Made by a program: the position numbers and the translations under genes
The notes under the pieces: generated by a model
Told to the model about the DNA's origin: nothing
The model's input: only the letters and a program-made list of their open reading frames with translations
Database searches by the model: none
Virus record (IMG/VR): IMGVR_UViG_3300043788_000169
Location: 1 to 64,000 of that record
Direction: 5' to 3' (one strand)
DNA: 64,000 nt
Origin: a virus
Shown: in pieces, positions 1 through 64,000 of the stretch
Layout: every line of letters starts with the position of its first letter
Position numbering within the stretch: position 1 is the stretch's first letter

Positions 1-591
1 GACGAGATCGTCTTTGGCGCGCTGGCGGATTACCGGTCTCTGCACGAGACCCGGCCGCCAGCGCACGCCCTGGTCGTGACCCACGCCCCGCTGTACCCGC
101 CCAGCATGGAGCTGGAGTACGAGTTCTACCCGGCACCCAAGTTTGCTGAGGCCATGGGCGGCCGGGGCAGCTGCTATTACGGACACGTCCACGAGCGGCA
201 CGGGATCTGGTACACCGAGCCCGCCTCTTCCTTCCTGGACGGCGGACCGCAGGTCACCTTCTGCAACCCCGGCGCCCTGTCCCGCGGCAGCCTGCACGAG
301 CACAACCTGACCCGGATGCCGGGGGTCGCGATCTGGGACTCCGCTGACGGCCAGTTCACCGAGATCACCCTGAACGCCAAGCCGCCGGAGCAGGTCTTCC
401 GGCTCCAGGAAAAGCAGCAGGTCACTGACATGACTGGCCGGCTTGAGGAGTTCCTGGTCTCGGTCGGCAGCACCCAGCTGGAAGTGATGAGCGTGGAGTC
501 CGTGGTGGCGCATGTCCGCGGCCTCGGATTGTCAGAGGCCGACACTACCTTGGCCATAGAACTATTGATGGAGGCTGCCAATGTCCGCTGA
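1..591 (+). CDS. Metallophosphoesterase, C-terminal part (SbcD/Mre11-like)
   Basis: The reading frame is already open at base 1, so the N-terminus lies outside the window. The visible part contains a VVTHAPLYP stretch, the metal-binding GHVH motif (YYGHVHERHG) and a CNPGALSRG segment, which together are typical of calcineurin-like phosphoesterases of the SbcD/Mre11 type. Such enzymes are Mn-dependent nucleases or phosphodiesterases. An SbcC-like ATPase half is encoded at 3476-4114, so a DNA end-processing role is plausible. The gene overlaps the next one by 11 bases. A small-molecule phosphodiesterase is the main alternative. Confidence 0.75.
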   Translation, partial: DEIVFGALADYRSLHETRPPAHALVVTHAPLYPPSMELEYEFYPAPKFAEAMGGRGSCYYGHVHERHGIWYTEPASSFLDGGPQVTFCNPGALSRGSLHEHNLTRMPGVAIWDSADGQFTEITLNAKPPEQVFRLQEKQQVTDMTGRLEEFLVSVGSTQLEVMSVESVVAHVRGLGLSEADTTLAIELLMEAANVR

Positions 592-1114
592 CGCCAGGAC
601 CGCGGTGCTGTTCGACCTGGACTCGACGCTGCGCAACTCCCGCCAGCGCCACCACCTGTCACCCAAGGCGGCTGGTGCGAACTGGCATGACTACTCGATG
701 GCGGGGATCAACGACGAGCCTATGCAGGGCCCGATCACCGCGTTGCGGCTGTTCTGGCCGCACCATCAGATCCACATCGTCTCCGGCAGCAACGAGTCTG
801 CCCGGGCGAACACCGCCCAGTGGCTGGACCGGCACGTCGGCCTGAACTGGATTGACGGTATCCACCTGCGCGCCGAGGAGGACTTCAGCGAGAGCGGCCC
901 GTACAAGGTCGCCCACGTCCTCGCGCTGCGCGAGCAGGGGATCGAGACCGTGCTGTTCTTCGAGGACTGGCCTCCCGCGGCACAGTACATCGAGGCTGTG
1001 GGTTTGGTGCCGGCCGTCTGCGTAAACCCCTGCTACCCGTGCAAGACGTGCGGCGTCGACCCGGTGGCGGGTGCGCTGGCCGGGCAGATCGACAGCCGTG
1101 GCGGGGGGCTGTGA
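581..1114 (+). CDS. HAD-superfamily phosphatase
   Basis: The 177-residue protein starts with the HAD nucleophile motif FDLDSTL (DxDxT, about residues 11-16), followed by a motif II-like VSGSNES, a lysine in GPYKVAH and an acidic motif IV in FFEDWPP. This order fits FCP1-like or polynucleotide 3'-phosphatase-like HAD enzymes found in phages, where they clean nucleic-acid ends or nucleotides. ATG 581 lies inside the end of the phosphoesterase gene, and the next gene starts by a GTGA overlap, so translation is probably coupled. The substrate cannot be told from sequence. Two CxxC-like cysteine pairs near the C-terminus (CYPCKTC) are unusual. Confidence 0.7.
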   Translation: MSADARTAVLFDLDSTLRNSRQRHHLSPKAAGANWHDYSMAGINDEPMQGPITALRLFWPHHQIHIVSGSNESARANTAQWLDRHVGLNWIDGIHLRAEEDFSESGPYKVAHVLALREQGIETVLFFEDWPPAAQYIEAVGLVPAVCVNPCYPCKTCGVDPVAGALAGQIDSRGGGL

Positions 1115-1953
1115 GCGTCCTCGCTGGCGCAGAGGAGCGTGCACTCAGGGTCAGCTGGAGCCTGATGCGCGTGAACTTCGAGTGCAAGCAGAAGCGCCAC
1201 CTCAAGCAGACCACCAAGAAACCGCCCAACATGGACATCCGGAACTTCTTCCCCGGCACCGTGGTGGACATCTGCATGCGCCGCTGGCTGGAGCTGGACG
1301 ACCCTCCGTCCGGCGGCATGCAGGCCATGCTGGATGAGGTGCTGGAGTTCGCTGAGACCAACGCCCGCGAGACAGGCGATGGGATTGTCCAGTGGCGCGA
1401 CCTGCACGATAAAAAGCGCGTCCGGGCGGACTGCTGGGAGCTGCTTGGCCGGCTGGAGCCGATCCTGCGCCAGTACGCGCTGTCCGTCGACTACTCCCCC
1501 GCGGTGCGGTTCAAAGAGCCGTTCATCCTGCCGTACCTGGACGGGACGCCGCAGCAGATCTGGCTCGTGGGGGAGATGGACCTGTTCACCCGTACCCAGC
1601 CGGTGCCTGACCTGCGAGTCTGGGACCTGAAGAACACCAAGAACGGGCAATACTGGCGAAAGACTGTCGGCCAGCTGCTGTTCTACGACCTCGCGGTGTG
1701 GGCGAAGCACAAGCGGTGGACCGTCGAGTGCGGCCTTATCCAGCCCATGTGCCCCGAGCAGGTGCTGTCGTTCCAGTTCACCGACCAGAACCGGCGTGAG
1801 CTGATGATGCACCTCGCCGCCTTCTGCCGGGACGTCTGGCTGCGTGACACCGCCCCAAAAGCCGGGACTGAGGGCTGCTCGTACTGCGAGATGCGCACTG
1901 CCTGCGTCCGGTATGCGGGCAACCGCGGCCGCGTCGCGTGGCCCGCGGCGTAA
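1111..1953 (+). CDS. Cas4/RecB-like PD-(D/E)XK nuclease
   Basis: The 280-residue protein shows GEMDLF, then VWDLKNTKN, then QLLFYDLAV, which matches the D, (D/E)xK and QxxxY motifs of the Cas4/RecB/AddB nuclease family. A C-terminal cluster CSYC-x5-AC, together with an N-terminal cysteine in FECKQ, is placed as in Cas4-type enzymes carrying an iron-sulfur cluster. GTG 1111 overlaps the HAD stop codon and is preferred over an upstream in-frame start inside that gene. The neighbours (phosphoesterase, clamp, SbcC-like) suggest a role in recombination or replication-end processing rather than CRISPR adaptation, as no cas genes are present. Confidence 0.75.
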   Translation: MSVLAGAEERALRVSWSLMRVNFECKQKRHLKQTTKKPPNMDIRNFFPGTVVDICMRRWLELDDPPSGGMQAMLDEVLEFAETNARETGDGIVQWRDLHDKKRVRADCWELLGRLEPILRQYALSVDYSPAVRFKEPFILPYLDGTPQQIWLVGEMDLFTRTQPVPDLRVWDLKNTKNGQYWRKTVGQLLFYDLAVWAKHKRWTVECGLIQPMCPEQVLSFQFTDQNRRELMMHLAAFCRDVWLRDTAPKAGTEGCSYCEMRTACVRYAGNRGRVAWPAA

Positions 1954-1960
1954 TAGGGCC

Positions 1961-2215
1961 ATGGACGAACTCGAACAGCGGCTGGCCGGCGTGCGCGCCC
2001 TGGCCGATCAGGCGCGGCAGAGCCAGGCGCAGGCGGAAGCCGAGCGGCACCAGGCTCAGGGCTCCCTGGCCGCCATAGATCAGACGCTCCGGGACGAGTT
2101 CCCCGAGCTGGCGAGCCAGAGCCCGGAGACGCTGCTGGCCTCGCTCCACCAGCAGGCCGAGGCCGAAGTCAGCAACGTACTGACGGCCCTTGCGGCCGCG
2201 GAGGGAGCGGCATGA
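1961..2215 (+). CDS. Small coiled-coil protein
   Basis: This 84-residue protein is unrecognised. It is rich in Ala, Gln, Glu and Leu in a heptad-like pattern and is probably a single long coiled coil. It sits between the Cas4-like nuclease and the sliding clamp and overlaps the clamp start by 4 bases, so it is co-translated with replication genes. ATG 1961 follows TAATAG-GGCC. A structural or regulatory partner of a neighbouring enzyme is possible but not shown. Confidence 0.6.
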   Translation: MDELEQRLAGVRALADQARQSQAQAEAERHQAQGSLAAIDQTLRDEFPELASQSPETLLASLHQQAEAEVSNVLTALAAAEGAA

Positions 2216-3468
2216 CGGCAATCAGTGAAGTGCTCGGGTCGCCGGAAGACAGCCCATTCGCCGGGGCGACACCCCCGGTCTCAGCCAGCCACCAGGAGTT
2301 CAGCTTCACCTGCCCCCGGTTCCAGCTGTCTCTCCTGGCCACCCGCGCCGGGAACGTGGTGCCCGCCCGTGAAGGGCGCCAGATGGTTCTCAACAACTTC
2401 GCTATCCAGGTCACGGCCGATCCGCCCCGGCTGGAGATCACCGGCACCGATCTGGAGCTGCGCGTTATCGCTGCTACGCCTGCGGTGCAGGTGACCCGCT
2501 CGGCCGACCAGGACACGCTGCCGCTGCTCATGCTGCCGGCCAAGCGCCTGCAGGCGATCCTGTCCGAGGCGCCTGATGGTGACATCACGGTCAGCGTCAA
2601 GGAAGACAAGGCCGTCATCACCGCCGGGTCGGTGAGCTGGGAGCTGCAGGTGCCTTCGGACGGCTCGGACTACCCGCGCCCGCCCGCCCTGGACGAGGTG
2701 GACTGGCACGAGACCGCACGGGTGCCGCTGCTGGCGGCGCTGCGCACGGTCCGGCATGCGGTCAGCAAGTCCGGCACCAAGCCGAACCTCTCGCAGGTCG
2801 ACATCCGCGCCCGCGACACCGACGGTGTGCCTTGCGTGACCGCCGCCGACGGCATGCGGTTCGCGCAGATCCCGCTGCCTGGGTTCCCGGTCGAGATGCG
2901 CATCCCCGCTGCGGGCTCTCCCGCTGCCACCGATGAGCTGATCCGCCTCCTGATAGCTTCCGAGGCGGACACCGTGCGGGTGGGAAAGCACGGGAAAAGC
3001 TTGTTCTTCGGTGTGGATTCGACGGTTTTCCGGGTTTTTCAGCTGCCGCTGGAGTACCCGGACATCTGGAAGCTCCTGCTGGAGCCCACTCTGGCCAACA
3101 CCGACCTGCTCACGGTCAGCCGCGACGAGCTGAAGCGCGCGATCAGCCGGGTGCGGATCAACGCCGACGACGGCACGCACGCCATCGGCTTGCAGCTGTG
3201 CCCCGGCCGGCTGACCGTCTTCACCCGCGACACCCGCGGCAACCAGGCCGAGCAGACGATCGAGGCCACTTGGGAGCACCCCGACCGCTCGCTGCTGGTC
3301 AACCACCAGTTCCTGGCGGAGATGCTGGGGGTGCACCCCAGCTCCGAGTGCATCTTCCGGCTCGGCAAGGACGCCGGCAAAAAGCGCTCGGTGGTGCTGC
3401 TGCGCGACGATGCGAGCGGGATCACCGGCATCATCAACCAGATGTCCGGGTCGCTGGCCGGGGCGTAG
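2212..3468 (+). CDS. dnaN: DNA polymerase III beta subunit-like sliding clamp
   Basis: The 418-residue protein has the size and three-part layout of bacterial beta clamps. Recognisable stretches include VLNNFAIQV with LEITGTDLEL in domain I, LPAKRLQAIL with VPSDGSDYPRPP, then domain II around LLAALRTVRHAVSKSG, and a domain III ending in GITGIINQM. It should form a ring that tethers a replicative polymerase to DNA. The window also encodes a DnaX-type clamp loader at 9034-10197, so the phage supplies its own processivity system. The start overlaps the coiled-coil gene (ATGA). Confidence 0.85.
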   Translation: MTAISEVLGSPEDSPFAGATPPVSASHQEFSFTCPRFQLSLLATRAGNVVPAREGRQMVLNNFAIQVTADPPRLEITGTDLELRVIAATPAVQVTRSADQDTLPLLMLPAKRLQAILSEAPDGDITVSVKEDKAVITAGSVSWELQVPSDGSDYPRPPALDEVDWHETARVPLLAALRTVRHAVSKSGTKPNLSQVDIRARDTDGVPCVTAADGMRFAQIPLPGFPVEMRIPAAGSPAATDELIRLLIASEADTVRVGKHGKSLFFGVDSTVFRVFQLPLEYPDIWKLLLEPTLANTDLLTVSRDELKRAISRVRINADDGTHAIGLQLCPGRLTVFTRDTRGNQAEQTIEATWEHPDRSLLVNHQFLAEMLGVHPSSECIFRLGKDAGKKRSVVLLRDDASGITGIINQMSGSLAGA

Positions 3469-3475
3469 CAGGGGT

Positions 3476-4114
3476 ATGAGCACCGATCTGTTCCAGCGTG
3501 TGCGCGCCGCCCGCAGTCGCGTCGACATGGAGATTGGCCGCGCCCGTGAGGTGGGCCGCACCGGCCAGCTGGCCGAGACAGCCGTGGCCCGGCTGCTGGA
3601 GGAGATCGAGCGCCACGAGCGCACGGCGAAGCTGTTCACCACCATTGGCGAGACACGTCAGGAGATGGCCCGTCAGCAGATCGAGGGGCTTGTCACCCGC
3701 GGGCTGCAGACCATCTTCGATGAGGATCTGAGCTTCCACCTCGTGCCGTCGGTGCGGGGAAACAACGCCCAGGTCGACTTCGTGATCCGCTCGGGCTCCG
3801 GCGACACCGAGGTGGACACCCCGGTGCTGGAGGCGCGCGGCGGGGGCATGGCCGTGGTCGTGGCTTTCATGCTGCGGCTGGTCGTGCTCCTGCTCACGCC
3901 AGGCACCCGCAAGGTGCTGTTCCTCGATGAGAGCTTCGCCCACGTCTCCCGCGGTTACGAGCCGAGAGTGGCTGAGTTCCTGAGGATGGTGAGCGAGAAT
4001 GCGGGGGTGCAGATAGTTCTGATCACCCACTCCGACGCGTTCTCCGACCTTGCCGACGCCCTCTACCGGCTGGAGCTGGACGGCGGCGTGACCGTGGTGC
4101 GCCAGGAGGGCTAG
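3476..4114 (+). CDS. SbcC/Rad50/RecF-type ATPase, C-terminal half only
   Basis: In 212 residues the protein has a short N-terminal coiled coil, an ABC signature-like EARGGGMAVVVAF (about 119-131), a Walker B KVLFLDES (146-153) and an H-loop in VLITHSD (181-187). No Walker A or Q-loop is present, so this is the C-terminal lobe of an SMC-like ATPase. Known SbcC proteins carry both lobes in one chain. The missing lobe may be a separate gene, perhaps left of the window beside the phosphoesterase. An SbcCD-like complex for DNA end processing is inferred. Confidence 0.75.
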   Translation: MSTDLFQRVRAARSRVDMEIGRAREVGRTGQLAETAVARLLEEIERHERTAKLFTTIGETRQEMARQQIEGLVTRGLQTIFDEDLSFHLVPSVRGNNAQVDFVIRSGSGDTEVDTPVLEARGGGMAVVVAFMLRLVVLLLTPGTRKVLFLDESFAHVSRGYEPRVAEFLRMVSENAGVQIVLITHSDAFSDLADALYRLELDGGVTVVRQEG

Positions 4115-4755
4115 TGCGGCCTCTTCTGAGCATCCTCATAGCGACGCTGGGCAGCCGCCAGCGCAAGTTCCTGGACCTGCTCGATGTGCTGCTGCCGCAG
4201 GCTGAGCACTCGGGCCGGCAGATCGAGATCGTCGGCCTCTACAACCACGGCGAGCACCGCCTGGCTGTCGTCCGGCAAAGGCTGCTGGAAAGTGCCAGGG
4301 GCACATACCTGTGCTTCGTGGATGACGACGACATGGTTAGTCCGGACTATGTCGAGGCCGTAGGAAACGCCCTGGTGGGCCATAAGCCTGACTCGGTTGG
4401 GTTCAAGGTGTTCCTGAGTCACCGTGCCCAGGTCTCCACTTGCAGCCGCGTCCGCTTTGGCCAGAAGGTCTACGGCCACACCTGGGACTGGGGCGTCATG
4501 ACCCCGGTCCGGACTGAGATCGCCCAGAAGTGCCGGTTCGACACCTACTTTGGGGGCCGTGTCGGTGAGGACGGCTGGCTCAAGGCCCAGCTGCTGCCCC
4601 TGCTCGGCCCCGAGGAGTTCATAGATAAAGTGCTCTATGAGTACCGGTGGGACGCTGAGGACTCGACGCAGACCCACCTCGCCCGGCAGCCCCGCCTCCC
4701 GCGGCCCTACGTCGGGTCACTGGCGTTCCGGTGGCATGAATGGAGCAGCAGATGA
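4114..4755 (+). CDS. GT-A fold glycosyltransferase (GT2-like)
   Basis: The 213-residue protein begins with LLSILIATLGSRQ and has a metal-binding acidic run FVDDDDMVSPDYVE, the hallmark of family 2-like nucleotide-sugar glycosyltransferases. The ED in GEDGWLK could supply the catalytic base. The GTG start overlaps the previous stop codon. It stands alone among DNA-metabolism genes, apart from the main sugar cassette at 10.2-15.6 kb, and its acceptor (DNA base, virion protein or host glycan) is unknown. Confidence 0.75.
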   Translation: MRPLLSILIATLGSRQRKFLDLLDVLLPQAEHSGRQIEIVGLYNHGEHRLAVVRQRLLESARGTYLCFVDDDDMVSPDYVEAVGNALVGHKPDSVGFKVFLSHRAQVSTCSRVRFGQKVYGHTWDWGVMTPVRTEIAQKCRFDTYFGGRVGEDGWLKAQLLPLLGPEEFIDKVLYEYRWDAEDSTQTHLARQPRLPRPYVGSLAFRWHEWSSR

Positions 4756-4943
4756 AGAATCGCAGCAAGATTGTCTACTGCACCATGGACAGCTCTCAGT
4801 GGCTGATCCTGACCCCGCCAGCAGGCTTGGTGTCCCCTCCGGTGATAGCCCTGCACCAGCCATTTGCCGGGCCTGTGGAGTTCTACCACGCCTCGGCCTA
4901 CAACATCCCGGTGCCCGACGACGCGAAGGCGGCTGCGGAATGA
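4752..4943 (+). CDS. Small hypothetical protein
   Basis: This 63-residue protein is unrecognised. ATG 4752 forms an ATGA overlap with the glycosyltransferase stop; an in-frame ATG at 4740 is less likely. It overlaps the radical SAM gene by 4 bases, so the three genes are probably translationally coupled. No domain or membrane segment is visible. Confidence 0.5.
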   Translation: MKNRSKIVYCTMDSSQWLILTPPAGLVSPPVIALHQPFAGPVEFYHASAYNIPVPDDAKAAAE

Positions 4944-7891
4944 CCAGTCCTGCGTCCATCCAGAGCTGGCTCGACCAGACCTCCTACAAGATGGACCTGA
5001 GCTGCCAGTACCTCGGGGATGAGCCGAACACCCTGAACCGGGACTGGGACTCCTCCACCTTGAGGTGGCTCATGTGCGCGAGCTGGCCCTACGAGCACGC
5101 GGCCGGCAACCAGTCGATCCCCTACGTCGCCAAGGCGGTCACTGATGCCTCTCCCAGATACCTTTGTGACCGGTTCTACCTGCCTGCAACTCCGCGTGAC
5201 ATGCGTCTGCTGGAGCGTGGAGGTATTCCCTGTTTCGGGATCGAGTCAAAGCACGAGGTACTTGACTTTGATGTGGTCGGAACAAGTATCTCCTACCTTG
5301 TCCTTTTGATGAACTTCGCCAAGATGTTGACCATGAGCGGGATTCCGCTGCGGTGGCGCGAGCGGGAGGACGACCCCGGCGCCTACCCCATGGTCATCAT
5401 CGGCGGCCAGGCGTTCAGCGCCCCTGCCGCGATGGAGCCGATCGCGGACTGCATCTGGCTGGGGGAGGCCGACACCGAGCCCGGCAACGGCGGGATGGCC
5501 GCGGTGTGCCGGAGGATCGAGGAGTTCAAGGCCGCCGGTTCGTGGCGGCAGGACCGGATCGGCTGCTACCGCGAGCTGGCGCTGGAGTTCGGGTACCTGC
5601 ACTTCCCCCGGTTCGTGCAGACGCACTACCGGTACGAGGACCGCGGCCTGCCGCAGCCCTCGAAGGTGGTTGCGGGCTATGAGTCCCTGCTGCCGGGTAT
5701 GACCTTCCCGCGGCGCTCACGCCGGGTCCGCGACATGAACGCCATCTCCCCGCTGACTGCCGCGCCTCTGCTGTACTCCGACCCCGCGCTCGGCGCCGGG
5801 GACATGGAGGTCGCCCGCGGCTGCCCGGCTTGGTGTAGTTTTTGCCGTTTGTCTTGGTTGACCAAGCCGTACCGCCAGCGGGACGTCGCCTTGTCCGTCG
5901 AGCACGCTGCTCAGTGGCACCGCGCCATGGGTGCGGTCGAGCTGAGCCCGTTCGCCCCGGACTTCCCGATGCACACGCAGCGCCAGCTGCTGATCAAGCA
6001 GCTGCTGGAGCAGGTCAACGACGAGGCCGACGCGGTGGCCATGCGCATTGACGACGCCATCGCGGACAAGGGCGTCTACATCCAGCTCCAGGCTCTCGGC
6101 GGGATGGACGCGATCACCCTCGGCCTGGAGGGCAACTCCCAGCGCATGCGCGACCTCGTCGGCAAGGGCACCTCTGACAACGAGGTGGTCGAGGCGGTGC
6201 GGCAGGGGATCCAGGCTGGTTTGCGCAAGTTCAAGCTCTTCATGATCACCAACCTGCCGGGCGAGGAGAAGGGCGATGTCCTGCGGATCGTCCGGCTGGG
6301 CGAGCAGCTGGCCGCGGTCCGCGATGAGCTGGGGCAGCCGAACGTCCAGATCCAGTTCAGCTGGACCCCGCTGCTCATCGAGATGGGCACGCCGTTCCAG
6401 TGGTTCGCCGTGACCCACGCCGATCACACGCTGATCAAGATCGCTGAGTTTTTCCGCGACCTGAAAATCGCCTTCAAGATCGGTACCAAGGCTGAGCCCA
6501 ACAAGGTGGCGTTCTTCCAGCTGTGCCAGCGCGCCTCCGCCGAGGTCGGTGAGGCGATCGTGGATGTCATGGAGGAGATGAACATCGCCTGCTGGGGCGG
6601 TGTGCCCCGCGGCGACCCCGGCAAGCGCAACGGGATGAAGGACCGGCTGGAGGATGCCCTGATCACCCACGGCTTCCTCAACGGCTTCGATGACTGCTTT
6701 GACGAGCGGCGCCTGCCCGACCTGTTCGGCGCCGAGTACATCGACACCGGGGTGCCGCGCCAGCTGCTGTGGAGCACCTACCGCCAGATGGTGGAGTTCC
6801 TGGAGCAGACGGACGCCGACACCTACGACGACCTGCTCGACCCGGCCTACCGCGGCAATGAGTGGGTTGGCCGGTGCGATACTTCCTGCCAGGGGAAATC
6901 TTGCGGAGTGTGCTCACGCAGTGACCTGGAGTTGCGGCGCGACTACATCACCGCCGCGAAGAGCGAGCTGTCCACCGGCCTGTCCGGAGTCCGGCCGCTC
7001 GACCAGTCCTCAGTGGTCATGCGTGTCCGGCTCCGGCTGGTCCGGCGTGAGAAGTACCGCTTCGTCGGCAACGACCACTGGCGGTTCGCGGTCCGGCGCG
7101 CGGCCTATCAGGCTGCTTACGCCATGGCCAACACGCTGCCGGGTGGTTTCTCGATTGCCAAGCGCACCATCCACTTCGCCAGCGATAGGTTCGGCAGCCA
7201 GGGTCTGGCCGGCACCGACTACGTCGAGTTCGGGATCACCCGCGAGCTGGACGACGGCCAGCTGTACGCGTTCGTGGCCGGGATGTCGGCCTACCTGGAC
7301 CGGTGGGTGTCGGTGATCGAGGAGAGCCGGACCCAGCTGCCCCCGGTGGCTGGGGAGCTGCGCAAGGACGCGGATGTCAGCTTCTGCTCTATGACCCTGG
7401 CAGCGAGCCCTGACGTGGCCGCTGCGCGCCTCGCAGCCTGGGGCCGGGCAGAGACTGTGCCCATGATCCTGCGCCATCCTGGGGTCTACTTCGGGCTCGC
7501 CACCGAGGAGGTCGACGCCCGTGAGTTCGTGGACGACATGTGGGTGGCAGCCACCGGCAACAAGCTCGAACTCAAGATGTTCATCCGCGGGGAGCCGGGG
7601 CCTTACCAGCTGATGTCCACGCTCATGGGCAAAAAGAGCTGGATCGAGGCCATGGCTCACCCGGTGTGGCGGCACGACTTCTTCCTGCCCGGCTCGACAG
7701 GGCTGGCTGCGCTCCAGGGCGATAGCCTGCGCCTGGCCTGCATGGAGTGCGGGCTGCCGGTACCGTACGGCGCCGACGGCCAGCCCTGGCTGCGTGCAGC
7801 CCTCAGCGACCCCCTCGACATCTGCCCGCGGTGTCTCGATGAGCGCCACGGCCGGGTGCTCGCTGGCCTGCCCCGCCTCGCGGCCGTATAA
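4940..7891 (+). CDS. B12-binding-type radical SAM protein with DUF2344-like domain
   Basis: This 983-residue protein has several modules. The N-terminal ~260 residues resemble the B12-binding-like part of the TIGR03960 family (CQYLGDE, GIPCFGIESKHEVLDFDVVG, VIIGGQAF). A radical SAM CxxxCxxC follows as CPAWCSFC (Cys295, 299, 302) after ARG. Another cysteine cluster (CDTSCQGKSCGVC) lies near residue 645. A DUF2344-like segment (VRLRLVRREKYRFVGNDHW) and a C-terminal CxxC...CxxC pair follow. The CXXXCXXC ligands bind the 4Fe-4S cluster that cleaves SAM. Host members are uncharacterised and often sit near ribosomal or RNase E genes, so RNA modification is a fair guess next to a tRNA array. ATG 4940 is chosen by ATGA overlap. 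Confidence 0.75.
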   Translation: MTSPASIQSWLDQTSYKMDLSCQYLGDEPNTLNRDWDSSTLRWLMCASWPYEHAAGNQSIPYVAKAVTDASPRYLCDRFYLPATPRDMRLLERGGIPCFGIESKHEVLDFDVVGTSISYLVLLMNFAKMLTMSGIPLRWREREDDPGAYPMVIIGGQAFSAPAAMEPIADCIWLGEADTEPGNGGMAAVCRRIEEFKAAGSWRQDRIGCYRELALEFGYLHFPRFVQTHYRYEDRGLPQPSKVVAGYESLLPGMTFPRRSRRVRDMNAISPLTAAPLLYSDPALGAGDMEVARGCPAWCSFCRLSWLTKPYRQRDVALSVEHAAQWHRAMGAVELSPFAPDFPMHTQRQLLIKQLLEQVNDEADAVAMRIDDAIADKGVYIQLQALGGMDAITLGLEGNSQRMRDLVGKGTSDNEVVEAVRQGIQAGLRKFKLFMITNLPGEEKGDVLRIVRLGEQLAAVRDELGQPNVQIQFSWTPLLIEMGTPFQWFAVTHADHTLIKIAEFFRDLKIAFKIGTKAEPNKVAFFQLCQRASAEVGEAIVDVMEEMNIACWGGVPRGDPGKRNGMKDRLEDALITHGFLNGFDDCFDERRLPDLFGAEYIDTGVPRQLLWSTYRQMVEFLEQTDADTYDDLLDPAYRGNEWVGRCDTSCQGKSCGVCSRSDLELRRDYITAAKSELSTGLSGVRPLDQSSVVMRVRLRLVRREKYRFVGNDHWRFAVRRAAYQAAYAMANTLPGGFSIAKRTIHFASDRFGSQGLAGTDYVEFGITRELDDGQLYAFVAGMSAYLDRWVSVIEESRTQLPPVAGELRKDADVSFCSMTLAASPDVAAARLAAWGRAETVPMILRHPGVYFGLATEEVDAREFVDDMWVAATGNKLELKMFIRGEPGPYQLMSTLMGKKSWIEAMAHPVWRHDFFLPGSTGLAALQGDSLRLACMECGLPVPYGADGQPWLRAALSDPLDICPRCLDERHGRVLAGLPRLAAV

Positions 7892-7933
7892 GGCACCAAG
7901 CAGCACTCCCTAACCGAGCTGGGGAGCGCAGCA

Positions 7934-8020
7934 GGCGCGGAGGGCGCCGGTATCCAAGTAGGGCTACTGGGATCGCACGTCGCCCTCCGCGCCGAATAGC
8001 CCAGGAGTCTGGAGGGCGCG
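7934..8020 (+). promoter_or_regulatory. Riboswitch-like leader with two exclusive hairpins
   Basis: A perfect 13-bp inverted repeat joins 7934-7946 to 7981-7993. The right arm (CGCCCTCC, 7981-7988) can instead pair with GGAGGGCG at 8011-8018, which contains the Shine-Dalgarno of GTG 8021. The two pairings exclude each other, giving an SD-sequestering and an SD-free state. The ligand or trigger is unknown. Confidence 0.5.
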
Positions 8021-8269
8021 GTGATCGAGGCGTGGGTTGACGGGGGAGTCCCCTGTTATGACCCTGAGTGCCCCGGCCACGCCGAGCCCGAGAGTGACGG
8101 CGAGACGCGCTGGTATGAGTGCACAAAGTGCGGTTACCAGTTCGAGTTCCGGGTGGTCCGCCAGGCGGACTCCGGAACCTGCGCCATCGGTGTGAGCGTC
8201 GAGACCCGGCGTGCCGCTCCTGGACCGGTCCTACTGCAGATCGGGAGGCGGCCAGATGACCGACACTGA
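8021..8269 (+). CDS. Small zinc-ribbon-like protein
   Basis: The 82-residue protein has cysteine pairs CYDPEC and CTKC, spaced like a treble-clef or zinc-ribbon knuckle; the rest is unrecognised. GTG 8021 follows GGAGGG at 4 bases, and this SD can be masked by the upstream hairpin arm. The 3' end overlaps the MazG-like gene by 14 bases. A nucleic-acid-binding or regulatory role is only inferred. Confidence 0.6.
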   Translation: MIEAWVDGGVPCYDPECPGHAEPESDGETRWYECTKCGYQFEFRVVRQADSGTCAIGVSVETRRAAPGPVLLQIGRRPDDRH

Positions 8270-8843
8270 GACAGCACAGCACCCCCGGCCCATGAGCGCG
8301 ATGGCCGACGAGGTTTTGGCATGGTGCGAGGCCAAGGGGTGGTATGACACCCCGGTCAGCTTCGGTGAGGCCATGGCCCTGCTGCACAGCGAGGTGGCCG
8401 AGGCTACCGAGGCGTGGCGGGTGTGGGGTCTGGCCGATGCTACGCCTCATTTCGGTGAACCGAGTCTGGACCCCAACCCCGGCGCCCCTGCTGTCAGCGC
8501 TATTGCCAAGCCGGAGGGCGTCGGCAGTGAGTTCGGAGACATCCTGATCCGGTGGCTGGACGACTCCCGGCGCTTTGGCGTCGACCCCGACCTCAAGGTC
8601 AACTCGCTGCCCAAGATCTCCAGCTCGTTCCTGGAGAACATGAACGCGCTGCACACGCTGATCTCCCAGGCGTCCCAATCGTTCTACGAGAACGACTTCT
8701 GGTGGAGTCGCAAGCACGCCCGGATCGTCGCGTTCCTGATCCTGCTCTGCGCGCATTACGAAATCGACCTGCACGCGGAGTACGACCGGAAGATGGCTTA
8801 CAACCGCATCCGTGCCTACCGGCACGGTGGCAAGCGCCAGTAA
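8256..8843 (+). CDS. MazG-like nucleotide pyrophosphohydrolase
   Basis: The 195-residue, mostly helical protein has the ExxE pair in LHSEVAEATEAWRVW and a second acidic motif in SEFGDILIRWLDDSRR, the metal-binding arrangement of all-alpha NTP pyrophosphatases (MazG/dUTPase-2 type). These hydrolyse NTP or dNTP to NMP and pyrophosphate, and phage versions may tune nucleotide pools or remove (p)ppGpp-like alarms. ATG 8256 follows GGGAGGCGG; an in-frame start at 8211 lacks an SD. A second, different MazG-like protein is at 51284. Confidence 0.7.
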   Translation: MTDTETAQHPRPMSAMADEVLAWCEAKGWYDTPVSFGEAMALLHSEVAEATEAWRVWGLADATPHFGEPSLDPNPGAPAVSAIAKPEGVGSEFGDILIRWLDDSRRFGVDPDLKVNSLPKISSSFLENMNALHTLISQASQSFYENDFWWSRKHARIVAFLILLCAHYEIDLHAEYDRKMAYNRIRAYRHGGKRQ

Positions 8844-9037
8844 TGCCCTGCGAGATAGTTCTTACAGGCAAGCCCGGAACGGGCGGGTGGGGGCTGTGTG
8901 TGCGGTGCCGGTGCATCGCCGGGCCGGCGCGGACGCGCTTTCACTGTGACCCGCTCGCGATCGTGTCCAGCCTTTCTGAGGCGTGGGCTGTCTGGCATGG
9001 CCACGTTGCGCAAAAGCGTCTGGAGGCAGCAGCATGA
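8843..9037 (+). CDS. Small cysteine-containing hypothetical protein
   Basis: This 64-residue protein is unrecognised. It has CxxCxC (CVRCRC) and a later cysteine (HCD), so it may bind a metal. Its ATG shares its A with the preceding stop codon, and it overlaps the clamp-loader start by 4 bases, indicating coupled translation. Confidence 0.55.
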   Translation: MPCEIVLTGKPGTGGWGLCVRCRCIAGPARTRFHCDPLAIVSSLSEAWAVWHGHVAQKRLEAAA

Positions 9038-10197
9038 TCGGTGACGACCTGGAATCCCTGGCCCTGCGCTACCGCCCGCGGCGGTTCGCTGACGTGGCTG
9101 GCCAGCTTGCTTCGGTGGCGATTCTCTACCAGATGAGCATCCGCAGGAAGATCCCGGCAGCCTCGGTCCTCTACGGCAACCGGGGCTCGGGCAAGACCAC
9201 CACGGCCCGGATCATCGCGGCCGCTCTCAACTGCAAGGCAGGCCCCGGCCAGCCGGACGCCTACCCGTGCCTGGACTGCCCGTCCTGCCGGGCGGTGTGG
9301 AACAACACCAGCCTGGACTACATGGAGATCGACGCCGCGAGCAACGGCTCGGCCGAGAAGGTGCGCACGCTTCGTGAGGAGCTGGCCTACTCCAGCTCGA
9401 CCGGGCAGCGGGTCGTGGTCCTGGACGAGGCGCACTCGATGTCTGTGGTGGCGTTCAATGCCATCCTCAAGCTGCTGGAAGAGCCGCCGCCGGGCGTCTT
9501 GTTCATCCTGTGCACCACTGAGCTGGCCAAGATCCTGCCCACGGTGCGCAGCCGGTGTGTCTCGTTCCGGTTCGCGCGGCTGGGGATCGACGTCATCGCC
9601 GCCCGGCTGGCCTGGATCTGCCAGCAGGAGGGAATCTCAGCCGATCCAGCGCTGCTGGCCGCCATTGCTGAGCAGGCCGACGGCGCCATGCGTGACGCGG
9701 TCATGATGCTGGACCAGCTGCAGAGCGTGGGGATCTGCGATCTCGCCCATTTCCAGGCCATGACCGGGTGGGCTGACTACGCCCCTGGGCTCATCGCCGC
9801 CATGCTGGCCGGGGATGACGCCTCGATGTTCACCCAGCTCGACACGGTGCTCCAGCAGAACGGCGACTACGCCGAGGTGAGCACCAAGCTGGTGAGCTGC
9901 CTGCGCGATCTTCTGGTGCTGCTTGGTGGAGGCCAGATCACCGCCCAGGGAGCTGCCCTGGAGGCACGCACCTCACTGGCCAGCCGGCTGGACGCCCCGC
10001 GTGTTGCTCGCGCCATGCGTGTGATGTGGGAGCTGAAGACCAGGGTGGCTAGAACCGAGCCCAAGGCCATGCTGGAGCTGGCGTGTGCCGTGCTGGCCAG
10101 CGAGCTGCGGCCGCCGCGGGCCGGCGGCTCCATGACTGAAGTGCCGCAGACGCTGACGCTCGCCCAGATGGGGAACGGGCACCGCATTTCTGCTTGA
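9034..10197 (+). CDS. dnaX: DnaX-like clamp loader (gamma/tau type)
   Basis: The 387-residue protein carries the full DnaX signature. This comprises RYRP near residue 12, Walker A GNRGSGKTT (48-56), a four-cysteine zinc module (C67, C79, C82, C85), Walker B VVVLDEAHS (127-135) and the SRC motif RSRC (172-175), then the helical collar domain. It should use ATP to load the phage sliding clamp encoded at 2212-3468. It is gamma-length, lacking the long tau extension. No separate delta or delta' gene is visible here, so the phage may use host subunits. Confidence 0.88.
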   Translation: MIGDDLESLALRYRPRRFADVAGQLASVAILYQMSIRRKIPAASVLYGNRGSGKTTTARIIAAALNCKAGPGQPDAYPCLDCPSCRAVWNNTSLDYMEIDAASNGSAEKVRTLREELAYSSSTGQRVVVLDEAHSMSVVAFNAILKLLEEPPPGVLFILCTTELAKILPTVRSRCVSFRFARLGIDVIAARLAWICQQEGISADPALLAAIAEQADGAMRDAVMMLDQLQSVGICDLAHFQAMTGWADYAPGLIAAMLAGDDASMFTQLDTVLQQNGDYAEVSTKLVSCLRDLLVLLGGGQITAQGAALEARTSLASRLDAPRVARAMRVMWELKTRVARTEPKAMLELACAVLASELRPPRAGGSMTEVPQTLTLAQMGNGHRISA

Positions 10198-10233
10198 GGC
10201 TGCCGCCGGTCCCCGGGTGGCGATAGCTCGTGC

Positions 10234-11190
10234 ATGAGAATCCTGGTGACCGGCGGGGCCGGCTTTATCGGGTCGGCGCTGGTGCGCCGGCTGGCAGCGG
10301 ATGACCATGAAGTCGTCGTGCTGGACGACTGCTCCCGGGGGCAGTTTGAGCGCCTGACCGGAGTGCCCTGCCACCGGATCCCTGGGGATGTCCGGGACGA
10401 GGACGCGGTCCTGGAGGGCATGCAGGGCTGCGATGCTGTGATTCACGCCGCGTATCTGCAAGGCACCCAGACGTTCTACGCCGAGCCCCGTGCGGTGCTC
10501 GATGTCGCGCTGCGCGGGATCCTGAATGTCCTGTCGGCCTGCGAGAAGCGCGGGACGCCTGACCTGCTGCTCATCTCCAGCTCCGAGGCATATCAGGTTG
10601 CGCCCACAGTGCCGACGCCGGAGGAGATCCCGCTCGTCGTCCCCGATGTGCAGAATCCGCGGTACAGCTACGGCGGCGGGAAGATCTCCTCCGAGCTGTG
10701 CGCTCTCGCCTGGCATCACGCCGGAGTGCTCGACCGCGCCATCATCGCCCGGCCGCACAACGTCATCGGGCCGGACATGGGCCGCGAGCACGTGATCCCG
10801 GAGTTCGCCATCCGGATGGGCAAGCTCGTGCGTGAGCACCACCGCGGGGTCATCCCGTTCCCGATCCAGGGCACGGGCGGGGAGACACGCAGCTTCTGCT
10901 ACATAGATGACTGCGTGGAGCAGCTGTACCGGCTGCTCATGCGTGCGCCGGAGGGCCCGAGCGTCTGGCACGTCGGGAACATGGACGAGCGTACGATAGC
11001 CGACGTCGCTTACGCGGTGGCTGCCTGTTACGGCCGGGAGATCAAGGTCGTGCCGGGCAAGCTGCCCAAGGGCTCGCCTCCGCGGCGCCTGCCGGACACC
11101 GCCAAGATCGAGGCTCTCGGGTGCAAGGCCGTGGTCCCGTTTGATGAGGCTGTGCGCCGGACGGTCGCCTGGTACCAGCACAATGGGTGA
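10234..11190 (+). CDS. NAD-dependent nucleotide-sugar epimerase/dehydratase
   Basis: The 318-residue protein has the extended-SDR Rossmann motif TGGAGFIG near the N-terminus and the catalytic YGGGK (YxxxK). It should act on a nucleotide sugar (UDP- or dTDP-linked), as in GalE or RmlB relatives; which one cannot be told. It opens the sugar cassette and is followed with an 8-base overlap by a C-methyltransferase. No SD is visible; the start lies 9 bases after CGAT (10222-10224), a spacing repeated at many genes in this window. Confidence 0.8.
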   Translation: MRILVTGGAGFIGSALVRRLAADDHEVVVLDDCSRGQFERLTGVPCHRIPGDVRDEDAVLEGMQGCDAVIHAAYLQGTQTFYAEPRAVLDVALRGILNVLSACEKRGTPDLLLISSSEAYQVAPTVPTPEEIPLVVPDVQNPRYSYGGGKISSELCALAWHHAGVLDRAIIARPHNVIGPDMGREHVIPEFAIRMGKLVREHHRGVIPFPIQGTGGETRSFCYIDDCVEQLYRLLMRAPEGPSVWHVGNMDERTIADVAYAVAACYGREIKVVPGKLPKGSPPRRLPDTAKIEALGCKAVVPFDEAVRRTVAWYQHNG

Positions 11191-12313
11191 GGTCACCGAG
11201 TGCGGAATCTGCGGCAGCCCGGAGCTGGACCTCCTCCTGGACATGGGGCTGCAGCCGCTGGCCGAGCGCGAGAGCCCGCTGTACCCGCTGGTCTTGCTGA
11301 AGTGCACCAACTGCACGCTGGTGCAGCTCAGTTACATCGTGGATCAGCAGGAGGTGTTCCCTCCCGATCACCCGTACGCCACCGGCAACACCCGGTTCCT
11401 GCGCGAGCACTTCGCGAGGCTGGCGGCCGAGCTGGTGGCCAAGAGGCTGAAGCACGGTGATCTGGCGATCGACATCGGCGCGAACGACGGCACCCTGCTG
11501 GCGGAGATCGGGCTGGCGGCGCCAGGCGTGCGGCTGGCCGCGGTCGAGCCCACTAACCAGGCCCGCAAGTGCCGTCAGCGCGGCATCAGCACCTACCAGA
11601 AATTCTTCACCCCGGAGGTGGCCGGCGAGATTCTGCACGCCCACGGCTGGGCCAAGGTCATCACCGCCAGCAATGTGCTGGCTCACGTCCCGGACCCGCA
11701 CGGGTTCGTGCACGGGGTCACCACGCTGCTGGACCCGGATGGCGGTGTGTTTGTCACCGAGAACCATGATTGGTCCAGCATTATCAATGGTCTGCAGGTC
11801 GACACCATCTACCACGAGCATCTGAGGTATTACTCTGTCGCAGCTCTGTCGCACCTGCTGGCTGTGCACGGCCTTGAGGTGTCCGGTGTCGAGCCGGTGC
11901 CTACGCACGGGGGATCCCTGCGGGTGACCGCCTGCAAGACCAGAGGCTCGCTCAGGAACCGCTCCAGGCAGGCCATGAGTTCGCTGCGCACCCTGGTGGC
12001 CCGGGCGGCCGCGGCGGGCCCGGTCTACGGCATCGGCGCAGCGACCCGCGCGACCCCGCTGATTCACTACGCCGGGATTGCGGACCAGCTCGCCTGTGTC
12101 TGTGAGGTCTCCACCAGTGAGAAGATAGGAACGTGCATGCCGGGCACCGCCATCCCGGTGGTGGATGAGGCCAAGCTGGTGGCTGACCAGCCGCCGCACG
12201 CTCTGCTGTTCTCCTGGCACATCGCGGACAGCCTGGTCCCCAAGCTCCGTGAGATGGGTTACCGTGGCAGGCTGATCGTTCCCCTCCCAGAGCCGAGGAT
12301 CATAGATGGCTAA
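11183..12313 (+). CDS. Sugar C-methyltransferase (NovU/TylC3-like)
   Basis: The 376-residue protein has three regions. These are an N-terminal zinc module (CGICGS...KCTNC), a central SAM-binding Rossmann segment (LAIDIGANDGTLL) with a VTENHDW stretch, and a C-terminal domain with GIGAATRATPLIHY and FSWHIAD. This is the three-part plan of sugar C-methyltransferases that add methyl to C-3 or C-5 of dTDP-keto-deoxysugars. With the epimerase and cupin it suggests the phage makes a branched deoxysugar. It overlaps the preceding and following genes by 8 bases. Confidence 0.8.
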   Translation: MGEVTECGICGSPELDLLLDMGLQPLAERESPLYPLVLLKCTNCTLVQLSYIVDQQEVFPPDHPYATGNTRFLREHFARLAAELVAKRLKHGDLAIDIGANDGTLLAEIGLAAPGVRLAAVEPTNQARKCRQRGISTYQKFFTPEVAGEILHAHGWAKVITASNVLAHVPDPHGFVHGVTTLLDPDGGVFVTENHDWSSIINGLQVDTIYHEHLRYYSVAALSHLLAVHGLEVSGVEPVPTHGGSLRVTACKTRGSLRNRSRQAMSSLRTLVARAAAAGPVYGIGAATRATPLIHYAGIADQLACVCEVSTSEKIGTCMPGTAIPVVDEAKLVADQPPHALLFSWHIADSLVPKLREMGYRGRLIVPLPEPRIIDG

Positions 12314-12668
12314 GAGCTTCGAGGATGAGCGCGGCCTGATTCAGGATCTCTTCGAGGGTCCGCTCGACGCTGTGACACGGATCTTCACCGTAGCGGGGGG
12401 TGTGCGCGGGAACCACATTCACCGCGAGACTCACCAGTGGACCTACGTCTGGAGCGGGTCGATGCTCACTGTCCTGGAAGACGACGCCGGGCAGCGCCAC
12501 GAGGACACCCGTTATCCGGGAGACCTGGTTCACGAGCCGCCGGGTATGGCGCACGCCTGGAGGGCTCTGGAGGACACCTGGGTGCTGGTCTTCACCTGCG
12601 GCCCGCGCTCGGGCGAGAACTACGAGAGCGACGTCCAGCGCCTGGCACCGGAGGATCACCTGCTGTGA
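12306..12668 (+). CDS. Cupin-fold sugar-modifying enzyme (WxcM/FdtA-like)
   Basis: The 120-residue single-domain cupin contains GNHIHRETHQWTYVWSGS and a second-strand PPGMAHAWRAL, the paired histidine motifs of dTDP-sugar isomerases or epimerases of the WxcM/FdtA group. It lies between the C-methyltransferase and a glycosyltransferase with short overlaps on both sides, which supports a step on the same sugar nucleotide. A binding-only cupin is an alternative. Confidence 0.7.
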   Translation: MAKSFEDERGLIQDLFEGPLDAVTRIFTVAGGVRGNHIHRETHQWTYVWSGSMLTVLEDDAGQRHEDTRYPGDLVHEPPGMAHAWRALEDTWVLVFTCGPRSGENYESDVQRLAPEDHLL

Positions 12669-13501
12669 GCGATTTCAGCGACATGTGCGTCATCGTGATG
12701 GCGTGGCGCCGTCCCTACTACCTGCGCCGGACCCTGATGTCCTGGGCCGCCGTCCCCGAGGTCAAGCAGATCGCCAAGTTCGCCATCGGCCTGGGCGAGC
12801 ATCCCCGCAAGGGGGAAAACCTGGCGGTGGTCGCTGAGGCCGAGGAAGTTATGGGGCGGTCTATCGATATCTGGCCAGACAGCCCCCAGGCGCAGGCGAG
12901 CCCGGCGATGCACCGGCCTATGGGCGAGGCAGCCAACCTTGCGTGGTCGCATCCGGAGATAGGGTGGGTGATCCTCTGCGAGGACGACAGCCCGGTATCC
13001 GACGACATCCTGCGCTACCAGCGCTGGGCCCGGGACACCTTCGAGGATGACCCGCGGGTGCTCCTGGTGTGCTCGCACAACATCCCGTGGGTGGAAAGCG
13101 GCCCTGGGGTGGTCGACGGCTACAGCCTGGCGCCTTCGGACAAGGTTCCCCACCCGCCTGATGAGGCTAATGAGGACCAGAGCGCGGTCCGGCTCAAGCA
13201 GGGGTTTGACTCGCGCAGCTGGGGCACGTGGCGTGACCGGTGGGAGCAGATCCTGGAGCCTACCTGGGACTGGGAGTGCAATTCAGGGGGCGCCAACGAC
13301 TCTGGCATCGACTGGAACATAGCTACCCGGGTGATGCCCCGGGGCGGGTATCTGTCCGCGGTGCCCGATGCTTGCCGGTGTCTCAATATTGGCCGCGACG
13401 AGGGTGTCTACATGATCGCGGCCGACAAGCCGGAAGGCTGGGTCAGCTCACAGTCTTTCCGGGAGCACCGCGGGGATGTCGAGTACAGGATCGTGAGATA
13501 A
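12665..13501 (+). CDS. Glycosyltransferase-like protein (GT-A)
   Basis: The 278-residue protein starts with CVIVMAWRRPYYLRRTL, a nucleotide-sugar transferase opening, and has an acidic CEDDSPVSDD in place of the DxD motif. A GSWGTW-like stretch and conserved tryptophans follow. GTG 12665 overlaps the cupin stop, and the next gene begins one base after its stop. It probably transfers the sugar made by the neighbouring genes, but the acceptor is unknown. Confidence 0.65.
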   Translation: MSDFSDMCVIVMAWRRPYYLRRTLMSWAAVPEVKQIAKFAIGLGEHPRKGENLAVVAEAEEVMGRSIDIWPDSPQAQASPAMHRPMGEAANLAWSHPEIGWVILCEDDSPVSDDILRYQRWARDTFEDDPRVLLVCSHNIPWVESGPGVVDGYSLAPSDKVPHPPDEANEDQSAVRLKQGFDSRSWGTWRDRWEQILEPTWDWECNSGGANDSGIDWNIATRVMPRGGYLSAVPDACRCLNIGRDEGVYMIAADKPEGWVSSQSFREHRGDVEYRIVR

Positions 13502-14140
13502 ATGCAGATCACCTCGTGCGGGAAGCCCCTTACTATCCCGGATATGTACGCCGGGGATTACGAGCAGGAAATCGAGATCCGGGACCGGTGGTGGCGCATA
13601 GAGCCAGGTGACGTCGTCCTCGACATCGGGGCCTCCCTCGGCACCTACACCCTCCCGGCGCTGGCCCGTGGTGCGACGGTCTACGCCGTGGATGTGCTGG
13701 AGCAGAGCCCGCTGATCGCGATGGTGGAGGCTAACGGATTCGCAGACGCTGCCGTCTTCATTAAGGTGGCCATGGGTGACGCCCACGGCTACCCGCCGGA
13801 ACTCACCGCCGCGGTGCATGCGAACCCGGTCATCTACCCCGGCCTTGCCGACACCGCCTGGACCACGGTGGACCGGCTGGCGGAAGAATGTTCCCTCACC
13901 CGCCTGGACTGGATCAAGATCGATACTGAGGGCGCTGAGGTGCCGATCCTGCGGGGTGCTGGCGAGACGCTGGCCCGCTTCCACCCGACGCTGCTGATCG
14001 AGGAGCACTCTCATCTGCCGCACATCCGTGCGATGGACAACGCCAATCAGCTGCGCGGGATCCTCGGCCACCACGGCTACACCCACGAGGTGGCGGTTTA
14101 CAAAGAGCGTGAGCTGTGGTTCTGCACCTGGGCAGGATGA
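13502..14140 (+). CDS. FkbM-family SAM methyltransferase
   Basis: The 212-residue protein has the SAM motif VVLDIGASLGTYTLP, then AVDVLEQSP, the FkbM landmark LDWIKIDTEGAE and a C-terminal LLIEEH. FkbM enzymes O-methylate sugars or small metabolites. It directly abuts the preceding glycosyltransferase, so capping or methylating a glycan made by this cassette is the natural inference. Confidence 0.8.
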   Translation: MQITSCGKPLTIPDMYAGDYEQEIEIRDRWWRIEPGDVVLDIGASLGTYTLPALARGATVYAVDVLEQSPLIAMVEANGFADAAVFIKVAMGDAHGYPPELTAAVHANPVIYPGLADTAWTTVDRLAEECSLTRLDWIKIDTEGAEVPILRGAGETLARFHPTLLIEEHSHLPHIRAMDNANQLRGILGHHGYTHEVAVYKERELWFCTWAG

Positions 14141-14141
14141 C

Positions 14142-14927
14142 GTGGCTCTGCGGTGGCACCCATTCATGTTCTATAACGAATTTGAATGGCTGGAATGCCA
14201 GCTCACTGAGACCTATGAGCGGATGCACCGCTACATCCTGATCGAGGCCACGCTGGATCATCAGGGGCATTCCAAGCCGCTGTACTACGATGAGAACAAG
14301 GACCGCTTCGCCCAGTGGTCGGACAAGATTATTCATCTCATCGTCCGGAATCTGCCCACCGCCCAGACGACGGCTAACCACTGGGAGAGAGAGCGGCCGC
14401 AGCGCGACGCGGCCATGGCTGTGCTCGAAGCACAGGCGAAGCCGGAAGACCTGGTCATCAACATGGACGTGGACGAGGTGCCGTCCCCGACTACCATGCT
14501 GTGCGAGACCAGCCAGATCCTTGGGCTGCGCGTTGCCAATCACCTGTTTGCCGTGGACTGGTTTGCTGAGCTGGGCGTCATGGGCACGCTCATCCCGGTG
14601 CACTGCCTGGACTTCTCCGGCCAGCCTTCCGAGATCGCCGGGGCGGTCCGCGGCGGTCTGTCCTGGGTTCGTGAGCACCGCCCGGACTACCCGGTGCTGG
14701 AGCACGCCGGTCACCACTTCTCCTGGGTCGGCGGGGTTGAGGAGTACCGGGTCAAGGACCAGCGCTCGCCGCACACCGAGCACAGTGCTGAGCGCATGGC
14801 CGAGGGCCAGCCTGAGCGTGCTTACTACGAAGGTGGCGGCTCCCAGGTAGCCTGTGAGGCTGATGAGACCTATCCGCGCTACATCCGGGAGCGCCGCTGC
14901 CCGCCGGGCTGGTTCCGCCCTCGCTAG
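14142..14927 (+). CDS. GT17-like glycosyltransferase
   Basis: The 261-residue protein resembles family GT17: FYNEFEWLECQLTE near the start, YILIEATLDHQG, and NMDVDEVPSP as the metal-binding acidic motif. GT17 enzymes of bacteria and viruses attach a sugar, often GlcNAc, to an existing glycan. GTG 14142 follows GGATGA at short distance. The gene belongs to the 10.2-15.6 kb cassette. Confidence 0.7.
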   Translation: MALRWHPFMFYNEFEWLECQLTETYERMHRYILIEATLDHQGHSKPLYYDENKDRFAQWSDKIIHLIVRNLPTAQTTANHWERERPQRDAAMAVLEAQAKPEDLVINMDVDEVPSPTTMLCETSQILGLRVANHLFAVDWFAELGVMGTLIPVHCLDFSGQPSEIAGAVRGGLSWVREHRPDYPVLEHAGHHFSWVGGVEEYRVKDQRSPHTEHSAERMAEGQPERAYYEGGGSQVACEADETYPRYIRERRCPPGWFRPR

Positions 14928-14936
14928 GGAGTCCTC

Positions 14937-15599
14937 TTGCTGATCGCGATGCCGGTAGACAACCGGCCCGGTGATCTCGCTCATTCGCTCGACAGCTGGA
15001 GCCGGGTGCGGCCGCCGGGCGGCGAGCCCCTGGAGTTCATCTTTGCCGTCGAGCCCGACCCCGACATCGTCCCGGAGATCATCCACCGCTATGCCAGGAC
15101 GTTCAACTGGAAGGTGGACATCTTCCAGAACGAGAACCGGCTGGGCCCAGACCTCAACCCCGCCCACGCACTGGAGCTAGCGTTCCGGCGCTCGCCCAAA
15201 GTGGTGTTCGCTGGCGACAGTGTGGTCGTGTCCACCGATGTTGCCGAGTACCTGAGCTGGGGGCTGGACTGGTTTGAGCACGATGCCCAGTGCCTGGCGG
15301 TCTGCACCTTCGAGGAGCACGGCACTTCCCTCAACACCCAGCTCGCGCGCACCGACTTCGCGTTCACCCCAGCCTGCTTCGGGATGTGGGGCAGCCGGTG
15401 GGACCGGATGCGGCACTGGGACTTCAAGGCAACTCCGGACTTCCGGTGGACTGACTACGTCCAGCAGCGCCATCTCCTGCCCACCGGCCGGTATGTGATC
15501 AAGCCCTGGCAGTCCCGCTCGCAGCCGATCCGCGGCCCGCGGTCCTCCAGCTTCGAGCAGGACGTTGAGCCTCAGCCGGCCTACAGCCTGACTGCATAA
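14937..15599 (+). CDS. Putative glycosyltransferase
   Basis: The 220-residue protein opens with LIAMPVDNRPGDLAHSLDSW and continues with EFIFAVEPDPDI and LGPDLNPAHALE, similar in layout to family 2-like transferases, but the DxD region is less clear (VVFAGDSVVVS). TTG 14937 follows GGGAG; ATG 14949 is a possible alternative start. It is the last gene of the sugar cassette before the tRNA array. Confidence 0.6.
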   Translation: MLIAMPVDNRPGDLAHSLDSWSRVRPPGGEPLEFIFAVEPDPDIVPEIIHRYARTFNWKVDIFQNENRLGPDLNPAHALELAFRRSPKVVFAGDSVVVSTDVAEYLSWGLDWFEHDAQCLAVCTFEEHGTSLNTQLARTDFAFTPACFGMWGSRWDRMRHWDFKATPDFRWTDYVQQRHLLPTGRYVIKPWQSRSQPIRGPRSSSFEQDVEPQPAYSLTA

Positions 15600-15628
15600 G
15601 CGCAGCTCTGCGCCGTATCAGCGTCGTG

Positions 15629-15721
15629 GCCCCCGTAGCCCAACTGGCGAGGCGCACCAGTTAAACGGTTTGCGACGCGAATGCGACGCGTTTGCGGGTT
15701 CGAGTCCCGCCGGGGGCACCA
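15629..15721 (+). tRNA. Class II tRNA-like gene with duplicated variable arm, isotype uncertain
   Basis: A 7-bp acceptor (GCCCCCG/CGGGGGC), a canonical T-arm (GCGGG-TTCGAGT-CCCGC) and an encoded CCA are clear. The anticodon arm pairs poorly; TAA (Leu) is the reading if U33 is kept. The variable region contains a near-tandem repeat, TGCGACGCG twice. Confidence 0.5.
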
Positions 15722-15754
15722 GATGAAGTTCTGCAAGATGGCCCGGAAAAATAG

Positions 15755-15783
15755 TTGACACGGGTCTACCGGCATCGTATGGT
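15755..15783 (+). promoter_or_regulatory. Promoter with operator-like palindrome (copy 1)
   Basis: TTGACA at 15755-15760 and TATGGT at 15778-15783 are separated by 17 bases. The -35 lies in TTGACACGGGTCTACC, which differs by one base from two other copies at 32564 and 47161. It probably drives the tRNA array. Confidence 0.7.
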
Positions 15784-15789
15784 AGGTAC

Positions 15790-15888
15790 ATGATGAAGTA
15801 CAGGTACTCAGAGCAGCGAGTGCAGGATGGCAATCATGCCATCCCGTGCCCCGCCATGCTGGGGACCAGCGAGGTGGCTTCTGGGTAG
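15790..15888 (+). CDS. Possible leaderless 32-residue peptide
   Basis: An ATG-ATG pair begins 6 bases after the TATGGT box, where transcription would start, so this short ORF (MMKYRYSEQR...) could be translated from a leaderless transcript at the head of the tRNA operon. It contains the hairpin at 15825-15844. There is no homology evidence, and it may simply be non-coding leader RNA. Confidence 0.3.
   Translation: MMKYRYSEQRVQDGNHAIPCPAMLGTSEVASG
15825..15844 (+). other. Perfect 8-bp hairpin in tRNA operon leader
   Basis: GGATGGCA-ATCA-TGCCATCC forms a perfect stem with a 4-base loop about 35 bases after the predicted transcription start. It is not followed by a T-run, so processing or stability is more likely than termination. 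Confidence 0.5.
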
Positions 15889-15962
15889 ACCGCAAGGAAC
15901 TCCGGAAAGCCGCTCGCAGGGACAGAAGCCCTCGCGGGCGGTTTGCGTTTCAACTGAACATA

Positions 15963-16033
15963 GGGACGTAGTTCAGCGGCCAGAACGGCAGCCTCCAAAA
16001 CTGCGCGTCGGGGGTTCGACTCCTCCCGTCCCT
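15963..16033 (+). tRNA. tRNA-Trp(CCA)
   Basis: Acceptor GGGACG/CGTCCC, anticodon loop CTCCAAA (U33) and T-loop TTCGACT. CCA is not encoded. Confidence 0.85.
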
Positions 16034-16213
16034 GCGGAGCACCACCCTGAAGGCTGGGGTGAACGTGCCAGCAGATTGATAACTCAACAGCGTGAGCATC
16101 GCCCAGGGCGCCATCCCTGGGCACAAGACTCCCCGAGCCGGGTGCACGGCAGCTCGTGGCAACGCCGCGGTTGCCGTGCCGGGCGGAAACGTCGGCCCGG
16201 CCGGGGAGCACAT

Positions 16214-16285
16214 GGGGATGAGAAGCTGAGGTAGCGACCGCGCCCTGCAAGCGTTGGTGACTCGGTTCGATTCCGAGCATCTCCA
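16214..16285 (+). tRNA. tRNA-Ala(TGC), C33
   Basis: Acceptor GGGGATG/CATCTCC carries the G3-U70 alanine identity pair. Counting back from the T-arm (CTCGG-TTCGATT-CCGAG) with a 5-base variable loop places loop CCTGCAA, hence C33 and TGC. The outer anticodon-stem pair is mismatched. Confidence 0.75.
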
Positions 16286-16370
16286 CGGCGTTTTTGGCAG
16301 CTGCCCACGTCCTGGCGCATCAGGTAACCCCTGCTCTGTCCCCAGATCAGGCTAAAAACAACTGCCACCA

Positions 16371-16444
16371 CGGGATATGGCTCAGTTTGGCAGAGCGCGC
16401 GGTCCGGGGCCGCGAGGGCGCTGGTTCAAATCCAGCTATCCCGA
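16371..16444 (+). tRNA. tRNA-Pro(CGG), C33
   Basis: Acceptor CGGGATA/TATCCCG with A73, anticodon stem CGCGG/CCGCG and loop TCCGGGG. C33 replaces U33. Confidence 0.82.
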
Positions 16445-16585
16445 CATGGTCCGGTGAGTAGGGATGACAACCGAGGGGCCGGGCAGCAACGTGGGATCAA
16501 CATGTGAGTCGACCTTTGCCCACCCGCAAGCGGGAACCTGCGGAGTTAGTCACCGCAGCAGCCTGGGAAGCGGTCGGTCGGACAA

Positions 16586-16657
16586 CGGGATGTCGCGTAA
16601 GGGTTAGCGCGCCTGCTTTGGGAGCAGGCAGTCAAGGTTCGAGTCCTTGTATCCCGA
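16586..16657 (+). tRNA. tRNA-Pro(TGG)
   Basis: Acceptor CGGGATG/TATCCCG, anticodon arm CCTGC-TTTGGGA-GCAGG and T-loop TTCGAGT. U33 is normal. Confidence 0.88.
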
Positions 16658-16659
16658 CC

Positions 16660-16693
16660 GGGGGAGATGCGGGTTCGAGTCCCGTCCTGTCCG
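16660..16693 (+). tRNA. 3' half of a reversed-order (permuted?) tRNA
   Basis: Contains a 3' anticodon strand GGGGG (16660-16664), a T-arm (GCGGG-TTCGAGT-CCCGT) and a 3' acceptor strand CCTGTCC (16686-16692) with G73. The matching 5' acceptor GGACAGG lies downstream at 16757, not upstream. Confidence 0.6.
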
Positions 16694-16756
16694 TGAAAAC
16701 TCTCCGCGGCGGCCGATCTGCAGGCGGCTGGCCGGCCAGGGCCCTGGTCAGGAGAG

Positions 16757-16794
16757 GGACAGGTAGTCCAACTGGCAGGACGCCTCCTCTAGTT
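16757..16794 (+). tRNA. 5' half of a reversed-order (permuted?) tRNA
   Basis: Contains 5' acceptor GGACAGG, TA, a D-arm with GTCC/GGAC and AACTGGCA loop, and 5' anticodon strand CCTCC. It pairs fully with the 3' half at 16660-16693. The flanking CTCTCC (16700-16705) and GGAGAG (16751-16756) extend the acceptor stem. The anticodon cannot be fixed. Confidence 0.6.
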
Positions 16795-16915
16795 CTGGTG
16801 CGGCTTACCACGGCTCGGCTGGGGTTCGGGAGAAGAACGTCCGGGAGGTCGAGCACAATACGCGGGCTCAGTCCCGCGCAAACGGCGGCCGGAAGCTGTG
16901 GGAGCACCAGCACAT

Positions 16916-16988
16916 GGGTCTGTAGCTCAGATGGGAGAGCAGCCGTCCGAAAAGCGGCAGGTCGAGGATTCGATCGCCTCCGGGCCCA
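16916..16988 (+). tRNA. tRNA-Phe(GAA), C33
   Basis: Acceptor GGGTCTG/CGGGCCC, anticodon arm GCCGT-CCGAAAA-GCGGC, T-loop TTCGATC. C33 replaces U33; one T-stem mismatch. Confidence 0.8.
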
Positions 16989-17057
16989 CGATGGCATGAC
17001 GGTCAGGCCGTAGTCAGCCGGTAGGCCGACGAGCACGAGTCGACATGCTCTGTAAAG

Positions 17058-17079
17058 CTCCGCTGTGGCCACAGCGGAG
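17058..17079. repeat. Perfect 22-bp palindrome
   Basis: CTCCGCTGTGG followed directly by CCACAGCGGAG is a perfect palindrome without a spacer, in a tRNA-poor gap. GGCCG near 17000 and CGGCC near 17094 could close a larger tRNA-like fold around it, but there is no T-loop. It may be a protein-binding site or a cruciform. Confidence 0.5.
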
Positions 17080-17157
17080 TCTCATGTCAGCCCGGCCACT
17101 GTGCTGGGCGCGCTAGTTGCGGGTACCTCCTGCGTCAGTGGAGCGAACCTCCAATCT

Positions 17158-17229
17158 GGGGACGTGACCGAACGGCACAGGTGCCAGGCTTCCACCCTGG
17201 TCACGCGGGTTCGACTCCCGCCGTCCTCT
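17158..17229 (+). tRNA. tRNA-Gly(TCC)
   Basis: Acceptor GGGGACG/CGTCCTC, anticodon arm CCAGG-CTTCCAC-CCTGG, T-loop TTCGACT. U33 normal. Confidence 0.86.
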
Positions 17230-17285
17230 CGGTGACGAGCAGGGTGCCATTCCCTGTGATCGCGCAAGTGGCTGGCAGGCCGCGG

Positions 17286-17332
17286 CCGGGCAGGCTCTGG
17301 GAGACTGCCATCTTGCAGAGGTGCCCGGTTTT
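17286..17332 (+). terminator. Terminator-like hairpin inside tRNA array
   Basis: CCGGGCA (17286-17292) pairs with TGCCCGG (17322-17328), with an inner CTCTG/CAGAG stem, and TTTT follows directly. It could stop or attenuate transcription before tRNA-Lys(CTT), or be a processing signal. Confidence 0.5.
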
Positions 17333-17334
17333 AT

Positions 17335-17407
17335 GCGCTGCGAGCATGTCTGGCTATGCACCGGACTCTTAATCCGGGGAACACGGGTTCGATCCCCTGG
17401 CGGCGCA
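17335..17407 (+). tRNA. tRNA-Lys(CTT)
   Basis: Acceptor GCGCTGC/GCGGCGC, anticodon arm CCGGA-CTCTTAA-TCCGG, T-loop TTCGATC. U33 normal; one T-stem mismatch. Confidence 0.86.
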
Positions 17408-17408
17408 C

Positions 17409-17484
17409 GGGCGAGTACGTCCAACAGGCAGAGCGGCCGGCCTCAAAATCCGCGCGGTTGCGGGTTCGATTCCCGCCTCGCCTA
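17409..17484 (+). tRNA. tRNA, anticodon CAA (Leu?)
   Basis: Acceptor GGGCGAG/CTCGCCT and T-arm GCGGG-TTCGATT-CCCGC are clear; the loop is CTCAAAA. The anticodon stem has two mismatches and the variable loop is only 6 bases, unlike bacterial Leu tRNAs, so the charging identity is uncertain. Confidence 0.6.
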
Positions 17485-17490
17485 CACGAT

Positions 17491-17562
17491 GGAGCATGGT
17501 GGTAATTCGGTATCCCACTGGGCCCTGAACCCAGGGATCCAGGTTCGAGTCCTGGTGCTCCA
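17491..17562 (+). tRNA. tRNA-Gln(CTG), C33
   Basis: Acceptor GGAGCAT/GTGCTCC, anticodon arm CTGGG-CCCTGAA-CCCAG, T-loop TTCGAGT. C33 replaces U33. Confidence 0.84.
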
Positions 17563-17566
17563 GCTA

Positions 17567-17658
17567 GTCCCGGCCCGGCTTTCCCTGAATCGACAGGCGA
17601 CCCCGAAGCGCGACGGCGCATAAGGGGACGGGCGCGACGGTGCAGCCCGGCCGGGACT
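17567..17658 (+). ncRNA. Structured element closed by a 7-bp acceptor-like stem
   Basis: GTCCCGG (17567-17573) pairs with CCGGGAC (17651-17657) around ~77 bases with inner stems CCTG/CAGG, CCCC/GGGG and CGGGC/GCCCG. It sits at tRNA spacing between two tRNAs but lacks a TTCRA T-loop. A degenerate class II tRNA or another small RNA is possible. Confidence 0.35.
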
Positions 17659-17662
17659 TCAC

Positions 17663-17737
17663 GCCTCCGTAGCTCAATGGTGGAGCAGTGCCCCCGTAAG
17701 GCACAGGCCGCAGGGTCGGTACCTGCCGGAGGCTCCA
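17663..17737 (+). tRNA. tRNA-Thr(CGT), C33
   Basis: Acceptor GCCTCCG/CGGAGGC, anticodon arm GTGCC-CCCGTAA-GGCAC and encoded CCA. C33 replaces U33, and the T-loop is GTCGGTA, so positions 54 and 58 are non-canonical. Confidence 0.8.
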
Positions 17738-17738
17738 T

Positions 17739-17824
17739 GTGCTCGTGGCGGAACAGGTATACGCGCTAGCCCGAGATGCTAGTGCTCCGCAAGGGGCGTG
17801 CGGGTTCGACTCCCGCCGAGCGCA
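17739..17824 (+). tRNA. tRNA-Leu(GAG), C33
   Basis: Class II tRNA with acceptor GTGCTCG/CGAGCGC, anticodon arm CTAGC-CCGAGAT-GCTAG, a long variable arm and T-loop TTCGACT. C33 replaces U33. Confidence 0.84.
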
Positions 17825-17924
17825 CGGGGAGAGAGATCCGGACATAGCGTCGCCGGCAGCCTCTCAGGGCATCCTGGGAAGGCGGGTAGTTCAAGAGCTT
17901 AGAAGAATACTCTCCCAGCTTTCT

Positions 17925-17992
17925 GCCGTCAGGCCAGCGCCGGCCATGCTCTTGTAAAGCACTGGCCTCCGGATCGGCACCGGACGACGGCT
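17925..17992 (+). tRNA. tRNA-Thr(TGT), atypical D- and T-loops
   Basis: Acceptor GCCGTC/GACGGC, anticodon loop CTTGTAA (U33). The D-loop is short without the GG pair and the T-loop is ATCGGCA, so tertiary contacts are expected to be weak. Confidence 0.65.
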
Positions 17993-17998
17993 CTCAAT

Positions 17999-18067
17999 GG
18001 AGGATCAGATAATGGCAGTCGGCCGGGTTTTGGCCCCGGCAGTCGTGGTTCGAGTCCACGTCCTCCA
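17999..18067 (+). tRNA. tRNA-Gln(TTG)
   Basis: Acceptor GGAGGAT/GTCCTCC, anticodon arm CCGGG-TTTTGGC-CCCGG, T-loop TTCGAGT. U33 normal. Confidence 0.86.
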
Positions 18068-18072
18068 GCTAT

Positions 18073-18144
18073 GCCTGCCTAGTGGTAACGGCAGCACGCG
18101 TCCTTGGTAAGGACGTAGACGGAGTTCAATTCTCCGGGCAGGCT
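18073..18144 (+). tRNA. tRNA-Thr(GGT)
   Basis: Acceptor GCCTGCC/GGCAGGC, anticodon arm CGTCC-TTGGTAA-GGACG, T-loop TTCAATT. U33 normal. Confidence 0.88.
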
Positions 18145-18180
18145 CTCGATCCCCGCACTCTTGGGTGGTGCGGGGCTCAT

Positions 18181-18253
18181 GCGGATGTAGCTCAGTGGTC
18201 AGAGCGTCACCTTGCCAAGGTGAGGGCCGCGGGTTCGATCCCCGCTATCCGCT
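18181..18253 (+). tRNA. tRNA-Gly(GCC)
   Basis: Acceptor GCGGATG/TATCCGC, anticodon arm TCACC-TTGCCAA-GGTGA, T-loop TTCGATC. U33 normal. Confidence 0.88.
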
Positions 18254-18347
18254 CGGCTCTGGGGAGTGCGAGGACAAGAGCGAGGCGGCGGCCTCATCTC
18301 TTAGGGAGCACACGAAGCGCGGCCGGAGGGGACCGCCTTCATCTGAT

Positions 18348-18431
18348 GTCCCGGTGGCGTAATAGGCAGCCGCGCACGGCTCAGACCCGTGTGTCCGGAA
18401 GGACGTGAGGGTTCGACCCCCTCCTGGGACA
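18348..18431 (+). tRNA. tRNA-Leu(CAG)
   Basis: Class II tRNA with acceptor GTCCCGG/CTGGGAC, anticodon arm CACGG-CTCAGAC-CCGTG, a variable stem and T-loop TTCGACC. U33 normal. Confidence 0.88.
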
Positions 18432-18433
18432 CG

Positions 18434-18470
18434 ATAAAAGGCACCGCCCCGCTGCTACGAGACGGTGCCT
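18434..18470 (-). terminator. Intrinsic terminator on minus strand
   Basis: AGGCACCG (18439-18446) pairs with CGGTGCCT (18463-18470); read on the minus strand the stem is followed by CTTTTAT. It lies downstream of the only minus-strand gene (18545-18700), passing through antisense of tRNA-Cys. Confidence 0.65.
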
Positions 18471-18473
18471 GCT

Positions 18474-18544
18474 GGTCCCCTGGCCGAGTGGCTAGGCGCT
18501 GGCCTGCAAAGCCAGATAGATCGGTTCGAGTCCGATGGGGGCCT
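18474..18544 (+). tRNA. tRNA-Cys(GCA)
   Basis: Acceptor GGTCCCC/GGGGGCC with U73 as expected for Cys, anticodon arm CTGGC-CTGCAAA-GCCAG, T-loop TTCGAGT. Confidence 0.9.
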
Positions 18545-18700
18545 CTACCCGTGGAACATGGTGTTGGGGTTGGCCTGCGTGGTCGTCTGCTGGGCTCCGT
18601 TGCCTGGCGGGACCGCATTCGCTGAGGCTCCGGCCGCGCTCAGGAGAGCGCCGAGCGCAATGCCTGCGGCGAGGAGGGCTGCTAGAAGTCGAGAGCGCAT
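18545..18700 (-). CDS. Small secreted or lipoprotein-like peptide, minus strand
   Basis: Read on the minus strand, ATG 18700-18698 opens a 51-residue ORF preceded by GAAAGGTGAAAGATC, a good SD. The N-terminus has two arginines, a hydrophobic core (LLAALLAAGIALGALL) and an ASA signal-peptidase site near residue 27, leaving a short N-AVPPGN... tail. This is the only minus-strand gene supported in the window and is embedded in the tRNA array, with its own terminator-like hairpin at 18434-18470. Its post-cleavage start (NAVP) resembles that of the secreted protein at 56828 (NTVP). A cell-envelope role, such as superinfection exclusion, is speculation. Confidence 0.6.
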   Translation of the reverse strand: MRSRLLAALLAAGIALGALLSAAGASANAVPPGNGAQQTTTQANPNTMFHG

Positions 18701-18764
18701 GATCTTTCACCTTTCTGCCAGTAGTTGCCAGGGTACGCCTAGGCGATTGTTCTGCAACAGGCAT

Positions 18765-18849
18765 GGAGCGGTGGCCGAGCGGCCTATGGCGGTGTCCTGC
18801 TAAGGCACTCACCGGAAACGGTGCGCGGGTTCAAATCCCGCTCGCTCCT
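18765..18849 (+). tRNA. tRNA-Ser(GCT)
   Basis: Class II tRNA with acceptor GGAGCGG/TCGCTCC, anticodon arm GTGTC-CTGCTAA-GGCAC, a variable stem and T-loop TTCAAAT. U33 normal. Confidence 0.88.
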
Positions 18850-18852
18850 CTT

Positions 18853-18943
18853 GGAGGGATAAGCCGAGTTGGTCTACCGGCTGCCGTCCCGAAAACGGTT
18901 AGGGGTGATGAGCCCCGTGTGGGTTCGAGTCCCACTCCCTCCT
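18853..18943 (+). tRNA. tRNA-Ser(CGA), C33
   Basis: Class II tRNA with acceptor GGAGGGA/TCCCTCC, anticodon loop CCCGAAA on a GCCGT/ACGGT stem, a long variable arm and T-loop TTCGAGT. C33 replaces U33. Confidence 0.84.
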
Positions 18944-18947
18944 CCAA

Positions 18948-19020
18948 CCGCCTCGACTCAGCCGGTGACGAGGCTCGTCTGATAAGCGAGTACCGCGTGG
19001 TTCAACTCCACGGGGGCGGA
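18948..19020 (+). tRNA. tRNA-Ile(GAT)
   Basis: Acceptor CCGCCTC/GGGGCGG, anticodon arm CTCGT-CTGATAA-GCGAG, T-loop TTCAACT. A C1-G72 pair is unusual for Ile. Confidence 0.84.
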
Positions 19021-19022
19021 CT

Positions 19023-19094
19023 GGCCGGTAGCTAAAAGGTGACGGCGCCTGTCCTATAAACAGGAGATGTGCGGGTTCGACCCCCGCCCGGCCT
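19023..19094 (+). tRNA. tRNA-Ile(TAT), C33
   Basis: Acceptor GGCCGG/CCGGCC, anticodon arm CCTGT-CCTATAA-ACAGG, T-loop TTCGACC. C33 replaces U33; it would read the rare AUA codon. Confidence 0.84.
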
Positions 19095-19099
19095 ACTAG

Positions 19100-19172
19100 G
19101 CTCCCCGCGCCCGACTGGACGGGCACCGGACTTTTAATCCGGACTGACTGGGTTCGATTCCTTGGGGGAGCA
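19100..19172 (+). tRNA. tRNA-Lys(TTT)
   Basis: Acceptor GCTCCCC/GGGGAGC, anticodon arm CCGGA-CTTTTAA-TCCGG, T-loop TTCGATT. U33 normal; same anticodon stem as tRNA-Lys(CTT). Confidence 0.88.
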
Positions 19173-19244
19173 CTGGGTGGCTGGCGGGCGCCAGCGCTGG
19201 CGGAGTGACGTCCCCGCCTCCCATGAACGCGAGGCCGCCTTAAA

Positions 19245-19316
19245 GCGTCGCTGGTGTAAAGGAAGCGCGCTCGCCTTCTAAGCGAGATGGTCCCGGTTCG
19301 AGTCCGGGGTGACGCA
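19245..19316 (+). tRNA. tRNA-Arg(TCT)
   Basis: Acceptor GCGTCGC/GTGACGC, anticodon arm CTCGC-CTTCTAA-GCGAG, T-loop TTCGAGT. U33 normal. Confidence 0.88.
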
Positions 19317-19326
19317 CGGTTTACAT

Positions 19327-19397
19327 GGCCCTATCGTCTAACGGCAGGATCGCTGGTTCTCAGCCAGTAGGCCGGGGTTCAACTCCCCGTAGGGCTA
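19327..19397 (+). tRNA. tRNA-Glu(CTC)
   Basis: Acceptor GGCCCTA/TAGGGCT (G1-U72), anticodon arm GCTGG-TTCTCAG-CCAGT, T-loop TTCAACT. U33 normal. Confidence 0.82.
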
Positions 19398-19401
19398 CTT
19401 T

Positions 19402-19479
19402 GCCGCTGTTACTCTGATGGCAAGGGGTAGCCGGGTTTTCACCCCGGACACGACGCGGGTTCGATTCCCGTCAGCGGCT
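19402..19479 (+). tRNA. tRNA-Glu(TTC)
   Basis: Acceptor GCCGCTG/CAGCGGC, anticodon arm CCGGG-TTTTCAC-CCCGG, T-loop TTCGATT. U33 normal. Confidence 0.86.
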
Positions 19480-19480
19480 C

Positions 19481-19554
19481 TGCGGACAGCAGCACCGGCC
19501 GTGCTGAACGGTCTCATAAGCCGAGATAGCTGGGTTCGACTCCCAGGTCCGCAA
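19481..19554 (+). tRNA. tRNA-Met(CAT) (or CAT-Ile)
   Basis: Acceptor TGCGGAC/GTCCGCA, anticodon loop CTCATAA, T-loop TTCGACT. The paired T1-A72 argues against initiator tRNA; lysidine-type Ile cannot be excluded. Confidence 0.78.
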
Positions 19555-19558
19555 CTGA

Positions 19559-19629
19559 TCCGGTGTCATTCAATGGCAGGATGCGTGACTGTTAATCACG
19601 TCATATTGGTTCGACCCCAATCACCGGAG
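19559..19629 (+). tRNA. tRNA-Asn(GTT)
   Basis: Acceptor TCCGGTG/CACCGGA with G73, anticodon arm CGTGA-CTGTTAA-TCACG, T-loop TTCGACC. Confidence 0.88.
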
Positions 19630-19672
19630 CCCGCGGAACGTCCTTGGCCCCGCGTTAAAAACTAAGGGCAGC

Positions 19673-19747
19673 ATGGTGGCGTAGCACAACTGGCTAGTGC
19701 ACCACCCCGTCAAGGTGGATTGTGCGGGTTCAAGTCCCGTCGTCATC
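19673..19747 (+). tRNA. tRNA-Asp(GTC), C33
   Basis: Acceptor ATGGTGG pairs with TCGTCAT using several G-U pairs; anticodon arm CCACC-CCGTCAA-GGTGG is perfect; T-loop TTCAAGT. C33 replaces U33. Confidence 0.8.
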
Positions 19748-19755
19748 GCGAGAGC

Positions 19756-19780
19756 GGAGGTTCAAATCCTCCCTCCCAGC
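19756..19780 (+). tRNA. Orphan tRNA 3' half
   Basis: A T-arm (GGAGG-TTCAAAT-CCTCC) and 3' acceptor strand CTCCCAG with C73 stand without a 5' half in front. No nearby 5' strand CTGGGAG with a D-arm was found, so it is probably a remnant, or half of a split gene. Confidence 0.5.
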
Positions 19781-19785
19781 TTCAT

Positions 19786-19859
19786 GGGTGCTTAGCTCAG
19801 CGGTAGAGCGGCAGCACGACAAGCTGTGTCACGCGGAGGTTCGATCCCTCCAGCGCCCA
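19786..19859 (+). tRNA. tRNA-Val(GAC), C33
   Basis: Acceptor GGGTGCT/AGCGCCC, anticodon arm GCAGC-ACGACAA-GCTGT, T-loop TTCGATC. C33 replaces U33. Confidence 0.84.
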
Positions 19860-19860
19860 C

Positions 19861-19938
19861 GGGAAGGTCCGGCTGGCAGATGGCTAGGCTGCCGAGTGTG
19901 CGCGCACTACCCGTTCGATTCGGGAACGGGCTCTCCCG
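19861..19938 (+). tRNA. Degenerate tRNA-like sequence
   Basis: A D-arm-like GGCAG/CTGCC hairpin and a TTCGATT loop in a CCCG/CGGG stem are present. The anticodon arm (AGTG-TGCGCG-CACT) has the wrong geometry and acceptor pairing is poor. It is likely a decaying tRNA gene. Confidence 0.35.
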
Positions 19939-19944
19939 GTACAC

Positions 19945-20016
19945 GCGTCCATCGTTCAACGGATAGGGCACCAGGCTACGGACCTGGGAATGGGGGTTCG
20001 AGTCCCTCTGGGCGCA
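19945..20016 (+). tRNA. tRNA-Arg(ACG)
   Basis: Acceptor GCGTCCA/TGGGCGC, anticodon arm CCAGG-CTACGGA-CCTGG, T-loop TTCGAGT. U33 normal. Confidence 0.88.
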
Positions 20017-20061
20017 CGGCGCGGACACCGGCATCCTGCGGGATGTCAGGACCGCGCGCAC

Positions 20062-20133
20062 GGGCTGTTAGCTCAGCGGCAGAGCTGCGCCTCCACACGG
20101 CGTGCAGCGGAGGTTCGAGTCCTCCACGGCCCA
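20062..20133 (+). tRNA. tRNA-Val(CAC), C33
   Basis: Acceptor GGGCTGT/ACGGCCC, anticodon arm GCGCC-TCCACAC-GGCGT, T-loop TTCGAGT. C33 replaces U33. Confidence 0.84.
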
Positions 20134-20134
20134 C

Positions 20135-20210
20135 GGTGAATGAATCCAAAGAGGAGGCGGGGCCTGGCCGTGAACCAGGTATTTAGCGGGTTCGACGCCC
20201 GTCATTCACC
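20135..20210 (+). tRNA. tRNA-His(GTG), C33
   Basis: Acceptor GTGAATG/CATTCAC with G-1 and C73, the His identity pair; anticodon arm CCTGG-CCGTGAA-CCAGG. C33 replaces U33. Confidence 0.84.
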
Positions 20211-20213
20211 CCA

Positions 20214-20294
20214 GCCAGCTTGGCCGAGTGGGCGAAGGCACCTGCCTGTAAAGCAGGCTCGAAAGACGCGGTGGTTCAAATCCATCAGCTGGCA
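20214..20294 (+). tRNA. tRNA-Tyr(GTA)
   Basis: Acceptor GCCAGCT/AGCTGGC, anticodon arm CCTGC-CTGTAAA-GCAGG, class II variable arm, T-loop TTCAAAT. Confidence 0.9.
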
Positions 20295-20299
20295 CGCAA

Positions 20300-20368
20300 G
20301 TCCCCGGCAGCGGATCTGCCGCGGAGGTTCCGAACCTTGGCTGCCCAGTCCGACTCTGGGCGGGGACA
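20300..20368 (+). tRNA. tRNA-Arg(CCG), T55C
   Basis: Acceptor GTCCCCG/CGGGGAC, anticodon loop TTCCGAA (U33), T-arm CCCAG-TCCGACT-CTGGG. Position 55, normally pseudouridine, is C. Confidence 0.78.
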
Positions 20369-20370
20369 CT

Positions 20371-20440
20371 GGCCTGAAGCTCAATGGACGAGCTGCTGCC
20401 CCCTAAGCAGATGGTTGCGGGTTCGAGTCCCGTCAGGCCG
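20371..20440 (+). tRNA. tRNA-Arg(CCT), C33
   Basis: Acceptor GGCCTGA/TCAGGCC, anticodon stem CTGC/GCAG with loop CCCCTAA, T-loop TTCGAGT. C33 replaces U33. Confidence 0.82.
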
Positions 20441-20552
20441 GCCACATCGATGCTCACGCTGCGAGTTATCCTGGTATCCGGTTCGGCGTTTCTTGGTCGC
20501 CGTCCTATCCGGCCCGGCCCCGTCCAAGCGCTCCCGCGGAGATAGCTGTTGT

Positions 20553-20610
20553 GGCGGGGCCCGGTCGTAAATGCTCCCCGCCGTCCCTGAGACTGGCGGG
20601 GATTATTTAT
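20553..20610 (+). terminator. Intrinsic terminator with competing anti-terminator arm
   Basis: CCCCGCC (20576-20582) pairs with GGCGGGG (20595-20601), followed by ATTATTTAT, a good intrinsic terminator closing the tRNA array. An identical GGCGGGG at 20553-20559 can capture the same CCCCGCC arm, which would prevent the terminator. This is an attenuator layout upstream of the structural genes. Confidence 0.6.
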
Positions 20611-20627
20611 GCGCCGATGAGCCGGCC

Positions 20628-21122
20628 ATGGACCTGTCCGGTGCCACCCTGGCTGAGCTGAACGCCGAGCTGATCACGCGCACCGCTCCCGTTGAGTCAC
20701 TCGACCGGCTGTTTGCGCTGCCTGAGTGGGTGACCGACCCGGATCTGTGCAACTCCTACGAGGTGCTGGTCGCCAGGCTCCGGAGAGAGACCGACCACCT
20801 GCCCCTGAACACGCTCCAGCAGATGAGGATCGAGCGGATTGTCTTCAACTATATTGTGCTGAAGTTCAGGGAAGCTCACGCGGGCAGCGACCACCAGTTC
20901 ATGGACCACCTCAAGGACTGGAACACCTACTGGGCCTCCATCACCAGGGAGTTCGACGCGGTGCTGCGCGCCTGGCAGCCCAAAGAGCAGGACGCGATCA
21001 TGCACATGGTCAAGCTGGCCGTCGAAGAGGTGATCGCGACAATCGAGGACACCGGGGTGCGCAATGACCTCGTGCGGAGGTTCCCCGACACCTTCAAGCG
21101 CATGGGCCTGATCAGCGCCTGA
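20628..21122 (+). CDS. Hypothetical helical protein, first of the head operon
   Basis: The 164-residue protein is unrecognised. It is helical and acidic with several conserved-looking tryptophans (PEWVTDPD, DWNTYWASI). ATG 20628 is preferred over upstream in-frame codons inside the terminator; it follows CGAT by 9 bases and has no SD. Its place ahead of the head genes would suit a small terminase or accessory DNA-binding protein, but no helix-turn-helix is evident. Confidence 0.65.
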   Translation: MDLSGATLAELNAELITRTAPVESLDRLFALPEWVTDPDLCNSYEVLVARLRRETDHLPLNTLQQMRIERIVFNYIVLKFREAHAGSDHQFMDHLKDWNTYWASITREFDAVLRAWQPKEQDAIMHMVKLAVEEVIATIEDTGVRNDLVRRFPDTFKRMGLISA

Positions 21123-21135
21123 CGAAGTATCGTGC

Positions 21136-21714
21136 GTGGCTGGCTACCTGGACAAGCTCCTGGAACTCGCCGCGGTGCGGGTGCCGGAGTACCAGCGCCG
21201 GAGCGCGAAGGGCGGCGCGGTAAGCGTCTCCAGCTATACCCGCATGGGCCGCGACGCGATGCAGTCCCACCTGACCTCCTCGCACGGGATGGACGCCCGC
21301 GGGCTGGGCAAGGACTTCAGCCACCCGACCAGCCTCGCCGCCTGGCACGGCGCCGACCACGTCGCCCGCGGGGACGGGCTGGACCACCAGCACCCCGAGG
21401 GCATCGCCCAGCACGCCGACCACGCCGTGGCCCACGAGAGCGAGCACGGCCACGGGCTAGGCGCTGTGGCCGGCCACATGGCGGTCTGGGAGGGCCCGGC
21501 TATCGCTCACCGCGAGGTGCGGCGGACGATCGACCGCCAGACCCGGCGTCGGCTCTACCGTCTGGACAAGCACCGCGGTGGCTCGAAGAGGCGCCCAGGA
21601 AGCGGCTTCGCGTCCGGTGTGGCCTCAGGAGCGTCGGGCTCGTCCTCTGGTGGGGGTGGCAGCTCCGGCGGCTCAGGAGGCTCCTCAGGCTCGTCTGGGG
21701 GCAATAACAACTAG
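21136..21714 (+). CDS. His-rich protein with Gly/Ser tail
   Basis: The 192-residue protein is unrecognised. Its middle is very rich in histidine (about residues 60-120, with HPEGIAQHADHAVAHESEHGHG), which may bind metal. The last ~35 residues are almost only Gly and Ser, as in flexible virion linkers. Two other head-operon proteins, at 22756 and 24688, also have His-rich stretches. GTG 21136 follows TATCGT closely. Confidence 0.6.
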   Translation: MAGYLDKLLELAAVRVPEYQRRSAKGGAVSVSSYTRMGRDAMQSHLTSSHGMDARGLGKDFSHPTSLAAWHGADHVARGDGLDHQHPEGIAQHADHAVAHESEHGHGLGAVAGHMAVWEGPAIAHREVRRTIDRQTRRRLYRLDKHRGGSKRRPGSGFASGVASGASGSSSGGGGSSGGSGGSSGSSGGNNN

Positions 21715-21728
21715 CCGATTCGTCCCCC

Positions 21729-21908
21729 ATGAACATAGTGATGAAGACGACGCTAGCTAACGCCCTGCGCACGGAGCAGAGGCGCCATCTCAACAGCGCA
21801 GCTGCCGAGGAGCAGAGTGATGAGGAGGGCCTAGCCAGGGTGCATCGGGAAGTCGCGCTCTCGTTCGGCACGCTGGCCTCGGCGCTCGATCACGAGCCTG
21901 CTAAGTAG
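21729..21908 (+). CDS. Small hypothetical protein
   Basis: This 59-residue, mostly helical protein (MNIVMKTTLANALRTEQ...) is unrecognised. ATG 21729 has no SD but stands exactly 9 bases after CGAT (21717-21719), the pattern repeated at other genes here. It lies in frame between two confident genes with normal spacing, which supports it. Confidence 0.5.
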   Translation: MNIVMKTTLANALRTEQRRHLNSAAAEEQSDEEGLARVHREVALSFGTLASALDHEPAK

Positions 21909-21946
21909 GCTCGTCTGGGAGCAGTAGTTGATGCGTATCATCAGGT

Positions 21947-22732
21947 ATGAGTCTGATTGATGAGGCCATTGAGCTAGCTACCACCGAGATTCACCGTGTT
22001 ATCGCTGTGGCGCGGCGTCGTGCTTCCGAGCACCCGGAGGAAGATCCAAATAAGATCGCTGCCTCCGCGCTACGAGGGGTATCTCAGAAGGTCTTGCGCG
22101 GGTTTGCCCTGGCCTACGTCGCAGACTCGGTTGGAGTCCAGCGCCGTGCCGAGGCTCGCGCTGCTGAGGATCGCGCTTTTCGGGAGCAGCAGCGAGATCA
22201 GCACGATCGGGAGCGTCGTGCTCAGGGAGAACTCCCCACCTACGACGAGGTACGGCAGGCCGAGCGGCTCATGCGCAGTTCAAAGCGCATAGATGACCCA
22301 GTTCTGGCACATCTGGCGGCGATTCGTGAGGAGCAGCTACGTGTGTACCATGCTCGGCGTGACGAGACCCGCCAGCTGCGGGAGCGTGAGGCTGCCTACA
22401 ATCTGGAGAAGTACGGTACGGCGACCCCCACCTATGGAGATAGATCTGCTTACTCCAGTAGGAAGCTGGAAGAATCTATTGCTGAGTGGGAAAACGAAAT
22501 TCGTCTAAAGGTGACGGCTGAGCTGCTAGCCACGCCCTTCCGCCCTGGCGATGGTACTGAGGTTACGTGGGGAAGCGCGACGATTCAGCAGCATCAGATG
22601 TACTGCAACAGGCTTCGGCGTCAAGGGATGGGGACCTTGGAGACTGCCGCTCGTCATGCGGCGGCTATCCGTGAGATAGAGAAGTCGGGGGTGTCTTGCT
22701 TGAATGAGCTTCCTCTGGATACTTCGGTGTAG
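21947..22732 (+). CDS. Charged coiled-coil protein of unknown function
   Basis: The 261-residue protein is unrecognised, strongly charged and largely alpha-helical or coiled coil between residues 60 and 150 (RAEARAAEDRAFREQQRDQ). Codon use looks less GC-biased than in its neighbours, which suggests more recent acquisition. TATCAT lies 5 bases before ATG 21947 and there is no SD, so the transcript may be leaderless. Confidence 0.6.
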   Translation: MSLIDEAIELATTEIHRVIAVARRRASEHPEEDPNKIAASALRGVSQKVLRGFALAYVADSVGVQRRAEARAAEDRAFREQQRDQHDRERRAQGELPTYDEVRQAERLMRSSKRIDDPVLAHLAAIREEQLRVYHARRDETRQLREREAAYNLEKYGTATPTYGDRSAYSSRKLEESIAEWENEIRLKVTAELLATPFRPGDGTEVTWGSATIQQHQMYCNRLRRQGMGTLETAARHAAAIREIEKSGVSCLNELPLDTSV

Positions 22733-22755
22733 TCAGCTGCGTCGATGATCTCTGC

Positions 22756-23763
22756 GTGTACCTGGAGCGCGTGCTGGCGGCAACGGCTGAAACGCCGACA
22801 GCCTCAACCGTTCCAAAACCACTACATCCCGGTGGCCCTGGTCTCTGGCGTCATAAGCACTGGATGGCCCCGCCCTACGTGGAGCACGTAGCGCAAGCGC
22901 TTATGCGTCGGGGAAAGTCGGAGTCCGAGGCTTACCACATGGCTGTTGGTTTGATGCACTCATGGAGTGCAGGTCACGACGGCCACGGCCACCACGTGCA
23001 CGCCGACGTCAAGGCAGCGGCGGCCGCGAACCTCGCCAAGTGGGAGGAGCTGCGTGGCCGGGCCCACGCCAGCCATCTCGCAAAGAAGGCAAAGGGCCAC
23101 TCGCGGGACAAGCGCCACCACGACCTCGCGGCCAGCGCTGCGTGGGACGAGATCGGTGAGCTGATGGTGGAGTTCGCCCGGACCGCCCCGCTCGACATCG
23201 TGGAGCTGGCCTCGGGCCCGACCTATTTCTACGACGCTTCGATGCTCAAGGGAGGATCGGAGGCCAGCGCGCCGGGCGCCAAGCGGATCACCAGCAACCA
23301 GCTGCGCCAGAACCCGAGCCAGACAGTTGCCGCCAACCCCCCGCTGCCGCCCGGCGTCACGCTGCCTACCCCGGCCGAGCTGAACCAGCTCGCCGCGAAC
23401 ATCTCCTCGGCCGGCCTGCCCGAGAGCGACCTCATCCGCGGCGCCCGCGACCACGCCCGGGCAGCAGCCATGAAGATGCAGGCTAACCAGCCGGTCGACG
23501 CGCTGCACATGCTGCGCGCGTGCCAGGCGGGGATCGTCTCAGCCCACCGGGAGTACAACGGCAGCCTCATCCCGGTGGCCAACGTGTTCAGCGCGCGGCT
23601 GGCGCCTGCTGAAGCCGCCTCGGCGCGAGCCGAGATGTTCGAGGGACTGAAGACCCGCGACACCTTCCGCCAGCTGGCTACGCAGTGTGCGCAGTTCATT
23701 GACCGGATCCGCCGTCACATCTTCCATGGTTTGTATAACCACATGGCCGAGGCAAGGTTCTAG
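22756..23763 (+). CDS. Actinophage structural-region protein with His-rich domain
   Basis: The 335-residue protein carries a recognisable actinophage-type segment: PYVEHVAQALMRRGKSESEA...MHSWSAG followed by DVKAAAAANLAKWEEL. Similar segments are found in head-region proteins and prohead-protease tails of other phages. A histidine cluster (GHDGHGHHVH) lies within it. GTG 22756 is 9 bases after CGAT. Its stop overlaps the next GTG by one base. A virion or assembly role is inferred. Confidence 0.6.
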   Translation: MYLERVLAATAETPTASTVPKPLHPGGPGLWRHKHWMAPPYVEHVAQALMRRGKSESEAYHMAVGLMHSWSAGHDGHGHHVHADVKAAAAANLAKWEELRGRAHASHLAKKAKGHSRDKRHHDLAASAAWDEIGELMVEFARTAPLDIVELASGPTYFYDASMLKGGSEASAPGAKRITSNQLRQNPSQTVAANPPLPPGVTLPTPAELNQLAANISSAGLPESDLIRGARDHARAAAMKMQANQPVDALHMLRACQAGIVSAHREYNGSLIPVANVFSARLAPAEAASARAEMFEGLKTRDTFRQLATQCAQFIDRIRRHIFHGLYNHMAEARF

Positions 23764-24380
23764 TGGACAAGGTCACCCGCCTGCTCGCGCTGGCGGCACA
23801 GGACATCAGCCCGTCGAGCACGATGATCTACCTGCAGGCCCCGCCAGCGCTGTTTCCTGGTGAGGTGATCGACAAGCCCGGCCACCTCACCGTGGTGTAT
23901 CTGGGCAAGGTCGGGCAGGCCGAGTTCACCACTGCCTGCGAGCGGGCGAAGTCCGCGGCCGGCGCGGTGCCGCCGATCCATGCCACGATTGGCGGCCTCG
24001 GCTCGTTCGAGCCGACGGAGAACTCCGACGGCAAGAAGGTCTACTACTGCCCGGTCTACGGCGACGGCATCCACTGGCTGCGAGCGCTGCTGGCCGACCT
24101 CGCCGCGCCGAACGCGCTGCCGTTCGTCCCGCACATCACCCTGGCCTACGCGGACGAGGGTGAGGACCCGCCGTCCCCGGTCACCAGTGGCCGGCTGTGC
24201 TTCACTCAGCTGTACGTTTCCCGCGGGGCGCAGATCTGCGCCTATCCGCTGAAAGGCGGCCACGAGCCGCACGGTTCCGGTCAGCACATGCGGGACCGGC
24301 GGCCGGGCGAGGCTCCGCTGAGCCGGATCGACGCTGTGATGGAGCTGGCTGACAAGGTGGCGCCGGGATGGCGCCCCTAG
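23763..24380 (+). CDS. 2H phosphoesterase (LigT/Acb1-like fold)
   Basis: The 205-residue protein has the two HxT motifs of the 2H superfamily: HLT at 41-43 (GHLTVVYLG) and HIT at 124-126 (VPHITLAYAD), about 80 residues apart as expected. 2H enzymes open 2',3'- or other cyclic phosphates in RNA ends and nucleotides; phage Acb1 proteins of this fold destroy CBASS signalling molecules. Given the tRNA array, tRNA end repair is the other reading. GTG 23763 shares a base with the previous stop. Confidence 0.78.
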   Translation: MDKVTRLLALAAQDISPSSTMIYLQAPPALFPGEVIDKPGHLTVVYLGKVGQAEFTTACERAKSAAGAVPPIHATIGGLGSFEPTENSDGKKVYYCPVYGDGIHWLRALLADLAAPNALPFVPHITLAYADEGEDPPSPVTSGRLCFTQLYVSRGAQICAYPLKGGHEPHGSGQHMRDRRPGEAPLSRIDAVMELADKVAPGWRP

Positions 24381-24486
24381 GCTGAGGTGGCGTGCAGCCG
24401 GTCCTCTTGCGGTCTTGCCCGGCGTCTGGCAGCAAAGCCGGACCGCGTCAGCTGCCAGGCACGTCACCTCGCAGTACGATGGTCGT

Positions 24487-24666
24487 ATGACTGTTCCCGA
24501 AGCTCGCAGGCACATTGGTCACCGGGTGCGCTACCAGATCGGCGCCTGGGTGCAGTTCGGTCATATCACCTGGGCTGGCCAGGGGCAGGTGCTGGCCCTG
24601 TTCGACGGCGCGTGCCATCCGCGGTCTGTCTGCCCTGGGGCGCTCAAGCTGGCGCCCAGTCTGTAG
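24487..24666 (+). CDS. Small hypothetical protein
   Basis: This 59-residue protein is unrecognised, with a beta-rich, SH3-like look (RVRYQIGAWVQFGHITW). TACGAT ends 6 bases before ATG 24487 with no SD, so it may be translated from a leaderless mRNA. Confidence 0.5.
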   Translation: MTVPEARRHIGHRVRYQIGAWVQFGHITWAGQGQVLALFDGACHPRSVCPGALKLAPSL

Positions 24667-24687
24667 CGGGCGCCGATGTAGCAGGGC

Positions 24688-25509
24688 ATGACCACTGCCC
24701 TGGACAAGGTGCTCGCCGCGACCGCGGAGCTGACCTCCCCGGCGCCGCGCAGCGATGAGGAAGAGGCCGTCCGCACCACGGTGCTGGTCGAGGCCGCAGG
24801 CTCTGCGGTGGCCGAGGCGTGCCACCTGCTCGGCGGGGTGTCCCTGGACGCCTGCCCGCCGGAGGTGGTCCAGGCGGCTGCCACCCTGCTCGGGGCGAGC
24901 GTTGCCTTCGAGGGCCTGGAGCTGGCCGCGGACGACGACTGGGTCGAGGCCACCGCGCTCGACGTCACCGCGCTGGCGCTGGCCGGGGCAGCCGCCTCCG
25001 CGAAGCCGTACGGCGACGTCCCGTATGCCGACCCCGGCTACCAGGACGACGGGAAGAAGCGCTACCCGCTGGACAAGGATCACATCCATGCGGCCATCGC
25101 TTACTTCAGCAAGTCCACGAACCGTGAGCCGTACACCTCCGGTCAGGTCAAGGCGATCTGGGGCCGGATCAAGGCAGCAGCGTCCAAGCTCGGTGTGCAG
25201 ATGAAGGGCGGCACCGTCGCGGCCTCCATGGACATGGCCGGCCTGCTGGAGCTGGCCGCCAAGGGCCAGCAGTTCCCCGAGCGCGTCATCAAGAACCACC
25301 CGCGGTTCCACGGCGGGCACGAGCACGACCACATGCACCTGAACGACAACCGGCACGGGCCGTCGGTGGCCGGGTTCGCGGCGGGGAACAACTCGATCAC
25401 CGCCTACAACCACCCGCCCATGACCGGGATGCATGCCCACGCTCACGTGCACGCCAACGACGCCACCCATGGCCCCATGCGGGCGCACGATGACGACGAC
25501 TGGGGCTGA
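24688..25509 (+). CDS. DUF6582-type structural-region protein
   Basis: The 273-residue protein contains YGDVPYADPGYQDDGKKR, KRYPLDKDHIHAAIAYF and VKAIWGRIKAAASKLG, the core of the DUF6582 domain found in phage head-region and prohead-protease proteins. The C-terminus is His/Asp-rich (HEHDHMHLNDNRHG, HAHAHVHANDATHG) and may bind metal. It starts like the protein at 22756 (LxKVLAATAE versus LERVLAATAE), which suggests a shared N-terminal signal or common origin. Confidence 0.65.
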   Translation: MTTALDKVLAATAELTSPAPRSDEEEAVRTTVLVEAAGSAVAEACHLLGGVSLDACPPEVVQAAATLLGASVAFEGLELAADDDWVEATALDVTALALAGAAASAKPYGDVPYADPGYQDDGKKRYPLDKDHIHAAIAYFSKSTNREPYTSGQVKAIWGRIKAAASKLGVQMKGGTVAASMDMAGLLELAAKGQQFPERVIKNHPRFHGGHEHDHMHLNDNRHGPSVAGFAAGNNSITAYNHPPMTGMHAHAHVHANDATHGPMRAHDDDDWG

Positions 25510-25524
25510 GCTGTAATAGGGGGT

Positions 25525-25860
25525 ATGAGCCCCGATGAGGTCCCCCAGGAACTGATAGACATCCTGGATCAGCGTGCGGGCAAGCAGCATTCCCGTACGG
25601 GACCGGTGGTGTCCTGCCTGGCGGAGATCCTGACCAAATACGACGAGATCAAGGCGCTCCCGTTCGTCCGCGACGAGGCAGCCGAGGCCCGGCGCCTCGC
25701 CATCATGGCGGTGAGCGAGCTGTACCCGTCGTTCTGCGTCGCTCACCGACGTCGTGTGCTGTGGATGCCCGCTCCTACGTGGTGGTATCACCGCAGCTTC
25801 CTGAACGGTGCCCCGGAAACCTGTAACCCAATGTGGAATGCTCATTCTCCGAGGGTCTAG
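25525..25860 (+). CDS. Hypothetical protein
   Basis: The 111-residue protein is unrecognised. The N-terminal half is helical (EVPQELIDILDQRAGKQH, LAEILTKYDEIKAL) and typical of small conserved actinophage proteins. ATG 25525 follows TAATAG-GGGGT. The C-terminal ~25 residues look unstructured. Confidence 0.55.
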   Translation: MSPDEVPQELIDILDQRAGKQHSRTGPVVSCLAEILTKYDEIKALPFVRDEAAEARRLAIMAVSELYPSFCVAHRRRVLWMPAPTWWYHRSFLNGAPETCNPMWNAHSPRV

Positions 25861-25942
25861 CCGATAGACCAGCTGCGCTCGGGTTGGCTCTAAAGGCCCC
25901 TCGCAGGCGCTCCCTGACACAACGTCCCGTGGAGTGTGTGTG

Positions 25943-26185
25943 ATGAGTGCTGTGCAGGCCAGGTTCTACGTTGCCGGGTATGAGCGGACCTCCTGGGATC
26001 CCAGCGTGACTATCGTGAAGATGCAAGCCGTGTCACGTGGTGAGCACAACAAGAACTGGGCAGCCGCCACACCCAGCGGGCAGATCCAGATGACCATCCG
26101 CAACGAGTCGGCGGCCGGCTGGTTTGTGGACCGGCTCGGCAAGGAAGTCTCGGTCACCTTCCGGCAGGCGGAGGACGACGAGTAG
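25943..26185 (+). CDS. Small beta-rich hypothetical protein
   Basis: The 80-residue protein is unrecognised (QARFYVAGYERTSWDP..., GQIQMTIRNESAAGWFVDRLGKEVSVTF). GGAG at 25931-25934 supports ATG 25943 rather than the GTG 9 bases earlier. It immediately precedes the terminase gene. Confidence 0.6.
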   Translation: MSAVQARFYVAGYERTSWDPSVTIVKMQAVSRGEHNKNWAAATPSGQIQMTIRNESAAGWFVDRLGKEVSVTFRQAEDDE

Positions 26186-26205
26186 GGGCGCCCGATCACT
26201 TCTGC

Positions 26206-28212
26206 GTGACAGCCTGGGATCTGTCCGGCGCTGTCGAGCGCCGGGTAACGGCAGCCGCCGCCTCTCTCGATGACTTCGAGCACGAGCTGCCGGTCCCGCT
26301 TGATGTCTTCGTGCAGGACACCCGCTACCTGGGCAACCCGCCGCTGAGCCCGGAGCAGTACGAGGCGGTCCGGCACGCTGAGCGCATCTACATGGCCGAG
26401 ACCTACCCGATCCTGGCCTCGGTGGATGACCCGGCCATCGCCTCCTACTGGGCGCAGCCCTGCCGGATGGTCAACTTCCTGGACCTGGAGTGGGGCAAGG
26501 GCTCGGGCAAAGACCACTCCAGCCGGATCATGAACCTGAGAGTGGTCTACCTGCTGCTGTGCCTGAAGAGCCCGCAGCAGTATTTCCAGATGCCCGAGCA
26601 GGACACCATCCACACCCTCAACGTCGCGACCTCCTCGGCCCAGGCCGGCCGCGCGTTCTTCGCTCCCATGCGCCGGGCGGTGTCCCGGCCCGGCAACTGG
26701 TTCGCCCACGTCTCCGAGGCGGTGGAGGCCGGCGGCGGGGCCCGGCGGGAGACCCGTGCGCTGCTCAACCTCATCCGCTTTGATAAGAACATCGAGGCGA
26801 TCTCCGGCCACTCCGACGCCGACAGCCAGGAGGGCCTGAACTTGCTCTTCGGGGTGGCGGACGAGGTCGATGGCTTCAAGAGCCAGGCCGAGCTGGAGAA
26901 GGAACGTGGTGCCAGGGCCCGGGAGAGCGCCAGCTCGGCCGAGGCCATCCTGAACATGCTGCGCACGTCGGCGGCCACCCGGTTCCCGCACACCTACAAG
27001 AACGTCCGGATCAGCTACCCGCGCTATCTCGGGTCCACGATCCAGAAGCTGGTCGAGAGGGCCAAGCTCGACAACCAGGTCCGCGGTGCACGCTCGCGCT
27101 ACTACGTCTCCGGGCCCAAGTGCACCTGGGAGGTCAACCCGCGCATCACCCGCGAGTCGCTGCAGCCGGACTACGACGACGACGCGGCGCTGGCCCGGGC
27201 CAAGTACGAGTGCCGCCCCGGCCGGGCGGTCAACCCCTACTTCGGCAATGAGATGGCAATCCGGGCCGCCTGCTTCCAGGTGGCCAAGGACCCGGTCACG
27301 GTCGTGGATTACGTGCGCGATGCCGGGGCGTGGGCCCCGTTCTACGACTACGCGGATTACTTCCTGCCGATCCGCGGCGCCCGGTATGCGATGCACGCTG
27401 ACCTGTCCGTCCGGGGCGACCGCGCGGGCGTGGCCATGAGCCACATTGTCCGGTGGGACGAGCGCCAGGCGATCGGCCGCGGTCCCATGGGTGAGAACGT
27501 CTACCTGACGGAGAAGCGCCCGATCGTCAAGACCGACTTCGTGATCAGCTACGAGGCCGACGCTGGCCGCGAGCCGCCGCTGGAGATCCAGCTGCGGTGG
27601 TTCCGCCAGCTGGTGCTCGACCTGCGCACCCGCGGGTTCAACATCGTCCAGGCGTCCGCCGACGGCTACCAGAGCACCGACACCGCCCAGATCCTGCAGG
27701 CCCACGGCATCGAGTTCGTGATCCGCTCGACCGACCGCACCGAGGAGCACTGGTCGTCCCTGCGCGACGTGGCTTACGAGGGCCGGTGGTCCATGCCGCT
27801 GCGCGAGCTGGCCATCACCGAGCTGCTGGGCCTGTCCCGGCTGCCGAACGGCAAGATCGACCACCTGGGCGACGGCAGCAAGGATGAGGCCGACGCCATC
27901 GCCTGCTCGATCTCCGGCGCACTGGAGGTGCTGGGCGAGGAGGACCCGGACGGCCTGCAGGCGTGGCCTGCCGGGGTGATGGAGAACTGGGGCGGAACGC
28001 CACTGTTCAACCTGCCTATTGGCTTTGTGCCACCTAGCGTTTTCCGGCCGGATGAGGTCATGCCCCAGCTGGTGGCGGTCGACGGCCGCGGGATGCCTAT
28101 GTGGCTGCCTGATGCCACCGAGCCCGGATCGGACCAGTGCCCGTGCCGCGGGCAGGACGGCGTGGCCCGGTGCATGGAGTGCCGGATGGCCGTGACGCCC
28201 CGTCAGCAGTAG
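26206..28212 (+). CDS. Terminase large subunit
   Basis: The 668-residue protein has Walker A-like EWGKGSGKDHSS near residues 92-103, an ATPase core, and a C-terminal RNase H-type nuclease with acidic residues in MHADLSVRGDRAG, ASADGYQSTD and DEADAIACS. It packages phage DNA into proheads, cutting concatemers. A short cysteine-bearing tail (CPCRGQDG...CMEC) is added. GTG 26206 lies 9 bases after CGAT. It is followed by the PP-loop gene and then the portal. Confidence 0.9.
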   Translation: MTAWDLSGAVERRVTAAAASLDDFEHELPVPLDVFVQDTRYLGNPPLSPEQYEAVRHAERIYMAETYPILASVDDPAIASYWAQPCRMVNFLDLEWGKGSGKDHSSRIMNLRVVYLLLCLKSPQQYFQMPEQDTIHTLNVATSSAQAGRAFFAPMRRAVSRPGNWFAHVSEAVEAGGGARRETRALLNLIRFDKNIEAISGHSDADSQEGLNLLFGVADEVDGFKSQAELEKERGARARESASSAEAILNMLRTSAATRFPHTYKNVRISYPRYLGSTIQKLVERAKLDNQVRGARSRYYVSGPKCTWEVNPRITRESLQPDYDDDAALARAKYECRPGRAVNPYFGNEMAIRAACFQVAKDPVTVVDYVRDAGAWAPFYDYADYFLPIRGARYAMHADLSVRGDRAGVAMSHIVRWDERQAIGRGPMGENVYLTEKRPIVKTDFVISYEADAGREPPLEIQLRWFRQLVLDLRTRGFNIVQASADGYQSTDTAQILQAHGIEFVIRSTDRTEEHWSSLRDVAYEGRWSMPLRELAITELLGLSRLPNGKIDHLGDGSKDEADAIACSISGALEVLGEEDPDGLQAWPAGVMENWGGTPLFNLPIGFVPPSVFRPDEVMPQLVAVDGRGMPMWLPDATEPGSDQCPCRGQDGVARCMECRMAVTPRQQ

Positions 28213-28219
28213 GAGAGGT

Positions 28220-29164
28220 ATGAGCGTCCTGGCGGTGGTGTCGTATGGCGGCGGGAAGCAGAGCACCGCGCTGCTGGTGCTGGCCGCCCAGAACAAGATG
28301 CCGATCCGGACGTTCCTGTTCGCCAACGTCGGGGATGACAGCGAGGATCCGCACACTCTGGCCTACGTGCATCACGTCGCCAAGCCCTACGCCGGCTTCC
28401 ATGGCATTGAGTTGCATGAGCTGGACCGGATCAAGCGCGGCGGGATTCACCAGACGCTGTACGGCCAGCTCACCAACCCCGACTCCCGCTCGATCCCCAT
28501 CCCGATCCGGATGGCGGACACGGGCGCCCCTGGCACGCGCAACTGCACGGAGACCTACAAGATCAAGGTCATCGGCAAGTGGCTGGAGGCACACGGCGCG
28601 AGCCCGGAGAACCCCGCGGTGGTGGCCGTCGGCATCTCGGTGGATGAGCTGCACCGGGTCAATACCCGCAAGGCCCGGCCGCACGAGCGGCTGGCCTACC
28701 CGCTGCTGGGGATGCTCGACGGCCGGTTTGATGCTAAAGCCTTCGAGCAGATCGACGTCCCGATGAGCCGGGTGGGCTGTGACGAGCTGGTCCGGGCCGA
28801 GCCGCTGCCTCCTCAGCTCGTTCCTGAGCTGTACGAGCACTTCACCGAGTTCGCCCCGGAGACACAGGCCGACCTGCTGGCGTCCAGGTTCACCCTGCTG
28901 CCCCGGCCGGGCAAGAGTGCCTGCTACTTCTGTCCGTTCAAAAAGCCCAGTGAGTGGGCGCTCCAGCGCAGGCAGTCCCCCGAGCTGTTCCAGCAGGCCG
29001 CAGAGCTGGAGGAGCTGCTGAATCAGCGCCGGGAGATGCTGGGCCGCGACCGCGCGTACCTCACCCGCTTCGGCAAGCCCCTGGCCGAGGCGATCCCCGA
29101 GGTAGTCGAGAACGCCGACGACCTGGACGACGCGCATTGTGACAACGGCTTCTGCATGACATAG
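28220..29164 (+). CDS. PP-loop ATPase of the PAPS-reductase family
   Basis: The 314-residue protein has the PP-loop SYGGGKQST near residue 8, a GTRNCTETYKIKVI segment, VGCDELVRAE and C-terminal cysteines (ACYFC and HCDNGFC). The PP-loop activates substrates by adenylation, as in PAPS reductase, DndC (DNA phosphorothioation) and tRNA thiolases. It sits between terminase and portal, where phages often carry DNA-modification genes. The cysteines could hold an iron-sulfur cluster or sulfur. SD GGAGAGG precedes ATG 28220. Confidence 0.78.
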   Translation: MSVLAVVSYGGGKQSTALLVLAAQNKMPIRTFLFANVGDDSEDPHTLAYVHHVAKPYAGFHGIELHELDRIKRGGIHQTLYGQLTNPDSRSIPIPIRMADTGAPGTRNCTETYKIKVIGKWLEAHGASPENPAVVAVGISVDELHRVNTRKARPHERLAYPLLGMLDGRFDAKAFEQIDVPMSRVGCDELVRAEPLPPQLVPELYEHFTEFAPETQADLLASRFTLLPRPGKSACYFCPFKKPSEWALQRRQSPELFQQAAELEELLNQRREMLGRDRAYLTRFGKPLAEAIPEVVENADDLDDAHCDNGFCMT

Positions 29165-29180
29165 CGCCGATGATCTCCTC

Positions 29181-30812
29181 GTGCCGGAAGAGCCCGTCTT
29201 TGCCGACTACGTGGAGCTGGCCGGCCCGTCAGTGCCGGGCGCCGGCCTCGGTGTCATGCCGCCCGGCGGCATGGGCGTCACCACGCAGGGCTTCGGCCAG
29301 GAAGGCTACGTCCTCTCAGACGACGACGTAGGCCCGCAGCCTCCCCCGCAGGAAGCTGACCTCTCGTTCGCCACGGGTGTCCCGTACTTCCTGCCGTTCG
29401 CCACGCCCTACCGCGACAGCTGGGAAGTCTTCCGCGAGGACCCGGTCACCATCAGCCAGCTGGTGTCCATGCGCAGGCAGGATGGCCAGGCGCGGGCGCT
29501 GTACCGGCTGCTGACCATGCCGCTGCTCGCCGCGCTGAAGAACTGCGATGTGGTGCCGGTCGACGGCCAGCTCGGCGGCCAGGAAGAGGCCCAGTTCTGC
29601 AAGGATCTGCTCACGCTGCCTGCTTCCAGCGGGGGCATGACCCACAGCTTCGGCCGGTTCATCCGCCAGATGCTGCTCGCGCTTTTCAACGGCTTCAGCG
29701 CCTGGGAGATGGTCTACTGGGTGCCCACCACCGGGCCGCAGAAGGGCAAGATCACCCTCCGGAAGATCGACTGGCGCCCGGCGGAGACGCTGACCTTCCT
29801 GCTCGACGGCCAGGGCGAGTTCAACGGCTTCCGGCAGCGCACGTTCTTCCAGGGCCGCACGATCGACGTCAAGATCCCCAAGAACGTCGCGGTTTACTAC
29901 GCGCACGAGGAGGCAGAGCGCCCGTTTTATGGTGTTTCGATGTTCGAGAGCGCCTTCTACCACTACGACAAGAAGGTAAAGCTCTACTACATCGCCCACC
30001 TCGCGGCGCAGCGCTCCGCCGTCGGCATGCGTGTCGGCACGATGCCCCCGAACCCGGCCGCCCAGGACAAGAACAACTTCGTCCGCGGGCTGGCCGACCT
30101 GGGGCTGGCGCAGTACATGGTGGTGCCGAGCGCTGACTGGATCGTGCAGAGCCTCAAGGAAGATTCGAGCTTCGACTTCCTCGGCCTGATCAACCACCAC
30201 AACAGCGAGATGAGCAAGTCGATCCTCGCGCAGTGGTTCGACCAGCAGCAGGGCGGCGGCCAGGGCGACAGCTCGCTGGTCGACTTCGGCAAGCAGTCCG
30301 ACGTCACCTTCATGATGATGCTGGACGGCATCCTGGAGGAGATGGCTGAGGTCATCACCCAGCACATCTTCCCGCGGTTCGTGGACTGGAACTTCGGCTC
30401 CGGCAAGTACCCGCAGTTCAAGTGGGGGCCGCTGACCGGCGAGCAGAAGGCTGCGATCCAGGACACGTTCGACAAGCTCGCGCTGGCCGGCCAGAACGCC
30501 AACTGCACTCCCCAGTTCATGATGGAGCTGGAGAAGAAGATGGCTATGGAGTTCGGGTTCGACATCGACTACGACACGATCGAGAAAGAGCAGGAGGCCC
30601 AGCACCAGCTCCAGCTCAAGATGGATCAGGCCCAGGCCAAGGCCCAGATCCAGGCGCTGCAGAACCCGGAGCAGCAGGCCGCGGGCGGGAGCGCCGGAAC
30701 TACGGCCGGCGCCAGTGCGGGCGGCTCCTCGAATGGCGGCAGCCAGGGCGGGGCGATGAGTACGCCAGGCAACCTGCTGCCCTCGGGCTTCCAGGCGAAG
30801 TCTGCTGCTTAG
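29181..30812 (+). CDS. Portal protein
   Basis: The 543-residue protein matches the phage portal pattern: PVTISQLVSMRRQDGQARAL, FNGFSAWEMVYW, RPAETLTFLLD, YYAHEEAERPFYGVSMFESA, and a long C-terminal Gln-rich helix. It forms the dodecameric ring through which terminase pumps DNA. GTG 29181 lies 9 bases after CGAT. The N-terminal ~60 residues are Gly/Pro-rich and probably flexible. Confidence 0.85.
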   Translation: MPEEPVFADYVELAGPSVPGAGLGVMPPGGMGVTTQGFGQEGYVLSDDDVGPQPPPQEADLSFATGVPYFLPFATPYRDSWEVFREDPVTISQLVSMRRQDGQARALYRLLTMPLLAALKNCDVVPVDGQLGGQEEAQFCKDLLTLPASSGGMTHSFGRFIRQMLLALFNGFSAWEMVYWVPTTGPQKGKITLRKIDWRPAETLTFLLDGQGEFNGFRQRTFFQGRTIDVKIPKNVAVYYAHEEAERPFYGVSMFESAFYHYDKKVKLYYIAHLAAQRSAVGMRVGTMPPNPAAQDKNNFVRGLADLGLAQYMVVPSADWIVQSLKEDSSFDFLGLINHHNSEMSKSILAQWFDQQQGGGQGDSSLVDFGKQSDVTFMMMLDGILEEMAEVITQHIFPRFVDWNFGSGKYPQFKWGPLTGEQKAAIQDTFDKLALAGQNANCTPQFMMELEKKMAMEFGFDIDYDTIEKEQEAQHQLQLKMDQAQAKAQIQALQNPEQQAAGGSAGTTAGASAGGSSNGGSQGGAMSTPGNLLPSGFQAKSAA

Positions 30813-30820
30813 GAGGTGCC

Positions 30821-30997
30821 GTGTACGCTCCGCGCGTGGTCGGTGAAGATGGAAAGATGCTGGGCTGTGAGAAGGAAGCTGAGTGTCCGTGGCCTGCTAC
30901 GGGGATCGAGGTCACCGAGGACGGAGAGACCCGCTTCTGCGAGCTGCATGCCCCTCACGGGGTCCGTGTGCGAGTCCTGGAATCCGGCGATGGCTGA
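30821..30997 (+). CDS. Small zinc-finger-like protein
   Basis: The 58-residue protein has CEKEAEC and CELHAPH, a likely C2CH metal site. GTG 30821 has a near-perfect SD, AGGAGGTG. It overlaps the next gene by 8 bases and is of unknown function. Confidence 0.6.
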   Translation: MYAPRVVGEDGKMLGCEKEAECPWPATGIEVTEDGETRFCELHAPHGVRVRVLESGDG

Positions 30998-31340
30998 CGA
31001 CCCGGTGCGTGATGCTCAGGACGCCCTCGTCGGGCTCGCCCGGGAGCTGGTGGACGAGCTGGCCGGAGCCCGGCTGCTGGAGATCGCGCTAGCGCGCAAG
31101 CCTGAGCCCGCTGACAGTGCCCATGACGTCGGCGCCACGATCTCCGGCCGCAAGGTCGTGGCTGTGCTGTCTCACCCGCAGAGCCAGACGCTGATCTACG
31201 ACCTCGGCGGAGGCCACTTCGCTGAGGAAATGGGCGGTAAGGTGGGCGGCGTCCTGCACAGCGATCAGTTCCGCCACGACCACATGCTGGCCAAGGGCTG
31301 GCGGGTGCGGGTCTCGGCCGGAAAGCCTGCGGCGTCCTGA
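30990..31340 (+). CDS. Hypothetical protein, head operon
   Basis: The 116-residue protein is unrecognised. The N-terminal 40 residues are helical and the rest is predicted beta-rich (RKVVAVLSHPQSQTLIYDLGGG). ATG 30990 overlaps the preceding gene. Its position between portal and MuF-like genes suggests a virion or assembly role. Confidence 0.6.
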   Translation: MADDPVRDAQDALVGLARELVDELAGARLLEIALARKPEPADSAHDVGATISGRKVVAVLSHPQSQTLIYDLGGGHFAEEMGGKVGGVLHSDQFRHDHMLAKGWRVRVSAGKPAAS

Positions 31341-31370
31341 TCCACAGGCTGTGGATATCCCTGTGGACGG
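31338..31370. promoter_or_regulatory. Cluster of three DnaA-box-like sites / inverted repeat
   Basis: TGATCCACA (31338-31346), TGTGGATAT (31350-31358, minus) and TGTGGACGG (31362-31370, minus) each match the 9-base DnaA box with one or two differences. TCCACAGG and CCTGTGGA also form an 8-bp hairpin. They fill the only gap between two genes. Confidence 0.4.
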
Positions 31371-31376
31371 TGAAAC

Positions 31377-32345
31377 GTGCCTCCTGACCACGATGCTGTG
31401 CAGACCGCGGCCGACCGGCTGTCGCTGCATCTCTCCACGGTTGTGGCGGCGGCGTTCACGGGCTATATGCGTCATCTGGACGACGCTGTGCGCAGCAGCC
31501 CGCGCGCTGCCCCGCAAATCTTCGACCGCCCCGACCTGCAGGACTATCTGATGTCAGCGCTGCGCACCGCCCACACCCACGCGGACACCCTGATCCGCCA
31601 GGCGTGGAGTCACGGCGGCGGATCCACGGGCCCGTACCTGGACAAGGCCCTGTCGGACGCTGCCGGGGCGCTGAACGAGCTGCGCGGCCAGATCTCCGGG
31701 ATCGTCCGGGAGGAGCTGGCTTCGCCCAGGCCGGACGTGGCCGGGCGGCTGCAGGCGGCAGTGTCGGATGCCGTGGTCAGGACGTCCACCCGGATGCGGA
31801 TGAGCCTGGAGTCGGCCGCTGGGGCCAGCCACACCGAGGCGGTGATCGCTGAGGGCCGCCAGCTGCAGCAGCAGGGCCAGCACGTCATGAAGGTGTGGCG
31901 CTCGCGGCTGTCGCGCCGCACCTGCCGGTGGTGCCGGGAGCTGGACGGCGTCATGATCCCGCTCGATGACGACTTCCCGCACGGCGACCCCGTCGCGCTG
32001 GAGCAGAGCCGTACCCGCCGCGTGGCCACGCCTGCCGGAGTGCGCCGGTACCGCCGCAGCATGGGCCAGCCGATCATCCTCACCCACCCGCCGCGGGTGT
32101 GGCTTGGCCGGCTGCCGGGCCCTAAGCGCCATCCGCGGTGCGAGTGCTGGCTGGAGCTGCACATCCTCACCGAGGCCGGGCCGCCGCCGGCCCCGCTGCG
32201 CAGTGAGGAGCCGGCTGAGCGGATGTATGCGCGGGCCTCTGACATCGCGGCCCTGCCCGAGCCCCAGTACATGAGCCTCATGGCGTTCCTGCGTGCGGCC
32301 ACGCACGAGCTGGGGCAGGTACTGCGGAGGCTGAAGGGCCTGTGA
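31377..32345 (+). CDS. MuF-like minor head protein
   Basis: The 322-residue protein has a long helical N-terminus and a C-terminal MuF-type segment: VMKVWRSRLSRRTCRWCREL, then HPPRVWL, then HPRCECWLEL. The C..C...HP.C.C arrangement is the hallmark of the phage Mu gpF/SPP1 gp7 head morphogenesis family. Such proteins are ejected or assist prohead assembly. GTG 31377 lies just after the DnaA-like site cluster. The last 45 residues are a separate helix. Confidence 0.78.
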   Translation: MPPDHDAVQTAADRLSLHLSTVVAAAFTGYMRHLDDAVRSSPRAAPQIFDRPDLQDYLMSALRTAHTHADTLIRQAWSHGGGSTGPYLDKALSDAAGALNELRGQISGIVREELASPRPDVAGRLQAAVSDAVVRTSTRMRMSLESAAGASHTEAVIAEGRQLQQQGQHVMKVWRSRLSRRTCRWCRELDGVMIPLDDDFPHGDPVALEQSRTRRVATPAGVRRYRRSMGQPIILTHPPRVWLGRLPGPKRHPRCECWLELHILTEAGPPPAPLRSEEPAERMYARASDIAALPEPQYMSLMAFLRAATHELGQVLRRLKGL

Positions 32346-32563
32346 TGACGCTGCGCTACCGGGCCCATACCCGGCTGCCGTACGCCATGGCGCTGAGGGA
32401 TCTGGCTGAGTACGCCCACACTCACCCGGACCCGGACTTCACGTTCGGGCCCATGACGTTGGAGCGCATGGAGAGCGAAGGCTTGGTCATTTCCGGGCCC
32501 GGTCTGGAGGGTGTCAAGGCCCTCCTGAGCAGCGTTTCTGGTCTGGTCGAGTCGGATTCTTAG
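32342..32563 (+). CDS. Small hypothetical protein
   Basis: The 73-residue protein is unrecognised. GTG 32342 (or ATG 32345) overlaps the MuF stop, and its TAG stop lies inside the next promoter. Content: LRYRAHTRLPYAMALRDLAEYAHTHP followed by a helical tail. Confidence 0.5.
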   Translation: MMTLRYRAHTRLPYAMALRDLAEYAHTHPDPDFTFGPMTLERMESEGLVISGPGLEGVKALLSSVSGLVESDS

Positions 32564-32593
32564 TTGACACGTGTCTACCGCACGTGCTAGGTT
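32564..32593 (+). promoter_or_regulatory. Promoter with palindromic operator (copy 2)
   Basis: TTGACA (32564-32569) and TAGGTT (32588-32593) are 18 bases apart. The -35 sits in TTGACACGTGTCTACC, containing the perfect palindrome GACACGTGTC. ATG 32600 lies 6 bases after the -10, so the mRNA would be leaderless. Confidence 0.7.
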
Positions 32594-32599
32594 TCTCCT

Positions 32600-33697
32600 A
32601 TGACCACGATGCAGAGGCTTCGGCCTAGTCAGGTGCTGGGTGTCCAGGCAGAGCTGCGTGAGCGCTTCACCAAGCCGAGCCCGTATCTGAAGCACTGGCT
32701 ACAGGAGATGGCTCGGTCTATGGACGCGTCCAGCGCGTTCCGGCGGCAGCTGATGTTTTACCCCTATGAGCCTCACCTGGATGAGGCTCATGCTGGGCTG
32801 TTCGCTCAGTCTCTTGGCCGTGGCCTGTTCTCTGCGGAGACCTACCAGATCACCGACCACATGGTGGGGATTCTGGAGGATCTGTACTGGAACACCGTTA
32901 AAAAAGGCGGGGCTGAGGCCGTGGAGGAGGAGCTGCTGCCCAGCAAGGCAGGCTTCATCTGGTATGACCGCCCCGTTGAGCTGCGCGAGCGCACTGGTGG
33001 TGTGGTGAGTATCCGGGCGGTCAGCTGGAATCCACAGGTTTTCTACTACGCCCAGACCGACGGGTTCGGCCGTGCCTCCATTCCGGTGGTCCGGGATGGC
33101 GTCCGGCTGAGTTTCTGGCAGCTTCGCGGAGATCCTACGGACTGGTCCGAGGTCATGGATTCGGAGGCTTCCCGCCAGGGAGATCTGCTGCTCCAGCACA
33201 CCGTGGCCTTGTCGTTCGGTGAGCGTTATCCGGTGCAGGCGATCACCGACTCCGCTGGTGATTCGATCAAGGGCAACTCGGTGCTGCACTGGGCCATCGT
33301 CACCTGGATGCTGCTGGACACTGAGATCGCCGCGGAGCAGCGTCAGCGTCCGGAGCAGCACAGCCGCCGGGCTAGGCAGGTAGCCCGCTCGCTCAAGCAC
33401 AATGAGGTCCGGGTCATCACACTGCGCCGGTCCAGCAAGCCCCAGGACGCCGATCACGTGGTGCAGCACCGCGACGTCGACTGGACGTGCTGCTGGGTGG
33501 TGGACGGCTTCTGGCGCCACATCGAGTCTTATGATGAAGACCTGTTCAAGAAAGGCCATCAGGCCAGGACCGACAAGGGCACTTCGCCGCGGTGCACGGT
33601 TTGCGGTGCGAAGATCACCCGGGTGAAATCCCACATCCGCGGCCCGGACTGGAAGCCGTTGCGTAACCCGGACCGGCTGTACCTGCTCAAGCGGTAA
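32600..33697 (+). CDS. Hypothetical protein under its own promoter
   Basis: The 365-residue protein is unrecognised by name. The C-terminal part (HRDVDWTCCWVVDGFWRHI ... SHIRGPDWKPLRN) resembles an actinobacterial and actinophage segment of the type W-V-x-G-x-WR followed by an H-x-x-GP-x-x-x-PL loop. A CTVCG knuckle lies between. It has its own regulated-looking, leaderless promoter inside the head operon, and codon use is less GC-rich than in the neighbouring genes, so it may be an inserted, separately controlled unit. A regulatory role is speculation. Confidence 0.6.
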   Translation: MTTMQRLRPSQVLGVQAELRERFTKPSPYLKHWLQEMARSMDASSAFRRQLMFYPYEPHLDEAHAGLFAQSLGRGLFSAETYQITDHMVGILEDLYWNTVKKGGAEAVEEELLPSKAGFIWYDRPVELRERTGGVVSIRAVSWNPQVFYYAQTDGFGRASIPVVRDGVRLSFWQLRGDPTDWSEVMDSEASRQGDLLLQHTVALSFGERYPVQAITDSAGDSIKGNSVLHWAIVTWMLLDTEIAAEQRQRPEQHSRRARQVARSLKHNEVRVITLRRSSKPQDADHVVQHRDVDWTCCWVVDGFWRHIESYDEDLFKKGHQARTDKGTSPRCTVCGAKITRVKSHIRGPDWKPLRNPDRLYLLKR

Positions 33698-33756
33698 GCC
33701 GGTGCTAGTCTGATAGCTGGTCCCCTGGCTCAGAACCCCAGAGACCGGCACCGAAT

Positions 33757-33826
33757 GCACAGGCAGAGGCCCCAAGTACGCGCCACATAGCCCATCGGCC
33801 GGGCGGCGACCGAAAACGGGGCCTTT
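33757..33826 (+). terminator. GCACAGGCAGAG element plus terminator-like hairpin
   Basis: AGGCCCC (33767-33773) pairs with GGGGCCT (33818-33824), followed by TT. It is preceded by the 12-mer GCACAGGCAGAG (33757-33768), also found before the terminator at 35736. A promoter-like TAGTCT lies upstream near 33709. Confidence 0.5.
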
Positions 33827-33848
33827 GCTGTTTCCCGATGATCTGCGC

Positions 33849-35090
33849 ATGGACCAGGTCATCATCCCGTGCCCGGCCGGAGGCGAATACTCCGAGATCG
33901 AGCTGGCGCGCGACCGCCAGGCCAAAGGCACCGTCTTCCGCAAGCACCTGCTGAACCTCGGCACACTGCACCACCCGAAGACCGGCGAGCCCCTGCAGCT
34001 GGATGACGCGTGGTATGGCCAGCTCAAGGCCAACTTCGACAACCAGGTCTGCGACATCGTCCAGGTCCCGCTTGCCGACGGCCAGAACCACCACACCGAG
34101 GACCCCCGGTCCAACGTGGGCGAGGTCATCGGGATCGAGCGCGAGGGCAACAAGATCTACAGCCTGGTCGACGTGCGCGATCCCAAGGCCGTCGAGGGCC
34201 TGCGCAGCGGCACGTTGCTCGGCGCGAGCGCCTTCCTGCACATGGACTACAAGGACACGCGCACGAACAAGAACGTCGGCCCGACGCTGCTGCACCACTG
34301 CATCACCAACCGCCCGTACGTCACCGGCCTGGAGGACTACCAGGAGGTCGTGGCTGCCACCGCCCCCGGCGGCAGTGAGGTGGTCGTGCTGGCCTCGGCG
34401 CCCGATGTCAATTCTGACCCCCCAGCCGATAAGGCACACGACGCAGCGACCCAGGAGGAGCTGTCCATGACCAAGGAAGAGATGCTGGCCGCTCTCAAGG
34501 CCGAGCACGGCATCGACGTTGAGGCTCTCCAGGTCCAGGCGTCCCAGCCCGCTCCCCCGGCAGCACCGCTCGATGAGGGCAAGCTCGTCGCTGCGTTCAC
34601 CGCGGCGCTGCAGCAGGCAGCTCCGACGCTGAGCCTGAGCAACACGCAGACCGAGGACGGCGCGCTTCAGCTGTCCGACGTCGTCGGGGCCGTGGCCGAG
34701 CTGGCTGGCCAGCACCGCGCATTCGGGGACCGGATCGTCGGCCTGGAGCGCGAGCGCGCCGAGCAGGAGATCGACATCTACATCTCCGAGGGTCGCGTGC
34801 TGCCCAAGCAGCGTGAGGCGTACGTGACCATGGCGCTGACCAACCGCGACCAGCTGGAGGTCATGCTCCCGGACAAGGCGATCGTGGCGCTCAACGCCCA
34901 GAAGGGCACTGGCGGCCGGCCGCAGGGCGAGCAGAAGCAGCAGCTGGACATCGACCAGGAGATCCTGCGGCTGACCGCCGAGAACGCCCAGATCTTCGAC
35001 CCGGAGGCTGCGCGCGACCCGCGCGCCCGTGTGATCGCCGCGAACGCGGCTGCCCAGGCAGCCCAGCTCGCGCTGACCAGCGGCAGCTGA
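33849..35090 (+). CDS. Capsid maturation protease fused to scaffold
   Basis: The 413-residue protein has an N-terminal domain resembling Mu gpI-type prohead proteases (DDAWYGQLKANFDNQ, HTEDPRSNVGEVIGIE, LRSGTLLGASAFLH). A Gln/Ala-rich acidic helical C-terminus follows, typical of an internal scaffold. A protease-scaffold fusion placed before the decoration and capsid genes is standard. ATG 33849 is 9 bases after CGAT with no SD; TTG codons further upstream lie in the terminator region. Confidence 0.75.
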   Translation: MDQVIIPCPAGGEYSEIELARDRQAKGTVFRKHLLNLGTLHHPKTGEPLQLDDAWYGQLKANFDNQVCDIVQVPLADGQNHHTEDPRSNVGEVIGIEREGNKIYSLVDVRDPKAVEGLRSGTLLGASAFLHMDYKDTRTNKNVGPTLLHHCITNRPYVTGLEDYQEVVAATAPGGSEVVVLASAPDVNSDPPADKAHDAATQEELSMTKEEMLAALKAEHGIDVEALQVQASQPAPPAAPLDEGKLVAAFTAALQQAAPTLSLSNTQTEDGALQLSDVVGAVAELAGQHRAFGDRIVGLERERAEQEIDIYISEGRVLPKQREAYVTMALTNRDQLEVMLPDKAIVALNAQKGTGGRPQGEQKQQLDIDQEILRLTAENAQIFDPEAARDPRARVIAANAAAQAAQLALTSGS

Positions 35091-35143
35091 GCCCGCTCCG
35101 ACCGACCCGCCCGGCCAACTACGTCTGAGGGAGAGAACTCCAG

Positions 35144-35671
35144 GTGGCCACATACGACAGCTTTGAGTTCGACTACATCCCGGCGTACACGAAGCCGACG
35201 CACGAGTACGGCCAGGAGCTGGGCACCGCCCCGTACGCCAGCCAGTTCATGGCTCCGGTCGTCCGGGAGCTGCTCAAGTCCTACGCGGCCTTCACCCAGA
35301 AGGGCGTCACGCTCGCGGGCGGCAACGGCATTCTGCCGACCGGCTGTGTGCTGGCGATGCAGACCGCGAACCAGCTGTACTACCCGTACAACGCGACGGC
35401 CAGCGACGGTACGCAGAACGCCCTGGGCGTGCTGCGCGATGCCCGCGACACGGGCGGCACCAGCGACCCGACCGGCCAGACCGCGACGGCGTGCCTCGGC
35501 AACCTGGTCTACCGCGGCATCCTGGACCTGACGCTGGTCTCCGGCACCGACACGACCTCGCTGGTCTCCGGCGGCACCGGCACGGGTGGCGGCATTGGCT
35601 CGGGTACCACGGGCGTGGTCACTCAGCTCAAGGCCCGCACCGACACGGTCAACGGGCTGTTCATCTTCTAG
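35144..35671 (+). CDS. Capsid decoration protein
   Basis: The 175-residue protein resembles gpD-like head decoration proteins: GVTLAGGNGILPTGCVLAM, NALGVLRDARDTGG, ACLGNLVYRGILDLT, with a Gly/Thr-rich loop before the end. It would bind the outer face of capsomers. GTG 35144 follows GGAGAG. It sits between the protease/scaffold and the major capsid gene. Confidence 0.7.
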   Translation: MATYDSFEFDYIPAYTKPTHEYGQELGTAPYASQFMAPVVRELLKSYAAFTQKGVTLAGGNGILPTGCVLAMQTANQLYYPYNATASDGTQNALGVLRDARDTGGTSDPTGQTATACLGNLVYRGILDLTLVSGTDTTSLVSGGTGTGGGIGSGTTGVVTQLKARTDTVNGLFIF

Positions 35672-35723
35672 CTGTGAGCTAGGGTGGGGTTGCTGGCTTC
35701 AAAGTCGCAGAAGTCCAGGGATC

Positions 35724-35771
35724 GCACAGGCAGAGCGGGCGCTCCTCCACGCCGGGGGAGGCGCCCGTTTT
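35724..35771 (+). terminator. GCACAGGCAGAG element plus intrinsic terminator
   Basis: The 12-mer at 35724-35735 is followed by a strong hairpin (CGGGCGC 35736-35742 with GCGCCCG 35761-35767) and TTTT. This ends transcription after the decoration gene, or attenuates it. Confidence 0.7.
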
Positions 35772-35794
35772 GTCGTCAGATGTGTAATAGCGGT

Positions 35795-36040
35795 ATGTCC
35801 GAGCTTAATTTCGCTGACCTCACATGGCAGCCCAGGTGGAACCAGGCGGCCGGCGTCGCGGCCCTGTCCCAGATCGGCGCCGACGTCATGGCTACCAACT
35901 TCATGGGTGTGCTGCGGTTCCGGCTGGACCAAGATGCGGATGTCGCGGCGATCGTCAACTGTGCCCGGAGGTTTGCTGATCTGGTGGAGGAGACCAAGCG
36001 CGAGTATGACGCGGCGGTCCTTCCCCGACCTCCGGGGTAG
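35795..36040 (+). CDS. Small hypothetical protein
   Basis: The 81-residue protein is unrecognised, with helices and a few tryptophans (ADLTWQPRWNQAAGVAAL). ATG 35795 follows TAATAG-CGGT, as at 1961 and 25525. It lies just upstream of the major capsid gene. Confidence 0.55.
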   Translation: MSELNFADLTWQPRWNQAAGVAALSQIGADVMATNFMGVLRFRLDQDADVAAIVNCARRFADLVEETKREYDAAVLPRPPG

Positions 36041-36109
36041 CTGACTGCAAGTCCGGGTTCATCAGCCGATAGAGCACAGCAGTACCGCTCCGCGTGACAT
36101 CCCAGGGAG

Positions 36110-37375
36110 ATGGCTGTGCCAAACATTTCGCTGCTTGAGCCGATGGTCCTGCGCGGCGTCGTGGAGAAGTTCACCGTGCCGGAGTCGCTGGTCATGCTCA
36201 ACCGGCTCGACCAGACGCCATGGCCGTGGCCATACGCGACCTGGGATGTGATTAAGGGCTCGCGCATGATGGCCGCGCCCAACGTGCCGAACGCGGAAGC
36301 GCACATCGTGTCTCGCCTCGGCCGGTCGCAGGAGACCGCGAGCTTCGTGTACCTGCGCGAGAAGAAGATCTTCGAGCCGACCACGCTGCACTGGCTGCGC
36401 GTGCCTGGCGAGCTGGCCCGGGTCAACGCCGAGCAGAGCGTGCTGCGCGAGGTCAACGACCTCAACCAGCGCTTCGACAACTTCGCGGAGTGGCTCATCT
36501 GGCAGGCGATGGGTGGCTCGATCGTCTTCCAGAGCGGCCAGGGCTTCGCTGGCACCTCCGGCCCGACGGGCCCAAGCGGGATCTCCAGCGGTGCGGGCGA
36601 CGTCCAGGCGACGGTCGACTTCAAGTTCCCGTCCAGCCACTTCGTCCAGCCCGCGGTCCCGTGGCTGGCCAACAGTGCGCTGACGTGGGGCACGACTGGC
36701 GTGGGTGCCAACACCACGCTGAACCAGGCCAACACCAACCTGCAGGCCGGCGGCGGCTCGATCTCCTACGCGACCCCGATGGAGATCGTGGAGGACATCC
36801 GGAGCTGGAAGCGGATCGTCCAGATCCACGGCCGCGTCCCGGCCACGGAGGTCTTCGCCACCTCGGTCACCCTCGCTGCGATGTTCGAGGCGTGGGTCCA
36901 GGCTGGCCAGGGCTCCACCGTCAACATCCCGGCCACGATGCTCAGCGACCGGATGAAGGACGAATATTACTCGTCCGGCACGCTCTCGGGCTTCATGGGC
37001 CTGACCTGGAACACCGTCGAGGAAGTCTTCGAGAACACCTCGGGCGTCCTGACGTTCTTCGTCCCCGACGGCATGCTCTACATGGGCAACTACAGCGACC
37101 AGCGGCCGCTGGAGCTGCTGATCGGCCCGACCGCGGACGACGAGGCGCCTGACGGCTTCACCGGCAAGTACGCCAAGACGTGGAAGGAAAAGGACCCGTC
37201 GGCGCGGCAGTACCTGCTGGAGTGGAACCTCCTGCCGATCGTGACCCGGCCCGAGCAGATGCTCGTGGTCGACGGCATCATCGCCAACAACACGACCACG
37301 GCTACCTACGCCGGCGGTTCGGGCGGCAGCCTCCAGACCTACCCGTACTACTTCAACCAGAACCCGACCGATTGA
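36110..37375 (+). CDS. Major capsid protein (HK97-fold, E-like)
   Basis: The 421-residue protein has the layout of phage major capsid protein E family members: an N-terminal arm, RSQETASFVYLREKKIFEP as an E-loop-like segment, LREVNDLNQRFDNFAEWLIW as the spine helix, and a C-terminal LLEWNLLPIVTRPEQM strand. It should form the icosahedral shell. Start ATG 36110 follows GGGAG. It is flanked by the decoration protein and a strong symmetrical hairpin. Confidence 0.8.
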   Translation: MAVPNISLLEPMVLRGVVEKFTVPESLVMLNRLDQTPWPWPYATWDVIKGSRMMAAPNVPNAEAHIVSRLGRSQETASFVYLREKKIFEPTTLHWLRVPGELARVNAEQSVLREVNDLNQRFDNFAEWLIWQAMGGSIVFQSGQGFAGTSGPTGPSGISSGAGDVQATVDFKFPSSHFVQPAVPWLANSALTWGTTGVGANTTLNQANTNLQAGGGSISYATPMEIVEDIRSWKRIVQIHGRVPATEVFATSVTLAAMFEAWVQAGQGSTVNIPATMLSDRMKDEYYSSGTLSGFMGLTWNTVEEVFENTSGVLTFFVPDGMLYMGNYSDQRPLELLIGPTADDEAPDGFTGKYAKTWKEKDPSARQYLLEWNLLPIVTRPEQMLVVDGIIANNTTTATYAGGSGGSLQTYPYYFNQNPTD

Positions 37376-37401
37376 TCCAGCATCCGCTGAGCTGCTGGAC
37401 A

Positions 37402-37437
37402 AAGGACCCCGGTGTGCAGGGAGGCGCCGGGGTCCTT
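37402..37437. terminator. Bidirectional terminator-like hairpin after capsid gene
   Basis: AAGGACCCCGG (37402-37412) pairs perfectly with CCGGGGTCCTT (37427-37437). The A-start and TT-end make it weakly terminator-like on both strands, though no long T-run follows. Confidence 0.55.
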
Positions 37438-37453
37438 GCGCTGAGGAGGACCC

Positions 37454-37705
37454 GTGCAGGCAGGCCACACCGACCGGCTGCTGGCGCAGCTCCAGAGCAT
37501 CGAAGGTCGCCAGCTGATGGTAGGAACCATGCCTGCGAGCGGCCTGGTGGTGCCGCCTGGCGGGGACATCAGCGTCTCCCCGGACGGCATGATCCTCACC
37601 GATGCCGTCGGCGTGCCGCAGTATTACGTTCACTCCAGCGGGATCGTGGTGGGGTACGCCCGTGCCAGGACGGACGGGAACGGGGACGACGACAGCCCGT
37701 CCTGA
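37454..37705 (+). CDS. Small hypothetical protein
   Basis: The 83-residue protein is unrecognised, beta-rich in the second half (VPPGGDISVSPDGMILTDAVG) with an acidic tail. GTG 37454 follows GAGGAGG. It is probably a head or connector accessory. Confidence 0.55.
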   Translation: MQAGHTDRLLAQLQSIEGRQLMVGTMPASGLVVPPGGDISVSPDGMILTDAVGVPQYYVHSSGIVVGYARARTDGNGDDDSPS

Positions 37706-37718
37706 CGATGCTCTCCGC

Positions 37719-38426
37719 ATGAGCGGTGTGAGTAAGCGCGGTCAGCTGGCTGATCCGGTAGGCATGGCCCCCGAACTTCCAACGGAAGAGCCTGTTTCGT
37801 TGGAAGTTGCTCCCGAACTACCAACTCAGCTTGCATGTGGCTACGGTCACCCGGTTGCTGAGGGTGCGAAGTTCTGCCCCGAGTGTGGGCAGCCGCTCGT
37901 GGCGCCTCCCCCGGCCCGGGAAGAGGCTCCGGCCGCGCTGAACGCGCCCGTGGACCCCCGGCCCAAGCCAGAGGCTGAGCTGACCGACGAGGAGCGCGCG
38001 GAGCGCCAGCGGCAGCACCTGCTGGCCATGGAGGCCGGCCGGCGCGATCCCGGCGTCCAGTTCGCCAGCCCGCCGCCCAACCGCGAGACGGTGCTCATTC
38101 ACATGGTGGAGGACGGCCTGACCGCGTTCGGGGTCGTCTGGTTCCGCGGCCAGGAGCTGGAGATCGAGGTCAACGGGCCACGGTGGAGCGAGGCCCGCAA
38201 GTGGATCCTGCTGGACGACGCGCAGCAGATGCTGCGGTGGAAGAAGATCATGTTCCGCCGCGGGCCGTGGCCCGGCCTCCGCTCCTACCGCGGTGCTCAG
38301 TTCATGCCGCTGCGGGCCATGTCCGGTGAGGGGGCTCTCGCGCCGATCACTCCCGATGCGCTCATGCAGGCGGATGCGGCCGAGGCCCGGCGCGGCCGCG
38401 GGATACCCGTGCTGCCGAGGGCCTGA
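37719..38426 (+). CDS. Zinc-ribbon protein of the connector region
   Basis: The 235-residue protein has CGYGHPVAEGAKFCPECGQ, a four-ligand zinc-ribbon-like site, then a Pro-rich linker, a helical segment (DEERAERQRQHLL) and a C-terminal domain with RWSEARKWILLDDAQQ and RRGPWPGLRSYRG. ATG 37719 is 9 bases after CGAT. Its exact role in the virion or in assembly is unknown. Confidence 0.6.
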   Translation: MSGVSKRGQLADPVGMAPELPTEEPVSLEVAPELPTQLACGYGHPVAEGAKFCPECGQPLVAPPPAREEAPAALNAPVDPRPKPEAELTDEERAERQRQHLLAMEAGRRDPGVQFASPPPNRETVLIHMVEDGLTAFGVVWFRGQELEIEVNGPRWSEARKWILLDDAQQMLRWKKIMFRRGPWPGLRSYRGAQFMPLRAMSGEGALAPITPDALMQADAAEARRGRGIPVLPRA

Positions 38427-38444
38427 GCAGGTAATCTTTTACCC

Positions 38445-38645
38445 GTGACCGACGTCGATGTTGATGCCACCGAGGCTAACGCCCGGCAGGTCCGCGGCCG
38501 GTCGGTGGCGTGCCCGCCGCGGGAGGCCGCTCATCCCGGATGCGGGGCGCCGGCCGGAGAGCCGTGCCGGACCAGAGCCGGAGTGATCACCGCGACCCAT
38601 CAGGCGCGCTGGGCTGCGTACTACCAGGAGCACCCCGACCGCTGA
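38445..38645 (+). CDS. Actinobacterial-type small zinc finger protein
   Basis: The 66-residue protein contains CGAPAGEPCRTRAGVITATHQARW, matching the common actinobacterial motif C-x-A-x-x-G-x-PC-R-T-R-x-G...H-x-x-R. TAATCT ends 7 bases before GTG 38445 and no SD is seen, so leaderless expression is likely. Confidence 0.65.
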   Translation: MTDVDVDATEANARQVRGRSVACPPREAAHPGCGAPAGEPCRTRAGVITATHQARWAAYYQEHPDR

Positions 38646-38661
38646 GCCCGATAGTCTGGGT

Positions 38662-39288
38662 GTGTACGAGGTCCCGACGCTTGATGAGCTGTCCCAGTTT
38701 TCCGGGCGTCCGTCGTCGTCTTATACCAGCTTCGCCACCAATGCCCTGATACAGTCCACCATCATCTGGACTGCGCTGACCCAGATCACCGACTCCTCGC
38801 TGCTGTGCAGCACCGATGACCAGAACCTGGCCCAGTGGGGGATCTGCGCGTACGCCGACTACCTCTACCTGCGCCAGCCCTACCAGCAGGTGATCGCGAA
38901 CCCGCTGCAGAACGAGTCGATCGGGTCGTACTCTTACAGCAAGCCCATGGCCGAGATGGCTCGCAACGCCCAGGCCATGGAGGTCCAGAGCGAGACCACG
39001 GGCGTCTACCTGTTCGACCTGAGTGTGCGCCTGCTCGCCGTCCGCACCCGCGCCGGCGGGGTCTTCCACGGCGGGGTCACGCTGTTCGAGCGCACCAGCA
39101 CCGGGCACCCGGAAGGCTGGAGCGAGGGCGAGGGGCAGATGGCTGTGCGGTTCGACGGCGCCGGGATGTTCGTGGACCGCTACAACGGCCGGTGGGTGGT
39201 CCGCGGTCCGGACGAGTTCAACCTGGTCGACTGGAACATGATCGACATCAACGCCGAGATATTTCCCGCTGATCCAGGCATCGGCTAG
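38662..39288 (+). CDS. Head-tail connector-like protein
   Basis: The 208-residue protein is largely helical at the N-terminus (IQSTIIWTALTQITDS, YADYLYLRQPYQQV), followed by a beta-rich part. It sits in the position and size class of head-to-tail adaptor proteins, between capsid and head-closure genes. GTG 38662 is 9 bases after CGAT (CGATAGTCT). Identity is by position and composition only. Confidence 0.55.
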   Translation: MYEVPTLDELSQFSGRPSSSYTSFATNALIQSTIIWTALTQITDSSLLCSTDDQNLAQWGICAYADYLYLRQPYQQVIANPLQNESIGSYSYSKPMAEMARNAQAMEVQSETTGVYLFDLSVRLLAVRTRAGGVFHGGVTLFERTSTGHPEGWSEGEGQMAVRFDGAGMFVDRYNGRWVVRGPDEFNLVDWNMIDINAEIFPADPGIG

Positions 39289-39297
39289 CCTGCGCGC

Positions 39298-39573
39298 ATG
39301 TTGCCTGGCCCGCCGTCCTTGGCCAGCACGGCTACCGAGGGTGCTAACTGGCCGTTGCCTCGCCGCCCGGAGCCGGTGCTCCCCAAGGACGGCCCTACGG
39401 CAGACCGGCACCTCGGCCTGTGGTGCGGTTGCCCGCTGCTGGAGTGCTGTCACAACGAGGATCAGTTCGAGCACCGCGGTCGCCACATCGACCTCGGCAG
39501 TCCCCGGTCGGGCTACCTGCTGCCCTGGACTGATGACGAGTACGCAGAAGACCAGCGTGCTGGTCTCGTCTAG
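39298..39573 (+). CDS. Small Cys-rich hypothetical protein
   Basis: The 91-residue protein has CGCPLLECC, suggesting metal binding, and is otherwise unrecognised. TAGCCT ends exactly 6 bases before ATG 39298 and no SD is present, as expected for a leaderless mRNA. Confidence 0.55.
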   Translation: MLPGPPSLASTATEGANWPLPRRPEPVLPKDGPTADRHLGLWCGCPLLECCHNEDQFEHRGRHIDLGSPRSGYLLPWTDDEYAEDQRAGLV

Positions 39574-39588
39574 CCCGATAACCACCGT

Positions 39589-40095
39589 GTGAGCATCACG
39601 CCTCCCGAGCCGTACATCCCGTTCGCTCCCCTGCAGGGGTCCATGCGGGCCCTGTACCACTCGATGGTGCAGGTTACGAGGCTGCAGGCCACCATCACCC
39701 CCGACGGCGCCGCGAACATGTCCTGGAGCCCGGTGGGGGTGGTGTTCGACATGTTCCTGAACACCCCCAGCTACATGATGTGCCGCCTGGACCTGCAGTT
39801 CGTCCGCCGCGGTGTCGACCAGCCGCCCGCGCTCGTCGCCGGCAAGGCGCCGGACCGCGTCGGGGTGATCTACTACGACCCGGTCACCGACCCGCTGACC
39901 GGCGTGCCGCTGATCCTGGCCGGCGACCGGCTGGTGTGCGTATCCGGCCCGGTGATGGGCACCTTCGAGCTGCGGGTCGTGCCCGACGTCGCCCAGGATC
40001 TGATCGGTGCTCACCACGTCGAGACCCAGATCGTGGAGGTCAGCCAGGCGCTGCAGCCTGGTTCGATCCAGCCGTTCCCCGGCAGTGGCCCGTGA
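39589..40095 (+). CDS. Head-closure-like protein
   Basis: The 168-residue beta-rich protein (SMVQVTRLQATITPDG, VVFDMFLNTP, VIYYDPVTDPLTGVPLILAGDRLV) has the size, position and character of head-closure (Hc1/gp16-like) proteins. GTG 39589 lies 9 bases after CGAT. It overlaps the next gene by 4 bases. Confidence 0.6.
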   Translation: MSITPPEPYIPFAPLQGSMRALYHSMVQVTRLQATITPDGAANMSWSPVGVVFDMFLNTPSYMMCRLDLQFVRRGVDQPPALVAGKAPDRVGVIYYDPVTDPLTGVPLILAGDRLVCVSGPVMGTFELRVVPDVAQDLIGAHHVETQIVEVSQALQPGSIQPFPGSGP

Positions 40096-40469
40096 GCTTC
40101 CGCCTGACGGTCGACGCCTCCCGTGCCCTTGCCGAGCTGGACCGCCTCGCCCGCGGGCCGGATCCCGGCACCTTCGAGGTTCCGCTGGCCGCCGCCACCG
40201 CGGCGACCGCCTCGCGCGTGCACAAGCTCACCGGCAGGCTGGCGGAGAGTGGTCACCCCAGCAGCGAGATGAGCGAGGGCCGGTGGGAGGGCACGCTGGC
40301 CTACGCCCGCTACCCTGGCATCTTCGAGCTGGCCCGCGGCAACCGGCCGACCAAGAACCACCCCGAGGGCAAGCACTTCTTCTTCGATCCCGGCGGCGAG
40401 AACTACCTGCAGGGCGTTCGGCGCGCACTGGTGGCCTACGTCACCGACGGAGACGAGACCGATCTCTAG
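40092..40469 (+). CDS. HK97 gp10-like tail completion protein
   Basis: The 125-residue protein starts SFRLTVDASRALAELDRL, has a VHKLTGRLAESGHPSSE loop and YARYPGIFELARGNRPTKNHPEGKHFFF, similar in plan to HK97 gp10-type proteins (helix, then basic TGRL loop, then Y-x-x-x-x-E-x-G). It would cap or complete the tail or neck. Confidence 0.65.
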   Translation: MSFRLTVDASRALAELDRLARGPDPGTFEVPLAAATAATASRVHKLTGRLAESGHPSSEMSEGRWEGTLAYARYPGIFELARGNRPTKNHPEGKHFFFDPGGENYLQGVRRALVAYVTDGDETDL

Positions 40470-40488
40470 CGCGCCGATTAACTCGGGC

Positions 40489-41115
40489 ATGGGACTGCTG
40501 CAGGAGGTCGTGAGCGTCCGCACCACCCTGCGAGTCGATCGCTGGGATGCGGAGCAGGTGGCCTCGGCGCGGCGCCGGCTGGAGGCCCCGCCCGGTTTTG
40601 AGCCCGATCACCGGCACTTCCGGCTGCTGAATATCAGGCCCTACTCGACCACGGTTGATGAGGACTGCAACCTGGTCACCCAGCAGGGGTGGGTCGCGCT
40701 GCTCGGCGGTATCGCGGGCACGACCATGACCACCAAGTTCTCCGCCTCTCAGGCCCGGATCGGCGCGGGCACCGTGAACACCGCGGCGGCCTATGCCGAC
40801 ACCAAGCTGGGCGGGGACGGAAGCTCCTCTACCGCCTGGTACAAGCTGGTTTCCGGCTCTCCGACGATCTCCACCGGCTCCAGCCCGCCCACTCTGGTCT
40901 TCGTCGCGGCGTTCGGCACCAGCGTGGCCAACTTCGCCTGGGCGGAGTTCGGCACCGACAACGGATCCTCGGACAGCAACACGGTGACCGTTAGCAATCC
41001 CTGCTTCCTCAACCACGGGATCAGCAACCAGGGCACGAAGGCCAGCGGCCAGATCTGGACGGTCACCGAGACGATCACCTTCGGGTACCCGACCGGCGCC
41101 GGCACGGTGTCCTGA
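40489..41115 (+). CDS. Putative tail-region virion protein
   Basis: The 208-residue protein contains NLVTQQGWVALLGGIAG and a Ser/Thr/Gly-rich beta-strand region ending TVTETITFGY. The opening resembles phage virion proteins with an N-x-x-T-x-x-G-x-x-x-x-x-x-x-x-G segment. It lies next to the tail terminator gene. ATG 40489 follows CGAT by 10 bases. Confidence 0.5.
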   Translation: MGLLQEVVSVRTTLRVDRWDAEQVASARRRLEAPPGFEPDHRHFRLLNIRPYSTTVDEDCNLVTQQGWVALLGGIAGTTMTTKFSASQARIGAGTVNTAAAYADTKLGGDGSSSTAWYKLVSGSPTISTGSSPPTLVFVAAFGTSVANFAWAEFGTDNGSSDSNTVTVSNPCFLNHGISNQGTKASGQIWTVTETITFGYPTGAGTVS

Positions 41116-41130
41116 CCTGGGCGGCGCCTT

Positions 41131-42750
41131 ATGGCGTTCGGTGTTCCCTACAGTCTTGGCTCGGCGAACAGCGGCGCTGGCGCTGACACCCTCCAGCTCA
41201 CTGTCACTGCCAGCTCTGCTCAGGGCGACGCCATCGTCGTCACCGCGTCGATCAACACCAACTCGGCGGCCGCGTCGCCGTCAGCCTGCGCGGATAGCCA
41301 GGGCAACGTCTACACACGGGTCACCTTCACCGGCACGTCTGCGGAGTATCAGACTTCGCAATTCGTCTCGACGGAGAACAGTTCGGGTGGCCCGACCAGC
41401 CCGCTGGTCAGCGGCGTCGACACGATTACTGTCACATACACCACTTCTACGACAGCCACCGGGCACAACCTGGCTGCGATAGGGTGCTCTGGCTGTGCAG
41501 TCGGCCCTACATCCGCCACGGTTGACCAGACCGCCATCAACGGCAACACCACGACCGGCACGGTCACCACTGCGACCCTGGCCGCTCTCCAGCAGACCGC
41601 TGAGCTGATTGTCGCTTCGGTCAGCGCTCACGACACTGCGCCTCCGATGGTCTGGAACACCCCGCTCAGCAATGTCGTGGGCCCCGTCGTCAACGCCGCG
41701 AATCAGCAGACCTGGGTCGCCGCGGGAGTGTCGACCACCTCGGCGTCCACAACCTATGGCGGCACGGTCAGTGCCTCGGGCAAGTGGGATTGCGCCGTCG
41801 TCTCGATCCTGCCGCTGGGGGCCCAGTCCATCTCCGAGGCCGACGTCGCCGGGGCTGTGGACAGTCTCTCGGTCTCGGTGTCCGTGCCCCTGGCTGATGC
41901 AGGCGCCGCAGTAGATGATCAGCCGGGTGAGTTCACTCTTTCCGCTACCGTGGCGCTGGCCGACACCGCGGCGGGCACCGACAGCTTCTCGGCAGCCGTG
42001 GCCGCCTCGCTGGCCGACGTCGCTGGGGCTGACGACTTTGTGGCTCCTGCGGCTGCGCTGAGCCTCGCGGACGTGGCCGCAGGGGAGGACGCCCTCTCCC
42101 CGGCTGCCACAGTAGCCCTGGCTGACGTAGCCGGGGCAGATGATTCTGTGACTCCGGCCGTCGCCCTGAGCCTGGCCGACACTGCGGGTGCAGTGGACGG
42201 TATGTCGCTGGCTGCCGCTATCGCGGTGGCTGACGTGGCGGGCGGAACTGATGCCCTCCTGCTGGCGATTGGGATAGCCGAGACCGCGGGTGCGGTGGAC
42301 AGCATCTCCGTGACCATCTCCGAGGCGGGCTCCCCGCTGCCGTGGTTCACCGCGGCGCTCATGGTGAGCCGCTGGCGGGCGTCGATTGAAGGGCAGAGGT
42401 GGTCAGCTGCGCTGCTGCCGGGAAGATGGGTGAGTGCGTTGGCTACCCGGGTCTACAACGTCACATCGACGGAGCAGATCCCCGCCCGCGTGACGGGGCC
42501 GGCCGATCCCACGGGGCTGGAAGTGCAGATGGCCTTCCTGACGTCGCCCCCGCCTGCGCAGCCCACCGTCGATCAGTGGCTGGCCGCGGAGTGGGGAACC
42601 GATACCGGACCGCCCTGGACAGCCTTGTGCCTGATCGGCCCGGCCGGCCTTATGACCCTGGTCTCCGGCGTGAATTACTACGTCTGGGTGCAGGTCACGG
42701 CCAGCCCGGAGGTGCCCGTCGAGTATGCGGGGATGCTGGAGGCCCAGTAG
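41131..42750 (+). CDS. Repeat-containing virion protein
   Basis: The 539-residue protein has an N-terminal Ser/Thr-rich beta region (~230 residues), then about eight imperfect 17-21 residue repeats of the type ALADVAGADD-(S/A)... (~residues 230-395). The C-terminal domain (RVTGPADPTGLEVQMAF ... YYVWVQVTASPEVPVEYAG) is of a kind seen in phage head-tail proteins. The repeats may form a fibrous or stacked rod. The stop is directly followed by the tail-terminator ATG. Confidence 0.6.
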   Translation: MAFGVPYSLGSANSGAGADTLQLTVTASSAQGDAIVVTASINTNSAAASPSACADSQGNVYTRVTFTGTSAEYQTSQFVSTENSSGGPTSPLVSGVDTITVTYTTSTTATGHNLAAIGCSGCAVGPTSATVDQTAINGNTTTGTVTTATLAALQQTAELIVASVSAHDTAPPMVWNTPLSNVVGPVVNAANQQTWVAAGVSTTSASTTYGGTVSASGKWDCAVVSILPLGAQSISEADVAGAVDSLSVSVSVPLADAGAAVDDQPGEFTLSATVALADTAAGTDSFSAAVAASLADVAGADDFVAPAAALSLADVAAGEDALSPAATVALADVAGADDSVTPAVALSLADTAGAVDGMSLAAAIAVADVAGGTDALLLAIGIAETAGAVDSISVTISEAGSPLPWFTAALMVSRWRASIEGQRWSAALLPGRWVSALATRVYNVTSTEQIPARVTGPADPTGLEVQMAFLTSPPPAQPTVDQWLAAEWGTDTGPPWTALCLIGPAGLMTLVSGVNYYVWVQVTASPEVPVEYAGMLEAQ

Positions 42751-43272
42751 ATGGACAATGTCGCCTCCGGCGCGGTGCAGTACCTGTCCGGGATTCAGGA
42801 CGTCACCGCCCTGCTCGGCTCGTTCGGGATCTCTGACCCGGCCCCCGCCAATATCGGGATGCCCTACATCTTCCAGGAGAACCAGCTCGTCGTGCTCCAG
42901 GGCACCTCTGCGGCCGGCCTGGTGTGCTCGGTGTCCGGGCAGTGGAACAATGCCATTCCTTACGGCACACAGCGGTTCAGCCGCCTGAGCGTGGAGTTCT
43001 ACGTCGACCCGCAGCGCGATTCCGGCCTGAACGTGACCGAGACCCCGGGCCTCACGATCAAGAGAGGCGAGCAGCTGTTCGCCGTGGTGAACAGCTACCT
43101 GCACCGCCGCAACCCCGATACCCAGGTCTGGGGTGATCTGGTCACAGTCAGCTGTGTGCTCCTGGCGGAGGGCGAGTTCGTCAAGATGCCGACCGGGGAC
43201 GGCGACTGGCTGCAGTACAAGCAGAGCCTTTACGGAGTCGGGTTCACCGGCTGGACCGACGTCGCAATCTAG
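42751..43272 (+). CDS. Tail terminator-like protein
   Basis: The 173-residue protein begins GAVQYLSGIQDVTALLGSFG and continues GMPYIFQENQLVVLQGTSAAGL and RLSVEFYVDPQRD, a pattern shared by phage tail-terminator/minor tail proteins that stop tube polymerisation. It starts one base after the previous stop. Confidence 0.65.
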   Translation: MDNVASGAVQYLSGIQDVTALLGSFGISDPAPANIGMPYIFQENQLVVLQGTSAAGLVCSVSGQWNNAIPYGTQRFSRLSVEFYVDPQRDSGLNVTETPGLTIKRGEQLFAVVNSYLHRRNPDTQVWGDLVTVSCVLLAEGEFVKMPTGDGDWLQYKQSLYGVGFTGWTDVAI

Positions 43273-43281
43273 GAGAGCCCC

Positions 43282-43755
43282 ATGCCACTGTTCATTCCCC
43301 GCCGTCGCAAGCTGGGCCCTGTCAAGGAAATGATGAACTCCACTGTCCTGTGGCAGATGGGTGTGGCGGCCGCCACGATCAGCGCCAACGGGAACTCCGG
43401 CGAGATCAACGTCGCCTCGTGGGAGAACTTCATCCTGATGGCCACGGTGGGCATCCCGACCGGGTCGAGCCCGACCCTGCAGGTGCACGTGGACGGATAC
43501 GATGCCAACGGCAACGTCTACTCCGACCTGTGCAGCGCCTCGCAGCCGGTGCTGGGCTTCAGCGGGGGCGGGGCGCAGAGCCTGCAGTCAACCCTGGGGC
43601 TCAGCGCCCAGTTCGTCGTCTCGTCTTCCGCGGGCACCCCGGGCGCTTTCAACCAGCTGTTCTGCGCCCCGGAGTACATCGCGGTGCGGTGGGTCATCGG
43701 CGGCACCGGCAGCCCGACGTTCCCCGGCACCTACATGAGCTTGTTCGGCCGCTGA
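43282..43755 (+). CDS. Putative virion protein
   Basis: The 157-residue beta-rich protein (EINVASWENFILMATVGIP, LQVHVDGYDANGNVY, EYIAVRWVIGGTGSPTFPG) is unrecognised by name but composed like a receptor- or tube-associated domain. GGAGAG precedes ATG 43282. A surface-decorating or adhesin-like role is possible. Confidence 0.5.
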   Translation: MPLFIPRRRKLGPVKEMMNSTVLWQMGVAAATISANGNSGEINVASWENFILMATVGIPTGSSPTLQVHVDGYDANGNVYSDLCSASQPVLGFSGGGAQSLQSTLGLSAQFVVSSSAGTPGAFNQLFCAPEYIAVRWVIGGTGSPTFPGTYMSLFGR

Positions 43756-43839
43756 CCGATGGTGTGCACCTGCCAGGGTTTCTGAGCGTCATTCCAGTTA
43801 TGTAGCAGTTGTTTGGCGGTGTGGAGGGCGGGGTTTCCG

Positions 43840-45099
43840 GTGAAAGTGCTAGTTAAGTCCCCGTACTCGCCCCTCGTCGGCTATGGCCAGGACGGCTTCG
43901 GGATCATCCGGGCGCTGGATCACTGGGGCTGCGATGTCTACCCGCAGCCCACCTGGGTGGACGTCCCGATCCCCAAGGATCTGCTGCACCTGTTCAACAA
44001 GCACCTGGAGCCCCCGTTCGACCTCACGATCAACCACTGGTCGCCTGGCGAGCTGGGGATCCGGCCGGAGGCGCGCGAGCTGACCCGGTGTGCCATCGCC
44101 TGGACCATGTGGGAGTTCGAGAACTGCCCGCTGCCTGCCCCGGTGGCCATGACCGACAAGAAGAGCGGGGAGCCGTACACCACCACCGCCAAGAGCGGGC
44201 TGGTGCCGCTGTGCCGGAACCGTGGCTCGCTGCGCAAGCGGCTGGAGCTGTTCGACCTCGTGCTCGGCTACACCGAGACCACGCTGCACGCGCTCGATCA
44301 CTACATCCCCAGGGCCCGCGGCAAAGAGAAGGTGCCGGTGCCGACGGCGATCCTGCAGGGCGGGTTCGAGGCCGGGGACTGGAAGTTCAACCACGAGCGC
44401 GACTGGTTCGCCGATGAGTTCACCTACATCATGCACGGGGCGCTGAACCGCAGGAAGTGCGCCTGGACGGCGATCCAGGCGTTCAACGACCTCAAGCACG
44501 AGCACCCGGAGTTCGCCAAGGCCCGTCTCGCTCTTCATTCGATGACCCCAGGACTGTTCCCTGAGCTAAACGAAGTGTTCAAGGACAAGAACCTGCACGT
44601 CTACATCGAAGCCTGGGATCACGAGACGGTGCAGGCGTTCTACAACGCCGCGCACGTGCTGCTGGCCCCGAGCCGCGGGGAAGGCAAGAACCTGCCCGCC
44701 CTGGAGTTCTCCACGACCGGCGGAGTGGCGGCGGTCACGGCCTTCGGTGGCCACCTGAACTGGATGGGCGATGCCTACGCCTACCCGCTGAGCTACGAAC
44801 TCACCCCGTCCTTCGATGACCGGCCGGACGCAGCTTACGATGCCAAGGTGCCCGTGGAGGAGCTGAAGCGGGTCATGTGGCACACCTTCACCCACCGGGA
44901 CGAGGCCAGGCAGAAGGGCGAGCTGGCGTCCAAGGTGATCCCGTCTATGTGCGACTGGTCGGTGGTGGTGGAGAACCTGTTCCGCACGATCCGCGACAAC
45001 GTCCCGTTCAACGGCTCGCTGATCTACGACATGGCCATGCGGTGCCGGGTCGACCCGCTGGAGCGTGTTTCACGTGGAACGCAGGATCCGCGGGCATGA
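43840..45099 (+). CDS. GT4-family glycosyltransferase embedded in virion operon
   Basis: The 419-residue protein opens KVLVKSPYSPLVGYGQDGFG. It has VLLAPSRGEGKNLPALEFSTTG (the E-x7-E region of GT-B group 1 enzymes) and VAAVTAFGGHLNWMG. GTG 43840 follows GGAGGGCGGGG. It transfers a sugar from a nucleotide donor; with five more sugar enzymes at 10.2-15.6 kb and its place among tail genes, glycosylation of virion proteins is a reasonable inference. A parS-like 16-mer lies near its 3' end (45066-45081). Confidence 0.78.
   Translation: MKVLVKSPYSPLVGYGQDGFGIIRALDHWGCDVYPQPTWVDVPIPKDLLHLFNKHLEPPFDLTINHWSPGELGIRPEARELTRCAIAWTMWEFENCPLPAPVAMTDKKSGEPYTTTAKSGLVPLCRNRGSLRKRLELFDLVLGYTETTLHALDHYIPRARGKEKVPVPTAILQGGFEAGDWKFNHERDWFADEFTYIMHGALNRRKCAWTAIQAFNDLKHEHPEFAKARLALHSMTPGLFPELNEVFKDKNLHVYIEAWDHETVQAFYNAAHVLLAPSRGEGKNLPALEFSTTGGVAAVTAFGGHLNWMGDAYAYPLSYELTPSFDDRPDAAYDAKVPVEELKRVMWHTFTHRDEARQKGELASKVIPSMCDWSVVVENLFRTIRDNVPFNGSLIYDMAMRCRVDPLERVSRGTQDPRA
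45066..45081. promoter_or_regulatory. parS-like 16-mer
   Basis: TGTTTCACGTGGAACG differs at only its last base from TGTTTCACGTGGAACA, a form of the conserved bacterial parS centromere site bound by ParB. It lies inside the end of the glycosyltransferase coding region, so chance cannot be excluded. Confidence 0.45.
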
Positions 45100-45353
45100 C
45101 CGTCATGGCGATTGATCAGAGTGTGGCTGCCCCGGAGGAAGTCGAGCTGCGCTGCCCGGAGACCGCTGGCAAGCTGCTGGCCAAGATCCGGCGCCAGGGC
45201 GAGCAGCCGAGCTACGTGCACCCGGACAACCTGATCGAGCTGAGCTGCGACTCGTGCAAGCTCTCCCGGCGCCGGGCCGGGCTGCCGGTGGTCCGGGTGC
45301 TGCACCGCTACGACATTCTCGGCACTCTCGTGGCGACTCTGGTAGTCGAGTAA
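45096..45353 (+). CDS. Com-like small zinc-finger protein
   Basis: The 85-residue protein has RCPETAGKLLAKI and IELSCDSCKLSRR, similar to the layout of phage Mu Com, a zinc-finger regulator (C...KLLxK...IEIKCxxCK). The first CxxC is reduced to a single Cys, so metal binding may differ. ATG 45096 makes an ATGA overlap with the glycosyltransferase. A translational-regulator role is inference. Confidence 0.55.
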   Translation: MTVMAIDQSVAAPEEVELRCPETAGKLLAKIRRQGEQPSYVHPDNLIELSCDSCKLSRRRAGLPVVRVLHRYDILGTLVATLVVE

Positions 45354-45428
45354 CCATTCGATGGCATAGCCTCCTGCCTGGGCGTACTAGATGGCCTGTG
45401 CATCTGTCGCCTAGCGGAGGGATCATCT

Positions 45429-45848
45429 ATGGCACTGAGAATCGTCGCAGCAGAGCAGGACCCGGACGAGGCAAGGCAGGAATGGCTGTATTCCACCGAC
45501 CCTGCCATCCTCGGCTGCCGCGGGCAGGGGCATGCCTTCCCTAAGATCAAGACCGGGAAGCTGGACCCTAAGCGCAACTGGCTGGAGCACAGCCAGCACG
45601 ACGGCCAGTGGCAGCTGGTCCAGCTCTGCCGGGATGGCTGCGGTACGGAGCGGTGCGTCACCACCAACCCTGGGGGCACCGACATTGACCTGCCCGCGCG
45701 ATTCCGGTATCGCCGGACCAAGCCCGGCTACAGCCCGCCCGCGGGCGTTCGGGTGACCCGGCGCGAGTGTTTCTCCGAGGTCATGCGCCGTCGCAGGGAG
45801 GACAAGGGCCCGGCCGAGGCACCTCCCGTGAAGTTCCGCTCAGGCTGA
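45429..45848 (+). CDS. Actinophage-type Cys/His hypothetical protein
   Basis: The 139-residue protein has CRGQGHAFPK, CRDGCGTERC and a basic tail, a pattern (C-x-x-x-GHAF ... C-x-x-CGT-x-R) found in small proteins of actinophages and actinobacterial elements, usually followed by Y-x-x-P-x-GY, here KPGYSPP. SD GGAGGG precedes ATG 45429. A CGATGGCATA motif lies upstream at 45359, repeated at 46259. Confidence 0.55.
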   Translation: MALRIVAAEQDPDEARQEWLYSTDPAILGCRGQGHAFPKIKTGKLDPKRNWLEHSQHDGQWQLVQLCRDGCGTERCVTTNPGGTDIDLPARFRYRRTKPGYSPPAGVRVTRRECFSEVMRRRREDKGPAEAPPVKFRSG

Positions 45849-45874
45849 ACACCTAGAAGAAAGCGAGTAATTAG

Positions 45875-46252
45875 ATGGCAGAGAACGGCCCCGCCGAGCT
45901 GCGTATCCGGTTCCCGAGCCAGGCGAAGCTGCTCAACTTCATCCGGCTGCTGCGCGAGGAGCACCCGACTCAGGTCCAGCCGTTCGGCGCTGACGTCAAC
46001 GCGGTGCCCTACATCCAGAGTGCGGACGACACCGAGATCGCCCCCGGGGATGACGTGATCCTGGTGCCGGGGCACCGGGAGGAGCTGGCGGGGCAGTTCC
46101 TGCTGCCAAAGCCGGGCGAGGAGGAGCCTCCTCCGCCACCGCGGCGCCCGCGCGGGGTGCCGGACCAGCCGTTCGCCACGCACGGAGGCCCCGGCGGGGG
46201 GCGTCCTGACGACGGCCGTACGCGGGGGCTGAACGAGCCAGCGCCGTATTAA
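45875..46252 (+). CDS. Hypothetical protein
   Basis: The 125-residue protein is unrecognised. The N-terminal half is folded (ELRIRFPSQAKLLNFIRLLREEH) and the C-terminus is a Pro/Gly/Arg-rich disordered tail. GAAGAAAG lies upstream as a weak SD. Confidence 0.55.
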   Translation: MAENGPAELRIRFPSQAKLLNFIRLLREEHPTQVQPFGADVNAVPYIQSADDTEIAPGDDVILVPGHREELAGQFLLPKPGEEEPPPPPRRPRGVPDQPFATHGGPGGGRPDDGRTRGLNEPAPY

Positions 46253-46291
46253 ATAAACGATGGCATATTCTCACCCTGGAGGCGAGAGCTT

Positions 46292-47095
46292 ATGGTGATG
46301 ACCAAGCAGGAGAGCGGGGTCAAGAGAGCCCGCAGGGCCACCGGGACGGTCGACGGCAAGCTGGTGACGACGGAGTACACGATCACCGCGGAGCCGCCGC
46401 TGGTGCCGGAGAAGGTCGAGCTGGGCTGGACCGAGCGCGTCAGCAGCGGCTCGGTGTCGACGTGGAAGTCCCACCCGGCCAAGGGCAAGGCGGACGAGCA
46501 CGCCAACCACACGCTCGCGGTGCACGCGCTGATCGAGGCGTACCGGGCAACGGGCGCGGCAGTCGCCGCGGTGGAGCCCCCTGCGGAGAAGCCGGCCAAG
46601 GCTCCCAGGGCCTCCAAGCCGGCCAAGACTAAGGGCAGCCGGGCCAAGGCCCAGCCCGTCAAGGACAAGCCGGAGGAGCCGGCCGCCGAGACGAAGCCTG
46701 AGCCTAAAGCCAAGAGCCGCCGCCGGGCGGCTAAGCCCGTCACGGTGGCCACGGACCCTACCCCCGGCGGCCAGACGGAAGCGACGGCTTCTGGAGAGAC
46801 CGCCCCCTCAGCCGCCACCGCTGACGAGCCGCCCCGGCTGCCGGAGCCCGAGCTGATTCCCGTCGGGCCCGAGCACGCTGCTGCGCTCGATGACGGGTCG
46901 TCTCCGGAGATCCAGGACGCCGGGCAGGAGCTGGAGGATGCCGTCCTGGCCGACCCGGAGACAGCCGCTGCCGTGGCCGACCCGGAGGGCTGGGGCGACG
47001 GTTACCCCGAAGGCAAGCACCGCGCTCCTGCAGCTGCCAACCCGTTCGAGCCCGACCCGGACAGCCCGTTCTCCAACACGGGATTCGTCCGCTGA
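46292..47095 (+). CDS. Low-complexity Pro/Ala/Lys-rich protein
   Basis: The 267-residue protein has an N-terminal ~85-residue domain (VTTEYTITAEPPLVPEKVELGWTERV) followed by a long Lys/Pro/Ala-rich stretch and an acidic C-terminus. The disordered middle resembles DNA-binding or scaffolding tails. ATG 46292 or 46298 is used after GGAGGCGAG. It is the last gene before a terminator. Confidence 0.55.
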   Translation: MVMTKQESGVKRARRATGTVDGKLVTTEYTITAEPPLVPEKVELGWTERVSSGSVSTWKSHPAKGKADEHANHTLAVHALIEAYRATGAAVAAVEPPAEKPAKAPRASKPAKTKGSRAKAQPVKDKPEEPAAETKPEPKAKSRRRAAKPVTVATDPTPGGQTEATASGETAPSAATADEPPRLPEPELIPVGPEHAAALDDGSSPEIQDAGQELEDAVLADPETAAAVADPEGWGDGYPEGKHRAPAAANPFEPDPDSPFSNTGFVR

Positions 47096-47113
47096 CCTGA
47101 GCCTCGACCAGAC

Positions 47114-47147
47114 AAGCCCGGCTCCTGCTCCCGCGGGGCCGGGCTTT
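47114..47147 (+). terminator. Intrinsic terminator
   Basis: AAGCCCGGC (47114-47122) pairs with GCCGGGCTT (47138-47146), followed by TCTGTCGCTTT. It separates the head operon from the next promoter at 47161. Confidence 0.75.
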
Positions 47148-47160
47148 CTGTCGCTTTGGG

Positions 47161-47190
47161 TTGACACGTGTCTACCACTGGGCTTACCGT
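47161..47190 (+). promoter_or_regulatory. Promoter with palindromic operator (copy 3)
   Basis: TTGACA (47161-47166) is followed after 18 bases by TACCGT (47185-47190). The sequence TTGACACGTGTCTACC is identical to copy 2. It drives the small-gene cluster starting at 47231. Confidence 0.72.
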
Positions 47191-47230
47191 TGAGGCGTTC
47201 ATCAAATAAAGGAATCGGAAGGAACGCCAT

Positions 47231-47401
47231 ATGGACTGTAAGCAGACCGGGGACCATGGATCTGGTGTCCCGGTGGGTGTTCGGGAATCGCCGGAAGAGC
47301 CGCGTTTCGCGATCTGCCTGGGGTGCGGGAGGATCTTGATTGCTTTCCCCGGAACCGGGCAGGCCGGAGTGCTAGTGGGAGCAGGGGCAGGTAATGGATG
47401 A
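47231..47401 (+). CDS. Small Cys-containing protein
   Basis: The 56-residue protein (MDCKQTGDHG..., AICLGCGRIL) has a CxxC knuckle and a hydrophobic, Gly-rich C-terminus. GGAAGG at 47218 is a good SD. It is the first gene after promoter copy 3 and overlaps the next ATG by 8 bases. Confidence 0.6.
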   Translation: MDCKQTGDHGSGVPVGVRESPEEPRFAICLGCGRILIAFPGTGQAGVLVGAGAGNG

Positions 47402-47771
47402 CTTCGAGCGCCGGGCGCAGGCCCTGGACACGCTGGCCAGTTACGGGTACATCCCGGTGGGCCCGCAGTCCCGGAACCTGACGCTCGGCCAGCTGGAAGC
47501 CATGGCCTCGGCCGTCCTGAACCGGTCCCTCGCCTCGCCGCGCCCGGCTGTCAGCTTTGCCATCCGGGCCGGGGTGGTGGTCAGCGTGATCAGCTGGGTG
47601 GTGACGGTAGCAGCCCTGGTGCTGACCGTGGGATACAGCCAGCGGACGGCCGCGTTCGCCTGGGAAGCCGTGCAGTGCGGGCGCATCCACCCGTACGGCT
47701 CCCCTGCCCAGTACCAGTGCTGGGAGAAGCAGATCAAGCAGGGTGTGCCACGATTCTGGGAGGTGCCGTGA
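47394..47771 (+). CDS. Single-span membrane protein
   Basis: The 125-residue protein has one clear transmembrane helix (VVVSVISWVVTVAALVLTV, about residues 64-82) with an N-terminal cytoplasmic domain (GPQSRNLTLGQLEAMASAV) and two cysteines in the C-terminal part. Function unknown; it could alter the host envelope. Confidence 0.6.
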   Translation: MDDFERRAQALDTLASYGYIPVGPQSRNLTLGQLEAMASAVLNRSLASPRPAVSFAIRAGVVVSVISWVVTVAALVLTVGYSQRTAAFAWEAVQCGRIHPYGSPAQYQCWEKQIKQGVPRFWEVP

Positions 47772-47929
47772 GCGCCGACGTCAGCGAAGAGCCGCAGTTC
47801 TGCAGCGACCCGGAGTGCAAGGGCCATGCCCCGGCTCAGCACCCGCAGGAGAAAGTGATCACCTGGAGGTCGGAGCCGCCGCCGGACTTCCTGGAGCGCA
47901 ACGCCGGGGTGACCTACCGTGATCACTGA
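47768..47929 (+). CDS. Small Cys/His protein
   Basis: The 53-residue protein has FCSDPECKGHAPAQH, a compact CxxxxCxxH metal site. GTG 47768 overlaps the membrane-protein stop by 4 bases, and the gene overlaps the NADAR start by 11 bases. Confidence 0.55.
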   Translation: MSADVSEEPQFCSDPECKGHAPAQHPQEKVITWRSEPPPDFLERNAGVTYRDH

Positions 47930-48422
47930 GTTCCAGGGCCAGTACCGGTTCCTCTCGAACTTCTGGGAGCAGCCGGTCTTCTACCAGCACCCGTACATGC
48001 AGGGCGCGATCTGGTGGCCGACCGCCGAGCACGCCTTCCAGGCGTCCAAGACCCAGCTGCCGACGCAGGTCCAGTGGGTCCTGGACGCGGACAGCCCTGG
48101 CCAGGCTAAGCGCCTCGGCCGGAAGCTGACCCTGCGAGACGACTGGGAGCAGGTGAAAAAGCGCGTGATGTTCAGCGTGCTCACCGCCAAGTTCGTCCCT
48201 CCTGGGTACATGCAGGATGACACCCTCGCCCGCCAGCTCGTGGCTACGGCTCCGCATGTGCTGGTGGAGGGCAATACCTGGGAGGACCGCTACTGGGGTG
48301 CGTGCACCGCTGCGTGGCCGCCGGATCGCCTCCCTAAGTGGACCCCTGATATTGGCCGCGAGCTGTGGGGGCACAACTACCTCGGGCGCCTGCTCATGGC
48401 CGTCCGCGACATCCTGGAGTAA
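47919..48422 (+). CDS. NADAR-domain protein (YbiA-like)
   Basis: The 167-residue protein matches NADAR/YbiA closely: YRFLSNFWEQPVFYQ, WWPTAEHAFQASK, GQAKRLGRKLTLRDDWEQVK, LVEGNTWEDRYWG and HNYLGRLLMAVRDIL. NADAR proteins act on ADP-ribose-like substrates, and some remove ADP-ribose from guanine in DNA placed there by DarT1-type toxins. A phage copy could reverse such a host defence. It sits among small accessory genes under promoter copy 3. Confidence 0.85.
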   Translation: MITEFQGQYRFLSNFWEQPVFYQHPYMQGAIWWPTAEHAFQASKTQLPTQVQWVLDADSPGQAKRLGRKLTLRDDWEQVKKRVMFSVLTAKFVPPGYMQDDTLARQLVATAPHVLVEGNTWEDRYWGACTAAWPPDRLPKWTPDIGRELWGHNYLGRLLMAVRDILE

Positions 48423-48429
48423 GGACGGA

Positions 48430-48750
48430 ATGATGGCCGATAGTGGAAAGCCCTCTGCTGAGGCGTATAACGCTTCGTCTGTGGCGGGGGAGAATACACA
48501 CGAAGGCGCACTGCGTGGCACGTGCCCAGACGATGGCCGGTGTCACCACTCCTGCCTCACCCAGGGCCCGTGCTTCCGGGAGCTGGACTCCGGCTTCTCG
48601 GACACCGGCTGGGACCACGGTGACCCCGGCCCGGAGTACATCCTGGAGGAGATCGTGGCTCCGCCGCTCACCCGCCCGGCGAGGCTGCCTCTGGACGTCG
48701 TGGCTGTGCCGCCCGGCTGGGGCCCTGACCACTTCGGCGGCACGCCGTGA
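48430..48750 (+). CDS. Cys-rich small protein
   Basis: The 106-residue protein contains CPDDGRCHHSCLTQGPCF, a dense Cys/His cluster seen in small actinophage proteins (…H-x-C-…CFR). The rest is unremarkable. ATG 48430 follows GGACGG; it overlaps the next GTG by 4 bases. Confidence 0.55.
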   Translation: MMADSGKPSAEAYNASSVAGENTHEGALRGTCPDDGRCHHSCLTQGPCFRELDSGFSDTGWDHGDPGPEYILEEIVAPPLTRPARLPLDVVAVPPGWGPDHFGGTP

Positions 48751-49067
48751 GCGTCTGCCGGTCCGGGAGGTGGGCGCAGTGCCCGGGTTGCGGCCAGGCT
48801 CGTGCGGTCAACCAGAGCGGTCGGCTGCGGGTGCACCAGTCTGAGCCTGGCCGCTCTGGCGCCCGCCCGCCGTGCCCCGGCTCGGGCGCTGTGCCTGAGG
48901 TGCCCGGCCCGGTGACCGCGGCTGAGGCGGCACAGCTGCGCACGGCTCTGGAGCTGGCCCTGAACTGGCTGGGGCCCCGTGATCTGATGGCCCTGGCGCC
49001 CCGGCTCGCAGAAGTCTGCCTGGTCGCGCAGAGCGCCCTGGAGCTGCAGGAGGCCGCTCGTGGCTAG
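48747..49067 (+). CDS. Zinc-finger-like small protein
   Basis: The 106-residue protein has CPGCGQARAVNQSGRLRVH and PPCPGSG, a C2HC-type knuckle common in actinophages, then a helical C-terminal part. GTG 48747 overlaps the preceding stop. Confidence 0.55.
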   Translation: MSVCRSGRWAQCPGCGQARAVNQSGRLRVHQSEPGRSGARPPCPGSGAVPEVPGPVTAAEAAQLRTALELALNWLGPRDLMALAPRLAEVCLVAQSALELQEAARG

Positions 49068-49416
49068 CGTGCCGGACCGCTGGGATGTGCTGAAAGAGGC
49101 CATCCGCTCGGATCTTATTAAGATGCATAATGCGGGGCAGGGCCCGGATAGCCCTGAGGCTGCAGCTCTGCAGTTGGTGCTGGCCAAGATGGAGGCGCTG
49201 GAGCCGGGCGGCGCGTGGTATGCGGACCCCCGGCCGCAGCCGCCCACGTTCGGCTTCTCCTCTGACGGCGCCCAGGATCCGCTGGAGCTGGTGATCCGGG
49301 CGGACGGCAACCGGCTGACCATCTGGGATCTGCTGCCGGATACCGATCCGCCGGCGTACCGCGCCCGCGGCACGTATGAGTGGGTGGAGGTGCAAGATGG
49401 CAGACAAGGCAGCTAA
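49060..49416 (+). CDS. Hypothetical protein
   Basis: The 118-residue protein is unrecognised: a helical N-terminus (DRWDVLKEAIRSDLIK) and a beta-rich C-terminus with LTIWDLLPDTDPPAYRARG. It overlaps genes on both sides. Confidence 0.5.
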   Translation: MASVPDRWDVLKEAIRSDLIKMHNAGQGPDSPEAAALQLVLAKMEALEPGGAWYADPRPQPPTFGFSSDGAQDPLELVIRADGNRLTIWDLLPDTDPPAYRARGTYEWVEVQDGRQGS

Positions 49417-49729
49417 GGCAGTTATGTGGGCCGGCCGCTGGTTCTGGTGGCTGGTTCTGGCGGCGCTTGCGGTCTGCCTGGCGGAGACGCTGGCCGTCAG
49501 CTATCGCGGCCAGCTCCAGGGCGCCTATCTGGGTTTCGCGCTCGGCGCCTCGGCTGCCGCGCTGACGGCCACCTGGGGGTCCTGCCGCCGCGCCCGGCGC
49601 CGCAGCGGCCGGTGGGTGGTGAAGGTCTATGACCCGGCGGGTACCTGCGTGGCGGTGCACGAGAGCCAGCGCGCGGCCTCGGAGGCTCAGGCGCTGGCTG
49701 CGGCCCTGGAGGCGGACCGTGACGGCTGA
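49397..49729 (+). CDS. Membrane protein with two hydrophobic helices
   Basis: The 110-residue protein has hydrophobic spans WFWWLVLAALAVCLAETLAV and YLGFALGASAAALTAT, then a basic segment and a small soluble tail (WVVKVYDPAGTCVAVHES). GGAGG precedes ATG 49397. Function unknown. Confidence 0.55.
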   Translation: MADKAAKAVMWAGRWFWWLVLAALAVCLAETLAVSYRGQLQGAYLGFALGASAAALTATWGSCRRARRRSGRWVVKVYDPAGTCVAVHESQRAASEAQALAAALEADRDG

Positions 49730-50312
49730 GCGTGAGGCTCCCGGCTTCGCTGACCTGGCCGCAGCCTGCCTGCCTCCGAGGTGGGCGGCGGCGCTGTCGC
49801 TGCACCGCGAGCTGGGCCGGCTGGTGGCGCCCGGGGGGCCGCGGCCCCGGCTGGTGAACGCGGACGGCGATTCGCTGCACATGCTGGAGCCGTCCGCGTT
49901 CACCGAGCTGCTGGCGCAGATGCGCGAACGTGACGAGGGCTGGGGAGATGAGAGCTGCCAGCTGCCTCCGCCCCCGCCGGCTTCGGACTGGCCGGACGGC
50001 CATAAGCTGCCGCTGCCCTCGGAGCTGAGCGCGGCTGAGACCGACGCCGCGGTCTCTTCCCTGCCGCGCTCGGGTGTGGAGATCCTGCCCGGGTACCTGA
50101 GCTTCGGCACCGGCCGCGCGCTCATGGTGCTGAAGGCCGGTGCCTCGGCTGAGTATCTGGCCCGCGGCTGGCTCGGCCGGATCTGGTGGGACGGCGCGAA
50201 TGGCCGCTACGGCGTGGTGGTGCGCTTCGCGGGCAGCCCCGTTGATGTGATGTATGCCCCGTCGCTCAGTGAACTGATAGATACCGTCTGCGGCACCTAC
50301 GGCTGGGATTGA
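49719..50312 (+). CDS. Hypothetical protein
   Basis: The 197-residue protein is unrecognised, with a C-terminal domain ending RIWWDGANGRYGVVVRFAGSP. GTG 49719 overlaps the previous gene by 11 bases. Confidence 0.5.
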   Translation: MTAEREAPGFADLAAACLPPRWAAALSLHRELGRLVAPGGPRPRLVNADGDSLHMLEPSAFTELLAQMRERDEGWGDESCQLPPPPPASDWPDGHKLPLPSELSAAETDAAVSSLPRSGVEILPGYLSFGTGRALMVLKAGASAEYLARGWLGRIWWDGANGRYGVVVRFAGSPVDVMYAPSLSELIDTVCGTYGWD

Positions 50313-50315
50313 ACG

Positions 50316-50438
50316 ATGAGCGCGCTGGCTGGCGTGGAGCTGGGCTTGCAGATCGGCGCCGTGGTGGTGCTGCTGGCCATCTTCGCGGTGCTGCTCCTGA
50401 TCCTGGGGGAGCAGCGGGGGAACGGGATTAAACGATGA
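50316..50438 (+). CDS. 40-residue membrane peptide
   Basis: The peptide (MSALAGVELGLQIGAVV...) is a single hydrophobic helix with a charged C-terminus. It fits exactly between neighbouring genes and its TGA overlaps the next ATG (ATGA). Confidence 0.5.
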   Translation: MSALAGVELGLQIGAVVVLLAIFAVLLLILGEQRGNGIKR

Positions 50439-50698
50439 GGAAGACCGTGAAGGTGCTGCTGGATGCTCCCACGTTCACCGAGCTGGCCCTGGCTACGGCC
50501 GGGGCTGCGGTGATGGCCGGGGTGTCCGGGTACGCGTTCGCCGCGGGCTCGCCCGGCGTGGGGTGGGTGGCTGCGGTCTTCTCCGGCGCCGCCGCTTCGC
50601 CCTGGCTGGTGCGGGCGGCTTCCGAGGCGCGGTTCTGGCGTCACCGCCGGGGCGTAATAGCGGCAGCAGAGGAGATGACGGCCCATGGAAAGCACTGA
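50435..50698 (+). CDS. Small membrane protein
   Basis: The 87-residue protein has two hydrophobic stretches (LALATAGAAVMAGVSGYAFA and VGWVAAVFSGAAASPWLV) and a basic C-terminus. ATG 50435 is in ATGA overlap. Confidence 0.5.
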   Translation: MRKTVKVLLDAPTFTELALATAGAAVMAGVSGYAFAAGSPGVGWVAAVFSGAAASPWLVRAASEARFWRHRRGVIAAAEEMTAHGKH

Positions 50699-51287
50699 GT
50701 TTCAGGACATGTGGAAGCGTGTGGATGAGCGCACGCCGAAGGCCGCCGGCGTGCACGAGCTGGCGGTGGTCCTGGCTAAGCGGGACAAGCTGGTGGCGCA
50801 CCGGGAGGGCCTGGCGCGGTGGCGGTGGATTCGCCGGCGTGCGCTGGCCGACTCGGTCGCCGTGGAGACCGGCCGGGTGCTGTTCTGGGCGCCGCAGGCA
50901 GTGGCGGCCGCGCACGAGGCTGTGGCGACCGCTGACGCGGCGCGGAGGTGGGGGCGCACCGAGCTGCGCCACCCCCGCCAGCACGTCAGGGAGGCCGCTG
51001 CGGCGCTGCTGGAGGCCATCGGGCAGCCGGTGGCCGAGCCCGGACCCGGGCAGCTCCTGAGCGATCTGGTGGCCGTCATGGGCGCCCCGGACGAGGTGAG
51101 CGCCTGGGACGATCTGGCCCGCAGGCTGAAGACGCGCCGGCCGGAGCGCTACCCGGTGCTGACCGGCACCCAGCTGCGTCAGCAGGCTCTGGTGAGTGGG
51201 GTGCGGGAGCTGGCGCTGTCCGGACCGGTGCGCCAGCGGGGCACCAGCTACGAGGCCGTGGTGGCGGCGCAGGAGGCGGCCCGGTGA
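50685..51287 (+). CDS. Helical hypothetical protein
   Basis: The 200-residue protein is Ala/Arg-rich and mainly helical and is unrecognised. ATG 50685 overlaps the preceding gene by 14 bases, and its end overlaps the MazG-like gene by 4 bases. Confidence 0.5.
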   Translation: MESTEFQDMWKRVDERTPKAAGVHELAVVLAKRDKLVAHREGLARWRWIRRRALADSVAVETGRVLFWAPQAVAAAHEAVATADAARRWGRTELRHPRQHVREAAAALLEAIGQPVAEPGPGQLLSDLVAVMGAPDEVSAWDDLARRLKTRRPERYPVLTGTQLRQQALVSGVRELALSGPVRQRGTSYEAVVAAQEAAR

Positions 51288-51790
51288 CCGCGGCACTGCA
51301 GGAGCTGCGCGAGAACCTGGAGCGCACTGACCTGATGCTGGCCGAGCTGCAGGGCATGCCGCGCTCCCACTTCCGCAGCCGGTTCAGTCTCCAGCGCAGG
51401 ATCGACCAGGCGCAGGAGGAGGCGCAGGTGCTGTCCATCCGGGTGGCTGACGAGCAGCGCCGCCTGATAGACGAGCTGTCGGCCGTGCCCGCCCCGGCTC
51501 GCCGTGCCCGCTCCGGCCACGAGCTGGCCCGGATGCAGATCTCCCGGCACGGGATGGACCGCTACCCCGACGTTCCGGCCCAGCTGCTCAAGCTCATGGC
51601 TGAGCTGGGTGAGCTGGCCGAGGAGATCGCCAACCACCACCGGCCCCTGGAGGGCGTGGCGGACCGGATCCGCCGCGAGTACGCCGACGTCGGCCTGTCC
51701 TACTACGAGCTGGGCAGCAAGCTGCGCCTGAACGCGATCGAGTGCATGACCGAGGTCGTGGACGGGGACGAGCGGGACTTCCGTGGCTAG
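51284..51790 (+). CDS. Second MazG-like NTP pyrophosphohydrolase
   Basis: The 168-residue protein has an N-terminal coiled coil and a C-terminal MazG-like core: LMAELGELAEEIANHH (ExxE-type) and RREYADVGLSYYELG. It differs clearly from the protein at 8256. Phage MazG-type enzymes remove non-canonical or alarm nucleotides. Confidence 0.65.
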   Translation: MTAALQELRENLERTDLMLAELQGMPRSHFRSRFSLQRRIDQAQEEAQVLSIRVADEQRRLIDELSAVPAPARRARSGHELARMQISRHGMDRYPDVPAQLLKLMAELGELAEEIANHHRPLEGVADRIRREYADVGLSYYELGSKLRLNAIECMTEVVDGDERDFRG

Positions 51791-52046
51791 GCTGGTCTTC
51801 CGCCTGCTGACGCCAGAAGAGCAGGCGGAAAGGGAGCAGCGTTGCGGCGCCCGGCCGTCGCCGCACTCACTGGCCAGATGCGAGGAGAAGCCGGAGCACT
51901 GGCAAGGGCCGGGCGAGATAAATATTCACGCGGGCCGTACTCCCGGCGGGTACTGGAAGTTCTGGGACGTAGCAGATGCTGAGCGCAGCGCGCCGGACGT
52001 CCGCCGTCCCGATAATGTGCCCCGGCCCCCGCGGCGTAACAAGTAG
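51783..52046 (+). CDS. Small hypothetical protein
   Basis: The 87-residue protein is unrecognised, with two cysteines and a Pro/Arg-rich end. GTG 51783 overlaps the previous stop region. Confidence 0.45.
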   Translation: MARLVFRLLTPEEQAEREQRCGARPSPHSLARCEEKPEHWQGPGEINIHAGRTPGGYWKFWDVADAERSAPDVRRPDNVPRPPRRNK

Positions 52047-52060
52047 TGGAGGCGATGCAT

Positions 52061-52564
52061 ATGGACATGATCAAGAGGGCCGAGCTGGTCTCGCTGGCCC
52101 GGTGCTGGAAGCAGCTTTCTGAGCGCACCGATCTCCCGGATGCGGCCCGGAACTCCTACCGCGACTGCGGGGAGGTGCTGGCCCAGCTGCTCGGCAGCCC
52201 AGCTGCCGCGGCAGGGCCCAGCCGCCGGCTGACCATAACCGTCTACGGCTTCGAGAGCCCTGCGATGGAGGAGGTGGCCCGCGCCACCGCCCGGGGGGTG
52301 TTCCCCGGGCTGGACGTGGCTGTCGTCAGCCTGCGCCTCTGGGAGCCGCACACTTTCGAGCAGCAGGCCCACGCCGCCGCGCTGACCGCCCCGGTCTTCG
52401 ACGGCGATGTGCAGATCTCGGCCGGCCGCACCGGCCCGGTCTACATGGCCGAGGTGACGCTGGCGGCCACCGAGCCGGATCCGGGCATCTCCCCGGAGTT
52501 CGCCGGCCGCCAGCGTGAGCCGCTGGCCGCCACCGAGGCGGCCAGCGGGGGCAGCTCGGTATGA
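52061..52564 (+). CDS. Hypothetical protein
   Basis: The 167-residue protein is unrecognised; it has a helical N-terminus and a beta-rich middle (RRLTITVYGFESP). GGAGG at 52048-52052 best fits ATG 52061 (8 bases) rather than GTG 52046 or ATG 52055. Confidence 0.5.
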   Translation: MDMIKRAELVSLARCWKQLSERTDLPDAARNSYRDCGEVLAQLLGSPAAAAGPSRRLTITVYGFESPAMEEVARATARGVFPGLDVAVVSLRLWEPHTFEQQAHAAALTAPVFDGDVQISAGRTGPVYMAEVTLAATEPDPGISPEFAGRQREPLAATEAASGGSSV

Positions 52565-52950
52565 GGGACAGCATCTTCCTGGTGTGTGATCAGGGCGGGA
52601 TCCGGCGGATGACCAAGTCCGCGCCGTCGCTGAAGCCCGGGGAAATCCCAGTCAAGCTGGACGTCACCGTCGACCGGGACGCGTTCATCACCCCGGTGAT
52701 CGAGCAGAAGATCCACATCACCGACTGGCGGCCGAGCCGCACCGCGCTGACCGCGGCGGTGAAGGAAGGCACGATTACACGAGCCGACGCTGACGTCATC
52801 GTCGCTGACCTGCTGTCCGGGATGATCGACGCGCTGGAGCGCGCGGGCTACACCGTCACCGCGCCGTCCGGCGGCGACGGTGCTGAGGGAGGCGCATTCG
52901 GCTATGGCGGGCCCAACGAATCCGGGGCTTCCCCGGGCTGGCCGCGGTAA
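52561..52950 (+). CDS. Hypothetical protein
   Basis: The 129-residue protein is unrecognised; DVTVDRDAFITPVIEQKIH and a helical TALTAAVKEGTITRADADVI are its main features. The tail is Gly-rich. ATGA overlap at the start. Confidence 0.5.
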   Translation: MRDSIFLVCDQGGIRRMTKSAPSLKPGEIPVKLDVTVDRDAFITPVIEQKIHITDWRPSRTALTAAVKEGTITRADADVIVADLLSGMIDALERAGYTVTAPSGGDGAEGGAFGYGGPNESGASPGWPR

Positions 52951-53101
52951 CCCGCTCGCAGAGGAGCTGAAGCCGTGCCGCCGCCGGCGCTGCCGTCACC
53001 CGCGGATCGGGCACGAGCACAACAACCCCAAGACGAGGTACTGCTCGGAGCCGGGCTGCGCGTGCCTGGCCTTCTGCCGGTGGTGGCTGCCGTGGAGGTG
53101 A
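52904..53101 (+). CDS. Cys/His-rich zinc-finger protein, start uncertain
   Basis: The frame contains CRRRRCRHPRIGHEHNN and YCSEPGCACLAFC, a C-x-H...H...C...C-x-C pattern common in small actinophage proteins. ATG 52904 gives 65 residues but overlaps the previous gene by 47 bases; a start after GAGGAG near 52964 would be non-ATG. A competing frame from GTG 52975 lacks the cysteines. Confidence 0.45.
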   Translation: MAGPTNPGLPRAGRGNPLAEELKPCRRRRCRHPRIGHEHNNPKTRYCSEPGCACLAFCRWWLPWR

Positions 53102-53108
53102 GGATGCA

Positions 53109-53681
53109 GTGAGCGCGCACGATGAAGCAGCCTGGCGGCTGGCCGAGGTGCTCGGCGTCGAGCCGGAGCAGGTGTTTGTCCTGCACGATGAGGTGGATGA
53201 GATCCTGAGTAGCCCGGCCACCGACGGCGGCCCCGGCACGATGCGCGACCAGCTGCACCGCGTCGTCGGGAAGACCATGGGTAAGGCGACCAAGGGCCGG
53301 ACCCGTGGGTCCGGCCGCCGCGACTACTCCTGGCCGCCGCAGGACCCGCAGCGCCCGGTCTGCCAAGCGAACAGGCCGCACTGGGGACGGCCTGTCCCTG
53401 AGCCGTGCGGCTGCTCGCTGGTGAAGCGCTACCGTCTTGGGTGCAAGAACGAGCACGTGTCCGAGGAGTGGCTGTGCACCTGCTGCGCAAACGCCTCGGA
53501 GAAGAAATGCTGTCATCCGGTGACCGCCCCGGAGACGGAAGCTCCGGGTACCTGCGGGGAGGTGCTCACCGCCGTGCCCGCGGAAGACCTTGGCCCTTCG
53601 GCCGGGGACGTGCAGCGCACGCGCGGCCGCGCCGCTGGCCCTGGCGACGACGAGAACTGGTTCCGGGGGCTGGGGGAGTGA
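53109..53681 (+). CDS. Hypothetical protein with Cys-rich C-terminal half
   Basis: The 190-residue protein has an N-terminal helix-rich part (DEAAWRLAEVLGVEPEQVFVLHDE) and a cluster of cysteines (CGCSLVKRYRLGC, CTCCANASEKKCCH). It ends in a 4-base overlap with the FHA gene, so it could be its functional partner. Confidence 0.5.
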   Translation: MSAHDEAAWRLAEVLGVEPEQVFVLHDEVDEILSSPATDGGPGTMRDQLHRVVGKTMGKATKGRTRGSGRRDYSWPPQDPQRPVCQANRPHWGRPVPEPCGCSLVKRYRLGCKNEHVSEEWLCTCCANASEKKCCHPVTAPETEAPGTCGEVLTAVPAEDLGPSAGDVQRTRGRAAGPGDDENWFRGLGE

Positions 53682-53965
53682 AGCTGCTGCTGCTGTCCGA
53701 CAAGGCCGGGGACAACCGCAAGATTCTCACCATGACCACCATCATCGGGCGCAGTTCGCTCGCCGGGTTCCGGGTGAATGACCAGTATGCTTCCCCTAAC
53801 CACGCAATCATCGCTCCCCACGAGGACGGCTGGGCGGTCGCTGATCTGGGATCCACGAACGGAACCCGGGTCAACGGCCTGACTGTCCATGGCGCCTGCC
53901 AGCTGGCCAAGGGGGATCAGATAAGAGTTGGGCACACCATCCTCATTGCGGTCCCGGTCAGCTGA
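53678..53965 (+). CDS. Stand-alone FHA-domain protein
   Basis: The 95-residue protein is essentially one FHA domain: TIIGRSS (R25), SPNH (S39-H42), VADLGSTNGTRVNG (N61) and GDQIRVGHT. FHA domains bind phosphothreonine. The key Arg, Ser and Asn residues are all present, so binding should work. A phage FHA could compete for or redirect host Ser/Thr-kinase signalling, or recognise a phosphorylated phage protein. Confidence 0.85.
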   Translation: MKLLLLSDKAGDNRKILTMTTIIGRSSLAGFRVNDQYASPNHAIIAPHEDGWAVADLGSTNGTRVNGLTVHGACQLAKGDQIRVGHTILIAVPVS

Positions 53966-53981
53966 CGCCGATGGCCGGTGT

Positions 53982-54653
53982 GTGGTACCTCAGATAGTTC
54001 TCCCCAAGCCCGGGGACTTCGCGTGCGTCCCGGTCCGGGGCTTCGGTGGCTTCTGCATAGGTATCGGGCAGCTTGCGGCTGGCTACTGGCGCCATCCCGC
54101 GCTCGCCCGCTACCGGCACAGCTTCGTCTACCTCGGTGAGATCAGCGCCTCCACGGCTGAGGTCAGCGCGCTGGAGGAGCACGGCTGGTGCGGCCCGGGC
54201 GTCTACTGCGAGGAAGCGATGCCAGGCGGCGCCCGGCTGCGGCGGCTCGGCGCGAGTGCTGGCGACGCGTGGGCCATGTACGGCACCAGTGCCTTGTGGA
54301 GCACCACGATTCTTCCGCTGAGCGGCTGGCAGCGCTCCGAGGTGGTCAAGGCCGCCCTCGGCAAGCTCGGCACTCCGTACTCGTTTCTGGACTATCTGTC
54401 GCTGATCGCCTACCACCTGCACATCCGCACGCGGGGTTTGCTCCAGTTCATCCAGGATTCCGGACACCAGATTTGCAGCCAGGACACTGATTGGGTGTGG
54501 CAGCGCGCGGGGAAGCGTATATTTCACGATGAGAGGTGGGACGGTGACGTTATGCCGGCCGACCTCGCGTACGAGCTGGTCAGCTGGTGTAAGCGGCGGG
54601 CCGGTGACGTGCTAAGGGGAGGGGATGCCCGTGAAGATCAGGCCCATGCGTAA
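53982..54653 (+). CDS. NlpC/P60-like (permuted) papain-fold protein
   Basis: The 223-residue protein contains PGDFACVPV near the start, YRHSFVYLGE (candidate His), LGTPYSFLDYL and HQICSQDTDWVWQRAG (candidate Cys), the order of permuted NlpC/P60 (YiiX-like) hydrolases. It may cut peptide or amide bonds in the envelope. GTG 53982 lies 9 bases after CGAT. Confidence 0.65.
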   Translation: MVPQIVLPKPGDFACVPVRGFGGFCIGIGQLAAGYWRHPALARYRHSFVYLGEISASTAEVSALEEHGWCGPGVYCEEAMPGGARLRRLGASAGDAWAMYGTSALWSTTILPLSGWQRSEVVKAALGKLGTPYSFLDYLSLIAYHLHIRTRGLLQFIQDSGHQICSQDTDWVWQRAGKRIFHDERWDGDVMPADLAYELVSWCKRRAGDVLRGGDAREDQAHA

Positions 54654-54741
54654 AGGACGCCACCGCCGGCGGGGGATTCTGGCGAGGGCTGCAGGAGTTA
54701 TGGCCGCCGCCGTAATGGTGCGGCTGGCCGCGGTTCGCTGA
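54625..54741 (+). CDS. Small basic membrane peptide
   Basis: The 38-residue ORF is strongly basic at first (KIRPMRKGRHRRRG) and hydrophobic later (AAGVMAAAVMVRLAAV). GGGGAGGGG precedes ATG 54625. It overlaps the end of the previous gene by 29 bases. Confidence 0.4.
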   Translation: MPVKIRPMRKGRHRRRGILARAAGVMAAAVMVRLAAVR

Positions 54742-55037
54742 GCGAGCCCCGGCTTCTGTGCGCTCAGGCAGGCCGGTGCCGTTGCGGTTGCCATGCCTGC
54801 AGGTACGGGGGGCACAACTGCCTGGAGCCGCTCGGCGGCAAGTGCCACGTGCGCTGCCCGCCCATCTACCTGCTGACCTGCAGGGTGTGCGAGCCGCTGC
54901 TGCCGATGCCGTTCTCCTCTCAGCAGGAGCGCGGGCGCTGGGCGTCCGAGCACACCGCGGGTACCGGGCACGACCGCTGGCTGGTGGAGGATCCGCCCTT
55001 CGAGACGAAGGGTAATTCTGAGGTTTCGGAGCGGTAA
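54738..55037 (+). CDS. Cys-rich zinc protein with non-ATG start
   Basis: The frame encodes many cysteines (CRCGCHAC, NCLEPLGGKC, RCPPIY...CRVC) and ends with WASEHTAGTGHDRW, resembling small actinophage zinc proteins. No ATG or GTG covers the cysteines; a CTG at 54738 in CTGAGC overlap with the previous stop is the best start, and the GTG at 54849 would remove most ligands. Confidence 0.45.
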   Translation: MSEPRLLCAQAGRCRCGCHACRYGGHNCLEPLGGKCHVRCPPIYLLTCRVCEPLLPMPFSSQQERGRWASEHTAGTGHDRWLVEDPPFETKGNSEVSER

Positions 55038-55160
55038 CGGTCCGGAAACGTGCACAATCCAGCTTGGCGGCCAGGAAACAGCAGGCCCGCGCGGCCGCCC
55101 GGCAGCGGCCTGGCCCATGACCCTGGCGAGGTGCCCGGCGGGCACGTCTTCAGGAGGACC

Positions 55161-55934
55161 ATGAGCGGGCACCGCACCACCCGCAGTCAGCCACGTCACG
55201 CTGCCCCGCAGCGCAGCCATCCTGTCATCGTCACCGCCGTCGGCACCGTCGCCGTGCTCGGCGCAGGCACCGCGGCGCTTGCCGCCCCGGCGCCCTACAC
55301 CGCCCCTCCGGCGGGCGATACCCTGCCGGCCGCGCCTGCCGTCCAGGCCGTCCCGCAGAAGCCAGCCGTCCAGGCCGAGGGCCCGGTCTTCTACCGGATC
55401 CAGGAAGGCGACACGCTCTCCTCGATTGCAGCCACCCACGGGCTCGGCTCGAACTGGGAGGGCCTGTGGGCCGCGAACCGCTCCGGGATCGATAACCCGG
55501 ACCTCATCCAGCCCGGCTGGGTGATCAAGATCGAGACAGCTCCCGTCACCCCGGCCCTGCAGCTGGTGATCGACCGCGTCCTGAGCCCGCCCGCGCCTCA
55601 GCCTGCACCTGTGACCGTGGCCGCCTCCGGCAGCAGTGGGTCTGCACCGGCCCAGCCGGCGGGTGTCCAGTTCTCCGGCACGCTGACCGTGGCCGGGTTC
55701 GGCGGTTTCGAGGGCTGCGTGATAGACCACGAGTCCAGCGGGAACCCCGATGCCCAGAACCCGGACTCGACCGCGAGCGGGCTGTTCGGCTTCCTGGACA
55801 CCACCTGGACCGCGGTCACCGGCCTGCCGGGCCCGGCCCGGGACTACTCCGTCGCGACGCAGGAGCAAGCCTTCAGCAAGGAATACGCGATGGACGGCAC
55901 CGCTCCGTGGCGGCCTTATGATGGGTGCTTATGA
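55161..55934 (+). CDS. Secreted LysM and transglycosylase-like protein
   Basis: The 257-residue protein has a signal/TM segment (VIVTAVGTVAVLGAGTAALA, about 23-42), a LysM domain (FYRIQEGDTLSSIAATHG ... LIQPGWVIKI) and a C-terminal lysozyme-like domain with IDHESSGNPDAQNPDS and ASGLFGFLDTTW. The Glu in HESSGNP is the likely catalytic residue. It should bind and cleave peptidoglycan outside the membrane. AGGAGG precedes ATG 55161. Confidence 0.78.
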   Translation: MSGHRTTRSQPRHAAPQRSHPVIVTAVGTVAVLGAGTAALAAPAPYTAPPAGDTLPAAPAVQAVPQKPAVQAEGPVFYRIQEGDTLSSIAATHGLGSNWEGLWAANRSGIDNPDLIQPGWVIKIETAPVTPALQLVIDRVLSPPAPQPAPVTVAASGSSGSAPAQPAGVQFSGTLTVAGFGGFEGCVIDHESSGNPDAQNPDSTASGLFGFLDTTWTAVTGLPGPARDYSVATQEQAFSKEYAMDGTAPWRPYDGCL

Positions 55935-55953
55935 AGGTTGCTAGACTGGAGGC

Positions 55954-56496
55954 ATGAGAACTCCTCCGCCTTCAGTTGGTGATCGATTCGGACGTTGGAC
56001 CGTGGCCGGGGAATCCTTCATGAAAGACCCCGGCCACCGCGTTGTTCCCTGCCGGTGTGACTGCGGTACTGAGCAGAGCATCCTGGTTTTTGCTTTGCGT
56101 AGTGGGCAGTCTGAGAGCTGTGGTTGTCTCAAGAGGGAGCAGGTGGCTAGCTTGGTCACCCGGACCCGATGGAAGAACTCCCACGGCCTGAGCAAGCATC
56201 CGCTCTATCGGACATGGCGTGGGATGATGCGTCGCTGCTACGACCAGAGCGACTCGCATTATCCGCGCTGGGGCGGCAGAGGCATCCGGGTTTGTGATCG
56301 GTGGCAGGACGTCCGACTGTTCATTGAGGACATCGAGCGCGAGCTGGGTGACCGCCCTGCGGGGTTGTCACTCGACCGGTGGCCAGACAATGATGGAGAC
56401 TACAGGCCGGGAAATGTGCGCTGGGCGGACCCGCTGGGCCAGTGGCAGAACTCCCGTCTCCATAACGACGAGCTGACTGGACGTTTCACGCTGTAG
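55954..56496 (+). CDS. HNH/AP2-like phage endonuclease (copy 1)
   Basis: The 180-residue protein follows the plan of phage HNH/AP2-type homing enzymes: GDRFGRWTV, CRCDCGTEQ, SCGCLKRE, HGLSKHPLYRTWRGM, RWGGRGIRVCDRW, LDRWPDNDGDYRPGNVRWA. TAGACT ends 6 bases before ATG 55954, with GGAGG also present. Lower GC bias suggests a mobile gene. It shares this plan with the gene at 59996. Confidence 0.78.
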   Translation: MRTPPPSVGDRFGRWTVAGESFMKDPGHRVVPCRCDCGTEQSILVFALRSGQSESCGCLKREQVASLVTRTRWKNSHGLSKHPLYRTWRGMMRRCYDQSDSHYPRWGGRGIRVCDRWQDVRLFIEDIERELGDRPAGLSLDRWPDNDGDYRPGNVRWADPLGQWQNSRLHNDELTGRFTL

Positions 56497-56505
56497 TGGT
56501 GGTGT

Positions 56506-56685
56506 ATGAGCGCCGTTTACTGCCCGCCAGACTGCACGTGCCACCGCCACGACGACCACACGTGCCGGCCCGGCTGTAACTGCGGCCGCCACCTGATCGG
56601 CCCGCGCCAGGCGCAGCGCAAGTCGGCCGAGGCGGCTAAGCGCCAGCGCGATGCACACGGGAGATTTGCCCGTGACGGCTGTTAA
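56506..56685 (+). CDS. Cys/His-rich small protein
   Basis: The 59-residue protein begins MSAVYCPPDCTCHRHDDH and continues TCRPGCNCGRH, a dense metal-binding motif, with a basic tail (AAKRQRDAHGRFARDG). It follows the endonuclease gene by 9 bases. Confidence 0.6.
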   Translation: MSAVYCPPDCTCHRHDDHTCRPGCNCGRHLIGPRQAQRKSAEAAKRQRDAHGRFARDGC

Positions 56686-56827
56686 TCACGGTATGGTCAC
56701 CGTCCCGTGTTAGTGCTGGGCGATGTGGAATACTGCGAGCCGCCTGTAAACCGGTGGTATGCCCTGCGCGTCTCAAGGGTGCCGGTTTGGCCGGGGGTCC
56801 AAAAGACAAGAGCTGGAGGTTTGGTGC

Positions 56828-57718
56828 ATGCGTAGGAAGATCTTTGGTCCGCGGCGCGTGATCGTCGTGGCCGCGCTGGCTACGGCCGGCGCGCTGGTCG
56901 CCATGGGAGCGGGCGCCAACACCGTCCCCAACGCCCGGGCCACCAATGCGAACGTCAACCCGGTCGCCGGGTACCTCGCCGTCGGCAATGACGTCAACGT
57001 GAACTTCGACCACGTCGAGGCGTACCTCGGTGCGCAGGACAACATCGGTGACCTGCAGCAGACCAACGCCAACGGCTTCGGCATCGGCCTGTGCAACAGC
57101 AACGTGGGCGGCTCTACCGGCCCGGCGGTGCAGATGGGTCTCGTGCACCTTCCCGACGGGAACTATCAGGTCGAGTACGGGTATGGCACGATCGCCCCGG
57201 CGAACGGTGCTCAGACCGACGGTGATAACTGCGAGGACGGCGCGCTGGGCAACTTCAATGCGCCAGCCTCGGCCACGGTCGACTCGCTCGGCCCGGAGTT
57301 CACCTTCGGGAACGTCGAGGAAGTGGAGATTCAGTACCTGCACGGTCGCGCGGACTTCTCCTACCGCCAGATCACCTCGGACAACCCCGGCCCGTGGTTC
57401 TCGACGGGCTGGATCTCGGTCGGCTTCAACTGCCAGTTCAACGAGGCTGAGATCGGCTCGGATGCCGACACCACCGGCCTCGTCGGGCCGCCTTCCCGCA
57501 CGCTGGCCCCGTTCGCTCACGCTTCGGTGACGTCGTTCACCTTCGCTCAGCACCACAGTGCTGACCAGGGATGGTTCGATGCAGCACCGAACGGTGAGTG
57601 GACCGCTCTGCAGGTGAACAGCTACCCGAACGGCAACAGCAGCGACTCGGCTGACCTGTCCGGCGAGGGCCTGCACAACGGCAACGGTGCCGTCTGGGAG
57701 GGTGTGCCGGTCGGATGA
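56828..57718 (+). CDS. Secreted protein of unknown function
   Basis: The 296-residue protein has an N-terminal signal peptide (RRKIFGPRR, then VIVVAALATAGALVAMGAG, cleavage after AGA) and a mature, cysteine-poor, beta-rich domain with repeated Gly/Asn/Asp. GGAGG at 56814 fixes ATG 56828. Its mature start NTVPNA resembles NAVPPG of the minus-strand peptide. It may be exported into the cell wall. Confidence 0.65.
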   Translation: MRRKIFGPRRVIVVAALATAGALVAMGAGANTVPNARATNANVNPVAGYLAVGNDVNVNFDHVEAYLGAQDNIGDLQQTNANGFGIGLCNSNVGGSTGPAVQMGLVHLPDGNYQVEYGYGTIAPANGAQTDGDNCEDGALGNFNAPASATVDSLGPEFTFGNVEEVEIQYLHGRADFSYRQITSDNPGPWFSTGWISVGFNCQFNEAEIGSDADTTGLVGPPSRTLAPFAHASVTSFTFAQHHSADQGWFDAAPNGEWTALQVNSYPNGNSSDSADLSGEGLHNGNGAVWEGVPVG

Positions 57719-57804
57719 CCCGCGATCAGTGGCTGGCGTTCTTGTTCATCGTGGCCATGGCGGTTGCCGCCGGGGCTGAAGTGATGACAGCGGGCCTGCC
57801 GTAG
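57715..57804 (+). CDS. 29-residue membrane peptide
   Basis: ATG 57715 overlaps the previous stop (ATGA) and encodes a single hydrophobic helix (WLAFLFIVAMAVAAGAEVM). It could be a small holin-like or regulatory peptide; support is only the overlap and composition. Confidence 0.4.
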   Translation: MTRDQWLAFLFIVAMAVAAGAEVMTAGLP

Positions 57805-57818
57805 CGGCAACGGAGCCG

Positions 57819-57857
57819 ATGACAGGGCGGAGGGCAACCCCCTCCGCCCTTCGTCAT
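57819..57857 (+). terminator. Long hairpin between secreted-protein and peptidase genes
   Basis: GGGCGGAGG (57825-57833) pairs with CCTCCGCCC (57841-57849), extended by ATGAC/GTCAT. No T-run follows, so it may mark an mRNA end or processing site rather than a simple terminator. Confidence 0.5.
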
Positions 57858-57871
57858 GTATGGAGGCTTCG

Positions 57872-58705
57872 GTGGCCAACCCGAACCATGTCCCGGGCAA
57901 GACGGGGCTGCTCCCGCGGGACACCGACAAGGCCATGCTGGTGGTGGAGCACTACGTCGCGGCCGGCGGCCTGACCGCGGTGACTCCGGCCATCGACGTC
58001 GACCGCGCGACCAAGGTCAGCGACTGGCCCATGTACTGCAACGGGCCCGATCCCGAGAACGAGACCGCCTGCCCCGGATCGCCTGATGGCTGCGGTGACT
58101 GCTTCTGGGCAGCGTGCGGGCACGAGATCACCGCGTTCACTGCCTACGCGGGCGCTGCCCCGGTTGTGGTCCCCGCCACTTCGGTGATCCGCGGCTACAG
58201 CTCGACCGGCTACAGCCCGCAGACCGGGGCGAACGACAACGGCACCGAGCCGACGCAGGGCCTGGCGTTCATGCGCTCGACCGGGCTGCTCGACTCGGCC
58301 GGCCACGCGCACAAGTACGAGGCGTACGCGGCCTTCGGTGATCCTACCGACGAGGAGCTGCTGGCTCAGGTGCTGAACACCTTCGGCACCGTGCTGCTCG
58401 CCGTCGAGCTGGACCAGGCCCAGGAGGACCAGTTCGGCAACGGCCAGCCGTGGACTTACGTGGCGGGCAGCCAGGATCTCGGCGGGCACATGATCTGCCT
58501 GCAGCGCCGGGCGCCCGCAAGCCAGCTGGACATCTACAAGCCCGTGACCTGGGGCGCGCTGTGGGAAGCGAACCGCGCCTTCATCCACAACCAGGTCATC
58601 GACGCGTACGCCGTCGTGTCCGCGGACTGGATCGCCGCGAACGGCACGACCATTGAGGGTCTCGACCTGCAGCAGCTGCTCGCTGACATGCCCGAGGTGG
58701 GCTGA
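57872..58705 (+). CDS. Cysteine-peptidase-like protein of phage type
   Basis: The 277-residue protein has CGDCFWAACGHE (candidate Cys), then AFMRSTGLL, LGGHMICLQRRA (candidate His), VTWGALWEANRAF and DAYAVVSADWI, an order shared by a family of phage and prophage papain-like proteins. GGAGG at 57862 supports GTG 57872 over ATG 57860. It starts the likely lysis group; a role in peptide cleavage or protein processing is inferred. Confidence 0.6.
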   Translation: MANPNHVPGKTGLLPRDTDKAMLVVEHYVAAGGLTAVTPAIDVDRATKVSDWPMYCNGPDPENETACPGSPDGCGDCFWAACGHEITAFTAYAGAAPVVVPATSVIRGYSSTGYSPQTGANDNGTEPTQGLAFMRSTGLLDSAGHAHKYEAYAAFGDPTDEELLAQVLNTFGTVLLAVELDQAQEDQFGNGQPWTYVAGSQDLGGHMICLQRRAPASQLDIYKPVTWGALWEANRAFIHNQVIDAYAVVSADWIAANGTTIEGLDLQQLLADMPEVG

Positions 58706-58710
58706 GCCCG

Positions 58711-59094
58711 GTGCACAGCGGAGAGCGCTCGTTCCGGCTGCTGCCGGAGCCCGGCTCGCCTGGCCGGGCACTGGCCCTGACGATTATCTGCGTGCTGGCC
58801 GCAGTTTTGCTGCTGGGCGGCTACTTCACGTGGAGTACAGGCAGCACCAACGCGCAGCTGGTGGCGACTAACCAGCGGCTGGCCGCTACCAACGTGAAGC
58901 TGCGGGAGGAGCAGGCAGCAGCTCAGAAAGGCGGGCTGCTGATCGAGAAGGCGATCTGCCTGGATATGGGAACGATGGCCGCTATCCCGCCGCCTGCGGG
59001 AGCGGGGGCCTCGAACCCGAGCCGGGCATACGAGCGGGCAGAGCACCGTGCGTGGCAAGGGCTGTTCGACGGCCTCAGGTGCGGGAAGACGTGA
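58711..59094 (+). CDS. Membrane-anchored coiled-coil protein (lysis group)
   Basis: The 127-residue protein has one N-terminal membrane span (LALTIICVLAAVLLLGGYFTW) followed by a periplasm-side coiled coil (NAQLVATNQRLAATNVKLREE). This is the plan of spanin- or holin-associated proteins. It lies between a peptidase-like gene and other membrane genes. Confidence 0.5.
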   Translation: MHSGERSFRLLPEPGSPGRALALTIICVLAAVLLLGGYFTWSTGSTNAQLVATNQRLAATNVKLREEQAAAQKGGLLIEKAICLDMGTMAAIPPPAGAGASNPSRAYERAEHRAWQGLFDGLRCGKT

Positions 59095-59109
59095 CAGGGG
59101 AATGTTCAG

Positions 59110-59502
59110 ATGTCCGGGTCTAGCCTGGTCCCGCTCTATTACCTTTCGGGTATAGGTGTGGCTGTAGGCGGAGGCGTGGCCGGCGTGCGCAGTTACCTCG
59201 GACGGCAGCGCGAGAAGTGGCTGCAGGAGGGCGCCAAAGAGGCGGACCTCGCCAAGGTGCTGGAGGCTAACAGCCGGGTCGGGGCCGGCAACACCGAGGC
59301 CATCGACCGCATGTCGGTCGAGCTGCGGCGGGTGGGTGAGGATCTGCGCGCCTTCACCTCCGAGGCGTCACGCCGGCTGGACGCCGTGGACCGGCGCTTC
59401 GATACGGCAGACCAGCGCACCCAGGCGATTGAGGATGCGCTGTGGGGCCAGCGCGGGCGCCTGCCGGACCGAGGTATCCCCGGCCAGCCCGACCACATGT
59501 AG
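59110..59502 (+). CDS. Membrane-anchored coiled-coil protein, holin-like
   Basis: The 130-residue protein has an N-terminal hydrophobic segment (LYYLSGIGVAVGGGVAGV) and a long coiled coil to residue ~110. Many actinophages have such a protein next to a holin. No catalytic motif. Confidence 0.5.
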   Translation: MSGSSLVPLYYLSGIGVAVGGGVAGVRSYLGRQREKWLQEGAKEADLAKVLEANSRVGAGNTEAIDRMSVELRRVGEDLRAFTSEASRRLDAVDRRFDTADQRTQAIEDALWGQRGRLPDRGIPGQPDHM

Positions 59503-59510
59503 GAGGGGCT

Positions 59511-59747
59511 GTGGGGTTCTTGAGCAAGCATGCGGGCTTCATCACCATCATCTTTGTGATCGTGGCGGGCCTGCTGACGGTCGGCTTCTGCTACTGGATT
59601 GTGGCCAGCACCAAGGAATCGGTCTGCCGGCCGGTGCTCCGGCTGGTGGAGAAGCCGGAGCCGGTGGGTCTGACGCCTTCGCAGGCCGCGTCGTTCGAGT
59701 ACAACCACAGGACTTACGCGCAGCTGTACGTCGACCTTGGGTGCTAG
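59511..59747 (+). CDS. Small membrane protein, possible holin
   Basis: The 78-residue protein has one strong membrane helix (FITIIFVIVAGLLTVGFCYWIV) near the N-terminus and a soluble tail. AGGAGGGG precedes GTG 59511. A holin or antiholin role is suggested by place and shape only. Confidence 0.5.
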   Translation: MGFLSKHAGFITIIFVIVAGLLTVGFCYWIVASTKESVCRPVLRLVEKPEPVGLTPSQAASFEYNHRTYAQLYVDLGC

Positions 59748-59784
59748 CCGGTCCCCACGATAGCGTGCAGTATGGAGAACTGAG

Positions 59785-59964
59785 ATGCCTAAGATGGAAG
59801 ATTGGATGGAAGAGGGACGTGTTTACACGGATCTCGATCCCCTTGCCGTAGCTTATGCTGTGCGCCGACAGCGACTGTGGTATCGGCGTGTGTGGAAGAT
59901 TGCTAGGGCTGTCTTCCCCTATGCGGTGAGTGTCGCGGCGCTTATCGTTTCGGTGGTCAGGTGA
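59785..59964 (+). CDS. Small protein with C-terminal membrane segment
   Basis: The 59-residue ORF (MPKMEDWMEEGRVYT...) ends with a hydrophobic helix (YAVSVAALIVSVV). GGAGA lies upstream. Codon use is less GC-rich than average here, similar to the adjacent endonuclease gene. Confidence 0.45.
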   Translation: MPKMEDWMEEGRVYTDLDPLAVAYAVRRQRLWYRRVWKIARAVFPYAVSVAALIVSVVR

Positions 59965-59966
59965 GT

Positions 59967-59993
59967 CAGTAGTACGGGATCTCCGTATTACTG
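59967..59993 (+). other. 11-bp hairpin directly before endonuclease start
   Basis: CAGTAGTACGG pairs with CCGTATTACTG (one G-U) around GATCT, ending 2 bases before ATG 59996. There is no SD, so the stem would block or present the start codon. Confidence 0.55.
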
Positions 59994-59995
59994 AC

Positions 59996-60589
59996 ATGAA
60001 ACGACTTGAGGTAGAAGGACAGCGCTTCGGCCGCTTGGTGGTTGTCTCCGAGGGCCCGAAGCAGAACGTCACTGAGAAGCGCCCAGAGGGTCTGCGCAGT
60101 GTCGTCTGTCAATGCGATTGCGGGAACCTGACCACGGTGCTCCTCATGAATCTGGTGGCCGGGAAGGTCACCTCCTGCGGCTGCGTCCGGAAAGAGCAGC
60201 TGGCCGCTCGTAACACAGCTACCAAAACGACGCACGGTGGGCGTCGGCACGAGCTGTACGCCACGTGGACAGGGATGCGGGCTCGCTGCCTCAATCCAGA
60301 TAACCCGGGGTACCGGAACTACGGCGGCCGGGGGATCGGGATAAGTCCGCGGTGGGTGAACGACTTCGCCACTTTCGTGGCTGACATCGAGGCAGAGATC
60401 GGCCCGCGGCCCGCCGGGAAGAGCCTCGACCGCAAGGACAATGATGGGAACTACGAGCAGGGGAACGTTCAGTGGGCTACGCCCCGGGAGCAAATGATCA
60501 ACCGGCGGTCGGTACATGTGCTGACGACCCGCATCCGGGATCTGGAGGCGGAGGTAGCGCGGCTCCACGCTTTGCTCGGTGAGTCCTAG
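59996..60589 (+). CDS. HNH/AP2-like phage endonuclease (copy 2)
   Basis: The 197-residue protein has the same plan as copy 1: GQRFGRLVV, CQCDCGNLT, SCGCVRKE, LYATWTGMRARC, NYGGRGIGISPRW, LDRKDNDGNYEQGNVQWA, plus a C-terminal coiled coil absent from copy 1. It is inserted between the lysis group and the tail-tube gene, a typical homing site beside a conserved gene. The real start is ATG 59996 just after a hairpin. Confidence 0.78.
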   Translation: MKRLEVEGQRFGRLVVVSEGPKQNVTEKRPEGLRSVVCQCDCGNLTTVLLMNLVAGKVTSCGCVRKEQLAARNTATKTTHGGRRHELYATWTGMRARCLNPDNPGYRNYGGRGIGISPRWVNDFATFVADIEAEIGPRPAGKSLDRKDNDGNYEQGNVQWATPREQMINRRSVHVLTTRIRDLEAEVARLHALLGES

Positions 60590-60659
60590 CCGATAAGGAC
60601 AGCGACCAGGTTTCCTGCCCGGCCGCTGCGCGTGGCTGACTCGCTGGAGGTGATGTACT

Positions 60660-61341
60660 GTGGCAACACAGTACTTTTGAGGGTTTCAGCCTTTCCCACG
60701 CAGCTATCCTCGACGGAATCAACGGCGCCGAGGGGCAGACCATCTACGGTGTGCGCAACGGCACGCTGAGCACGGACAACGGGAACTTCGAGAACACCGG
60801 CGATAACGTCGTGCTCTCCGAATGGTTCTGGATCAACTTCGCGAACCTGACCATTGAGTCCGGATTCATCCCGTTCCCGACAATCGCGGACATCACTGGC
60901 CTGAGCACGGTGACCAACGGCGTCACGGTCACCTCCGGCGTCGACTCCTCGGGCACGGCCCCGAACGACTACTACGCGATCCCGCTGTGGACGCTGAACT
61001 CGATGAACACCGTGACCAAGCCGGTGGGCCTGCGAGTGCCGTCCAAGGACAACGCGGGCAACATCCGCACGCTGGACTTCGTGCTCTACCGGGTGCAGTT
61101 CCAGCCGTTCAACTTCACGGGTCCTTCGTACAAGAACGGCCTGACCACGTCGATCGCCGGCCGCGCGCTGTTCTCGACCTATAACGAGGTCGGGCTGGCC
61201 CTGCCGGTGGCCTACGGTGGCCCCGGCTTCGAGCCGGGCACCACGACTCAGGCGGGCATGAGCATCGGCCGCCTGATCTCCAGCCCGGGATCGCTGTCCG
61301 GCACGTTCACGACCGAGCCGTTCCAGAACCCGGCAATCTAG
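60660..61341 (+). CDS. Tail tube protein, disrupted by a +1 shift at codon 7
   Basis: GTG 60660 with a good SD (GGAGG, 9 bases) reads MATQYF and then meets TGA (60678-60680). Skipping one T of the TTTT run gives MATQYF-EGFSLSHAAIL and a 226-residue protein (NFENTGDNVVLSEWFWINF, RVPSKDNAGNIRTLDFVLYRVQF) in the position of the major tail tube, just before the tail chaperones. TTT-TGA with an identical shifted codon resembles the +1 site of RF2 mRNA. A programmed shift, a real mutation or a sequence error are all possible; a CTG at 60658 in the long frame is an alternative start. Confidence 0.6.
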
Positions 61342-61344
61342 CCC

Positions 61345-61710
61345 ATGGCGTACTGGACTCCGCCGTTCCGGGACAGCAGGCATGCGCCCATGGCCGGGAC
61401 GGCGGGGTTCTGCTACGCAGACAACCAGCTGTGTGGCGGGGAGGACACTGCCGGGCAGGCGATCATCTGCCTATGCTGCCGGGCAGCGGCTGCGTCTTCC
61501 CCCGCAGTTCCGTCACCCGCTGGCTCCCCGGATGTCCCCATCGGGGAGCCAGCTCAGCCGGACCCGGCGCAGCCTGTGCTCACCGACCAGCCGCAGACCG
61601 CGGGCGAGCAGTCTGTGCAGCAGGCAGGCCAGGAGGGCATGGCCGAGCCCGGCTCTGGCGCCCTCGCTGACCCTGCGTGGCCGAACCGGCCGCCAGAGGT
61701 CCCGGTCTAG
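61345..61710 (+). CDS. Hypothetical Pro/Gln-rich protein
   Basis: The 121-residue protein has a Cys-containing N-terminus (GFCYADNQLCGG, CLCC) and a long disordered Pro/Gln/Ala-rich tail. ATG 61345 follows the tube gene by 3 bases. Function unknown. Confidence 0.5.
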   Translation: MAYWTPPFRDSRHAPMAGTAGFCYADNQLCGGEDTAGQAIICLCCRAAAASSPAVPSPAGSPDVPIGEPAQPDPAQPVLTDQPQTAGEQSVQQAGQEGMAEPGSGALADPAWPNRPPEVPV

Positions 61711-61757
61711 CCGATAGCCCCTCCCGTACGCCATCACGCGAGTCCCTGGGAGGGCCC

Positions 61758-62309
61758 ATGGCTGATTCTGATCTTGACCGGATCGACCCCGAGGGCGCCA
61801 TCATCGCCCTGCAGGATGGAACTGAGGTCCGTGTCGTCCGGCTCCGCACCCGGCAGTTCTTCCGGTTCCTGCGCATCCTCACCCACGGGGGCGGTGAGGC
61901 TCTGGTCCGGGCGATCGACTTTAACGCCCCGGCTGAGGAGTTCGCGCAGCGCCTGGCCATGGCCGTGCTGTTCTCGATCCCCGACGCCGAGAACGAGGCC
62001 ATCCTGTTCGTCCAGTCGATGTGCCGGCCCCCGGACGTCGCGGCCCCCGAGGTGCAGCGGCTGAGCGAGGACAAGGTCAAGGCCGACGACGCCAAGTACG
62101 GCGCTCTCGGTGTCAAGCTGGCCAACCCGGAGCTGGAGGACACGGTCACGATCATCGAGACGGTGATCAAGCAGGAGGCCGAGGACATCCAGGCACTGGG
62201 AAAGCGCCTCGCCGGCCTGCTGAAACTGGCGGACAGGACCGGCCAGCTGAAGCCAGGGACTCCGACCGAGCCGCCGACGCCAGCGGAGATGGCAGCAGCG
62301 GCCTCGTAG
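61758..62309 (+). CDS. Tail assembly chaperone (gpG-like)
   Basis: The 183-residue protein, located between tube and tape measure, is the first product of the frameshifted tail chaperone pair. It is acidic and helical (RVVRLRTRQFFRFLRIL, LEDTVTIIETVIKQEAEDI). A slippery GGGAAAG at 62198-62204 is in the correct phase. GGGAGGG precedes ATG 61758. Confidence 0.85.
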   Translation: MADSDLDRIDPEGAIIALQDGTEVRVVRLRTRQFFRFLRILTHGGGEALVRAIDFNAPAEEFAQRLAMAVLFSIPDAENEAILFVQSMCRPPDVAAPEVQRLSEDKVKADDAKYGALGVKLANPELEDTVTIIETVIKQEAEDIQALGKRLAGLLKLADRTGQLKPGTPTEPPTPAEMAAAAS

Positions 62310-62884
62310 GCGCATACGCCGTCATCTTCGACCGGATCAGCGCCGAGTACGGATGGCCCGATGAGCGGATCCTCGACCTCACTCTCGGCCGCCTCCGTCA
62401 GGTCAGCGAGGCCATCGGCCGCCGTCTCCAGATGGAGGAGGAGGTCCGGCTCAAGGCCCTGGAGTGGCAGACCAAGACCCTGTGCCACTTCATCGCGGCC
62501 ACGGTGCAGTTCGACCTGGATAAGACCGGCGGCCGTAATCCGCTGTCTGACCTTGCCGCTGAGATCTCGATCCGGCCCCCTGCGAAGTCCCCGGAAGACG
62601 ATGAACTGGACAGGATGCGTGGCGAGCCTGACGGCTGGGTCACGCACGAGGAAGGGATGCGGCGGATGCGCAAGGCAGCAGGCGGCTCGGCCGCTCCCTC
62701 CCGCGCGACCGACACGCTGACCGTGGACGCCGACGGCAACGTGACCGGCTCCGCGCTCACCTCTGAGCTGGCGCCGGAGGAGCAGGCAGCGGCCGACGCC
62801 AACGCGCCCGGCAGTTTCGAGGCGTTCATGCTGGCCTTCGGCGGCGGCGGGACACCCCCGCCGCGGGGGCCCATCCCCTCCTAG
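61758..62884 (+). CDS. Tail assembly chaperone (gpGT-like, -1 frameshift product)
   Basis: After a -1 shift at GGGAAAG (62198-62204; codons CTG-GGA-AAG), translation continues in the second frame to 62884, giving about 375 residues. The extension contains VIFDRISAEYGWPDERILDLTLGRL and a Pro-rich end. The second ORF has no start codon of its own near the junction, which supports fusion by frameshift. GGGAAAG is the same slippery sequence used by lambda G/T. Confidence 0.85.
62198..62204 (+). other. -1 frameshift slippery heptamer
   Basis: GGGAAAG sits in the X-XXY-YYZ phase of the gpG frame, and the -1 frame is open to 62884. Confidence 0.88.
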
Positions 62885-62922
62885 CGGAGGACATGCAGGT
62901 GCGGTAGAGCGGGAGGTGAGAC

Positions 62923-64000
62923 GTGGCTGACGACTACGACGTCATCTACCGCGCGCTTGCTGACTTCTCCCAGCTGACCACCGCGGCCGCCAAGGCCCGC
63001 GAAGACCTCAAGAGCATGCAGGAGGCTGCTCGCGAGGAGTCCGCCGAGGAGACCCGCGGGGCAGCCGAGTCCGCTGCTGCGCACGACCGGGACACCGCGG
63101 CGATCAAGCGTCAGCGGGACGCGCTGGTCGAGCTGGCCGCCACGTCCAAGGCCGCGAACAAAGAGACCACGTTCGGCGGCCGGGACTCGATGCAGGCGCA
63201 TCTGTCCGACCTGGACGCGGAGCGCCAGAAGGAAGACCTGCTCAACCGCACCCGCTGGGGCGGGATGTCCAACCCGCAGAGCTGGGAGGCGTGGCAGCAG
63301 CAGGTCTGGCAGCACCAGATCATCCGGAACAAGGAAGCCCGGCAGGGTTACGCCACCCCGGACCAGTACCTGAGCTACCTGGACCAGGAGCGCTCGCGGA
63401 TCCAGGCCCAGACCGACGCTATGAAGAGCCGGTCCGGGGCCATCGCGTCCGAGGCCCAGGCCCTGCAGGCCCACAACGACGCGCTGAGGGGCGCGCACGA
63501 GTCCGCGGGCACCCTCGGTACCACCGGGACGCAGAACATCCAGGGCTGGACCTCAGCGCTCGCCGGGGTGCCCACCGACCTCACCACCCGGGTGCGCTTC
63601 GATGATGCCGAGGCCATGCGAGAGGGTGAGCGCTACCGCGCCTCGCTCGCGGGGGCGCCCGGCCAGATCATCACCACCGCCCGGCTCGATCTCGGCACTT
63701 ACCTCTCGGACATCGCCCGGCTCAAGCGCATGGCTGCGCTGGCCGGGCAGCCCGAGGGACCGCTGCCGTCGCTGTCCAGCTACACGCTGTCCGGCCCTGC
63801 GACGGCCGCCGGGCCGGGGATGCTCACGCCGGAGGCCATGCGCCGAATCCAGGCCGGGATCGAGGGCTACCAGGCCCCGCGCAACCAGTTCACCCCGCTG
63901 GAGCAGTACGAGCTGCGCAAGGCGGTCTCGACCTACCAGCCAGCGGGCACCTATCTCCCCGGCTACACGCCGTCGGCTCCGCCCGGCTTCCCTGCCGAGG
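62923..64000 (+). CDS. Tape measure protein, N-terminal part
   Basis: GTG 62923, after GGGAGGTGAG, opens a frame with no stop to the window end (359 residues so far). It starts with MADDYDVIYRALADFSQL and a long Ala/Glu/Gln-rich coiled coil (TTAAAKAREDLKSMQEAARE), as in tape measure proteins, and directly follows the tail chaperones. Its full length would set the tail length. Confidence 0.8.
   Translation, partial: MADDYDVIYRALADFSQLTTAAAKAREDLKSMQEAAREESAEETRGAAESAAAHDRDTAAIKRQRDALVELAATSKAANKETTFGGRDSMQAHLSDLDAERQKEDLLNRTRWGGMSNPQSWEAWQQQVWQHQIIRNKEARQGYATPDQYLSYLDQERSRIQAQTDAMKSRSGAIASEAQALQAHNDALRGAHESAGTLGTTGTQNIQGWTSALAGVPTDLTTRVRFDDAEAMREGERYRASLAGAPGQIITTARLDLGTYLSDIARLKRMAALAGQPEGPLPSLSSYTLSGPATAAGPGMLTPEAMRRIQAGIEGYQAPRNQFTPLEQYELRKAVSTYQPAGTYLPGYTPSAPPGFPAE

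Follow-up and report, generated by a model that had tools for sequence, protein, structure and literature searches.

A tRNA array with C33 genes

The window analyzed here covers the initial 64,000 nucleotides of a linear IMG/VR record, IMGVR_UViG_3300043788_000169, with a full length of 132.5 kb. The record carries portal, terminase, capsid protease, major capsid, clamp and clamp loader genes and also encodes a family A DNA polymerase. The closest isolate that we found is Microbacterium phage Magritte (OR553905), with 50% identity in the major capsid protein and 34% in PolA. The record is probably an actinobacteriophage, and an actinobacterial host is likely; a search of bacterial genomes with the portal profile, for a prophage or host, found no relative.

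The window contains a large tRNA array in which ARAGORN, a program that favours canonical T loops, called 31 genes. The preliminary description had placed 35 tRNAs in an array starting at 16214; the array starts earlier, at 15629, and its total is about 34 rather than firmly 35. The array, its C33 genes and one nearby protein-coding gene are as follows.

15629..20444, + strand: whole tRNA array (31 ARAGORN tRNAs, plus Lys(ctt) at 17335-17407, Ala at 16214 and His at 20135)
16214..16286, + strand: tRNA-Ala(tgc)-like gene, loop CCTGCAA, C33, weak structure (RF00005, 18.9 bits)
16371..16445, + strand: tRNA-Pro(cgg), loop TCCGGGG, C33 (ARAGORN and Rfam)
16916..16989, + strand: tRNA-Phe(gaa), loop CCGAAAA, C33 (ARAGORN and Rfam)
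17490..17564, + strand: tRNA-Gln(ctg), loop CCCTGAA, C33 (ARAGORN and Rfam)
17663..17737, + strand: tRNA-Thr(cgt), loop CCCGTAA, C33, encoded CCA (ARAGORN and Rfam)
17739..17825, + strand: tRNA-Leu(gag), loop CCGAGAT, C33 (ARAGORN and Rfam)
18853..18946, + strand: tRNA-Ser(cga), loop CCCGAAA, C33 (ARAGORN and RF01852)
19022..19096, + strand: tRNA-Ile(tat), loop CCTATAA, C33 (ARAGORN and Rfam)
19675..19749, + strand: tRNA-Asp(gtc), loop CCGTCAA, C33 (ARAGORN and Rfam)
19786..19860, + strand: tRNA-Val(gac), loop ACGACAA, C33 (ARAGORN and Rfam)
20062..20134, + strand: tRNA-Val(cac), loop TCCACAC, C33 (ARAGORN and Rfam)
20135..20210, + strand: tRNA-His(gtg)-like gene, loop CCGTGAA, C33, weak D arm (read by eye)
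20370..20444, + strand: tRNA-Arg(cct), loop CCCCTAA, C33 (ARAGORN and Rfam)
23763..24380, + strand: 2H phosphoesterase (LigT/2'-5' RNA ligase superfamily; Pfam PF13563, 2.3e-9; phrog_2659 RNA ligase, 7e-7)

In tRNA biology, position 33 is taken to be an invariant U, an assumption that is also built into tRNA-finding tools and models. The ARAGORN bracket structures place C at position 33 of a 7-nt loop in 11 of the 31 tRNAs (Pro(cgg), Phe, Gln(ctg), Thr(cgt), Leu(gag), Ser(cga), Ile(tat), Asp, Val(gac), Val(cac) and Arg(cct)), and these genes therefore lack the U33 of canonical elongators. All 11 are well formed, with a cloverleaf that has a 7-bp acceptor stem, a 5-bp anticodon stem and a 7-nt loop, although some stems contain a mismatch. 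Covariance alignment to RF00005 puts C at the second loop position in ten of them, and alignment to RF01852 does the same for the eleventh, Ser(cga). Because both models place C rather than U at position 33, C33 is no alignment artefact, and it is systematic, with the U33-bearing neighbours in the array serving as control. Sequencing error at these sites is also unlikely, since relatives that were assembled independently have these C33 loops too (the viral records compared are assemblies).

The preliminary description had listed 13 C33 tRNAs, a count that holds; the remaining two, Ala and His, are weak genes in which C33 was read by eye. The tRNA-Ala-like gene lies in a 77-nt stretch, almost exactly the length of the gene, that is identical in a close relative (L098). 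(Against the tmRNA model, the ends of this gene likewise score 19.4 bits.) The His-like gene was called by neither ARAGORN nor the Rfam model; it has a perfect 7-bp acceptor stem and the G-1:C73 pair typical of tRNA-His, and partial homologues are present in three relatives (L283, L015 and L044).

C33 in relatives, other viruses and cells

Searching with the portal protein yielded 79 viral loci. Relatives with a GC content of 66-70% have arrays of up to 37 tRNAs, with C33 at ~29% on average per record, and a near-identical virus (G005, portal 99%) has C33 in 10 of its 30 tRNAs. Among 492 distinct tRNAs of the metagenomic relatives, a count that includes related sequences, position 33 is U in 366, C in 125, G in one and A in none. 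As purines are nearly absent there, a pyrimidine appears to be required at position 33, with purines almost excluded. Overall, 70-75% of the clade's tRNAs keep U33. C33 occurs in 1 of 149 tRNAs of more distant relatives with 42-56% GC. Magritte, the nearest isolated relative found, is likewise high in GC (61-65%), but unlike in the window all 25 tRNAs of its array have U33, so high GC is not sufficient for C33.

Outside the clade, we examined unselected viral contigs, retrieved by a pattern that leaves position 33 free, in which C33 makes up 1.5, 2.8, 7.9 and 13.4% of tRNAs as GC rises. Controlling for isoacceptor leaves these viruses with a weak GC effect (OR 2.0, p 0.064), the rho at record level being 0.29 (p 0.011), while the clade exceeds unrelated high-GC phages in C33 when stratified by isoacceptor (OR 3.3, p 1.4e-4), in tests that take no account of relatedness between sequences. 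Other invariant tRNA positions do not decay with GC outside the clade, so the effect is specific to site 33. Within the clade, other invariants lean from AT to GC, with T55 going to C in 16 of 18 changes and A58 to G in 14 of 19 (U8 and A14 tallies were excluded, as simple indexing drifts in odd cloverleaves).

In cells, C33 is rare. A pattern search for C33 in Asn, Asp, His and Tyr tRNAs matched 1 of 297 actinobacterial genomes, and that one was the centre of the search, chosen as a known hit; the U33 version of the pattern matched 25 of 30 actinobacterial genomes (30 matches), and actinobacterial Val tRNAs have U33 in 19 of 20 matches. Host-type actinobacteria have U33, and the C33 loops of the window may differ in this from the tRNAs of the phage's own host. 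Across about 85,000 species the C33 pattern gave 108 matches. We inspected 14 cellular genomes with C33-Asn/Asp and found, with the same pattern, a separate U33-Asn in nine; the other five may carry a U33-Asn that the strict pattern missed. Our search of the literature outside subscription papers found no prior description of C33, or of editing at position 33, in bacteria or phages.

Structure, switching and isoacceptor pattern

C33 tRNAs are structurally equal to their U33 counterparts. Stem pairing is the same (20.86 versus 20.90 pairs), T-loop motifs and other invariants are equally conserved, and loop positions 32, 37 and 38 stay canonical. Between the window and a near relative, C33 tRNAs are 87.4% identical and U33 tRNAs 86.8%, compared to 80.1% for spacers. 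Because their pairing and conservation match those of U33 tRNAs, the C33 tRNAs of the clade look functional and may be charged and used on ribosomes.

The choice between U and C is labile. Among pairs of the same isoacceptor with 80% identity or more, 23% disagree at position 33, compared to 12%, 8% and 10% at positions 32, 37 and 38; position 33 changes about as often as stem sites. Near-identical tRNA clusters are mixed for U and C at position 33 in 12 of 76 cases, and the tRNA that carries C33 switches repeatedly among relatives; the Phe orthologue of L098, for example, has the loop CTGAAAA (U33), compared to CCGAAAA in the window. With U33 and C33 alternating between close orthologues, and no purines in their place, these several hundred phage tRNAs constitute a natural test library for the role of U33 in decoding, modification and nuclease recognition.

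C33 propensity differs by isoacceptor, and in part the pattern recurs outside the clade: across 26 isoacceptors, the propensities found in the clade are correlated with those in other viruses (rho 0.58, p 0.002). Val is high in both, with C33 in Val(gac) in 10 of 19 clade genes and 14 of 21 from other viruses, and Ser(cga) has C33 in all seven distinct copies of the clade. At the other extreme, over the clade and other viruses together, C33 is absent from Arg(acg) (0/68), Gly(gcc) (0/50), Lys(ctt) (0/69) and Trp (0/72). A34 of Arg(ACG) is deaminated by TadA, which needs U33. RNA contacts of TadA span U33-G37 (PMC7713142), which may be the reason that this tRNA has kept U33.

Explanations for C33

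Our preferred interpretation, held tentatively and at slightly less than even probability, is that in these supernumerary tRNAs one pyrimidine has replaced another with function preserved, and that relaxed constraint and GC bias maintain C33. The array would consist of ordinary elongator tRNAs, surplus to the host set, that work almost equally well with U33 or C33, C being the sole substitution that keeps a working anticodon loop. C33, probably protonated at N3, would donate the same backbone hydrogen bond in the U-turn as U does. Any small cost of a phage C33 copy could be tolerated, since U33 tRNAs are available from the host. The clade also shows supernumerary tRNAs taking up sequences that are not used by the essential tRNAs of a host. 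GC-biased T-to-C change would create C33 repeatedly, to persist or revert tRNA by tRNA, and C33 would be absent wherever U33 is indispensable to a modification enzyme or to decoding, as in A34 deamination of Arg(ACG).

There are precedents for C in such a turn. The vertebrate initiator tRNA naturally has C33 and works, although it is a eukaryotic initiator, whereas the C33 genes of the window are elongators. In the U14C+ neomycin riboswitch, the U that gives a U-turn its name is likewise exchanged for C without loss of function, and NMR showed that C, when protonated at N3, is isosteric with U (PMC6061696); this, however, is a riboswitch loop and not a tRNA.

The restriction of the change to C, the equal pairing, the mixed clusters, the GC trend and the U33 copies beside cellular C33 genes all support a tolerated swap. 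Against it count the absence of C33 from Magritte, the weak GC effect once isoacceptor is controlled, the steadiness of other invariants with GC outside the clade and the finding that C33 is no commoner in rare-codon tRNAs. The C33 propensity common to unrelated phages also counts against simple drift, and the clade's excess over other high-GC phages is left unaccounted for.

Nearly as plausible, though itself well short of an even chance, is that C33 shields the tRNAs of the phage from anticodon nucleases of the host for which U33 is the cleavage site or a recognition mark, translation tolerating the C; PrrC/RloC-like, VapC-like and U-directed HEPN nucleases would be possible agents. The preliminary description had raised such an escape, which may apply to this array and has been published as a concept for mycobacteriophage tRNAs. 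In that study, of cluster C1 (van den Berg et al. 2023, PMC10264068), a large actinophage array likewise shows anticodon-loop changes relative to host tRNAs; its text never mentions U33 or position 33 and rests on known VapC targets. In our own comparison, two Val tRNAs of Tonenili (Bixzunavirus) carry C33, as in the window, although C33 is found there in 2 of 24 tRNAs compared to 11 of 30 here.

Confinement of the change to the anticodon loop is consistent with nuclease escape, and fast switching at position 33, the near absence of C33 from host-type genomes and its excess over other high-GC phages fit an arms race. Escape would account for why the clade stands out and why unrelated phages favour similar isoacceptors. 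The climb of C33 with GC in other viruses and the unaltered neighbouring positions 32, 37 and 38 do not follow from it, and most of the clade's tRNAs still have U33. The gene for the 2H phosphoesterase, whose translation has two HxT motifs, lies 3.3 kb past the end of the array and also favours escape; its role may be in processing cleaved RNA ends or cyclic nucleotides. In contrast, RNA ligase profiles (PF09414 and PF09511) found no match in the phage genome. The shared isoacceptor bias would fit nuclease escape and biochemical tolerance alike, while the C-only change, the canonical 32/37/38, the GC trend and the separate U33 copies in cells fit a tolerated swap somewhat better. C33 gives the nuclease-escape hypothesis for phage tRNAs one cheap base change to test. 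A bolder version, which we consider unlikely but worth stating, is that U-to-C at position 33 is a general phage strategy: the C-turn loop would decode yet be invisible to host nucleases that read U33, and the clade would have converted at least a quarter of its tRNA set, the converted tRNAs tracking the host nuclease repertoire.

Without the N3-H contact that U33 makes, the anticodon turn should be weaker, and C33 might accordingly mark weakened, slow or non-translational tRNAs that serve regulation or another pathway. We consider this improbable. We found no evidence for the slow or regulatory tRNAs that had been suggested at the outset: C33 shows no correlation with codon usage (rho = -0.001), it is spread over mixed amino acids, and orthologues switch rapidly between U and C.

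Post-transcriptional deamination of C33 to U33, which would make the DNA letter neutral, has an analogy in the C8-to-U8 tRNA editing of Methanopyrus, and it predicts both C-only variation and free U/C switching. It is nonetheless highly improbable. Editing would not predict isoacceptors that never have C33, host-type genomes are without such C33 genes, and no case of C33 editing in bacteria came up in the literature search. A PF00383 search (positive in 13 of 14 control genomes) and a motif scan found no cytidine or dCMP deaminase in the 132-kb record, although a host enzyme could act instead.

Decaying pseudogenes are just as improbable: Ala and His do have weak arms, but C33 and U33 genes are equal in pairing and conservation, on which ground we rejected decay for the 11 well-formed genes, purines are excluded at position 33, and even the Ala gene is unchanged over its 77 nt in L098.

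Unusual genes within the tRNA array

The first tRNA of the array (window 15629-15721), which has an 8-nt loop with TTAAAC and a long variable arm, is perhaps a degenerate Leu(UAA). The Ala tRNA-like gene (window 16214-16288) also fits both termini of the tmRNA model (19.4 bits), with next to no sequence between them; this gene is possibly a tmRNA-derived remnant, or else an unusual tRNA. The tRNA-Ile (window 19022-19096) combines the anticodon UAU with C at position 33 (C33), whereas the common bacterial form of such a tRNA has CAU (lysidine).

Protein-coding genes outside the array

Window 4637-7891: radical SAM protein, 1084 aa, Radical_SAM_N2 domain
Window 23763-24380: 2H phosphoesterase, PF13563 match, two HxT motifs
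L011:7578-8846 (record 109578-110846; L011 is a stretch of the same record beyond the window): DUF2637-domain protein

The 2H phosphoesterase gene lies 3.3 kb downstream of the array, and its product resembles the C-terminal portion of a long phage RNA-ligase family. Its predicted role could be the healing of cut RNA ends, or cyclic-nucleotide breakdown. For the radical SAM protein, phage database matches reach only ~25% identity. An actinobacterial host would gain support from the DUF2637-domain protein, a family known from actinomycetes.

C33 tRNAs in cellular genomes and MAG contigs

Similar extra tRNA clusters with C33-Asn were seen in several rumen/gut genomes, at the following loci:

L108, L132, L142, L147, L148, L161, L174-L176: Saccharofermentans/Ruminococcaceae loci with C33 clusters

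Besides Asn, Lys and Pro are often C33 in these clusters, and a U33-Asn is present separately in the same genome in five of the six genomes checked. Five MAG contigs (L112, L149, L157, L165 and L183), assigned to Micromonosporaceae, Acidobacteria, Planctomycetales, Eremiobacterota and Chloroflexi, also carry tRNA arrays, with C33 in 5-9 of 15-25 genes; these are probably phage or mobile arrays binned together with the host.
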